Shown: one piece after another, positions 1-38,212 of the stretch
Layout: each line of letters starts with the position of its first letter
How positions within the stretch are numbered: position 1 is the first letter of the stretch
Assembly (NCBI GenBank): GCA_021794075.1
Contig: JAJYRM010000028.1
Coordinates: forward strand, 1-38,212
Length of the DNA: 38,212 nucleotides
Direction of reading: 5' to 3'
Source: Bacteroidota bacterium
GTDB lineage: Bacteria; Bacteroidota; Ignavibacteria; Kryptoniales; JAKASW01
The notes under the pieces: model-generated
Seen by the model: the letters and a program-made list of their open reading frames with translations, nothing else
What the model was told of the DNA's origin: nothing
Databases searched by the model: none
Position numbers and translations under genes: made by a program

Positions 1-2
1 GG

Positions 3-47
3 AACTCCCTGGAGACCTTCCAGAGGTGCATCGAGTCCAAAGTATGA
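3..47 (+). CDS. 3' tail of an upstream gene (partial)
   Basis: Frame 3 is open from the window edge to a TGA at 45-47 and gives a plausible tail ending in LETFQRCIESKV. It stops 15 bases before the mlaE start, as expected for an operon partner. Frame 1 is also open to a TAA at 49-51 but gives a less protein-like tail. The product cannot be recognised from 14 residues. Confidence 0.3.
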   Translation, partial: NSLETFQRCIESKV

Positions 48-62
48 CTAAATTGAACCGAC

Positions 63-812
63 GTGAAGAAATTCTTCATACACGTATATGATCTGACCGC
101 TTTTTCGCTCAGGTTCTTCAAGGAGGCGGCACTCCCTCCGTATGAATTCGGCGAGTTCGCCGGTCACCTGGAGAACTTCGGCTCGCGCTCATTCCCGCTC
201 GTCAGCGTAATCGGGCTTCTCATGGGACTCATCCTCGCCCTCCAGACGAAGCCGACTCTTGCCCGATTCGGCGCGGAGTCTTTTCTACCTGCGATGGTAG
301 CAATTTCAGTCGTCCGAGAACTCGGGCCAGTGATCACCGCTCTTGTCGTGGCGGGTCGCGTCTCAAGTGGCATCGGTGCCGAAATAGGCTCGATGAAAGT
401 AACCGAGCAGGTTGACGCCCTCGAAGTCTCATCCGTCGATCCCTATCGTTTCCTCGTCGTGCCGCGAGTCCTCGCAGGCATTATCGCTCTGCCGCTTCTC
501 ACCGCCTATGCCGACTTTCTCGGAATCATCGGCGCGTTTCTCGTGATGTTCGTGTCGGGCGGGATGGGATGGCAGCTTTTTATGTCGTCGACAATTCACT
601 CACTTTCCATCGGAGATGTCATCCCCGGCATCGGCAAAACTTTCTTCTTCGGATACATCATAGCGATCGTCGGTTCATATTTCGGCTTCAAGGCGTCCGG
701 CGGGACTGAAGGCGTTGGGAAGGCGGCAACTTCGGCCGTAGTATTCGCATCGTTCCTGATCTTGATCACCGACTTTGTGCTGGTGAAAGTGGGAATATTG
801 CTGTTTGAATAG
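63..812 (+). CDS. mlaE: MlaE-family ABC transporter permease
   Basis: Inner-membrane permease of an Mla/MCE-type ABC transporter that moves phospholipids between the inner and outer membranes. The 249 residues match the usual length of the family. After an amphipathic N-terminus there are about five to six hydrophobic segments, and the family core is visible around residues 85-125 (VVRELGPVITALVVAGRVSSG, then EIGSMKVTEQVDALE). The start is GTG at 63; no ATG lies close by and no clear Shine-Dalgarno sequence precedes it, so the start is the least certain part. It is followed by mlaF (ATPase) and mlaD (MCE protein) on the same strand, the standard gene order. The 250-bp gap to mlaF is unusual for this operon and holds a repeat element. 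Family assignment is firm; the substrate is inferred from the family. Confidence 0.93.
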   Translation: MKKFFIHVYDLTAFSLRFFKEAALPPYEFGEFAGHLENFGSRSFPLVSVIGLLMGLILALQTKPTLARFGAESFLPAMVAISVVRELGPVITALVVAGRVSSGIGAEIGSMKVTEQVDALEVSSVDPYRFLVVPRVLAGIIALPLLTAYADFLGIIGAFLVMFVSGGMGWQLFMSSTIHSLSIGDVIPGIGKTFFFGYIIAIVGSYFGFKASGGTEGVGKAATSAVVFASFLILITDFVLVKVGILLFE

Positions 813-814
813 AA

Positions 815-1052
815 GTGACAGAGTGACAAAGTAACATAGTGACAGAGTGATGAAGTGGCAGAGTAGTCGAGGAACGGAATGACAAATAGACAAACGATGA
901 CGGTCAGGGGAGAATACCGGCGAGCGATTTCCGGCGCGTTCCGCTCTCTTAAGCCGAAATCCTCGGCGCGCCTTCTTCACTTCATCGCCCGGTCGCCCCA
1001 TTCCCTTTCCACTTTGTCTCCCTGTTACTTTGTCACCTTGTTACTCTGTCAC
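815..1052. repeat. Inverted short-word repeat element between mlaE and mlaF
   Basis: The left side (815-864) is a run of GTGACAGAGTGACAAAGTAAC-like words, each about 8-9 nt. The right side (1010-1052) is the same word set on the opposite strand (GTTACTTTGTCACC, TTACTCTGTCAC). The two arms can pair imperfectly over about 43 nt, enclosing about 145 nt of more GC-rich sequence without a convincing gene. A second short match (GATGAAGTG near 848 and its complement near 977-985) extends the pairing. It looks like a small non-autonomous or MITE-like element, or a repeat-built hairpin, sitting inside the transport operon. Two short ORFs here (675-1001 on minus, 879-1076 on plus) are made of the repeats and are not believed. 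Confidence 0.6.
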
Positions 1053-1062
1053 CTGAAGAACA

Positions 1063-1788
1063 ATGATCCAGCTTAACAACCTATACAAGTCCTTTGGCGT
1101 TCAGCGCGTCCTTAGCGGGTTGAATCTCAACGTAGCCAAGGGCGAGACGTTTTCGATTCTCGGGAAGAGCGGCACAGGCAAGAGCGTGACGCTGAAATGC
1201 GTCGTCGGGCTCATGGCGCCGGACGCGGGCGATATCACGGTCGATTCGATGGAAGTCGATGTGAACGATCGCAAGACTCTTAGGAAGATCAGGATGATGA
1301 TCGGCTTCCTTTTCCAGGGGGGCGCGCTTTACGATTCCATGAGCGTCCGGGACAATTTGATTTTCAACCTAACGAGACATCACAAGACCAGACACAGCGA
1401 AGCATCGGAAAAGGCCGCGCATTACCTCTCACTCGTCGGCCTCGCGGACTTCATCGACAAGATGCCGTCCGAACTCTCCGGAGGCATGAGGAAACGGGCT
1501 GCACTCGCGAGGGCGCTAGTCATTGAACCACAGATACTTCTCTACGACGAACCGACTACCGGCCTCGACCCGATCACTTCGGCCGAGATCAGCGAACTGA
1601 TAAGAGAGATGCACGGCCGTTTCAAAGTAACTGGTATCGTCGTCACGCACGACATCCTGTGCGCGGGAATTGTGAGCGACAGGGCCGGTGTTTTGAAAGA
1701 TGGGATACTGAAATACGCAGGATCGATCAACGAGCTTGTTCAAATTGAGGATGAAGAGATCAAGGGATTCTTCAGGAAGCCGATTTGA
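1063..1788 (+). CDS. mlaF: MlaF-family ABC transporter ATP-binding protein
   Basis: Cytoplasmic ATPase that powers the MlaE permease in phospholipid transport. All nucleotide-binding motifs are present: Walker A GKSGTGKS (about residues 34-41), Q-loop (LFQGG, about 85), ABC signature LSGGMRKRAALARAL (about 138-152), Walker B ILLYDEPTTGLDP (about 159-171) and the switch histidine in VVTHD. The length of 241 residues is typical. The ATG at 1063 lies only 11 bases after the repeat element that separates it from mlaE; the preceding AAGAA is at best a weak ribosome-binding site. mlaD follows 55 bases downstream. Function is known from the family; the role of the repeat in expression is open. Confidence 0.95.
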   Translation: MIQLNNLYKSFGVQRVLSGLNLNVAKGETFSILGKSGTGKSVTLKCVVGLMAPDAGDITVDSMEVDVNDRKTLRKIRMMIGFLFQGGALYDSMSVRDNLIFNLTRHHKTRHSEASEKAAHYLSLVGLADFIDKMPSELSGGMRKRAALARALVIEPQILLYDEPTTGLDPITSAEISELIREMHGRFKVTGIVVTHDILCAGIVSDRAGVLKDGILKYAGSINELVQIEDEEIKGFFRKPI

Positions 1789-1843
1789 TGAAAAATAGTT
1801 TTGACATAAGAATAAGTAATCAACTTTTCCGGGACCTCAAGTC

Positions 1844-2917
1844 ATGAAGAAAACTTATGCGGCATTGCTGGGGCTGTTCGTCGCGGTAGGCGTACTGATA
1901 CTTGTCGCGGGGATATTTCTCATCGGAGAGCGCCAGGGAATATTCACCAAGTCGACCGATATTCTGGCGCGCTTCAATTCAGTCGAAGGACTCAAGAAAG
2001 GCGCCGCAGTACGACTGCTCGGGATAGATGTCGGCACCGTCTCGGATATTCGGATATGGAACAGCGTTGCGCTTGTCGATCTTAGGATCTTCTCGGACTC
2101 AAGAAAGTTCATCAAAAAAGATTCCAAAGCGATGCTCGAGACTGAAGGACTTGTCGGGAACAAGTTCGTGGTTCTCACGCCGGGCACCGACGCTTCCCCA
2201 TCTGTTAACGCGCTCGACACCCTGAATTCGATAGAGGAGCCGAACATTTCCCAAATAATCGTCGAGACGAGAGAGACCATCGCGAGCGTTAAGGATATGG
2301 TTACCCAATTTTCAGGAATTCTGGCGGACGTCAGAGGTGGGCACGGAACTCTCGGTAAGCTCGTGACCGATCCGAGCGTGTACTACGCCCTTCAGCATGC
2401 GACATACGAAGCCGATTCTAGTCTCAAGAAAGTATCTCAGAAGTTTTCGGACATGGCAGATATTATTTCCGGACTCGGGGTGTCGCTCAACGGCGTCGTT
2501 GGCAAAGCCGATTCCGTTCTTTCGAACGTCAATGTTGCCGTGCAGAACTTTGACACGACATCTACAAATATCAAGCTGATGGTGGCACAGCTCGACACCG
2601 GTCAGGGACTCGTCGCCTCGCTTATCCATAACCGCGCCGTGTATGACACGGCAATGGCGGTGGTGTCGACGACGCTATCCGCGGTGAAGGAGGCGCAGAT
2701 CGGACTTCAGAAGTTCGCCGGCAACATGGAAGCGCTGCGTCACAACTGGCTTTTCAGCAGCTACTTCGCCGGCCAGGCGCAGGACGAGTACACCAAGAAG
2801 GAGAAGGAGCTTAGACAGCTCGAGCAGCAAATCCAGGACAGGAGCGAGCAGCTCGACAGGATGGAGAAGCAGCTGAAGGAAATTCGAGACAAAATAGGTG
2901 CGGCCCGACAGCAATGA
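1844..2917 (+). CDS. mlaD: MlaD/MCE-family lipid-binding protein
   Basis: Periplasmic substrate-binding component of the Mla-type transporter, anchored in the inner membrane. A single N-terminal membrane segment (about residues 7-28) is followed by an MCE domain (about 38-118, with FNSVEGLKKGAAVRLLGIDVGTV and the LVGNKFVVLTPG strand). A long helical region follows (about 140-300), and the last 45 residues are charged and coiled-coil-like (KKEKELRQLEQQIQ). At 357 residues it is longer than E. coli MlaD (about 180) and resembles the long-tailed MCE proteins of other Gram-negatives, whose tails may help to bridge the periplasm; that bridging role is inference. It is the last gene of the operon. 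Confidence 0.92.
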   Translation: MKKTYAALLGLFVAVGVLILVAGIFLIGERQGIFTKSTDILARFNSVEGLKKGAAVRLLGIDVGTVSDIRIWNSVALVDLRIFSDSRKFIKKDSKAMLETEGLVGNKFVVLTPGTDASPSVNALDTLNSIEEPNISQIIVETRETIASVKDMVTQFSGILADVRGGHGTLGKLVTDPSVYYALQHATYEADSSLKKVSQKFSDMADIISGLGVSLNGVVGKADSVLSNVNVAVQNFDTTSTNIKLMVAQLDTGQGLVASLIHNRAVYDTAMAVVSTTLSAVKEAQIGLQKFAGNMEALRHNWLFSSYFAGQAQDEYTKKEKELRQLEQQIQDRSEQLDRMEKQLKEIRDKIGAARQQ

Positions 2918-3218
2918 CGGAAAGATGGAAGAATGGAATAATGGATAAATGTTTGAAAGACCCTGCGGGGAATGATGCCCGCTCGCCGAAGTGCTGATCA
3001 CGCTGGCGGGGAACGTCTGATTAGTAGATTGATGGGTTGGCGGATCGATGGATTGTATGGATAATGCCGAGTGCTGGAGAATGTCGATCTAGATCCCGCG
3101 CTTCACGAGAGGTCGATTGAGTGATGTGGCTCTCAGGCGGCCATCAGCGGCATAGGCGGGGCCTCTCTTTAGGTATCCGGAGGTGGAAAAATTCGCGAGC
3201 CGCGGAAGGGGCGACCTG
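2918..3218. other. Gene-free stretch with low-complexity short words
   Basis: About 300 bases with no convincing gene. It contains ATGGA-rich runs with an 8-9-nt period (2921-2952: GATGGAAGAATGGAATAATGG; and 3022-3061). These resemble the other short-word repeats in this window, which also sit between genes. No intrinsic terminator with a T-run was seen for either mlaD or the converging membrane-protein gene. Confidence 0.5.
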
Positions 3219-3596
3219 TTACCTGGGCGCCGAAGCCTTCCTGAACGCAAGATTCGCACTCACGGATTTCAAACCTAATATCATCAATGCGACGCCCGCG
3301 GCAAGCAGACCGGCCACGAGATCGATCTCGCCCGCAGGATGAAACCTCATGACAATTTGTCCGGCGTTCCCCAGCACCGACAGGAACGCCCACAGACTAA
3401 GCGCGCCGATCTCAAAAAGGATCAACCCGACAAGGACATTTGCGATCGACTCGAGCATCGGAAGCTTCGGCCGCTCTTTGGGCATTACTCTTCCAAGCTT
3501 TTCAAATTCGACCTGCAATTCCAAATTGTGACGCCTCTGCTGCCGATCGAAGAACGCGGATATAACGACTGCGACAATGAGTATGGTAACAAACAT
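3219..3596 (-). CDS. Small membrane protein of unknown function (3 TM segments)
   Basis: The 125-residue product starts with a membrane segment (FVTILIVAVVISAFF, residues 2-16), followed by a charged stretch (residues 17-45) and two further membrane segments (about 50-78 and 92-112). No catalytic motif is visible and I do not recognise the family. The ATG lies 3 bases after the stop of the preceding gene (3600-3950), so the two are almost certainly co-transcribed and possibly translationally coupled. The pair diverges from an ECF sigma factor, so it may belong to the regulon or signal path of that factor; this is inference from position. It is more likely real than chance: hydrophobic pattern, clean operon spacing, and no competing ORF of quality on the other strand. 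Confidence 0.7.
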   Translation of the reverse strand: MFVTILIVAVVISAFFDRQQRRHNLELQVEFEKLGRVMPKERPKLPMLESIANVLVGLILFEIGALSLWAFLSVLGNAGQIVMRFHPAGEIDLVAGLLAAGVALMILGLKSVSANLAFRKASAPR

Positions 3597-3599
3597 GAC

Positions 3600-3950
3600 T
3601 CATCCTTTCCTTAGTTTTCCAGCGTCTCTCAACGCCATCATTAAAAGAAGGGCCGAAAACAATATCAGCTCCGCAATGAAAACGAAAAGGAAACCCTCGC
3701 GCAGAGGCAATAGCCTCCTAAAGAAAGAAATGCCGGCTACATCGACGACAAGGAGAGCAACTGCAGTAGCGGCTGCAGTTGCAACCTTCGTCCAGTTCGG
3801 CTGAGTTCCGTAATGCGGCTCAGTCCCATTCCTCAGATCGTGAATGGCCTTCTTGTGCCGAATATCGCGCTCGTGATATTCCCAGAATCCCCAAACCACG
3901 ATTAGAGTTATTACAATGATCGTTGAAACGTTGCTAGCCTCAGGTTCCAC
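3600..3950 (-). CDS. Small membrane protein of unknown function (3 TM segments)
   Basis: The 116-residue product has an N-terminal membrane segment (about residues 8-22, TIIVITLIVVWGFWEY), a polar loop with HERDIRHKKAIHDLRNG (27-43), and two more hydrophobic segments (about 54-74 and 85-108). The layout (one TM, charged loop, two TM) is the same as in the next gene, 3219-3596, so the two may be distant paralogues. The family is not recognised. The start is about 130 bases from the divergent ECF sigma gene, and the shared region holds a 61-bp dyad symmetry (3975-4035). A role with the sigma/anti-sigma pair is inferred from context only. Confidence 0.7.
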   Translation of the reverse strand: MEPEASNVSTIIVITLIVVWGFWEYHERDIRHKKAIHDLRNGTEPHYGTQPNWTKVATAAATAVALLVVDVAGISFFRRLLPLREGFLFVFIAELILFSALLLMMALRDAGKLRKG

Positions 3951-3974
3951 TCGGTACCTCCCTATTTCAATCCT

Positions 3975-4035
3975 TTAGACGACTCCAAACAGTTTTTTCT
4001 TTCAATGAAAGAAAATTAGCTTGAAGGAAGTCTAA
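3975..4035. promoter_or_regulatory. Concentric palindrome in the divergent promoter region
   Basis: A perfect dyad TTTTCTTTCA / TGAAAGAAAA (3995-4004 and 4006-4015) is centred on base 4005. Outer arms TTAGAC (3975-3980) and GTCTAA (4030-4035) are also perfect inverted copies and are spaced exactly symmetrically about the same base. It lies between the membrane-protein pair (minus) and the ECF sigma gene (plus), where a dimeric or double-dimeric repressor site would be expected. It lacks the GC-rich stem of an intrinsic terminator. The operator role is inference; the symmetry is directly visible. Confidence 0.55.
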
Positions 4036-4078
4036 CCTTGTGTACGCACCATGAAACACTAATGTCAGAAAAGTCGGG

Positions 4079-4618
4079 ATGGCCTCGGAAGAATCTGAAG
4101 CAGGCGGGACATTCAAGGATATCGTAAACCTCTACTCAGAGCGCGTGTTCAACCTCGCACTCAGGATGTTGGGCAACCGGGAAGAGGCCGAAGAGGCAAC
4201 CCAAGACGTATTCATGAGAGTGCTTCGCTCGATCGATAAATTCAGAGGAGATTCGGGTCTTGGGACGTGGATCTGGCGTATCGCGACAAACGTCTGCCTG
4301 ACCCGCAGAAAGAAGAAAAACATACTTGCGGTAAGCCTTGACGCCATTGATGTCGATCCGCCCGACGGGAAAATCGAGCGCAATTCAAGACAGGAAAGAT
4401 CGCTCTTTGCCCGAGAGCGAACGGATATTATCCAACATTACATATCGTTACTGCCGCCGGGCGAATCGGCGGTCATCACGCTTTTCTACCTTGAAGAACT
4501 TTCTTACGAGGAAATATCAGATATATTGAAAATGCCTGTCGGCACCGTATCCACCTCGCTGCATAGAGGACGGCAGAAGCTCGGAGAGATGCTAAGAAAG
4601 GACGAGAACAATCTATGA
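4079..4618 (+). CDS. ECF-type RNA polymerase sigma factor
   Basis: Alternative sigma factor of the extracytoplasmic function family, directing RNA polymerase to a stress or envelope regulon. Region 2 covers about residues 15-82 (LYSERVFNLALRMLG, then NREEAEEATQDVFMRVLRSI and TWIWRIATNVCL). Region 4 covers about 120-172 (LPPGESAVITLFYLEELSYEE, then the helix-turn-helix IKM-like PVGTVSTSLHRGRQKL). Region 3 is missing, as usual for the group, and 179 residues is the usual length. The ATG at 4079 is the only start in frame: an in-frame TGA lies at 4052, and the ATG at 4062 is out of frame. The stop overlaps the anti-sigma start by ATGA, so the two are translationally coupled. Confidence 0.93.
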   Translation: MASEESEAGGTFKDIVNLYSERVFNLALRMLGNREEAEEATQDVFMRVLRSIDKFRGDSGLGTWIWRIATNVCLTRRKKKNILAVSLDAIDVDPPDGKIERNSRQERSLFARERTDIIQHYISLLPPGESAVITLFYLEELSYEEISDILKMPVGTVSTSLHRGRQKLGEMLRKDENNL

Positions 4619-5043
4619 ATTGCGAAGACTTCAGAAACCGCTCGGATAACATGGCGGAGTCGAGGAAGCCGGTCACTCCCGGCAATCTTCCTCCGGATAT
4701 GCAATCCCATATTGCAAAATGTGCGGCGTGCGCGCGCTATCTCTATTACGCCAGTGCCGGTGAAGACGCAATGTTAAATGCACGACGCGTTGAGATATCT
4801 CATGACCTGTATGAAAGGCTCATCCACCTCGAAGCCGAACCGCGCGGAACGATGCTGCCGTCGTTAAACGCGCCTCTTCTTGTTTATATCCTTCAGATTG
4901 TTATCCCGGCAATGATTATATGGACGGCTGGAAAGTTCATGCCCGCTCCCGCATCTGTATTGATCGAATTTCTCTTGATCGTCTGCGTGATGGTTCTGGC
5001 ATTTGAGAAAATCGCCAGAAGGCTCGTGACTGACAGGGTCTGA
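4615..5043 (+). CDS. Membrane-anchored zinc-finger anti-sigma factor
   Basis: Probable partner that holds the preceding ECF sigma factor inactive at the membrane. The N-terminal cytoplasmic part has the ZAS/zf-HC2 signature: an early Cys (NCEDF, residue 3) and HIAKCAAC (His33, Cys37, Cys40). Two hydrophobic segments follow (about residues 82-101 and 106-126), so both ends may face the cytoplasm. The 142 residues are typical of short anti-sigma factors. The start overlaps the sigma stop by 4 bases. Only a short periplasmic loop joins the two membrane segments, so the signal may be sensed in the membrane or through a partner protein; this is inference. Confidence 0.85.
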   Translation: MNCEDFRNRSDNMAESRKPVTPGNLPPDMQSHIAKCAACARYLYYASAGEDAMLNARRVEISHDLYERLIHLEAEPRGTMLPSLNAPLLVYILQIVIPAMIIWTAGKFMPAPASVLIEFLLIVCVMVLAFEKIARRLVTDRV

Positions 5044-5064
5044 GTCCCCCAAGCGGCTGGACAA

Positions 5065-5160
5065 AGTGTTAACCACGAGACAACAAAGACGAAGATGTGC
5101 GTTGCGTTCATAAAATAAGCGGAGAAATTGGACCGGCTCTTGGTGCCTTTCCTTCGCGAT
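5065..5160. repeat. Degenerate intergenic short-word repeat (ACCACGAGACAACAAAG type)
   Basis: The gap between the convergent anti-sigma gene and the receptor gene holds ACCACGAGACAACAAAGACG (about 5072-5091) and, further on, an inverted-sense CTTGGTGCCTTTCCTTCGCG (about 5140-5159). These are degenerate forms of the 'accacgaagacacaaaggcacgaag' words common between genes in many environmental bacteria. The two halves point in opposite directions. No gene is seen in 5044-5191. Confidence 0.45.
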
Positions 5161-5191
5161 CCTTACGATAAAAGAAAGCGAGGTCCCCAGC

Positions 5192-7411
5192 TCAGAAACT
5201 TGTCGACACGACCAGCATGAAATTCCTCAGCGGCGCCATGTTCCCTATCATCTCGACGTAGTAATAATTAAACAGATTATTGATAACCAAGTCCACATCC
5301 AGCGGTACACCAATGGAAGAGAGATCAACTCCGCCTCGTACATCCGTAATGTAAGCCGGCACTCTTTCGTTTCCGTTCCTTACGATTCCCAGTTGCACCA
5401 GCTGCCTGTCGTAATTTTCGAACTTGCTGATGTACCTGAAGTCCACGGACGCGCGGTAAATCGATTTTTGGAATTCCGCTGAAAGGTAAAAAAGCTCTCG
5501 CGACCTGTATTTCAGAATATCGTGATTCGTAATGTCGAGAGGATAAATGTAAGTATAGCTCGCTTTCATCGTGAGAAAGTCTGTCCCGACGTCGCTCGAC
5601 GCGTCGATCTCGTACCCCTGGATTCTCGCGCGCGTGACGTTCTGAAAAGTAATCTGCCCCGAATTATTGAACTCCGGCTCGATCATGTTCCAGTAATCGC
5701 TCTGGAAAATCGCGGCGTTAATCAATCCGTAAAAAGATAGCGGCACGATACCTCCGATCTCTTCCGAAAGACTCCGCTCCGGCAGAAGGTTGGGATTCGG
5801 AACAATCGCGACCCCGCCCGATTGTATCGACGCGTACGTCTCACCCACGCTTGGCGCGCGAAAGCCCGTGCCTATCGAAGCGCGAAGCGCCGTCCCGCTT
5901 CCGATGTCGTACACAAGGCCGATTTTCGGATTGAGCTGGTTGAAGGAAGCCTTACCTTCTATCTTCTCGTAATCGTATCTCCCGCCCACTGTCGCGCGGA
6001 GGCTGTCGATCCTTTGCTCGGCCTGGAGATAGACTGCGCCCGAGTTGCTCTGCTTGTTCGTGAAAGAATTCGAATTGATGAAATCAAGCTCCCCATCCGC
6101 GCCGAACGTCAGGACAGTAGACGGCGACGCGTTCCATGTACCCTGGTATTCAAGATATCCCGTGCTCGAATTCGACGTATCGCCGATGCCGGTCGGCGTG
6201 CTTCCGAAATTATCGTACCAATAGTTGTAGTAATAACTCCCGCGCAGGATGTAGAGAAAATTGTCCGACACGACGTTGGTATAAATGCCCGCGAGGTTTG
6301 CGCGCGTCGACTTCACCCACTGACCGAGCGAGTTCGCCGACGGTTGGAACGCGTGGTTGATGTCTTCCCAGTAAAGAAAATTGCCGGAGTACTGGTCAAA
6401 AAGGTTTCCCAAGATTTTCAGACTCTGGTTCGAACCGATGGTACCGGCCGTTTCCGCAAAGAGGTTCATTCGCCTGAAGAAGTCGTTCTGTATGTAGCCG
6501 TCGTCTCTCTTGTAACTGAGCGAAGCCGTGACGCCAAAATCCCCGAGTCCTATCGGCTGCGAGTGGGTAATCGAAGCGCCCTGGAAGTATCTCGGATGCG
6601 ACGACCACCGCCAGCTCGCGTAAGTCGGCTGCTGGTAGAACCCGCCGTACATTCTTACGCTCGTAGAATTAACATCGACGTTGTTCTTTGTTATCACGTC
6701 TATGACGCCGCCGAGCGCGCTCGATCCGTATAACGCGGAGCCGGCGCCCTTCATCACTTCCACGCGCTCGATGTCTGACACAGGAATCGATTCCCAGACG
6801 GCCTGGCCGGTGTCGCCCGTCAGAAGCGGTATTCCGTCGATGAGGAGAAGGACTCGGCTTCCAATTCCACGGGCGTAACCGCTCGAGCCGCGTATGTTTA
6901 ACTGGTCCTGCACAAAGTTTACCCCCGGCACGTACCTGAGCGCGTCGCTTAGCGAAACTACATCTCTCCTCTGAAGAGATGCCGAGCTGATCAGGCTCAT
7001 GCTCACCGGGACATTGGTCAGAAGTTGTCTCCTCTTGCTCGCGGTCACCACCACCTGGTACGTTCGAATCGGAGAAGTTATCAGGTAGATCCTCAACGCC
7101 TCCGCCCCGGAATTCCCGGCGGATACCGTTCGGATCGCTTTCTTATATCCAATCATCGAGACAGAGAGCCGGTAATTGCCTGGAGGCATTTTCTGAAATC
7201 CGAAACTTCCATCGATCCCCGACAGCGTACCGGTTCTCATCTGTTTCCCTTGAGCGCGAGATTGCAGCATGACTGTCGCGCCGGCGATTGCGCTCGAGTC
7301 CTCGGCTGACAGCACTACACCTGCAACCCTGGATTGCGGGAAGCTAATGCCGTACAGAAGGAGAAGCGACGCTGCCGAGAGGATTAGGAGGCGTGTTCTT
7401 GAAATCGACAT
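5192..7411 (-). CDS. TonB-dependent outer-membrane receptor
   Basis: Outer-membrane active transporter for a siderophore, vitamin, sugar or similar ligand, energised by TonB. Order of parts in 739 residues: signal peptide (about 1-26), carboxypeptidase-regulatory-like beta domain (about 28-110, with GIDGSFGFQKMPPGNYRLSV), TonB-box-like QVVVTASKRR (about 119-128), plug (about 130-245, with LSDALRYVPGVN, NIRGSSG and GAGSALYGSSALGGVIDVIT) and a 22-strand-type barrel to the C-terminus, which ends in aromatic Phe (STSF). The length and order are typical of Bacteroidetes-type receptors, but it is not a SusC. The lipoprotein gene just upstream overlaps it by 68 bases and may encode a surface partner. 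The substrate cannot be read from the sequence. Confidence 0.93.
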   Translation of the reverse strand: MSISRTRLLILSAASLLLLYGISFPQSRVAGVVLSAEDSSAIAGATVMLQSRAQGKQMRTGTLSGIDGSFGFQKMPPGNYRLSVSMIGYKKAIRTVSAGNSGAEALRIYLITSPIRTYQVVVTASKRRQLLTNVPVSMSLISSASLQRRDVVSLSDALRYVPGVNFVQDQLNIRGSSGYARGIGSRVLLLIDGIPLLTGDTGQAVWESIPVSDIERVEVMKGAGSALYGSSALGGVIDVITKNNVDVNSTSVRMYGGFYQQPTYASWRWSSHPRYFQGASITHSQPIGLGDFGVTASLSYKRDDGYIQNDFFRRMNLFAETAGTIGSNQSLKILGNLFDQYSGNFLYWEDINHAFQPSANSLGQWVKSTRANLAGIYTNVVSDNFLYILRGSYYYNYWYDNFGSTPTGIGDTSNSSTGYLEYQGTWNASPSTVLTFGADGELDFINSNSFTNKQSNSGAVYLQAEQRIDSLRATVGGRYDYEKIEGKASFNQLNPKIGLVYDIGSGTALRASIGTGFRAPSVGETYASIQSGGVAIVPNPNLLPERSLSEEIGGIVPLSFYGLINAAIFQSDYWNMIEPEFNNSGQITFQNVTRARIQGYEIDASSDVGTDFLTMKASYTYIYPLDITNHDILKYRSRELFYLSAEFQKSIYRASVDFRYISKFENYDRQLVQLGIVRNGNERVPAYITDVRGGVDLSSIGVPLDVDLVINNLFNYYYVEMIGNMAPLRNFMLVVSTSF

Positions 7412-7937
7412 CTATGTTTATTCCATTTACAAATGAATCCGGGGTGACTACAACAGAATCGGGCTGCCCGGCGCCGTGCGAGTAGCCGTACGCGCCGACG
7501 ACTTTCCAGTCCTGCAAGTAATTCGACCCGTTTTGAATCACAACGGCGACATATCTGAAAGTCGCCGCTGAGTCTAAATAGAAAGTGTATGATAGGGAAT
7601 CTGCAAACAGCGGTACCTTGTTCGCTCCTAATGCCGGATACACTTTTGCCTGACCGGAGCTCACCTCTGTCAAAATATTTGACGGTGGGTAATTTGAGAA
7701 TGCTACGACACGCACGTCGAATACGCTATCCGACGGCGGCCACGCGGAGACGAATCTTACCGTTCCTCCAAATCCCATTTGAACGGAAGATGACGGTTGG
7801 GTTGGCGCGAGACCGCGGTTGCATCCTGCGAATAGTACGGCAAAGAAGAGGGCCGTAATTGAATTACGGAGCCATTGTGTGCGCAGAGAGTTGGAAGCAC
7901 CGGTTGTCGTATTTGCCGGTCTCAATTGCTCTTTCAA
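7344..7937 (-). CDS. Predicted lipoprotein, partner of the TonB-dependent receptor
   Basis: The 197-residue product has an N-terminal hydrophobic segment ending in a lipobox-like LFAGC (Cys at about residue 39), so it is probably lipid-anchored. The rest is beta-rich and low in charge (for example TVRFVSAWPPSDSVFDVRVVAFS), without a family I can name. The long N-terminal stretch before the membrane segment (about 23 residues) suggests that the true start could be a later non-ATG codon; no later ATG exists before the lipobox. The 3' end overlaps the receptor start by 68 bases in another frame, so its last 22 residues share DNA with the receptor signal peptide. Tight overlap implies co-expression. 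The function is unknown. Confidence 0.7.
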   Translation of the reverse strand: MKEQLRPANTTTGASNSLRTQWLRNSITALFFAVLFAGCNRGLAPTQPSSSVQMGFGGTVRFVSAWPPSDSVFDVRVVAFSNYPPSNILTEVSSGQAKVYPALGANKVPLFADSLSYTFYLDSAATFRYVAVVIQNGSNYLQDWKVVGAYGYSHGAGQPDSVVVTPDSFVNGINIDVDFKNTPPNPLGSVASPSVRH

Positions 7938-8046
7938 TGCATAACTCCAAATAGTTTCTATTACAAAAGGCGTTACTCAGTCAGACGGGATTCACAGACA
8001 TGTTCAGATTCTTGCCGGCGACATGAGGAAGACAGTTCAATTCCGG

Positions 8047-8085
8047 TGGTTGAAAATTAGCCATCAAGTGGTGGATTTTCAACCA
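8047..8085. repeat. 11-bp inverted repeat between hydrolase and lipoprotein genes
   Basis: TGGTTGAAAAT (8047-8057) and ATTTTCAACCA (8075-8085) are perfect inverted copies with a 17-nt loop that can itself pair CCA with TGG. The repeat sits about 100 bases after the stop of the hydrolase gene (minus) and about 110 before the lipoprotein start. There is no T-run on either side, so it is either a factor-dependent or processing hairpin or an operator. The rest of 7938-8185 shows nothing else. Confidence 0.5.
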
Positions 8086-8185
8086 GGATGGTAACCGCTC
8101 ACAAATACGTAGCTTGTGGTGTAGGGGTTCTTCTTCTTTGAACTTCCACGGGTCGCGCAAGGCACCACATCACTGTTCACAATGG

Positions 8186-9610
8186 CTATCGGGTCGCCCG
8201 GAAAAGCGTCCACGGATAGGAAAGCATGTTATGAAGAAAGACGCCTTCCCACTTGTATCCGGGATGGCGCCGGAAATACTCGGACGCGATGAAGTTCGTA
8301 CCGTCCGGATGTCCCATATGTGCCCAGAGCTCCATCTTGTTTGCCAGATCCGATGTGGTCACTTTTCCCTGCACGGCGCCTGCCGGGTTGAAAGGCCCCC
8401 ATCCCCACTGGCGGACACCGAGCGGGTCTTCGTCGTTGTGTCCGCAAATAACATAACTATCGTGCGCGTACCTGCCGCGAACCTGGTCATAATCGTCGCC
8501 TAAAATTTTCTCGGCAATATTAACGTCTATCTTCCCCTTATACTCTCGCATCAGAGTCTCAAGGCGAAGTTTCCTGTCGTTCATCGAGCTGTACTTGTCA
8601 TACGGATTGAAGACGGTCTCTCTTCTGATAATCTTCGGATCGCTCGGGAAATTCGACCCGACAAAATAGCCATCTTTCTTCCGCCAGACTTTGAAATACT
8701 TCAGGCCGAGTTCCAGGCGGGCAATTTCGTTTGTCTTCGTGTCGCCGATGAGCCAGTCGTTCGCGTATGCACCGTTGTTGTCCTTCGTCATGATCCGTAC
8801 GAAGTCACCGATGTTGTCGGAATACTGCTCAGCTTCGCGGGCGCGCATGAATTCGGGCGCGCCGTCTGGATTGAATCCTCTGAACCCGGTTATGGTTGTC
8901 TCCGTGATGAGCATTCCGGCGCTGTTCTCAGCGAAGTCGTCGCCGCTGTCGATGAAGCCTGGGAACGCGTCCATGAGTATGCTGTTCCCTTTCTCAGGGA
9001 CGATGTTTTCGATGATGTTCCACCGTTCTCCGATGATATAATCCGTCCAGCAGTTATGTGCCATGACTATCTTCCCGTCGGAAGTGTAGCTGCCGGTTGC
9101 GATGAAAGCGCTGCAATTTCCTGGAGCCTTCCCTCTCGCTCTCCGTTCCCTGAGCTCCCTTATGAGCTGGGGACGATAGTAATAGGCTATCTCCATCCAG
9201 CCGTTGAGGGCGGTTATGTCGATCGCGTCGTACTTGTAACCGCGCGCGCGGAGCCCCTCGGCGATACCTTCTATCTCGTGCCTGTATTCTTCGGTCAGCT
9301 TCGGCCAGAACATTCGCTTCGCCGCTTCGCGGTAAAACGTCCAGCTCTCGCGCGTCGTGCGGCCAAGATAAAATTTCAGCATGTGGATACCGTCATCGAT
9401 CTCCGGCGCGAGGAGGTATCCATCCTGGTAACCTACGTCGGCAGGTGATCCCTGAAGGTGAACGAATATCCAGCCGTTGTTGTCGACCCTGTAAGAATGC
9501 GCGAGCCTTGGATTTGGAGGAGCGAATGCCAAATTGCCGGAAAAGAGTGTCGCGGCAAGTAAGAGGGTGAAACCTTTCAAACGACCGGGATGAAGTTTAG
9601 TGGCGGTCAA
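8186..9610 (-). CDS. Secreted Ntn-type hydrolase (C45 / phospholipase B-like)
   Basis: Probable secreted amide or ester hydrolase of the N-terminal-nucleophile fold, in the group that holds acyl-transferase/peptidase C45 and phospholipase B-like proteins. After the signal peptide (about residues 12-30), residues 48-64 show the typical VHLQGSPADVGYQDG opening. The likely nucleophile is Cys166 in GNCSAFIATG, followed by SDGKIVMAHN; Ntn enzymes of this type cleave themselves just before this Cys. Length is 474 residues as translated. The TTG at 9610 overlaps the stop of the SPOR gene by 4 bases; an in-frame TTG at 9580 would give a tidier signal peptide starting at KGFTLLLAA, and neither has a clear ribosome-binding site. 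Substrate unknown; the C45 versus PLB assignment is uncertain. Confidence 0.75.
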   Translation of the reverse strand: MTATKLHPGRLKGFTLLLAATLFSGNLAFAPPNPRLAHSYRVDNNGWIFVHLQGSPADVGYQDGYLLAPEIDDGIHMLKFYLGRTTRESWTFYREAAKRMFWPKLTEEYRHEIEGIAEGLRARGYKYDAIDITALNGWMEIAYYYRPQLIRELRERRARGKAPGNCSAFIATGSYTSDGKIVMAHNCWTDYIIGERWNIIENIVPEKGNSILMDAFPGFIDSGDDFAENSAGMLITETTITGFRGFNPDGAPEFMRAREAEQYSDNIGDFVRIMTKDNNGAYANDWLIGDTKTNEIARLELGLKYFKVWRKKDGYFVGSNFPSDPKIIRRETVFNPYDKYSSMNDRKLRLETLMREYKGKIDVNIAEKILGDDYDQVRGRYAHDSYVICGHNDEDPLGVRQWGWGPFNPAGAVQGKVTTSDLANKMELWAHMGHPDGTNFIASEYFRRHPGYKWEGVFLHNMLSYPWTLFRATR

Positions 9611-10191
9611 TTGCTCGGAGGTAGTGGATTCCTGAAGACGTTGTCGGGTACGGACCAGGCGTTAGGAAAGCCGTGGCTCGCTATATAATTGACAGCCTGG
9701 TTGGCTTCGTATCTCGCACGGAAATCGCCGACACGCACCTTGTAATATGGTGAATCATAGACGATGTAAATGTTGTAACTCGGCAGGAGTGAATCGGCTT
9801 TCGCTTTCATGGAGATTGCTTCCGGCAAGTCCTGCGTTGTCAGGATCTGAACCCGGAACCCGGGAATCGTATTGTAGCCAGCGGCGCTGGTTAGTATCTG
9901 AAGCGTGTCCTTCTTCGCGGCAACCGTATCGCTTTTGGCCCCGGTAGTATCGGACAATCTGGCGAGCGAGTCAATTGCGGCACCGGCTGTGTCGATTGAC
10001 AGCGAATCATTCTTGAGACGCGTAGTGTCGCGGATGATCTTCACCGTAATGGTTGCAGCCGATGAGGTCGTCTGTCCATTCGTATCGGCCGGTGAGACCT
10101 GTCCAAAGGCGGCATCAGACGTGAGCACAAGAAATGTAAAGAAGAGGGGCATTAAGACTGCCAGAGAAATGAAATTGGCGCGTTTCTCCAA
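9607..10191 (-). CDS. Secreted SPOR-domain protein
   Basis: The 194-residue product has a signal peptide (about 1-30), a Ser/Thr/Asp-rich disordered linker (about 31-105, with repeated SLARLSDTTGAKSDTV-like wording) and a C-terminal SPOR domain (about 110-182, GFRVQILTTQDLPEA followed by YKVRVGDFRARYEANQAVNYI). SPOR domains bind peptidoglycan strands lacking stem peptides, often at division sites. The protein probably sits in the periplasm or at the inner face of the outer membrane. It overlaps the next gene (Ntn-hydrolase) by 4 bases, so the two are probably co-translated. Whether the hydrolase acts on cell-wall or lipid amides is not shown. Confidence 0.85.
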   Translation of the reverse strand: MEKRANFISLAVLMPLFFTFLVLTSDAAFGQVSPADTNGQTTSSAATITVKIIRDTTRLKNDSLSIDTAGAAIDSLARLSDTTGAKSDTVAAKKDTLQILTSAAGYNTIPGFRVQILTTQDLPEAISMKAKADSLLPSYNIYIVYDSPYYKVRVGDFRARYEANQAVNYIASHGFPNAWSVPDNVFRNPLPPSN

Positions 10192-10604
10192 AACTAGCTC
10201 CAGTTACTGTTGATAATCACTGAAATGAAATTACGGGGAGCGGCTTTTGAAAACAAGGGAAAGGGAATATTACGCTCTCTCAGAATTTCGACCATCATCG
10301 ATCCTAGAATAATGTTCTAACCGTCATGTATTTTCGGAATGGTCCTCCGGGCCGTAAAACGTTCAAAGCTGAACAGCGTCTGCCGCCGCTCAAGAGCTGA
10401 AAAATCACACGAAGATACCAAGAGGAAGAAAAGAGAGTGACACGGAGAGGAGAAATGTTTCTCTGTGTAGCTCTGTGCTACTCTGTGGAACTCTGTGAAA
10501 TATTGAAAGCCAAGCGGTGCCTGCCTGCCGGGCAAAAGCCGAGCAAATGCATGTAGAAACGCATTCCTTATTTCTCGTATCTTCACTGTGCAAATGGTAC
10601 CCCT
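10192..10604. repeat. Gene-free stretch with 'CTCTGTG' and 'CACGAAGATACC' short-word repeats
   Basis: No convincing gene. The centre (about 10410-10500) carries ACACGAAGATACCAAGAGG followed by TTTCTCTGTGTAGCTCTGTG and CTACTCTGTGGAACTCTGTG, a tandem of about 11-nt CTCTGTG words. The same style of words appears at 5065-5160 and 17340-17535. A 157-residue reading frame on the minus strand here is built mostly from repeat and terminator DNA and also runs into the C-terminal coding region of the next gene in another frame, so it is not accepted. The SPOR gene promoter should lie at the left end of this stretch. Confidence 0.45.
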
Positions 10605-10640
10605 AAAAAAAAAGAAGGCGGACGGAGTTAACCGCCCGCC
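10605..10640 (-). terminator. Intrinsic terminator of the 1079-residue type IX cargo gene
   Basis: On the minus strand, a stem GGCGGGCGG / CCGUCCGCC (9 bp with one G-U pair, 6-nt loop) is followed by a U-rich run of 12 (UUCUUUUUUUUU). It begins about 20 bases after the stop codon at 10663. The same 36-base sequence recurs as the terminator at 17549-17581. Confidence 0.9.
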
Positions 10641-10662
10641 CTCAGTTCGAAAGGGAGTAATA

Positions 10663-13600
10663 TTACTTGACCATAAGCATCTTCTTAACGGAAAGGTAGC
10701 TGCCTGATTTAAGCTGGTAGAAATATACTCCGCTTGACAGCCGCGAGCCGTTGAACTGAACTTCGTACCTTCCAATCTTCTGCTCTTCATTCACAAGTGT
10801 TTCCACTTCCCTTCCCAGCACATCGAACACCTTCAGTGTCACCATGCCGTCTTTCGGTATGGTGTAGCTGATGGTTGTGGTAGGATTGAATGGGTTCGGG
10901 TAATTCTGACCGAGAGAGTACTCGGTAATGAGTTCGACGTTCTGAAGCGATATGCTTTGAGTTTCCGGATTACCGAGACCAACATCTCCTGCACTTGAGT
11001 AGTCGTCCACAATCGAAAGCTGCGGCTTATCAATGTTAGTCTCCAATACCATCTTCACCCTCGCAGACCTGTCTTTGATTTCGCCTGGCTTGAGACGATA
11101 GTTTAACTGCTTTTGCGAACGCAGGCCCCTATGATCGAAATTCACTTGCTTTATGGTTCCAATGGACTGGCCTGTAATGGCATCAACAACGCTGATTGTG
11201 AACGAGACATAATCTTTGCCCGTCAAGAGCCTGTCAGCCGCCGAGGAATCTCCGATCGCAATGTAATCGCTGAATAGTATCTCAGATTCACTCTTCATAA
11301 TAAACGGTTGCGACAGCAACACCTTGTTTACACTGTCAACCGTAATGCCGTTGCGTCCGGCACTGCTGTCCGTCCGGTTGTTCGGCCCGGTACTGTCGCA
11401 GCCGCTCCGTGCCGAATCTTCTCCCAACTTCGCAAAGCTCACCGGCACTCCGTCAACACCAAGATTCCCGAATGAATAGAATATTCCAGCTCCTTGGTTC
11501 TCGATCGCAACGCCCCGCATGTTGTTCATCGAAACCGGGGACGTCCTTGCGAGTCCGGCACCGGCCATACTGTTGGTCGCTTGAAAGTAGTATGGAGCCG
11601 AAGACGTATAAAACGCAGTTGCATATACACTGCCGTTGCCGGCGCCGTTGCACAGTTGCACATCCGGAGCATGAGAACTGAGAACTCCGTAATACGACAA
11701 GTTCCTGCTCCCGATGGCATAGTCGGTAATGACAGTTGAAGGGACAATCGGAGGCGGTATGACTTCGCTGAATCCCAAATAGAAGGCCGAATTGTCGTCT
11801 AGCTTGTTGATGGACGCAGATCGGCAGCAGAACCCATAAGTGTAGAAGCTCTGGGATGTCCAGGGCCTGCGAAGCACGGTCTTCACTTGAGTCGGATCGC
11901 TGCCGGTTCCCGTGTAGTCGGCAACCCAGGATATCCATGAGTCGTTCGGGACGGTAATGATGGAGACATGAGAATTCCACTTCATGGAGCCGCTCGAGAC
12001 CGTGAGATAGCGCGGACTGCTCTGCGGATATTGATCGATAGTTCCCCAGTATCCTGAACTGCAGTTATAACCTCCGGAGTGGATTAAAGTGCATGTCAGG
12101 ATCGAGATGAGCGGTGGACCTGACTGCTGCGGAATCAACTGTTCCCACGCGACGTCGAAATACGGAGTAGGGTCCAGCGCATCGGTGGAGATGGCAGGGT
12201 TGCTCGAATAAGAGTTCGTTCCCGCAATCATCCCCTGGGAGGCAGCAGCGTGTCCGGTACAGCTCAACCCGGCTTCAATCCCAAGCATGTAAGCTATCCC
12301 GGCGGCTTTCTTCCATACTACGATAAAAGTCCAGTCACGGCACCAGGCTATGTTCGGACTTATCGATGAACCGGCAGATTCACCGCTCGGAATCCATTCT
12401 TCCGGGCCGTTAACATAGCTGTGTCCATCGTAGAAATAGACCCTGACATGAATATTGCTTCCCTCCTGAAAAGCGATGATCACCGCGGGGTAGGCGGATT
12501 GATTGGGACTCAGATCGATCGACGGTGAGGCGCCGCCCCCGTTGTCTACCGGTCTTCCGCCGTTCATCAGCTGCCACGTTGTCCCGTTATCCGTGCTCGT
12601 TTCGTACCATACATGCCCCATACTGGAATAGACCATGTGTTGCCTGCTGTCGGAGGTTCTGACGTATTTTCTTTCTGCGGTACTGCTGAAGGCTGAACCA
12701 TCAGAGGACTTGTGAATGACCTTGTAAAGCGCTGTCATGGTTTGACTGCCTGCCGGCGTGATCGTACGGGGATTTGCCCCGACGCCATCCCACCATCCTG
12801 CGAAGACATAATTGTTCCCGCCGATGGTCTTTGTGGATGGAGCAGAAATTGATACGCTGTTCCCCTCCACGGTACTCGCCACGGTACCGGCCGATTGCGT
12901 TCCATCGAACTCCGTCTGGTCGTTCCGGGTTATTGAACAATACTTATGGAGGTAGGCGGTGTAGGCCCCGTTGTTATCTTCAACTTTCGGAGTAAAACTA
13001 TATGACTGAGTAGATGCAACTTTCCCCCTAGACACCCCGCCAACTTTTAAGTCCCAGTAGCTTTGGTTTGCTGGCGCTTCATTATCGTTGAAGCACCATG
13101 TATTCCCGTTGACCGACTGGTTGTCATAAGCAGCGAGATTAACAGTGCTCTTTTCGACTGCGGTGAACTGCTTTGGGCTGGAATAAGGTGCCGGCGATGC
13201 ATTTACCCCTACGCCGATCTGTCCGCCGCTTCCGCCGTCGAGGTCGTTCTGCGCCCAATAGGTAACGGTTTGCGCGGGGCGGTCATACTCGACCGTCAAA
13301 TTTACGTTCACCGTGGCATTCGAATTATTGGCGGATTCATTCTCCGACAGGGCACCGAGGTCGAGTTTGCCGGTTGAAAGATTGTTCTTTATCGCATTTG
13401 CAATCGCAGACGACACGAAGCTGGCCGGTCCTCCGTACGAGATGGCGCCGTCGGTCTTGTTGCCGTTGCCGGCAGCATTCCAGAGCGTCTGTGCATCGTA
13501 GGTAGTGACGCTGCTGATCTGTGTCAGCTTGAACGTATATCCTGCGCCGCTCGTGCTGTAGTTGACCGTTACCTTGATGTTGCTCGCGTTCGCAGGTATA

Positions 13601-13902
13601 ACCGACTGCGTCCATGTGAACTCGAAACAGCTTCTCGAGACAACTGCGGTACTGTCGACAGTCGTGTCGGACAAGGATGTTACGCTGGAGGGGAAAATCC
13701 TCCCCAGCCCATAAATAGAAGATCCAAAGTCGGTGGAAGTACTGATCTTTTTGCTCGTCCTGGTATTCCAAATATTATGTGTGTTTTGTCCGACTGGATA
13801 CGCCACAGGATAGAGCGGTTTCGTCTCATGGACAGTCTGGGCTGTCAAACTGAAAGATGCCGCAAAAAGAGACGCGGCAAGAAGAAACAATTTCGCTTTC
13901 AT
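10663..13902 (-). CDS. Large secreted protein with type IX sorting domain
   Basis: Predicted cell-surface or released protein of 1079 residues. A signal peptide (about 1-21, cleaved after LTAQ) is followed by beta-rich modules. Residues about 340-395 resemble an InlB-type B-repeat/bacterial Ig module (ISAPSTKTIGG, NYVFAGWWDG, TITPAGSQTMTALYK). The middle (about 400-740) has BNR/sialidase-like beta-propeller wording (SMGHVWYETSTDNGTTW). The C-terminal ~85 residues form a type IX sorting/FlgD-like domain (LGQNYPNPFNPTTTISYTIP, then LSSGVYFYQLKSG and KKMLMVK). No catalytic residues can be assigned. The ATG has a good ribosome-binding site (AAGGAG, 8 bases away). A strong terminator follows. Confidence 0.85.
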   Translation of the reverse strand: MKAKLFLLAASLFAASFSLTAQTVHETKPLYPVAYPVGQNTHNIWNTRTSKKISTSTDFGSSIYGLGRIFPSSVTSLSDTTVDSTAVVSRSCFEFTWTQSVIPANASNIKVTVNYSTSGAGYTFKLTQISSVTTYDAQTLWNAAGNGNKTDGAISYGGPASFVSSAIANAIKNNLSTGKLDLGALSENESANNSNATVNVNLTVEYDRPAQTVTYWAQNDLDGGSGGQIGVGVNASPAPYSSPKQFTAVEKSTVNLAAYDNQSVNGNTWCFNDNEAPANQSYWDLKVGGVSRGKVASTQSYSFTPKVEDNNGAYTAYLHKYCSITRNDQTEFDGTQSAGTVASTVEGNSVSISAPSTKTIGGNNYVFAGWWDGVGANPRTITPAGSQTMTALYKVIHKSSDGSAFSSTAERKYVRTSDSRQHMVYSSMGHVWYETSTDNGTTWQLMNGGRPVDNGGGASPSIDLSPNQSAYPAVIIAFQEGSNIHVRVYFYDGHSYVNGPEEWIPSGESAGSSISPNIAWCRDWTFIVVWKKAAGIAYMLGIEAGLSCTGHAAASQGMIAGTNSYSSNPAISTDALDPTPYFDVAWEQLIPQQSGPPLISILTCTLIHSGGYNCSSGYWGTIDQYPQSSPRYLTVSSGSMKWNSHVSIITVPNDSWISWVADYTGTGSDPTQVKTVLRRPWTSQSFYTYGFCCRSASINKLDDNSAFYLGFSEVIPPPIVPSTVITDYAIGSRNLSYYGVLSSHAPDVQLCNGAGNGSVYATAFYTSSAPYYFQATNSMAGAGLARTSPVSMNNMRGVAIENQGAGIFYSFGNLGVDGVPVSFAKLGEDSARSGCDSTGPNNRTDSSAGRNGITVDSVNKVLLSQPFIMKSESEILFSDYIAIGDSSAADRLLTGKDYVSFTISVVDAITGQSIGTIKQVNFDHRGLRSQKQLNYRLKPGEIKDRSARVKMVLETNIDKPQLSIVDDYSSAGDVGLGNPETQSISLQNVELITEYSLGQNYPNPFNPTTTISYTIPKDGMVTLKVFDVLGREVETLVNEEQKIGRYEVQFNGSRLSSGVYFYQLKSGSYLSVKKMLMVK

Positions 13903-13960
13903 AGCATTTCTCCTTAGTCAGCAAAGCGCTAACTTTTGGTGTTAAGAGAACGACCCCGGC

Positions 13961-13980
13961 ACAATGAAACATATCATTGT
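13961..13980. promoter_or_regulatory. Short palindrome upstream of the cargo gene
   Basis: ACAATGA (13961-13967) and TCATTGT (13974-13980) form a perfect 7-bp inverted repeat around AACATA. It lies about 60 bases upstream of the ATG of the 1079-residue gene, in the 146-base gap behind the beta-propeller lipoprotein. It could be an operator or a leader hairpin. No promoter boxes could be assigned with confidence. Confidence 0.4.
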
Positions 13981-14018
13981 CGCGCAGCTAGCCAGGCTGA
14001 CGGAGCCGTTCATCAAGC

Positions 14019-14046
14019 GAGGGGCGATGTTCGCGCATCGCCTCTC
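14019..14046 (-). terminator. Hairpin just after the propeller lipoprotein gene
   Basis: GAGGGGCGATG (14019-14029) and CATCGCCTCTC (14036-14046) pair over 11 positions with one mismatch around a 6-nt loop. It starts 3 bases after the stop codon at 14049 on the minus strand. There is no T-run, so it may act as a weak or Rho-assisted terminator or as a 3'-end stabiliser. Confidence 0.5.
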
Positions 14047-14048
14047 CG

Positions 14049-15098
14049 TTATTTAATCGTCTTTGTCTTAGCGGTGTAGTCCTCCCCTATTAGTTTCCCA
14101 TGGTGTACCATATTCTTCCCTGTCGACATATCATGGGAAACGGCGAAGACATCGTTCGGGAAAACGGCAACGGAACCCACGTACGGCGTGTTCGGGAACT
14201 TGGAGACGTACTGCACATCGGTCCCGTTCCAATGAGCCAGACCGTCATACATGCTCACAAACACATCTTTCTCACTCCTGCCGTAGACATTGTAAGCGAA
14301 ATTCGAACCGGCAATTGAAAAGACTTTCTGAAAATTGCCGAGAATATACCTGCATATATCTCCTGAAATCATGAAATACACCTTCCCTCCAACATCGCTC
14401 AAGCCGGTATTGTAGATAAACCCCGAATATATCTTTTTGAGGATGCCTCCTCGAAATGCGTAGAATGACACCACGGGATTCGGTTCGTTAACCGGGGTGT
14501 CTGCGCTCAGTACATATACGGTCCCGTTTTCCACTTTCGTCCTTACGAAGGCAGAAAAGAAATTAGCTCTGTATGCTTCTTTCCAGCCGCTGCCGTCGTT
14601 ATGCAGGATAAAACCTCCCAGCGAATCATTAGCACCTATCGTTCCCACGGCGTAGACGTCCGATGGACTATTTCCGGAGATTGACTGTATGAACACGTAG
14701 GGTGAGTTAGTCGGCGCATAGACAAAGCTTCTCGACCATTTATTCCCATCGAAATGCCAAATCTCGTTATTATACGTTACCAGCCATGCATCGTTCGGAC
14801 CGAATCCGTAAATGGCATCTACTTCGGAGTGATTGGAAGGTGCGCCATTCCACACTTCCCACTTGTTTCCGTCATAGTGGAACAGGCTGTTTGCGCCGTA
14901 CGCCCCAAGCCAGACATCCGATGCCGAATATCCCCATATACACTCAGTCAGGAAAATGGACGGAGGAAGCGCATCTACCGTCCAGACATAGTCCCTTCTT
15001 CCCGGCTGTACATCGCCGCGCGGCCCGGTTAGAAGGTCGCAGCTGAACGATGCCGACAAAAGAATAAACATTATGCCAAGCAAGTATTTGTTTCTCAT
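14049..15098 (-). CDS. Predicted beta-propeller lipoprotein, paralogue A
   Basis: The 349-residue product begins with a hydrophobic signal ending in SASFSC (Cys at about residue 20), a likely lipidation site for this phylum. It then carries repeats of the form W-G-S-x-x-D-V-W ... H-x-D-G-x-x-W (for example CIWGYSASDVWLGAYG and LFHYDGNKWEVW), about five to seven blades, which suggests a beta-propeller of the 'glycosyl hydrolase-like/BNR' kind. No catalytic motif is visible. It is a tandem paralogue of 15149-16195; the first ~26 coding positions around the lipobox are identical at DNA level over 77 bp. The ATG at 15098 is preceded by AGAGGT. Role unknown; surface exposure is inferred. Confidence 0.75.
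   Translation of the reverse strand: MRNKYLLGIMFILLSASFSCDLLTGPRGDVQPGRRDYVWTVDALPPSIFLTECIWGYSASDVWLGAYGANSLFHYDGNKWEVWNGAPSNHSEVDAIYGFGPNDAWLVTYNNEIWHFDGNKWSRSFVYAPTNSPYVFIQSISGNSPSDVYAVGTIGANDSLGGFILHNDGSGWKEAYRANFFSAFVRTKVENGTVYVLSADTPVNEPNPVVSFYAFRGGILKKIYSGFIYNTGLSDVGGKVYFMISGDICRYILGNFQKVFSIAGSNFAYNVYGRSEKDVFVSMYDGLAHWNGTDVQYVSKFPNTPYVGSVAVFPNDVFAVSHDMSTGKNMVHHGKLIGEDYTAKTKTIK
14986..15062. repeat. 77-bp identical block, copy 1
   Basis: Identical, base for base, to 16083-16159. It covers the end of the signal peptide, the lipobox and the following linker (SCDLLTGPRGDVQPGRRDYV) of the propeller lipoprotein. Identity ends abruptly on both sides. Direct-repeat orientation, copies 1097 bp apart. 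Confidence 0.95.
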
Positions 15099-15148
15099 TC
15101 AATACCTCTTAACGACTTTTTCTCTTTTGCAATGGCATTGCCCGCCTC

Positions 15149-16195
15149 TCATTTTGTTGCACTCCCTTTTTCATCAGGGAGCCTTCCGTGGTATACCAGC
15201 TCCATGTTGGTCGTCCTGTCATGCGCGGTGAAGAATACATCATTCTCGAATAACGCCGGCGCGCAGTCCCCGTAATATTGCACAGAACCGTTCGGGTAGT
15301 GAAACAGGTACCGGAGGTCCGTCCCGTTCCAGTGGGCTATCCCGTCATTCATGTAAACGAACACGTCCTCCTCGCTGCGTCCCCAAACGTTGTAGCCATA
15401 TTGTTCGGCATTTATCGAGAAGACCTTGATGAAATTTCCGGAGACGTACCGGCAGACGTCGTGCGAAATTATGAAATACACTTCATTGCCGATGTCGGAG
15501 AAAATCGGTAAATCGAGAGTGTCCGAGTATATTTGCTTCAAGAGCCCACCTTTGAATTCATAAAAAAGCCATGTGTCGTGTTTTAAGTAGCCATACTGCA
15601 CCCCTGCGATGTAAGCTGTGCTTCCTTCGGGCCTCACGTAGTAGAATTGGGAATAGTAGCCGGCACGATAGACTTCTTTCCACTGTCTGCCGTCGTAATG
15701 CAGGATAAATCCCCGCTGAGACAAGTTATCGTTCGGATCCAAGAAAATTACTCCTACTGCGTACACGTCGTTGGGCGCCCCGCCATAGATGCTGAGTATG
15801 TCGGTATAAACACTTCCGGAGTTGTACATGAAAATCTTGCTCCAGGTGTGTCCGTCGAATCTCCAGATCTCGTTCCCATTGCCACCGCTTCCGGCCCATA
15901 CATCATTCGAATCGAAACCACAAATCGTATTGATTCCGATGAATGGGACCGACACCTGTGTAAATTTGTTGCCGTCGTAGTGGAACATATCATCGTATCC
16001 GCCCAGCCACACATTCGATGGAGATGATCCCCAAATTGCATTGAGACTCCCGATTTGCAGACGCAGCGTATCAACCTTCCATACATAGTCCCTTCTTCCC
16101 GGCTGTACATCGCCGCGCGGCCCGGTTAGAAGGTCGCAGCTGAACGATGCCGACAAAAGGATAGGCATGATTAACAAGATGTATCTCTTTCTCAT
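15149..16195 (-). CDS. Predicted beta-propeller lipoprotein, paralogue B
   Basis: Same architecture as its neighbour 14049-15098: signal ending in SASFSC, GPRGDVQPGRRDYVW linker, then propeller repeats (AIWGSSPSNVWLGGYDD, FHYDGNKFTQV, WRFDGHTWSKIF, VYAVGVIF). The start is set at the ATG at 16195 because AGGTG lies a few bases upstream; a GTG two codons earlier (16201) is possible. The product has 348 residues. The gap to the next gene is 50 bases, so the two paralogues are probably transcribed together. Beyond the shared block, protein similarity is moderate and the DNA has clearly diverged. Function unknown. Confidence 0.75.
   Translation of the reverse strand: MRKRYILLIMPILLSASFSCDLLTGPRGDVQPGRRDYVWKVDTLRLQIGSLNAIWGSSPSNVWLGGYDDMFHYDGNKFTQVSVPFIGINTICGFDSNDVWAGSGGNGNEIWRFDGHTWSKIFMYNSGSVYTDILSIYGGAPNDVYAVGVIFLDPNDNLSQRGFILHYDGRQWKEVYRAGYYSQFYYVRPEGSTAYIAGVQYGYLKHDTWLFYEFKGGLLKQIYSDTLDLPIFSDIGNEVYFIISHDVCRYVSGNFIKVFSINAEQYGYNVWGRSEEDVFVYMNDGIAHWNGTDLRYLFHYPNGSVQYYGDCAPALFENDVFFTAHDRTTNMELVYHGRLPDEKGSATK
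16083..16159. repeat. 77-bp identical block, copy 2
   Basis: The second copy of the block at 14986-15062, in the same position within the paralogous gene. The first base outside differs on each side (T versus G on the left, G versus A on the right). Confidence 0.95.
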
Positions 16196-16259
16196 CAGCA
16201 CCTCAATTTCATTAGCGTCACGGGATTCCCATCTTAACTCGAAATCCTTGTGGAATCGA

Positions 16260-16874
16260 TTAGAACCAGAAAGTCAAACCGGCTGACAGCAAGAAGATAT
16301 CCGAGCCGCTTCTCTCGGATTGGCCGGACGGCTTCAATGTTATTTCCTGATACTGCACCGCAGCGTTAACAAGACAGTGCCGTACAGCCTCCCATTTGAC
16401 GCCCGCGCGCCCGCCCCAGCTGAAGCCGTCGCGCTTTGATACGTTGAGCCCGGCAAGAGATCCACCAAGTAGTTCCCTGCTGTAACCGAGCTGCGCCTCC
16501 GCAAACGGATACAGACTCCCTCCAGCGTCGAAGTTGTAAGACGGGGCTAACAGGATATTATACGTCGTGATCTTGTCCTGCGAATCCGAATACGTTTGTA
16601 CGCCCAATGGGTTAAGCCCTATTTCCAGGTTGTCCGTTACGAAATATCCTGCATAAGGGAGAAACGAGAAAACCGTATATCTCTGTTCGGGGAACTCGGT
16701 TCCCTGGGTGATGAGCGACGTATGTTGGTACGAGATGATACCGCCGAGTTCAATAGTACCTCTCGCGAGGTATTTCGAGGTCGTCTGTCCGGACCCCCTT
16801 GCAGGAAACAGAAACTGCGCGAGCAGCCATGCCGCGAATAGTCGTCTCAAGATATACCGCGTGATCGTTGGCAT
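16260..16874 (-). CDS. Small outer-membrane beta-barrel protein
   Basis: Probable 8-stranded outer-membrane barrel of 204 residues. A signal peptide is present (about 1-30, RRLFAAWLLAQFLFPARGSGQ). Alternating hydrophobic/polar strands follow (YTVFSFLPYAGYFVTDNLEIG, then LLAPSYNFDAGG and LYPFAEAQLGYSRE), and the C-terminus ends in LSAGLTFWF with the terminal Phe typical of barrel proteins. The start was moved to the ATG at 16874: it has a textbook GGAGG five bases upstream and begins a proper signal peptide. The reading frame stays open for another 140 codons upstream (to 17294), but that part is Cys/Arg/Pro-rich and has no protein-like pattern. Function within the barrel group is unknown. Confidence 0.85.
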   Translation of the reverse strand: MPTITRYILRRLFAAWLLAQFLFPARGSGQTTSKYLARGTIELGGIISYQHTSLITQGTEFPEQRYTVFSFLPYAGYFVTDNLEIGLNPLGVQTYSDSQDKITTYNILLAPSYNFDAGGSLYPFAEAQLGYSRELLGGSLAGLNVSKRDGFSWGGRAGVKWEAVRHCLVNAAVQYQEITLKPSGQSERSGSDIFLLSAGLTFWF

Positions 16875-17548
16875 TATTTCCTCCGACCGTTTTCTTGAAT
16901 GCACTCTGACCAAGATGCGGATAGGCGGGACATAAAATTCCGATTGTCGCGGGCTGAGAACTCCTGAGCAGCGTAAATCCAGCCCCATAAGGTCCACGTG
17001 AAAAGCGAACCCGAAATGCGCATAGAAGAGGGGGGGCAGGCAAAAAAAATGCACCCCGAGCTGTTCAGGCCCCCTGGGACGTTGCGAGCCGCAATTAGCC
17101 CGCCGATCATCCTGTAAACTTCCGTCTATCCCCGGTGTGAACCAAGTGCCGCACCCTGATTCAGAGCAGCGACTGCATATGGCTTCATACCGGAATAGAT
17201 CCGTTTTGAGAATCGGAAAGTTTTCGCATACCCTACTCTCCAATTTACGGTAGAAGATATCGGGGGGCCGAATAAAAGTCAAGCGTGTGCACAAATCGTG
17301 TTAGTGGCCCAATAAAGATGGTACACCTGATGACACAAGATAAAACATAGTCATCGCAGATAAGATTCTATTCGATCACTATCCGTGGGAATCTGTGTTC
17401 TTTCTGTGCTTTCCGTGTGCAACAAAAGGAATGGCACACTGATAACACGGAAAAAGCACGGATGATCACGGACAACATTCCATTCAATCCTTATCAGTGT
17501 AAATCCGTGTTCCTTCCATGTCTTCCGTGTTCAACGATTCGTCCGGGC
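16875..17548. other. Long gene-free stretch (about 670 bases)
   Basis: Between the barrel gene and the terminator of the 772-residue cargo gene. The left half (16875-17300) shows no believable gene or clear signal apart from the barrel gene ribosome-binding site at its edge. The right half holds the diverged direct repeats at 17359-17423 and 17471-17535. Promoter boxes could not be assigned. Confidence 0.5.
17359..17535. repeat. Pair of diverged 65-bp direct repeats ('CCGTGTTC' family)
   Basis: 17359-17423 and 17471-17535 match at 49 of 65 positions by eye. Both contain words such as ATCTGTGTTCTTTCTGTG and CTTTCCGTGTGCAAC. The spacer contains the same words in the opposite direction (ACACGGAAAAAGCACGG, GATCACGG). 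This is another member of the degenerate short-word repeats scattered between genes here. Confidence 0.6.
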
Positions 17549-17581
17549 AAAAAAGAAGGCGGACGGAGTTAACCGCCCGCC
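17549..17581 (-). terminator. Intrinsic terminator of the 772-residue type IX cargo gene
   Basis: Same stem (GGCGGGCGG / CCGUCCGCC on the transcript) and loop as at 10605-10640, followed by UUCUUUUUU. It starts about 30 bases after the stop at 17612. The two terminators are identical over 36 bases. Confidence 0.9.
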
Positions 17582-17611
17582 CTCTGGGTAGAAGGGTCGA
17601 TAGGGACGACC

Positions 17612-19930
17612 TTACTTCAATAAAAGCATCTTCTTTACTGCCGAGAAATTCGGTGTCGATAGCCTGTAGAAGTACACTCCGGTCGGCATCATTACGCCGT
17701 TGCCGTTGCGTGCGTTCCAGGTTACTACGTGCGAGCCCGCGCCCATCGTCGCGTTAACGATCGTCGCGATTCTCTGTCCGAGGATGTTGTAGATCGTAAC
17801 CGTCACGTGCATCGACGCGGGTATGCTGAACGCGATCTGCGTCGTCGGGTTGAACGGGTTCGGATAGTTCTGATCGAGCGTGTAGTTTACCGGCTGCACG
17901 GACGTCTGTTGGATCGCCGTTGGGACTTCGGGGGTGACCGTCAGGTTAGATGTGGATGTGACGGCGGTGCCGGTCGATGAATAGGTCGGCGAGCTGGTCT
18001 GAGAACCACCGGAAGTAAATCCGACAACATCTGTTGTCACCGAGTACGTTCCGGGAGCGAGTCCGGGAATCGTATACGAACCGTCGCCATGGGTTATGCC
18101 GTAGCCGGCGAGATTCCCATTAGCGTCGAACGCGTAAACAAGCGCTCCGCTCACGCCTTCGGAGTTCGAGGAGTTCGTGACATTTCCGTTGATCGCGGTG
18201 TATCCGGAGGTTGACGCCGCCATCTGCTTGACATATATGTTCACGCCGCTCGTCGATGTTCCGTTGACCTGCACGGCTGACGCGTCTTTCCATCTCACAG
18301 TCGGGCCGGTGAGGCTGTAGAACGATGGGACATAGCTTCCGAGCGGAATTGCAAGGATCTTATAATAGCCCGGAGGAAGGCTGGACAGCGTATAGGCGCC
18401 AGTGCTGTCGGCATCGGCAAAGTAAGTACCGGCAACGTGCATCCTCAACGTGTCACGATAATCCCACACATCGCGGAAAGCGATGATTCTAGCCGGGACG
18501 CCGATATTGTTCGTCGTATCCATGACACTCCCGCTGATCGAGCCGAGCACTACCGGCGGAATCTCCGGAAGAGCGAAGTTGATTCCAGTCGTGTCGCTGT
18601 TGAGTGCGATAACGTCCGCGGATAACAAGTTGGACTCGTTGTTGAAGAATATTCTCTGATAACCGGCAGCCTTCGCGAAAGCGACGTAGAAGCCCTGCGG
18701 AAGCGAATCTTCCGAGTATACGCCATTACTGTCGGTATACGTCTTGTAAATGTACGGCGAGTCACCGTCCAGGTTGAAGGTCCTGACGTTGTATCGCTCA
18801 GTGTACATGTGCTGGAAGACGTCTTTGAAGTTATCGCCGTTCTGCCACTCGTTCTGATCCTCTTTCGCGCCGTTAAAAACAAATCCGGCTCTCGCGAATA
18901 CAACCAGCGCGCCCTTGATCGCGGTGCCGTTTGTGTCGGTGACGCTACCGGTGACGCTGAATTTGGGTAGTGAGGCGAATCGATCCTGCAGTTTGAAGTC
19001 CGCGATTTGAGGAGTCGTATCGGTTACCACAACCGGTGTCGCGTTCTCCATATCCGACGCGCCATTGTACCACTGCGGCAAATACTTGGGGTTCATCGGT
19101 ATAGCGTGCACGTAGTACTTACCGGCGTCGACGTGATGTATTGAGTAATCACCGTTTGAATCTGTCGTGGCATGATAATCGAAGTGCCAGTCCATGTCCC
19201 TCTGATAAAGGGTAACAAGGACATTTCGTATCGGGTTACCGAGCGTGTCGGTAACAGTTCCGGCGATGGTGCCGTTAAGGGCTGCGACCCTGATCGCGAA
19301 TTGCTGATACGCGCGGCCGCCGTTGCTCGAAATGACGACGACATCCACATCATACCAGCCTCTCGCCTGCGGTATCCAGGTGATAAGCCCGGTCGAGTCG
19401 ATCGCCATCAGCTGTGGATGGTCTTCACCCAGCTTGTAAGTGAGGACTGAAGTGGAATCGGACGAAACCGCCGTGACCTGATAAGTATAAAGCGAATCCA
19501 CAGTCCCGTTAAGGGGAGGAGTAGAAGTGATCGTAACGTGATCGCGGTTGTAGTATTGAAGGCCCGCAAACACTTTCGCGTAATTACTTACTTTCATTTG
19601 ACCTGTGCCGTTGAACGCCCTGACCTGATAAACAAGCGCCATCCCTGTGGAGGCAACGGTTGTGTCATTGTACTGCGTTGCTGTAGTCGAATCGATTTTG
19701 GTATAAGAAATATTCATGCTCGTATCGGTGATGCTCATCTCTCCCCGATAGACCAGGTAGTAGGCCACCGTGAAGTTATCGGGTTTTTCCCAGGAGAGAG
19801 AGACCTTCCCTGCTTCAAGCGAAGCATCGAGAGAGAAGCTGCCGCTAAACATCTGCGCGAAGGCAGACGAGAACGTCAGCATCACTCCCGCCATAGCGAG
19901 GAAGGAGAGGGTATATAATTTTCTGACCAT
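17612..19930 (-). CDS. Secreted multi-domain protein with type IX sorting domain
   Basis: Predicted surface or released protein of 772 residues. Order: signal peptide (about 1-25); fibronectin-III-like module (about 30-120, SLSWEKPDNFTVAYYLVYRG); cadherin/He-PIG-like Ig module (about 130-212); four carboxypeptidase-regulatory-like beta modules (about 214-300, 320-445, 460-565, 575-650; each with a TDSNGDYSIHHVDAGKYYV-type end); C-terminal sorting/FlgD-like domain (about 690-772, LDQNYPNPFNPTTQIAFSIP to KKMLLLK). It carries no catalytic module, so an adhesive or scaffold role is the best inference. A GGAGG lies shortly before the ATG. The terminator is the twin of that at 10605-10640. Confidence 0.87.
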   Translation of the reverse strand: MVRKLYTLSFLAMAGVMLTFSSAFAQMFSGSFSLDASLEAGKVSLSWEKPDNFTVAYYLVYRGEMSITDTSMNISYTKIDSTTATQYNDTTVASTGMALVYQVRAFNGTGQMKVSNYAKVFAGLQYYNRDHVTITSTPPLNGTVDSLYTYQVTAVSSDSTSVLTYKLGEDHPQLMAIDSTGLITWIPQARGWYDVDVVVISSNGGRAYQQFAIRVAALNGTIAGTVTDTLGNPIRNVLVTLYQRDMDWHFDYHATTDSNGDYSIHHVDAGKYYVHAIPMNPKYLPQWYNGASDMENATPVVVTDTTPQIADFKLQDRFASLPKFSVTGSVTDTNGTAIKGALVVFARAGFVFNGAKEDQNEWQNGDNFKDVFQHMYTERYNVRTFNLDGDSPYIYKTYTDSNGVYSEDSLPQGFYVAFAKAAGYQRIFFNNESNLLSADVIALNSDTTGINFALPEIPPVVLGSISGSVMDTTNNIGVPARIIAFRDVWDYRDTLRMHVAGTYFADADSTGAYTLSSLPPGYYKILAIPLGSYVPSFYSLTGPTVRWKDASAVQVNGTSTSGVNIYVKQMAASTSGYTAINGNVTNSSNSEGVSGALVYAFDANGNLAGYGITHGDGSYTIPGLAPGTYSVTTDVVGFTSGGSQTSSPTYSSTGTAVTSTSNLTVTPEVPTAIQQTSVQPVNYTLDQNYPNPFNPTTQIAFSIPASMHVTVTIYNILGQRIATIVNATMGAGSHVVTWNARNGNGVMMPTGVYFYRLSTPNFSAVKKMLLLK

Positions 19931-20114
19931 AAATTCCTCCAGTTTTTATAGCAATAAATTCAAAGTGCATGCCGCAAATTTGCTGGCCATCTGAGCTTTA
20001 AAACCGGATATTCTTGACACTGACAATGAGGGCATGCGCAAACATTGCATCTGAAGTGCAGGGCGTGCGGAAAAGGACACACACATACCCAGTGATCTCA
20101 GAAGAGAAAAGGAA

Positions 20115-21008
20115 TTAGAAATCGACGCGGAAGGTGAGACCTACAGAGCGTGTCGCAGGTGAAAATTCGGGAGCGAAATGTGGAGGGAGGTGTAAGAACG
20201 AATCGAACTCCGAGTACAGATAAATAATTACAAAAGCGGAAACCGAGTAAAACTCCGTCTTATAATACAGGTTGTAAGTCTTGTACCTGCTCTCAGCAAG
20301 CGCCGGCGTCGAGGCATTGAGATAACTGGTCCGGGCATTCCGGCGGAGAATGTCGGAAGCTATCGCCGAGATTGCTGAGGCGACTCCGGCACCAAGCAGA
20401 ATATATCCCTTGGTACTCCTCCCCTGATGAAGCTGATCCCACCCCGGAAAAATCATTGCCCTGAAAGTCGGTTCTCCCCGGAGATAAGCTTTTTCTTCCC
20501 CCTTCGCAAACGGCTTTGCAGGTCGTGCGGTCGCCGCTTGAGCACGAAACTCACGCTTAGCCGTCTCGAACACGCTCATTATCTTCGGCGATGTCAGAAC
20601 AGGATCGAGCGAAAGTGTTGAGTCCAGGCGCAGCGCTTTCACGAAATGCTCTATCGCCGACTCATTCCGCCCCTCTGCGACGAGGGTGAAGCCAAGATAT
20701 TTCTCAAGTTGCACTCTTGTCGAGTCGCTGACACGTCTGTCTTCGAGTACTCGTCTTGCCTGGAGCTCGGCAGAAATATACGAGCCGTTGTCAAACAGCT
20801 TTTTTATTTCGACGATGGTTGAATCTGTTGATGTTGAAGCCTGCGCGAAGGATACTGAATAGAGGCAAGGGAGTATTACCAGCGCCAGCAAGAACGCGAG
20901 GAGAGACCCCTTCAGCGCGCAACCGCGCGTAATCCGCGCCGAGGCTTTGATGGCTTCCCGCGATAAGGGAGGATCGGTTGAGCGGGAGGAGATGTTGCCA
21001 TTTGACAT
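20115..21008 (-). CDS. TPR-like protein with DUF5683-type membrane domain
   Basis: The 297-residue product has an unusually long N-terminal region (about 32 residues) before a hydrophobic signal segment (about 33-55). A helical repeat region with TPR character follows (about 65-135, LFDNGSYISAELQARRVLED, LGFTLVAEGRNESAIEHFVKAL). The C-terminal half contains FPGWDQLHQGRSTKGYILLGAG (about 193-214), the opening typical of DUF5683-like membrane domains, and further hydrophobic segments. The start overlaps the stop of the kelch gene by one base (TAATG), so translation is coupled. It is the last gene of the five-gene signalling operon. A role in envelope assembly or secretion is inferred from family context only. 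Confidence 0.75.
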   Translation of the reverse strand: MSNGNISSRSTDPPLSREAIKASARITRGCALKGSLLAFLLALVILPCLYSVSFAQASTSTDSTIVEIKKLFDNGSYISAELQARRVLEDRRVSDSTRVQLEKYLGFTLVAEGRNESAIEHFVKALRLDSTLSLDPVLTSPKIMSVFETAKREFRAQAATARPAKPFAKGEEKAYLRGEPTFRAMIFPGWDQLHQGRSTKGYILLGAGVASAISAIASDILRRNARTSYLNASTPALAESRYKTYNLYYKTEFYSVSAFVIIYLYSEFDSFLHLPPHFAPEFSPATRSVGLTFRVDF

Positions 21009-22327
21009 TACTTGATCAGGACCATTTTCCTGTAGAGACTTCCTTTTTCGGTTTCCAACCTGTAAATATAAGCCCCGCTTGGCAGATTCGCACCATTGAA
21101 AACGGCATTGTAGCTCCCCGCACGCAAGATACCGTTAACAAGGTTCTTTACTTTTTGCCCAAGCATGTTGTATACATCCAGGCTTACTCTGCTTCCAGGT
21201 GACGGAACATCAAAGTGTATCGTCGTTGTCGGATTGAATGGATTAGGATAGTTCTGATCGAGCGAGTATCCCTTGGGAACGTTGGGCAATGGGTTCTCAA
21301 TTACCGGAGTCACGAACTGCGGCACCTGATAGACCGAAGCGACGGGGACCTGACCGTTCTTGTAGTTTGGCGACACTCCGCCGAAGAGATAAATAGATCC
21401 GTCATTTCCCCTGGCGGCAACAAAACCGCGCCTCGGTCTGTCGAGAACGGCTGTTGTCGGTTTCTCCACAATACTATCAGGACTTGGGAACTCGAACGTC
21501 CGTATATCGGGGAAGCATCCGCCTGGATACATGTTGGAGCCATAACCAGAGATCACATACACCGAATCTTGCTCGACCACCGTTCCGAAAAAAGCTCTCG
21601 GATCTCTCCATGTCAGCCCAAGGCTCACGACTCCAACGAGCGGCACGTATCTCTCGATAAATCCAACGGGTCCGATGCTCCCTCCAACACCGCCGAAAAT
21701 GTATATTGAATTACCAACCCTCGCAACCTGATGAAAAGCTCTGCCAAACAACATTGAATTGGGAAGCACCGTCCACTTTTCGTCGTCAGGATTATACGTT
21801 TCCACCTCTTTGTGGAGTATGTTCGCGGAATCACCCCCGCCAAACACCAGGATTCTGCCATCGAAAGTGGTGGCAGCGGCTCCCTTTCTCTCATATTTCA
21901 TGCTTGCGGTGTAGTGCCATTTGTTCGAAGCTGGGTCGTAAACCTCAACCGTATTCAAAACATTTCCCAGGCTGTCCACTCCGCCCATTACGTAGATTGA
22001 ATCGTCCAATGCGACGGCACAGGCGAAGACCCTCGGAGTCAAAAGAGGTGCAATATTCGTTTCCCAACTGTTCGACCCAAAATTGAATGCCTGAACCGTC
22101 GAGGTGCCTCTAATGTTCTCTATGTTTCTACCCTGCAAACCCTGCGCACCACCTATGAAATAAACGGTATTCTCGATTCGCGCCGAACACATGCCGACTC
22201 GCGGATATGGCATGTCCGGTACACCGCTAACTTGAGCAAAAGCAGAGACTTGCGCCACTAACATGAGCGCGAAGGCCGCTGTAAGAATCTTGGTGAAATA
22301 TGTCTTTGTAAACCGATCCAGTGCCAT
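21008..22327 (-). CDS. Kelch-repeat secreted protein with type IX sorting domain
   Basis: The 439-residue product has an N-terminal signal segment (about 14-31, ILTAAFALMLVAQVSAFAQ). Five to six kelch blades follow (about 40-335; for example SIYVMGGVDSLGNVLNTVEVY then YDPASNKW; RILVFGGGD; SIYIFGGVGG), forming a beta-propeller. The C-terminal sorting domain (about 355-439) has LDQNYPNPFNPTTTIHFDVP and ends RKMVLIK. Kelch propellers usually bind proteins or sugars. It sits directly behind the Ser/Thr kinase (29-base gap) and overlaps the TPR gene by one base. Its place inside a signalling operon suggests a surface output or sensor of that system; this is inference. Confidence 0.87.
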   Translation of the reverse strand: MALDRFTKTYFTKILTAAFALMLVAQVSAFAQVSGVPDMPYPRVGMCSARIENTVYFIGGAQGLQGRNIENIRGTSTVQAFNFGSNSWETNIAPLLTPRVFACAVALDDSIYVMGGVDSLGNVLNTVEVYDPASNKWHYTASMKYERKGAAATTFDGRILVFGGGDSANILHKEVETYNPDDEKWTVLPNSMLFGRAFHQVARVGNSIYIFGGVGGSIGPVGFIERYVPLVGVVSLGLTWRDPRAFFGTVVEQDSVYVISGYGSNMYPGGCFPDIRTFEFPSPDSIVEKPTTAVLDRPRRGFVAARGNDGSIYLFGGVSPNYKNGQVPVASVYQVPQFVTPVIENPLPNVPKGYSLDQNYPNPFNPTTTIHFDVPSPGSRVSLDVYNMLGQKVKNLVNGILRAGSYNAVFNGANLPSGAYIYRLETEKGSLYRKMVLIK

Positions 22328-22356
22328 TTCCTATATATTCTACAATGGGCGTGCCG

Positions 22357-23949
22357 CTATTTATCTCCCTTATCCGCGAAAAAACTGAAATTCAACCTTA
22401 GCGTATCTCCAGCTTTCACGTTGAGAGTCTTTACTATATCCTGAAATGCCGGATTGTGGATTCGTATCCGCCGAGTGCCGGCAGTAACTATGATCGGCTG
22501 CGCGGAAGGGGTCGTCTCGCGGAATTGGTCGTCGACATAAACGTTTCCCCACGGTTCGACACTCACCAACAAATATCCCGAGTCCTTGAGAAAATTCGCG
22601 TCTACGTCGGAAAGATTATTCTTCCTGATGTCAACCTGCCTGACAATCGGCGCGAAATTAGGATTATTAAATGTTACTGTGTGATTCCCCACAGGGATTT
22701 TGATTGAACCGGATATCGGCGTCGTGCCGGCATATTCATTATCGATGAATATCTTTGCCCATGGAGTGCAATGAATCGCCACGTAACCGGAATCGGGACT
22801 CAAGTCCGCGGTGTTGATGTCCGTCCGGACGGCGACTTCTGCGGTATCCGAAGCAGGCGACGAGATTTCTTTCTTACTCATCACCCGCTCGTGAACTTTC
22901 TGAGCAGGCTTCGATGGAGATTTCACGGTGGGTTCTTCTGGAGTATGCTTGGCACTCGGTCGGACAGCGGCCGGCGTGTCGTTGCTTGACGTCATCGAGT
23001 CAGAAACGGCTGTGCTCGCTTTCTTTGCCGGCTGCCTTACGGCGAACAAGAGCCAAACTATCACGATAATGGCGATGGCAATCGGAACCACGATTCGCTT
23101 TCTACTTTTCACGGATTCAGCTTGCGCATCTGCGGCCCGGGGAAGCTCTTTTTGTTCTCCCTCAAAATAAGCAAGAGCTTCCTTCGCCGAGGCAAAGCGG
23201 TTATGCTTGTCAGGAGCAAGTAGACGTTTCAAAAATTCAAAAATGTGAGGCGAACATTGCGGCGCAATGTGATTTATCGACGCGGTATCAAAAGCCTGGA
23301 TCTTGCTAATGCATTCCGCGTAAGATCTCCCAACGAGAATTTTCTCCCCCGTCAAGACTTCGACAAGTGTGACACCAAGCGAAAAGAGGTCCGTCCTTTG
23401 GTCAACTGTTTCCCCTCTCGCCTGCTCCGGCGACATATAGGCAGGAGTGCCTATCAGACTTCCTTCCATCGTAAGAGAAGGAGCATCAGAGACAGCGGCA
23501 AGACCGAAGTCCGTCACCTTTATTGTTCCGTTTTCGGAGACAAGTATATTTCCAGGCTTGATGTCTCGATGGACAACGCCACGGTCATGAGCATATGAAA
23601 GGGCCTTCAATACGGCTGCCGCGACTCGCTTTAGGAGTTCCTCGGAGCGGACCTCCTTGTTCTGAAGCAGGTCTTCAAGAGATTTCCCCTCGACGTACTC
23701 CATAACAATAGCCGGAGCCCCTTCAACCTCTGTCAGGTCATAAACCTGCACAATGTTTTCCGACTTGAGTATCGCACATGCCTTTGCTTCTCTTGAAAAG
23801 CGGGCCACCAACTCTTTGTCTCTGAGGAGATGCCTGTGAAGTACTTTTAGAAGGACCGTCCTGTCGAGGATATTCTGATGAGCCTTATAGACACTGGTAG
23901 TCGGGCTCTGGCTGATCAGCTCCAGTATGGTGAAGTTATCTTGAGCCAT
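22357..23949 (-). CDS. Transmembrane Ser/Thr protein kinase with PEGA domains
   Basis: Eukaryotic-like (Hanks-type) kinase of 530 residues. Kinase domain about 6-265: Lys35 (VLLKVL), Glu54 (helix C), catalytic HRDIKPGN with Asp129, DFG Asp147, and GTPAYMSPEQ. One membrane segment lies at about 285-305. The outer part has two PEGA beta domains (about 385-445 and 455-530; GYVAIHCTPWAKIFIDNEYAG and GYLLVSVEPWGNVYVDDQ). The glycine-rich loop is degenerate: the three usual Gly positions read Ser13, Ser15 and Thr18 (LISQSPTTSVYKA), while all other catalytic residues remain, so it may be active with altered nucleotide binding. It overlaps the sigma-54 activator gene by 14 bases. The activator is an obvious candidate substrate (inference). 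Confidence 0.92.
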   Translation of the reverse strand: MAQDNFTILELISQSPTTSVYKAHQNILDRTVLLKVLHRHLLRDKELVARFSREAKACAILKSENIVQVYDLTEVEGAPAIVMEYVEGKSLEDLLQNKEVRSEELLKRVAAAVLKALSYAHDRGVVHRDIKPGNILVSENGTIKVTDFGLAAVSDAPSLTMEGSLIGTPAYMSPEQARGETVDQRTDLFSLGVTLVEVLTGEKILVGRSYAECISKIQAFDTASINHIAPQCSPHIFEFLKRLLAPDKHNRFASAKEALAYFEGEQKELPRAADAQAESVKSRKRIVVPIAIAIIVIVWLLFAVRQPAKKASTAVSDSMTSSNDTPAAVRPSAKHTPEEPTVKSPSKPAQKVHERVMSKKEISSPASDTAEVAVRTDINTADLSPDSGYVAIHCTPWAKIFIDNEYAGTTPISGSIKIPVGNHTVTFNNPNFAPIVRQVDIRKNNLSDVDANFLKDSGYLLVSVEPWGNVYVDDQFRETTPSAQPIIVTAGTRRIRIHNPAFQDIVKTLNVKAGDTLRLNFSFFADKGDK

Positions 23950-25438
23950 TAGAAGAATCCTTCGGGACTCCCCATTCCTTTAACCTGTATTGAAGCCAGC
24001 GAAGCGACACACCGAGCTTCTCGGCCGTGCGGGTCCGGTTGCCACCGGTCTCATCAAGCGTCCTCTCGACAAGTTGTCTCTCAAACTCCTCCAGCGTCAA
24101 GCCGGTTCTAATCAATCCCTCTTCCGAATACTGCTCGAGCCCAAGATCGTCTTCCGAAAGCTCCTCCGAGCGCGAAAGAACGACCGCACGCTCGATGACA
24201 TTCTGCAACTCGCGAACATTGCCGTACCAAGGGTGACTCAGAAGCTTCGACATCGCGCCTGACGAAATGCGCTTCACGTTTCGGCCGTGAGTATCGACCG
24301 CCTTCTTCATGAAGTGACTCGCCAGAACCGGTATGTCGTCGCTCCTGTCCCTGAGCGGCGGAAGGGTAATCCCAACAATGTTCAGCCTGAAATAAAGATC
24401 TTCTCTGAATCTTCCCGCCTTGATTTCTTCATGGAGATTCTTGTTGGTGGCGGAAATTATCCGGACGTCTACCTTCCTCATTTCGATGTCGCCCAGCCTT
24501 CGGATTTCCTTATCCTGCAGAACTCTCAGGAGTTTGGCTTGCAGAGGAGACGGAAGGTCGCCGACCTCATCGAGAAAGAGCGTACCTCCTTCGGCATACT
24601 CTATCAGCCCTTTCTTGTCGGCATTCGCTCCGGTGAAGGCTCCCTTCTTATATCCGAAAAGCTCACTCTCCAAAAGCTGCTCCGGTATGGCAGAGCAGTT
24701 GATGGCCATGAAGGGATAATCCCTCCGCTTTCCCTGGTTATGGATCGCGCGGGCTATTAGCTCCTTTCCGGTTCCGCTCTCGCCAGTTATCAGAACGGAT
24801 ACATCAGTATCGATAACTCGCTGGACAAGATCGAGCGCCGCCTTCCATTGTTTGCTCTTGCCTATTATCCCCTGGAAAAGGTTTGTGCTGCTGATTTCGT
24901 TCTGAAGTCGGGCGTTCTCACTCTTGAGTCTGTCGTAACGCTTGGCGTTCTCCACGGCGACAGCAGCCAGGTTGCCGAAGACGGCAAGGAACTTCATCGT
25001 GTCGGTATTGAACTTACCTCTGGACTTGGTGCTGTCGAGATAGATCGCGCCGATAGTCTCTTCCTGGAGCCTGAGGGGGACGCAGATTATGGAAAGTATT
25101 TTTTGGGCGACAATGCTTCTGGACGCCTCGAAACGTTCGTCGCTGAGAGCATCAAAAGTTAAAACCGGATCTCCCGACTTCAGGACGTTGTTGATAACCG
25201 AAGAAGACGCGGCAGATTCATTCGCGTCCGTCGGGCTGCTGAAGTTCCTATATACTACAACACTGAAGCCACGCTCATCAGAATCATCCACCATCACGAT
25301 GTATCCCCTTTCCGCATCGAGATGGGACATCGCGTTCTCCAGTACCTTTTCCAATAGCTCATTCTCATCGAGGATCGAGTTGATCCGCTGCGCTATTTCG
25401 TAAAGGACGGTAAAATTATCTCTCGGTTGTTCAATCAT
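23936..25438 (-). CDS. Sigma-54-dependent transcriptional activator with GAF sensor
   Basis: Enhancer-binding protein that opens sigma-54 promoters using ATP. The 500 residues comprise an N-terminal GAF domain (about 10-165), a coiled linker (about 168-185), an AAA+ domain (about 190-420; Walker A GESGTGKE 219-226, sigma-54 contact loop GAFTGA 266-271, Walker B GGTLFLDEVG 284-293, arginine-finger region REDLYFRLN) and a FIS-type helix-turn-helix (about 452-490, NRTRTAEKLGVSLRWLQYRL). There is no receiver domain, so the signal is a GAF ligand or phosphorylation by the co-encoded kinase. The lipoprotein stop lies 9 bases upstream. I found no convincing sigma-54 promoter in the window. Confidence 0.93.
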   Translation of the reverse strand: MIEQPRDNFTVLYEIAQRINSILDENELLEKVLENAMSHLDAERGYIVMVDDSDERGFSVVVYRNFSSPTDANESAASSSVINNVLKSGDPVLTFDALSDERFEASRSIVAQKILSIICVPLRLQEETIGAIYLDSTKSRGKFNTDTMKFLAVFGNLAAVAVENAKRYDRLKSENARLQNEISSTNLFQGIIGKSKQWKAALDLVQRVIDTDVSVLITGESGTGKELIARAIHNQGKRRDYPFMAINCSAIPEQLLESELFGYKKGAFTGANADKKGLIEYAEGGTLFLDEVGDLPSPLQAKLLRVLQDKEIRRLGDIEMRKVDVRIISATNKNLHEEIKAGRFREDLYFRLNIVGITLPPLRDRSDDIPVLASHFMKKAVDTHGRNVKRISSGAMSKLLSHPWYGNVRELQNVIERAVVLSRSEELSEDDLGLEQYSEEGLIRTGLTLEEFERQLVERTLDETGGNRTRTAEKLGVSLRWLQYRLKEWGVPKDSSNGSR

Positions 25439-25447
25439 GTCAACTTT

Positions 25448-26437
25448 CTAAGGAACTATGAAGGACGCTTCTTTAGAACGGGAACTGTTGCCGTAACTGT
25501 CTGTAATTCCGATAGTCCAAAAATATTGTCCAGGCTTCAGCGAATCGGGATAGGTGTAAGAAACGTCGTTCGGCCCCAGTATGATCGAGTTTCCCACTTG
25601 AGAAGGCGTGCCTGCGCTAATCAGAAACAGCTGAAGAGAGTAGGTATAGCTGAACGAAGCGGACGGTGGATTCCATTCAAACGTCGGAGACGCAGAAGTG
25701 GTATCGCTGTTCCCCGGAGACGTCGGCGCAGGCTCCGATTCAATTATTCTGGAGACGTAAAAAGGTCCCTGGCTCGTCAATCCATTTTCTCTATCACTAG
25801 CATAGACGAAGAATTCTTTGCCGACCAACCACTGCAAGTCCTGGCCCGGGAGCTGCGTCGCGTTTATTGTCGCCTGAAAAGTCCCGGTCCCTCCGGAATA
25901 GCTCATGTTGAACGAAAGTGAATCAACCTGCACATGAACTGTCGAGTCTACTATGTCACCAATCCCGTCGGGATCTGCCACGTTAGCTGTAACTGTCGCA
26001 TAGTAAACAGGACCAGGCCACCATTGGTCTATCTTCGTCGTGACAACCTCTGGATTTGTGATAACGGGAAGCGCGTCGAGGTGAACAGTAGTATCGTAAG
26101 TCGCGCCAACCGGGAGTGTGATACTCAATGTGTCGGCCATAAAGGAGGGTTTAGTTATCACCAAAGTCAGACTCCCCGCTGGCGCGTCCGCGAAACTGAA
26201 GCTACCGTCAGATGCCGTCAATTCCGCAGATCCGTTCTGTTCTACGGTGACGAGCGCATTGGGGATGCCTGAATAAGGAAAACTCAGAGAGAGCACCTTT
26301 CCGTTAAGGTTTCCAGCATTCCGATAGTTTGGGGATCCTGGATCCAGAGGATTGTCATGAGGTGCATCGGGTGCGCAGCCAAACTGAATCATCATCAGGC
26401 TGCAAATTATCATGACGACACCTATCGAACTCCTCAT
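25448..26437 (-). CDS. Lipoprotein with carboxypeptidase-regulatory-like and Ig-like modules
   Basis: First gene of the five-gene signalling operon. The 329-residue product starts with a lipoprotein signal (about 1-20, MIQFGC lipobox, Cys21) followed by the DNPLDPGSPNY wording often seen at the start of lipoproteins in this phylum. A carboxypeptidase-regulatory-like domain follows (about 43-118, NGKVLSLSFPYSGIPNALVTVE, SDGSFSFADAPAG). Two Ig/fibronectin-like beta regions (about 125-230 and 235-329) complete it; the last ends SRSKEASFIVP. The start has a good site (TAGGAG). It is probably exposed at the outer membrane or periplasm, where it could sense or present a ligand for the kinase; this is inference. 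No enzyme motif is seen. Confidence 0.8.
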   Translation of the reverse strand: MRSSIGVVMIICSLMMIQFGCAPDAPHDNPLDPGSPNYRNAGNLNGKVLSLSFPYSGIPNALVTVEQNGSAELTASDGSFSFADAPAGSLTLVITKPSFMADTLSITLPVGATYDTTVHLDALPVITNPEVVTTKIDQWWPGPVYYATVTANVADPDGIGDIVDSTVHVQVDSLSFNMSYSGGTGTFQATINATQLPGQDLQWLVGKEFFVYASDRENGLTSQGPFYVSRIIESEPAPTSPGNSDTTSASPTFEWNPPSASFSYTYSLQLFLISAGTPSQVGNSIILGPNDVSYTYPDSLKPGQYFWTIGITDSYGNSSRSKEASFIVP

Positions 26438-26673
26438 TAGCTCCTACTCAATCGAATCATTTTATTAACCGAGAGGGGCAAAATCAAGTGTTGATGGGGC
26501 TTAATTAAATGCCGATGATAGCGGCGGGAGAGCATTCTTCTGGAGGAGCTATTCATTGAATGAGCCAAGGAGGACCGGAACAGGACGCTTAGATCAATGG
26601 AAACACACTTAGCCTGCTGACGCAGGAAGGGACTCGCGTGTATTAAACTAATTTCTGAAGAAGGAAGTGACGC

Positions 26674-26955
26674 CTATTTGCCGCGGATGACCTTCACAAG
26701 TGAACTGGCGACGGAATTAAGTACATCCTCCGAATTGTAAAACCCGCTGTTGATTTTCCCGCGTACATCCGTCAGCTTGCCTTGCATCTGAGCATCATGA
26801 AGTTTCATCGCTTCGGACGAAAGCTGAACCTTGTCGCTTATGTTGCCGGTCGAACTCCCTTCCCCTTGAGATGTTTTCTCTGTCGCGCTCAATTTGTTCT
26901 TGACTTCTTTCACATTTACAGAGCTGAGACTTTGGTCAATTGGATTAATAGCCAT
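26674..26955 (-). CDS. flgM: FlgM-like anti-sigma-28 factor
   Basis: Small protein (93 residues from the chosen start) that would bind the flagellar sigma-28 until the hook is complete. A disordered N-terminus is followed by the typical FlgM core: DKVQLSSEAMKLHDAQ (about 41-56) and LTDVRGKINSGFYNSEDVLNSV (about 62-83), matching the family pattern of an LSSEA motif and an I-x-x-G-x-Y helix. The start was set at the ATG at 26955 because GAGGAGG lies just upstream; the ATG at 26985 would add 10 residues but has no such site. It overlaps the preceding flagellar gene by 11 bases. It is the last gene of the filament operon. The sigma-28 gene itself is not in the window. Confidence 0.78.
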   Translation of the reverse strand: MAINPIDQSLSSVNVKEVKNKLSATEKTSQGEGSSTGNISDKVQLSSEAMKLHDAQMQGKLTDVRGKINSGFYNSEDVLNSVASSLVKVIRGK

Positions 26956-27346
26956 GTCGGCCTCCTCGAATCTTATCCTGCTCATTCTTTGTCAAATTCA
27001 CATGGGCAGAGCGGCGCATAGCGGCATAGGTGGCGATTTTTTTTGCGCCCGTGATCGTAGCTAGTTCCTTTGTCAACGACGTCATCCTGGAGCGAATGTT
27101 CGAATTCGCTTCAGACACGTCATTTTCGATGTTTTTCATCAAAACTTCCATTTCACTCATTCTATCGGAACTTGCCAGCGAAACTTTAGCGTCTCGAAGC
27201 TCACGCAGGGATTCAATGAGAGCGACCCGCTCGCCAATCAACCGCGACGCATCCTGCAAGTCACCCTCGGCTATTCTACCTTTGATCTTGGAGGCATTCT
27301 CGGCCAATTCTCGAATTATCCTTAAAGCCTCTTGCTCCTGGTTCAT
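26945..27346 (-). CDS. FlgN/FliT-like flagellar chaperone
   Basis: A 133-residue, entirely helical protein without signal peptide or membrane segment. Heptad-like wording runs through it (EQEALRIIRELAENASKIKG, RIAEGDLQDASRLIGERVAL, SEMEVLMKNIENDVSEANSN). The E-G-D-x-x-x-A-x-x-L-I-x-x-R-V-x-L pattern is common in FlgN- and FliT-type export chaperones. Its position after fliD favours FliT (cap chaperone), while its overlap with flgM favours FlgN (hook-filament junction chaperone). The sequence alone cannot decide, so no symbol is given. Confidence 0.7.
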   Translation of the reverse strand: MNQEQEALRIIRELAENASKIKGRIAEGDLQDASRLIGERVALIESLRELRDAKVSLASSDRMSEMEVLMKNIENDVSEANSNIRSRMTSLTKELATITGAKKIATYAAMRRSAHVNLTKNEQDKIRGGRHGY

Positions 27347-27395
27347 CTAGAAACTCTTTTTGATAGAAATAATTTGCACAAGAAAGTCGACAGCA

Positions 27396-28904
27396 TCAGA
27401 CAGCCATTCCACTCGATGCCATGCCACTCCAAATATTATTCAGGTTACTTTGGGTCTGGCCTAGTTGAATCAGCGTCGACTCGTACGCGGAATATTGTTG
27501 CTGCATGGCATTTGCCTGAAGATTAATACTCTGCTGCATCGAAGTTATCATGTTGTTCATCGAAGTCACCTGATCCTGGGCGCCGTTGATCTTCTGATCC
27601 ATGACACCACCAGGATTAGTAAACTGTTGAAGCGCTGTATTAAGCTGAGTCGCGACGCCAGAGGATGAATTAAAAAGAGCTACGACAGCGCTAGGATTGG
27701 ACGTCAGGGCGCTGTTGAGTTTCGACTGATCGCTTATGGAAAGCGTACCGTCGTTGTTCAACGTGATCCCGATCGCGCTAAGCGTGTTAGGACCGCCGCT
27801 GACGGCCGAGCTAACCTGTCCCATCACAATATTCTCCAGCGACATCTGGAGATTCATTATGCTGACGTCTCCTGCAAGCGGACCTCTCGTGACGGTCTGG
27901 TTACCAGAGGAATCGGTCGATGTCGTATCGGTAACGTCCGTATTCAGAGTCGATATGACGCTGTTATACTTGCTTATGAATGTATTCAGCGTCGTTTGGA
28001 TAGCGCTCGTATCGGGACCGACAGTTAGCGTGACAGGATTTGCCGTCGACTGCTGCGATCCTGCCAGATTGAGCGTTACGCCGGTCAAGACATTCGAGAC
28101 TGTGTTCGAACTACTGACGATAGGTATACCGTCAAGCGTGAAATTCGCGTCGAGGGTACTTGTCGAGCTATTGACGTACCCAGCGCTTGTAGACGTAGAT
28201 GCGGTGCGCGAACTTATTACGCTACTCGTCCACCCGACATTTTGCAGCAACGTGCCTGTTACATCGGCGACGCTTATGGCATTCGTTGAGCCGGTATTTG
28301 TGCTCTGAAATACAAGCCTGGACGTCGTGGATGTATCGTTGACGACCGATGCGGTAACTCCAGCGCCGGCTGAATTGACCGCATTCGCTATGTTGGTCAA
28401 CACCGTCGAGTTTGTGTCTCCCGCCGCAACGTTGACATTAACGTTCGTCGCTTTTCCATCGACGGTTATAGAAAACGTGAAAGCCCCCGCTCCGGTCGCT
28501 GTCGAGATACTTGTCCCCGATTGTGTAAGTTCGTTCGATACGAGCGTGTCGCTCTTCGCAAGCTGGGAAACAAATACCGAGTGTGTCCCAGCTGTAGCCG
28601 TTGGCTGCGCCGTAGCAGTCACGACTGAGCTGTCGGAAGAAGTCGCGGTCTGCACGGCAAGCGGAGATAGCGTCCCGACCTGAGACAAATTGTTGGCCTG
28701 TGTCTGCAGGTTGGAAAGGGTGCTTTTCAGAGTCTGGTAGATCGAGATTGTCGAATTAATGGAAGCGACTTCCGCCTGCATATTGTAGACGGGTGTGCTA
28801 ATGGACTGGACGTAAGCCTGGACGAGCTGGTCAACGACCGAGGAGGTCGAAGAATTCGTGCTCAAAGTGGGAGCGGAAGAAAGGCTCGATATCGAAGAAG
28901 ACAC
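27396..28904 (-). CDS. fliD: Flagellar filament cap protein FliD
   Basis: Cap at the tip of the filament under which flagellin subunits fold. The 502 residues show the FliD layout: an N-terminal FliD_N region (about 15-110, VVDQLVQAYVQSISTPVYNM), a Ser/Thr/Val-rich middle (about 110-290) and a C-terminal region (about 295-480) with SKYNSVISTLN, GPLAGDVSIMNLQ, IGITLNNDGTLSISDQSKLN and the final coiled coil (ITSMQQSINLQANAMQQQYSAYESTLIQLGQTQ). The start is GTG at 28904, supported by GGGAGGT just upstream. fliS lies 16 bases upstream. Confidence 0.93.
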   Translation of the reverse strand: MSSSISSLSSAPTLSTNSSTSSVVDQLVQAYVQSISTPVYNMQAEVASINSTISIYQTLKSTLSNLQTQANNLSQVGTLSPLAVQTATSSDSSVVTATAQPTATAGTHSVFVSQLAKSDTLVSNELTQSGTSISTATGAGAFTFSITVDGKATNVNVNVAAGDTNSTVLTNIANAVNSAGAGVTASVVNDTSTTSRLVFQSTNTGSTNAISVADVTGTLLQNVGWTSSVISSRTASTSTSAGYVNSSTSTLDANFTLDGIPIVSSSNTVSNVLTGVTLNLAGSQQSTANPVTLTVGPDTSAIQTTLNTFISKYNSVISTLNTDVTDTTSTDSSGNQTVTRGPLAGDVSIMNLQMSLENIVMGQVSSAVSGGPNTLSAIGITLNNDGTLSISDQSKLNSALTSNPSAVVALFNSSSGVATQLNTALQQFTNPGGVMDQKINGAQDQVTSMNNMITSMQQSINLQANAMQQQYSAYESTLIQLGQTQSNLNNIWSGMASSGMAV

Positions 28905-28920
28905 GACTACCTCCCGTTTC

Positions 28921-29244
28921 TCACGACAATTTGAAAGCCTGTGCCCATGCGGAACGGAGTTGGCCGACTACCTTCGCGACCTCATCGAAATTCCCTTTTT
29001 GGGCCTGATTCTGGCAATATCTATAAAGTTTGAAAAAGCCGAGCGATACCTCGCGGTAATCGAAATTGAGCGCGGCTATCAATTGAGTCAGGCCAGCGCT
29101 GACGTTGTCGTAATTCCTGGCCTTTGAATTAACAATAACAAAATCATAAACCTTGAGTATAAGTTGCACCGGGCTCAAGCTCATTATTTCATTCTGCTTA
29201 TAATGCTTGAAAGCCGTCTTGGGTTTGTAGGATATAGTCTCCAT
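28921..29244 (-). CDS. fliS: Flagellin export chaperone FliS
   Basis: Small helical chaperone that binds the flagellin C-terminus and keeps it unfolded before export. The first helix carries the typical YKQNEIMSLSPVQLILKVYDFVI (about 16-38), followed by ARNYDNVSAGLTQLIAAL and FFKLYRYCQNQAQKG. From the chosen ATG at 29244 it has 107 residues; this start has GGTGAGG just upstream, while the earlier ATG at 29265 has no ribosome-binding site. A hairpin terminator lies between it and fliC, so expression after fliC may be partial read-through. Confidence 0.9.
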   Translation of the reverse strand: METISYKPKTAFKHYKQNEIMSLSPVQLILKVYDFVIVNSKARNYDNVSAGLTQLIAALNFDYREVSLGFFKLYRYCQNQAQKGNFDEVAKVVGQLRSAWAQAFKLS

Positions 29245-29304
29245 TGCCTCACCTTGACTTCGCATTCAGTTCATGTAATCAGTTGTGCGGAAATAAAAGG
29301 GAGA

Positions 29305-29331
29305 CCCGTCCAAGGTTTACCCTTGGACGGG
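29305..29331 (-). terminator. Hairpin after the flagellin gene
   Basis: CCCGTCCAAGG (29305-29315) and CCTTGGACGGG (29321-29331) form a perfect 11-bp stem with a 5-nt loop. On the minus strand it begins about 15 bases after the fliC stop and is followed by TCTCCCTTTTA, a modest U-rich run. It probably gives partial termination, so that fliC is made in excess over fliS and fliD. Confidence 0.85.
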
Positions 29332-29345
29332 CTTCCGCAAGCCGA

Positions 29346-30173
29346 TTACGGGAACAGTTTCAGAATGCCGCCCGGTTGTGCGTTCGCCTGAGCCAACTGC
29401 ACTGTAGCGGTTTGTTCCAGTATCTGGAGCTGAGTCGCCTGGACTTGAACCTGAGCGATGTTGGCGTCCATTATCTGGCTCGCCGCCGCCTGCGTGTTGG
29501 TGATTGACGTCTGCAGAACCTGCTGCTTGAAGCTGAGCCGGGACTCGAGAGACCCGACATACTGCAATTGCGAAGTGACCGTATTGATGGCACTGTCGAC
29601 GCTGCTTAGAGCGTTCGCGATGTTCGCCGTGGTCAGTCCTGTGAGACCGAGAGCGGACGAATCAACCGAAGTTGACAACGAGACCGACAAAGTATCACCA
29701 GTATCGGCACCGACCTGGAATGTCTTGCCGGTGAACACGTTGTTGAGAAGCTGCTGACCGTTGAACTTGGTCTGCGAGATGGTTTGGTCAATTTCACTCA
29801 TGTAGTCGTTGACCTGGGTGACTATGGCGCCAAGTTCCGAAGAACCCAGACCCGCGTTACCCGCCTCCGTCACGAGCGTCTTGACGTTTACCAGAATGTT
29901 GTTGATGGCCTGAAGACCGCCTTCAGCGGTAGAGAGAACGCTTTGCGCGTCGCCAACGTTCGTCAATGCCTGGCTCAATCCCGCAGCCCTTGCATTCAGC
30001 TTCGTGCCGATGGTGTATCCGGCCGGATCAACGCCGACGCTGTTGATACGCTTGCCGGTAGCCAACTGCAGTTCAGCCTGGTTGAGCTGCTGGTTGATGT
30101 TGTCCAACGCATTGTAGGCGTTCTGCGCGCCGATGTTTGTCGCAATGCGGAACCCCGATGTGAAATCGGACAT
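29346..30173 (-). CDS. fliC: Flagellin (short, D0/D1 only)
   Basis: Filament subunit of 275 residues. The N-terminal coiled-coil region (about 10-140, AYNALDNINQQLNQAELQLA, TGKRINSVGVDPAGY) and C-terminal region (about 190-275, VGSLESRLSFKQQVLQTSIT, MDANIAQVQVQATQLQILEQ) are both present, joined by only about 50 residues, so the exposed variable domain is almost absent. Such minimal flagellins are known in several phyla. The ATG at 30173 is preceded by GGAGG, 9 bases away. A sigma-28 promoter lies about 220 bases upstream and the leader between them is highly structured. The neighbouring family 2 glycosyltransferase may modify it. Confidence 0.95.
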   Translation of the reverse strand: MSDFTSGFRIATNIGAQNAYNALDNINQQLNQAELQLATGKRINSVGVDPAGYTIGTKLNARAAGLSQALTNVGDAQSVLSTAEGGLQAINNILVNVKTLVTEAGNAGLGSSELGAIVTQVNDYMSEIDQTISQTKFNGQQLLNNVFTGKTFQVGADTGDTLSVSLSTSVDSSALGLTGLTTANIANALSSVDSAINTVTSQLQYVGSLESRLSFKQQVLQTSITNTQAAASQIMDANIAQVQVQATQLQILEQTATVQLAQANAQPGGILKLFP

Positions 30174-30388
30174 GGTGCTATACCTCCATGTTATTGTTTT
30201 GAGCGACGTCCATGCCGCTCGTTGGAATCCGCAGGCCCTTTTCCATCGGACTTACGTCCGACCGGATGTGTGCAGGACCTCCGGTTAGAGGAGTTATCAA
30301 TTCAAGGCGGTCCGGCGGCTCTCCTCTCGCCGCCGCTCCCGCGAGCTGAAGCCTTGAAGGCTTTTTCCGGCTCACGAGCGTGCCTTAA
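30174..30388 (-). ncRNA. Structured 5' leader RNA of the flagellin mRNA (candidate cis-regulator)
   Basis: From the inferred start of transcription near 30388 to the fliC ATG are about 215 nt with many stems (transcript sense): AAGCC/GGCUU around UUCAA (about 30350-30364); GCUC-GCGG-GAGC (about 30336-30347); CGGCGGC/GCCGCCG (30313-30319 with 30329-30335); UCGGAC-GUAA-GUCCGA (30246-30261), which has a GNRA-type tetraloop; and GAGCGGC/GUCGCUC around AUGGAC (30201-30220), just before the ribosome-binding site. A longer-range pairing GCCUUCAA/UUGAAGGC-type (30351-30358 with 30301-30308) excludes the first stem, so two alternative folds exist. It resembles no riboswitch I can name. A 65-codon GTG frame (30178-30375) also crosses it and is not believed. 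Confidence 0.5.
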
Positions 30389-30393
30389 CAATA

Positions 30394-30420
30394 GTATCGG
30401 ATGTCACCTCTGGAACTTTA
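30394..30420 (-). promoter_or_regulatory. Sigma-28 (FliA) promoter of fliC
   Basis: On the minus strand: TAAA (30417-30420), a spacer of exactly 15 bases, then TCCGATAC (30394-30401), which matches 6 of 8 positions of the enterobacterial sigma-28 consensus TAAA-N15-GCCGATAA. Its position upstream of a flagellin gene, and the FlgM-like gene in the same cluster, support it. Confidence 0.85.
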
Positions 30421-30469
30421 GAAGTTTTTCACATGAATCAAACATCAAAGCGACACTATCGAGACGGTT

Positions 30470-31459
30470 TCAGATGCGGAGTAGCTCTTTACAGGCCTTG
30501 ATGAGGTGTTCAAGCTGAATATCCAAGCGCAGATTCCCCCCTCCATTTTCTCGGATCCGGAGAAGCATTTGGTAACCTTCAGTAATTTCGTTCATCGAAA
30601 GGAGGCCGACCGCTGCCACGTACATTGCTATACCGTTTGTGGGATTGTAATCGAGACACCGGTTTGCGTAACTGATCGCGTTATCGTTCTCATTGCTTTC
30701 CAGCGCCAGCTGTGACATTTTCATGAACAGCCTTTCGAGTATAGCGCTCCCCATTCCGACGTAGTCAAGGCCGAGCACCTTCTTCATTTCCGCGTACGCT
30801 TCTTCCTTCCTTCCCATGCTCATCAAGGTCACGCCGGTTTGGTAATGAAGGTACGGATCGTTTTCTGAACGAGACAGCGCTCTTCGCAAAATCTCAAGAT
30901 TCCTCGCGCCCCTGTCCACAGCCCCCTGAACGAGTTTCCTTGAATAGCCATGATGCAGAATTACGAGGTCGGATCGCTCGATCTTTCCACCGCTCTTCTC
31001 TATGCTTCCCCTGATTTGCTCGTGGACCGGCATTTGGTACCTGTACGCACTGCGGTTTCTGAACAGCCTTACTATCCCCATGTCTTCGTACTTCAGCACG
31101 TCCGTCTCCGGCATCTCGCTCCGAACAATAATCTCAACTCCGTCAGCGCGTGAAGCCTTGACAAGACCTCGAATCTTTTCTCTTGATTTTTCACTAAGTT
31201 CCTCATCCGCATCGAGGACGAGAATCCAGTCTCCGACCGCCGACTCCAGAGCGACATTCCTCGCCGAGGAAAAGTCGTTGTCCCAAGCGTGAGTCACAAT
31301 TTTAGCCCCATGACTGCTCGCGATTTCGACAGTCGAGTCCGTTGAACCTGTATCGACGACAATCACCTCGTCGGCTACTCCGTTCACGCTTTTCAGGCAA
31401 GCATCAAGATATTGAGCTTCATTCCTGACTATCATGCAAAGCGATATACCAGTAGGCAT
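30470..31459 (-). CDS. Family 2 glycosyltransferase with TPR-like C-terminus
   Basis: The 329-residue product has a GT2-type nucleotide-sugar domain (about 1-180): ISLCMIVRNEAQYLDACLKS at the start, VVDTGSTDST, ARNVALESAVGDWILVLDAD with the metal-binding D-x-D (LDADEEL) at about 83-88, and HHGY near 171. The C-terminal half (about 185-329) is helical with TPR-like units (YLHYQTGVTLMSMGRKEEAY, NDNAISYANRCLDYNPTNGIA). Glycosyltransferases with TPRs commonly modify proteins, and this one lies directly behind the flagellin promoter, so flagellin glycosylation is a good guess but only that. The start has GGAAGGA upstream. It is the last gene of the sensor/receiver cluster (45-base gap). Confidence 0.88.
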   Translation of the reverse strand: MPTGISLCMIVRNEAQYLDACLKSVNGVADEVIVVDTGSTDSTVEIASSHGAKIVTHAWDNDFSSARNVALESAVGDWILVLDADEELSEKSREKIRGLVKASRADGVEIIVRSEMPETDVLKYEDMGIVRLFRNRSAYRYQMPVHEQIRGSIEKSGGKIERSDLVILHHGYSRKLVQGAVDRGARNLEILRRALSRSENDPYLHYQTGVTLMSMGRKEEAYAEMKKVLGLDYVGMGSAILERLFMKMSQLALESNENDNAISYANRCLDYNPTNGIAMYVAAVGLLSMNEITEGYQMLLRIRENGGGNLRLDIQLEHLIKACKELLRI

Positions 31460-31504
31460 CCGAATTGTCCTTCCATTGTTCCGGCAAAATCCCCGCCGCC
31501 GGTA

Positions 31505-32623
31505 TTACTTCGGCTTGAATTTGTTGATCGAATCAACTTCGAGAGGTCGAAGCGTAATGTGGTCCACTCCCTCGGATTTTTCCTCGCCTTCCCGGTTGGT
31601 AAGGAGCACCGTCGTGCATTGTGGCTGAGCCTTTTTGAGCTGGCTGCAAAGCTCTCTTCCGTTTATCGATGGCAAACTCAGGTCGATGAAGGCAACTGCG
31701 AACCTTTCCGCGTCGAAGAGCTTCGCAGCTTCGACAGCATCGCCGGCGACTTTAAGTCGCGAAAACACTCGCAGAAGGTTCTGCGACTCCTCCTCGACCA
31801 GTTTCTTGTCATCCTCCACGAGAAGCGCCGTGAGTACGCCGGTTTCCGCCCCCTCCACCGGCTTCGATTCGATGATTTCCAAAGTCATCATGTTGAGATG
31901 GACATCAGCTTCCACCGTATAGCCAAGCTTTTCGATTTTTCCTACAAGCGCTCTTATGCTCGCGCTTCCTTCTATCTTATCCTCATCTACCGCCTCGCCA
32001 TCGGCTCCCGTGATCCTGAGCCCCACACGTTTACCTTTCCCCTCCGCGGCATCGCCAGGACCAGGCGTAGATGTGGTCATAAGCACGTCGCACTCCTTCA
32101 ATCCGGAAACGAGTACCACGTTTGAAAGAAGGTCACGGAGAATGTCGAATGTCGCCTGATCGGTTCTGATCTCGGCGAGCGACGAAGTCTCGAAGCCCTT
32201 TATCCTGATCGGCATATTCCCCGCGCCGCTGTCAGACTGGTTCATTAGGGCGCTCCTGACCGCCTCGAAGAGTTCATCCTGGCTCTTTGAAGAACCATCG
32301 AGGTCCATCGACATCTCTTTTGCCGCGGCGGCCAGATGAAGACGGATCTCCTGAAGTATTTTCTCTTCCCCCTGAACGAAAGAGAGGCGCGAGAGAACGT
32401 TGTCGATGGCTATCCTCGCGTTCCTCAGTGAAACAGGTACCCTTTCGATCGATTCCCTGAGAATCGCCTGTTCTTCCTTCGCCCGCTCCAGTTTGGAGTT
32501 CAAGAGGGCGGTCTCGGCCTGAAGCGCCGGGAGTTTCATCGTGAATATACTTTTGATCTTGTCGACCGACAATTCAACCATGGTGCGCGATAAACGATCG
32601 CTTGAGCACTTCACGGACATCAC
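31505..32623 (-). CDS. Degenerate histidine-kinase-like protein with C-terminal receiver domain (probable 3' part of a split hybrid gene)
   Basis: As translated from GTG at 32623, 372 residues. Residues 1-30 look like the end of a GAF domain; 30-105 are helical, like a dimerisation region but without the H-box His; 155-253 resemble an ATPase domain that has lost its motifs (an N-box-like ATFDILRDLLSNVV remains, but no DxGxG or GxGL). A receiver domain covers 262-372: EDD (270-272), phosphorylatable Asp314 in FIDLSLP, Thr342, and Arg359 where Lys is normal. The reading frame continues unbroken upstream for 17 codons (none a standard start) to the TAA that ends the giant sensor gene, so this is probably the 3' part of that gene. 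If separate, starts at GTG 32623, ATG 32620 or ATG 32581 are possible; none has a good ribosome-binding site. Confidence 0.7.
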   Translation of the reverse strand: MMSVKCSSDRLSRTMVELSVDKIKSIFTMKLPALQAETALLNSKLERAKEEQAILRESIERVPVSLRNARIAIDNVLSRLSFVQGEEKILQEIRLHLAAAAKEMSMDLDGSSKSQDELFEAVRSALMNQSDSGAGNMPIRIKGFETSSLAEIRTDQATFDILRDLLSNVVLVSGLKECDVLMTTSTPGPGDAAEGKGKRVGLRITGADGEAVDEDKIEGSASIRALVGKIEKLGYTVEADVHLNMMTLEIIESKPVEGAETGVLTALLVEDDKKLVEEESQNLLRVFSRLKVAGDAVEAAKLFDAERFAVAFIDLSLPSINGRELCSQLKKAQPQCTTVLLTNREGEEKSEGVDHITLRPLEVDSINKFKPK

Positions 32624-32674
32624 GCCGAGCCCGATGTTCGCGAAATCGATCTCGTAGATTCCCGAACCCGGGCC

Positions 32675-35600
32675 TTAATTATCGATTAGTTCCATCGGAG
32701 GGATTCTCTCTGCCCCGCGGTTCTCAGGGGTAAGGGCCACGGATGACTCCTTCATCTTCGTCGACAAAGATTCCGCGAGTACCTTGACGACGGCCTCAGG
32801 AGTTCCAGCCGTCGAGAGTCTCGTCATGAACTCGCTCATGACCTTCGAGTTCTCCACGAGCTGCACAGAAATTCTAGTTTGTTCCTGGGAACCTTTCCTA
32901 CCTTCGAGCATGTCCAGCGACACCGATGTTACCGCGTTCAACTCTGAAATTGACGGCGAAACTCCTATGAATCTAAACAAGAGAGCAAGACCCTGCCGCC
33001 TCGACTTGACCGCGTAGTAAATTCCTTCGCCCCCCCTCATTTCTGCCGACTCAAGCTGATTCGCTGGCAATAGTGAACCGAACTTCGTCGCAGGGACGGA
33101 CAAATCTTTCGGGAGATTCCCGTTGGAAATTACAAGCGACATCGCGGTACCCTCGATGGAGTAAACTCCTACCGACTCAGCCGCAAAGACCTGGCGGAGG
33201 AGGTCAGTCACTCTTCTGGAGTATTCTTCGAACGAACCCTCTCCCATCCCGGTCAACCCCACCATGGCACGCGTCACTTTTCCGCTCTCCTCGAATCTCC
33301 GCTCCGCGGAAATCCTGGCGTGAAGCCCCGCGGCCACCGAAGATGCCGCTTTCAGGACCGGAGCGAGCTCATCGAGGTAATTGGCCTGAATGCCGGATGA
33401 AGGGAAAGCGATGGAAGCGAATCCGAGGACGTCCCCGACCGCCGTGCTTTGCAGAAGGAGCCTCGAATCTCCCGACGAAAGGACATTCATGAAAGTGGAA
33501 TCCGGTATCTCTATTCCGGATAAAGACCCTCCGTGCCTGGCCGCGATCGCATCGCTCTCTGTGAGGCTGAGAGACAGAGACGGCTCTATTCTTCCCGAAG
33601 CTGTAGTCATTAAGAAGACGTCGGCGGTTCCGCGGGAAGTTTGCAGCGTACCCGTTCCTATTACTTTCGCGCCTGCAAACGCGTCCGCCGCAAGGAAGTC
33701 GCTTACGCCTTTAAGTATCCCTTCGAATTTATCGGCGGTGGGAAGGTCCCTCACGATAACATTCCGCCGCTTCAATTTCTCTATCTCCGCGCGCTGGCTG
33801 ATTTCCTGGTTGACCGGCCTGAACCGGTACACATGAGAATTCCCTACCGGGATGTTCTCGACCTTATAAAAGCGGCCGTTCAGCTCGCCGGTGTCATCCG
33901 GGCGAGCTATTCCAACGCCAGCAAGCACCTTCGCGGGGTCGACGCTCTCATCGAGCCTTATCGCCAGCTTGTTCCTCGCCGCGACGTTGGCGGCACGGAC
34001 AATTCCCATCTCCAGGATGAAGACCGGATCATCGGCAAATGATTCCAATAAATTGCTCAACAGACCCTGCGCCCCACGGAGCTGCTGCTTCAGCAACTCC
34101 TGTTCGGTGATGTCCTCCAGGAAAAGGAATGTCGTGTCTTCCATGACCGAAGCACTGACATTCAAGTATTTTCTGTCCGTGGCGCGGCACATGCGCATCA
34201 CGATCGCGCCGGAACGGAGTTCAGATTTGAAGCCCTCTGGAGATTCGCCTAGATATCTGAGGAACCCGTCGAAGCTCCTGTCCGAAGAAAGAAATTCCTT
34301 GAAGAGGCTTTCGAACATGTCGTTCCACCGGGAAAGTTTTCCTCCGTTCACGGCGGCTGTCGGGAGGAAACTGTTGAAGAGTCTCCCCGACTCCAACGTC
34401 GACTTCCTAAGCTCTTCCTCAATTTTCTTGAATTCCGAAACTTCCCGGAAGAGGTAGAAGCCCTTCCCGTGGATATCCCAGTGGGCCACAGAAAACGCCC
34501 TCCCTCTCTTGTCAACCAGTTCGGAAACGCCCTCTCCCAGCCCCGGCGCGGCGAGCCCATTCGACGAGAGGAATTCCCCGAACAATTCGCCTTCACTTGT
34601 TTCAAGTGTTTCCTGTAGAGAGCGACTGAAGAAAGCGACGCGACCCTCCGAAACCATCATGGCCGGCACAGCGGCATTTCTTACCAGATCCTCCGAAAAG
34701 GACTTCGCTTCGTGCACGGCTTTCTGCAAAGACTCGTTGTCGGAACGGAGGGCGTCAATGGTCCGTCCAAGTTCACCTCTGAGTTCGATATCGGAAGTAT
34801 CATCCACGAGGTACACTGCCGATCGGCCGCGGCCGCCGTCAGGATTTTTTCTGGTCACGACATATGTCTTGAAGTGTCTCCCTGAAATAACAACGGATGT
34901 CGAGCGACTTTCTCCGGCGGCGACCCCCACAAAAAGCTCGACGAATTCCTGTCTCGCCTTTTCATCTACGAGCGAAGAGAACGATTGCCCTTCAGGCTTC
35001 AAGTCAGGTTCGGCAAGACGCCTGAGAGCAGTGTTAACTTCCACAATGATCCCATGCTCATCCAGCACCGCGGCTGGAAACGCCATTTCGTTGAAAAGAT
35101 TGAGATGCGAACTCTCTTTCTCGGTTAGTTCCCCTTTCAGCTTAACCAGCTGTTCATCAAATCCAGTCTCCAGCGATTTAAGCCTGCCTTTGATCGCCGA
35201 GAGTTGAGAATCCGCTTTCAGTAGGAATACAAAACGGCTTAGGCCCTCTCGGAGTGTCGGGGGTTTTTGATGCAGAAGGAGCAAGAGCGCCTTCTCCGCG
35301 GAGTCGGTCTTCAGCGAAGACGTCGCAACGAGTTCAACTCCAAGTTCCCGCTGCAACTTCCTCAACGCCGCCGATGTAGTCATATCCCCGAGAAGTTGAA
35401 AGATGTCATCGTACTCGGCAAACGCCGCTTCGAACGCTCTCTTCCGGCCGTCGGTGAGAGGGATCTTGTTGGGTGACAACCTAATCCCCGCTTTTCTGAT
35501 GAGACTCGCGGTCTGTTCCGGATTGGCTACGGAATATCTGGTCAATGCCGCTGTTTCTCCAGAACGATTGAACAGAAACGCGTCGCAGTCAAACGCTTTC

Positions 35601-35752
35601 CCGGCGGCTGACACGATCAGCGCGTCGGCAGAGTCGAGCTTCTCTGCAAATATTATATCCGATAGAGCGGCGAAGAAAGATTCCTGAAATCTGGCATAAT
35701 GATTTTCCAGCTCTACCGGCTCGGTGGATTTACTCTTTTTCAGATTGAGCAT
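32675..35752 (-). CDS. Giant PAS/GAF sensor protein (probable 5' part of a split hybrid gene)
   Basis: The 1025-residue soluble sensor has no membrane segments and no kinase domain. By eye: N-terminal GAF-like region (about 25-165), coiled linker (185-218), PAS (about 218-325, FPAAVLDEHGIIVEVNTALR), coiled segment, PAS (350-440), PAS (455-552, ending FLFLEDITEQE), PAS (562-650), GAF-like (665-815), GAF (825-950), and the opening of a further GAF (965-1025, RLSTAGTPEAVVKVLAESLS) that is cut by TAA at 32675-32677. The missing rest of that GAF is found in the same frame just after the stop (GIYEIDFANIGLGVMSV). So the whole may be a 1415-residue hybrid ending in a receiver. It lies 73 bases downstream of a complete histidine kinase. 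Confidence 0.8.
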   Translation of the reverse strand: MLNLKKSKSTEPVELENHYARFQESFFAALSDIIFAEKLDSADALIVSAAGKAFDCDAFLFNRSGETAALTRYSVANPEQTASLIRKAGIRLSPNKIPLTDGRKRAFEAAFAEYDDIFQLLGDMTTSAALRKLQRELGVELVATSSLKTDSAEKALLLLLHQKPPTLREGLSRFVFLLKADSQLSAIKGRLKSLETGFDEQLVKLKGELTEKESSHLNLFNEMAFPAAVLDEHGIIVEVNTALRRLAEPDLKPEGQSFSSLVDEKARQEFVELFVGVAAGESRSTSVVISGRHFKTYVVTRKNPDGGRGRSAVYLVDDTSDIELRGELGRTIDALRSDNESLQKAVHEAKSFSEDLVRNAAVPAMMVSEGRVAFFSRSLQETLETSEGELFGEFLSSNGLAAPGLGEGVSELVDKRGRAFSVAHWDIHGKGFYLFREVSEFKKIEEELRKSTLESGRLFNSFLPTAAVNGGKLSRWNDMFESLFKEFLSSDRSFDGFLRYLGESPEGFKSELRSGAIVMRMCRATDRKYLNVSASVMEDTTFLFLEDITEQELLKQQLRGAQGLLSNLLESFADDPVFILEMGIVRAANVAARNKLAIRLDESVDPAKVLAGVGIARPDDTGELNGRFYKVENIPVGNSHVYRFRPVNQEISQRAEIEKLKRRNVIVRDLPTADKFEGILKGVSDFLAADAFAGAKVIGTGTLQTSRGTADVFLMTTASGRIEPSLSLSLTESDAIAARHGGSLSGIEIPDSTFMNVLSSGDSRLLLQSTAVGDVLGFASIAFPSSGIQANYLDELAPVLKAASSVAAGLHARISAERRFEESGKVTRAMVGLTGMGEGSFEEYSRRVTDLLRQVFAAESVGVYSIEGTAMSLVISNGNLPKDLSVPATKFGSLLPANQLESAEMRGGEGIYYAVKSRRQGLALLFRFIGVSPSISELNAVTSVSLDMLEGRKGSQEQTRISVQLVENSKVMSEFMTRLSTAGTPEAVVKVLAESLSTKMKESSVALTPENRGAERIPPMELIDN

Positions 35753-35825
35753 AATGCTTCGGATTGATGATTGGTGACGGGAACAATCGCATCACTTCAA
35801 AATGGAAAGGGATTTTCTCCCTTTC

Positions 35826-37463
35826 TCATTGCCTCGGGAGCGTGAAGTAAAATGTCGAGCCTTTGCCTTTGCCTGCCGATTCGACCCAGACGGTTCCACC
35901 GCTAAGTTCGACGATCTTCTTAACAAAAGACAGGCCCAAACCGCTCCCCTCAACTTTTTCGGTGTCGCTCGTCTTCACTCTCTGGAAGATCGCGAAAATT
36001 CTGTCGTGGAATTCCTGCGAAATGCCGATCCCGTTGTCCCGGACGTAGAAGAGATAATGATCGATTTTGTCGTGGACTCCTATCGTCAGCTGCGGACTTG
36101 GCTGATCACCCATGTATTTGATGGCATTGTCGACGAGATTCACGAAAATTCGTTCAACATATCGCGCTACAACGTAAAGCGTCGGGAATGTCCCTTCAAG
36201 AGAGACTTTGACCTTCTTCTCGGCTAGTCTGATCGACATGTCGGTCAAAACGCGTTCGATGAGAGGCGTCATGTCTGTCTCTTCCGGTACGGCCTCGACG
36301 CTTCCGACTCTAGCGAGGTCCAGGAGGTCGTTTACGAGCGAGTGCAGACGCGCGGAAGACGTCATGATAGCGTCGATAAGAACGTCCTGTTCGACTTCAA
36401 GCCGACCGCTTCTCTTGAGTTCTCTCGCGAATCCTTCGATGACGAGTATCGGAGATTTCAGATCATGGGTGATGGCGTAAGTGAACTGCTGCAACTCGCG
36501 GTTCTTGCTTTCGAGCAGCCTGGTCTTCTGGATAGTTTCCTCGTGAAGTCTCGAGTTCTCGATGGCGGCCCCGATCACCGTGCCTATCCCTTCTATTATC
36601 TCGCGCTGCGCGTCCTCAAGCACGCGATCCGATTCGCTGAATAATGCGCCCACCCCGACAGCTTTTCCTTTAGCCTTCAAGGGAAAAACGACAAGCGAGG
36701 CAAAAGGTGATCTCCGCATCGAGCGCGGCATCAATGCCTGGTTTTCGTTCCGGCCTATGGACTGCACGGCATCCGACTTTAAAACTTTCCCGAACACGTT
36801 TGATGTTATTTCCGAACCGTGGACCTCTGAAAGGAAATCCTCGCTAAGGTTCGCGCTAGCCGCCACAAATATTCTGCGGCCAACTTTGTCCGGAAGAAGT
36901 ATGGCTCCTGCGTCTCCGGTAAAAATATCCATCGTTTGCTTTACAGAAAACTCCAGTACCTCCCTGAAGTCGATCGTCCGGTTCAGGAGCGTGGCGATGC
37001 GATTGATCGCGCTTAGCTGAAGGTTTCTCTGAGTGAGCGTCTCCTCCAGTCGTCGTCGGTTCGTCACGTCGATAAGTATGCCGAGCGTGCCGGCAAGAAC
37101 GTTGTCTTCTCCGAAGAACGGCGAGGTAGATATTTGAATGTAGTACTCTTTGCCGTCCGGCCTTCTTAGCAGGAATTCCTTCGAGTCGATAGGCCTTTCG
37201 GTAGTAATGGTCTGGTTAAATGGAAGGTTCGGCGACGCAACGGGCCGCTTCGTGTTCGGGTCACACACCCCGCTTAGGAGAGCCGCGGAGTTCTTGCGGA
37301 GATTCAGCTCTCTGTCGACGCCAAATATTTCCTCCGCAGCCCTGTTCATCCCAACTATTTCCCCAAAGCGGTTGGTAACAATCATACCCTCTCCGATACC
37401 TTCAAATAGTCTCAGAAGATCCTCGGAGATAACCACGCCGTTATTTCTTACATCCACGCCCAT
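35826..37463 (-). CDS. Cytoplasmic PAS-GAF sensor histidine kinase
   Basis: Complete sensor kinase of 545 residues from the ATG at 37463 (a TTG one codon earlier is possible). Domains: PAS (about 15-137, FEGIGEGMIVTNRFGEIVGM), GAF (about 150-302), HisKA (about 320-388, phospho-acceptor His333 in AITHDLKSPIL), and HATPase_c (about 430-545: N-box FVNLVDNAIKY with Asn446, G1 DNGIGI at about 476, G2 GSGLGLSFVKKI at about 507). There is no membrane segment. The neighbouring sensor and receiver genes lack a functional kinase, so this protein may phosphorylate their receiver domain; this is inference. The gene diverges from tRNA-Ala, 227 bases away. Confidence 0.93.
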   Translation of the reverse strand: MGVDVRNNGVVISEDLLRLFEGIGEGMIVTNRFGEIVGMNRAAEEIFGVDRELNLRKNSAALLSGVCDPNTKRPVASPNLPFNQTITTERPIDSKEFLLRRPDGKEYYIQISTSPFFGEDNVLAGTLGILIDVTNRRRLEETLTQRNLQLSAINRIATLLNRTIDFREVLEFSVKQTMDIFTGDAGAILLPDKVGRRIFVAASANLSEDFLSEVHGSEITSNVFGKVLKSDAVQSIGRNENQALMPRSMRRSPFASLVVFPLKAKGKAVGVGALFSESDRVLEDAQREIIEGIGTVIGAAIENSRLHEETIQKTRLLESKNRELQQFTYAITHDLKSPILVIEGFARELKRSGRLEVEQDVLIDAIMTSSARLHSLVNDLLDLARVGSVEAVPEETDMTPLIERVLTDMSIRLAEKKVKVSLEGTFPTLYVVARYVERIFVNLVDNAIKYMGDQPSPQLTIGVHDKIDHYLFYVRDNGIGISQEFHDRIFAIFQRVKTSDTEKVEGSGLGLSFVKKIVELSGGTVWVESAGKGKGSTFYFTLPRQ

Positions 37464-37625
37464 CAAGTTGCGATTTATTCAAGGTGTTTCAAGTTAAACC
37501 CCGACCACTTTACTTACAAACGTGTGTCCCATGGATGTTTACCATGATCGGAAGTTCATTGACATCCGTCTTCTTTTCCGCAGAAAACTTGAGTAACCAG
37601 GCACCTAAGGGAACCGGAGGCATCC

Positions 37626-37654
37626 TTGCACCTAAGCGCAGAAGAATCTATATT
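37626..37654 (+). promoter_or_regulatory. Sigma-70-type promoter of tRNA-Ala
   Basis: TTGCAC (37626-37631), a 17-base spacer, then TATATT (37649-37654). Transcription would start near 37661, about 30 bases before the mature tRNA. Close to the vegetative consensus. A direct repeat GCACCTAAG overlaps the -35 region (37600-37608 and 37629-37637). Confidence 0.65.
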
Positions 37655-37690
37655 ATCACGTCCCGATCGGCGGGATTCTTTGATAAATCC

Positions 37691-37763
37691 GGGGCTGTAG
37701 CTCAGCTGGGAGAGCGCGTGAATGGCATTCACGAGGTCGAGGGTTCGATCCCCTTCAGCTCCA
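37691..37763 (+). tRNA. tRNA-Ala (anticodon GGC)
   Basis: A full cloverleaf can be drawn: acceptor GGGGCTG with CAGCTCC (one G-U pair), D-arm GTAGCTCAGCTGGGAGAGC, anticodon stem CGTGA/TCACG with loop ATGGCAT (anticodon GGC), T-arm GAGGG-TTCGATC-CCCTT, discriminator A at 37763. The next bases are CTA, so the CCA end is not encoded and must be added by the nucleotidyltransferase. Confidence 0.97.
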
Positions 37764-38212
37764 CTAAATCCCCAACGTTTTACTTCACTCCGTTAATCCG
37801 TTCGAAAATCCACTGAACGTTTTACTGAACGTTCTTGGGAGGAGTAGCTTCTTAATCCTAGCAACTCCGAAGTCAATCTTGTAGAAACCCACTAGACGCC
37901 CGCCCATCAGGCCGTACAGGCCGCTCTAGGCTGCGTAGGGTTTCCGATATAGTTATCTGATATGATAGTACGTTTGATGGGTTCATGTCTCGATCAAATT
38001 TATTCGCCGTACTTTGGCGATTCAAGTAAAACTCGATTCTTAATTCGTAATCGTCGAAATTAGCCTAAATTCCCACAAAAAATTAAAAATCACGCAAAAT
38101 CGCAAAATACCCTCTTATATATTTCTTTTATCTTATCTACTTATTAGTTGTCTATTTATTCTTAATTTTTAATTTTTCTGCGAAAATAGCTCATTTAGGC
38201 CGATTTCGAATT
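37764..38212. other. Gene-free stretch after tRNA-Ala, becoming AT-rich
   Basis: No believable gene in about 450 bases. It holds a tandem ACTGAACGTT pair (37812-37821, 37824-37833), and a possible long hairpin built from GAAACCC/GGGTTTC (37884-37890 with 37938-37944) and CTAGA/TCTAG (37892-37896 with 37925-37929). From about 38030 the GC content falls well below that of the rest of the window, and this part contains the inverted repeat at 38055-38208. The 3' side of a tRNA gene is a common integration site, so foreign DNA may begin here. Confidence 0.5.
38055..38208. repeat. Imperfect inverted repeat at the AT-rich right edge
   Basis: CGAAATTAGCCTAAAT (38055-38070) is matched at 14 of 16 positions by the complement of 38193-38208 (ATTTAGGCCGATTTCG). 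Further in, AAAAATTAAAAAT (about 38079-38091) is matched by the complement near 38165-38178. The arms enclose about 75 bases of very AT-rich DNA. Candidate end of a mobile element or a small hairpin element; the window stops 4 bases later. Confidence 0.5.

Follow-up and report, generated by a model that had tools for sequence, protein, structure and literature searches.

Two adjacent open reading frames on the minus strand of a Bacteroidota contig raise the question of whether they are two genes or one and, if one, what the stop codon between them represents. The window analysed here comprises positions 1–38,212 of contig JAJYRM010000028.1 (assembly GCA_021794075.1; 38,212 nucleotides). An ORF begins with ATG at 35752, runs for 1025 sense codons and ends with TAA at 32677–32675; past this TAA the same frame is open for 389 more codons, to a terminal TAA at 31507–31505. 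A first, sequence-only reading had described the frame as continuing beyond its stop at 32675–32677 into an ORF that bears a receiver, with no ATG, GTG or TTG among the 17 codons that link the two. Both points hold in the nucleotide sequence: codons 1027–1043 (GPGSGIYEIDFANIGLG) contain none of the three, and the earliest start candidates past the TAA are GTG 1044 and ATG 1045. The features are as follows.

35826–37466, minus strand: separate histidine kinase (PAS, GAF, HisKA, HATPase_c), a conserved neighbour (Pfam, synteny)
32678–35752, minus strand: gene, first part (1025 codons), sensor region with PAS (ORF, Pfam, orthologue identity)
32675–32677, minus strand: private in-frame TAA, codon 1026 (a sense codon in 11 of 11 aligned relatives)
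32628–32674, minus strand: 47-nt stem-loop, 18 pairs, −23.4 kcal/mol (folding; noticed after the fact)
32624–32674, minus strand: 17 start-less linking codons, 1027–1043 (coding statistics and alignment to relatives)
31505–32674, minus strand: gene, second part (389 codons), a region with no domain assignment followed by the C-terminal receiver (PF00072, E = 5.5e-10)
30470–31459, minus strand: family 2 glycosyltransferase with TPR, downstream conserved neighbour (Pfam, synteny)

The same reading had suggested computing codon statistics for the linking codons, and these proved to be coding-like. Their mean log-odds exceeds that of 97.7% of 17-codon windows from this genome's long frames, and among random open frames a score this high is rare (0.8%).

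Using the read-through protein as query, we searched 61 genomes for relatives. A single unbroken ORF with no internal stop was found in nine genomes of the same genus (G001, G002, G003, G005, G006, G007, G009, G010 and G012), with a length of about 1410–1420 codons and 44–77% identity over nearly the whole length. For the first part of the gene, orthologues are 33–76% identical, and two deeper relatives, G004 and G011, share 34–35% identity with this part. Among the genomes searched, the internal stop is present only in the window's own. All 11 aligned relatives have a sense codon at its position and the alignments run straight through: GAT, GAC, GAA, GGA or AAA in the same genus (Asp or Glu, also Lys and Gly), and CAA and GTG in the two deep relatives. 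The site is a variable, fast-evolving loop. Of the overlapping windows along the gene, those around the stop rank in the top 5% for divergence, which fits an ordinary variable loop, and clustered local change at the stop was rejected. Inserted or duplicated sequence was rejected as well, the only genome copies of the stop-region motif being two 14-mers with one mismatch each.

All 11 loci share the order histidine kinase, sensor gene, TPR glycosyltransferase. Flagellin and FliS come next in ten of them, and the stretch compared in G007 ends before that point. Neighbouring proteins tested in the window align with those of the nearest relatives over nearly full length. The possibility of two natural genes was rejected, because relatives carry a single ORF and the second part has neither a conserved start nor a conserved ribosome-binding site. 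The proposal of a single gene broken by one stop was thus borne out by the homologue alignment that the sequence-only reading had called for, with nine uninterrupted, syntenic orthologues carrying a sense codon at the place of the stop. A gene caller would annotate two proteins here, compared with one across the genus, which is mainly a caution.

Regarding the identity of the protein, Pfam matches in the orthologues comprise a PAS fold and, at the C terminus, a receiver. The receiver (Response_reg, PF00072, E = 5.5e-10) lies at residues 284–365 of the second part and is found in ten of ten orthologues. D1314, D1315 and D1357 are invariant across orthologues, giving the phospho-acceptor Asp expected of a receiver protein. 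Receivers usually have a conserved Lys-Pro; at residue 1402 of the read-through protein (window 31547–31549, minus strand) an Arg-Pro is invariant in all ten orthologues, and this receiver may be atypical because Arg-Pro replaces the usual pair. The gene had been described as a hybrid kinase, a description that found no support: Pfam scans of this protein and of ten orthologues detected neither HisKA nor HATPase_c, although a very divergent ATPase-like region could escape such a scan, and hhalign, run against a profile of the family of the neighbouring kinase, revealed no hidden kinase or GAF. The placement of the stop inside a GAF domain fared little better, since around residues 970–1070 there is no GAF match by Pfam or against the GAF-bearing neighbour kinase; it is still a plausible guess. 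An AlphaFold model from two sequences had a mean pLDDT of 38.6, too poor to judge the fold. Judged by its domain content, the protein is a PAS-containing sensor with a C-terminal receiver, and the hybrid-kinase label is not supported.

The neighbouring kinase is a complete PAS-GAF-HisKA-HATPase protein without a receiver. Pfam names for the other window neighbours are FliT-like (weak), FliD, FliS, flagellin and family 2 glycosyltransferase. The sensor gene and the kinase gene thus lie beside the TPR glycosyltransferase, flagellin, FliS and FliD (window 27396–37466, minus strand), an arrangement found genus-wide. Because the adjoining kinase is complete yet has no receiver of its own, it plausibly phosphorylates the receiver of the sensor protein.

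We calculated dN/dS (Nei-Gojobori) for the window against its two nearest relatives, separately before and after the stop. The values are 0.104 and 0.101 before it, and 0.088 and 0.105 after it; the two relatives compared with each other give 0.133 and 0.112 before and after the site. In the pairs that include the window, dS exceeds 1, which makes the estimates rough. Within that precision, the comparison with the two nearest relatives gave no sign of relaxed selection in the tail. A decayed pseudogene was rejected, as dN/dS after the stop equals that before it. Equal purifying selection on both sides leaves three possibilities: a break of very recent origin, one that is tolerated, or an error in the consensus. 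This upholds the earlier argument that the kept frame points to a very recent or tolerated break.

One-piece orthologues, a private stop and equal constraint on both sides of it are what any explanation has to accommodate. The explanation we favour, with modest confidence, is one gene carrying a single private nonsense substitution, very recent and located in a tolerant, fast-evolving loop. The intact protein, a sensor with PAS and a receiver at its C terminus, would probably be partnered by the neighbouring histidine kinase. The substitution would be real in the cells, would truncate the protein to 1025 residues with loss of the receiver, and would be a population variant that is not fixed. 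Within bacterial populations, in-frame stops are frequent and transient (PMC7918605), and a very recent nonsense variant agrees with this. As with the in-frame nonsense codons of that study, there is a single stop, with the frame and purifying selection kept after it; unlike that set, in which stops are shared by two or more species, the stop here is private to one genome. If it is real, a nonsense variant has been caught before any decay.

The chief competitor, which we regard as possible but on the doubtful side, is a consensus error, in which one base of the assembly is incorrect and the codon in the cells is a sense codon. Assembly errors often create internal stops, above all where coverage is low, and they account for many internal-stop pseudogenes (PMC11017572). 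The single internal stop with intact near relatives resembles such spurious pseudogenes, and equal dN/dS on either side of the stop fits. The stop also lies beside a GGC and a strong inverted repeat, the latter forming a stem-loop that begins on the first base past the TAA and ends 4 bases before the GTG-ATG at 1044–1045. This is the gene's most stable 47-base window; 12 of 12,000 windows drawn at random from the genome, and none of 5000 synonymous resamples, reach its stability, figures that are overstated because the window length was fitted after the stem was seen. Inverted repeats and GGC raise Illumina errors according to Nakamura et al., as cited in PMC4787001, a paper that itself doubts the folding explanation of such errors. 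None of the relatives has this stem-loop. Chance could account for it, or it could flag a site where sequencing tends to go wrong; an effect on translation is the least likely of the three.

Against a consensus error, we surveyed 841 kb (~19% of the genome) for split frames, using coding statistics on both sides of the stop and at least 6 start-less codons. No second convincing split frame was found in this portion, by a survey that is insensitive and limited to start-less same-frame breaks, and the highest linking-codon score was that of the case described here. Other larger candidates were judged, by eye only and not against relatives, to be ordinary gene ends. Since no other convincing split frame was seen in the 841 kb, stops are not scattered through the assembly; unlike for the pseudogenes of PMC11017572, there is no sign that they are over-represented in the portion surveyed. 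A reassigned TAA was rejected, as TAA is a normal stop here, ending 127 of 441 long frames sampled.

A third explanation, which we consider improbable, is a fixed, tolerated truncation, with the lineage using a short form that lacks the receiver. Two deeper relatives have natural short forms: in G011 (L031) the middle of the tail, between the site and the receiver, is missing and the receiver is kept, while G004 (L032) ends ~49 residues past the stop position and has no receiver. The tail of the gene can therefore vary. However, the stop here precedes the last conserved stretch retained by G004, and the tail of the window's gene is still under full constraint, so that a loss of use, if there is one, would be too recent to have left a trace.

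Programmed read-through of the TAA, or a restart at GTG/ATG 1044–1045, giving a short protein and a tail, is very unlikely. The stem-loop, with its 18 pairs abutting the stop, is in its favour, as is the G that follows the stop, which lowers termination accuracy in E. coli (PMC11126739). However, the stem-loop was noticed after the fact, and neither it nor the stop is present in any relative, so that the context is not conserved. TAA is moreover the stop least read through in E. coli reporters, with means of 0.01–0.05% (PMC11126739). GTG 1044 and ATG 1045 are not conserved among relatives, and no purine-rich ribosome-binding site (AGGA, GGAG or GAGG) lies upstream of either; as a benchmark, these motifs occur at the first ATG of 122 of 378 sampled ORFs, compared with a background of 9%. 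In bacterial selenocysteine genes a stem-loop lies directly after the UGA codon, reminiscent of the one abutting the stop here, but the codon here is TAA, relatives mostly have Asp or Glu at the site and the stem-loop is not conserved. With a private stop, the tightest of the stop codons and a downstream start without a ribosome-binding site, programmed read-through or restart is unsupported. Thus, of the origins that the sequence-only reading had listed, recent mutation or error is supported by the private stop and equal dN/dS, and beyond the stem-loop nothing points to programmed read-through or re-initiation. That the TAA and stem-loop form a newly evolved stop-and-restart or read-through element, by which one gene yields a sensor lacking the receiver and, separately, the receiver tail, is an idea to which we give hardly any credence; read-through, if it were demonstrated, would be unusual for a UAA codon in a chromosomal gene of a bacterium. 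Overall, the interrupted gene is an ordinary case with a small question over the stem-loop.

The only other same-species contig is C61 (L021; 4935 bases), in the G012 bin, which is 99.86% identical over 4852 bases to window 32913–37764 and ends at 32913, which leaves it 236 bases short of the TAA. Three of its 7 differences from the window in these 4852 bases are at 32933–33036, near the contig end. G012's own orthologue, on a different contig, is 77% identical, and the presence of C61 in this bin is likely to reflect cross-species contamination. A tRNA-Ala (ggc) is encoded at window 37691–37764 (plus strand), and the C61 similarity stops exactly at the tRNA 3′ end, a pattern like that of an island or variable junction.
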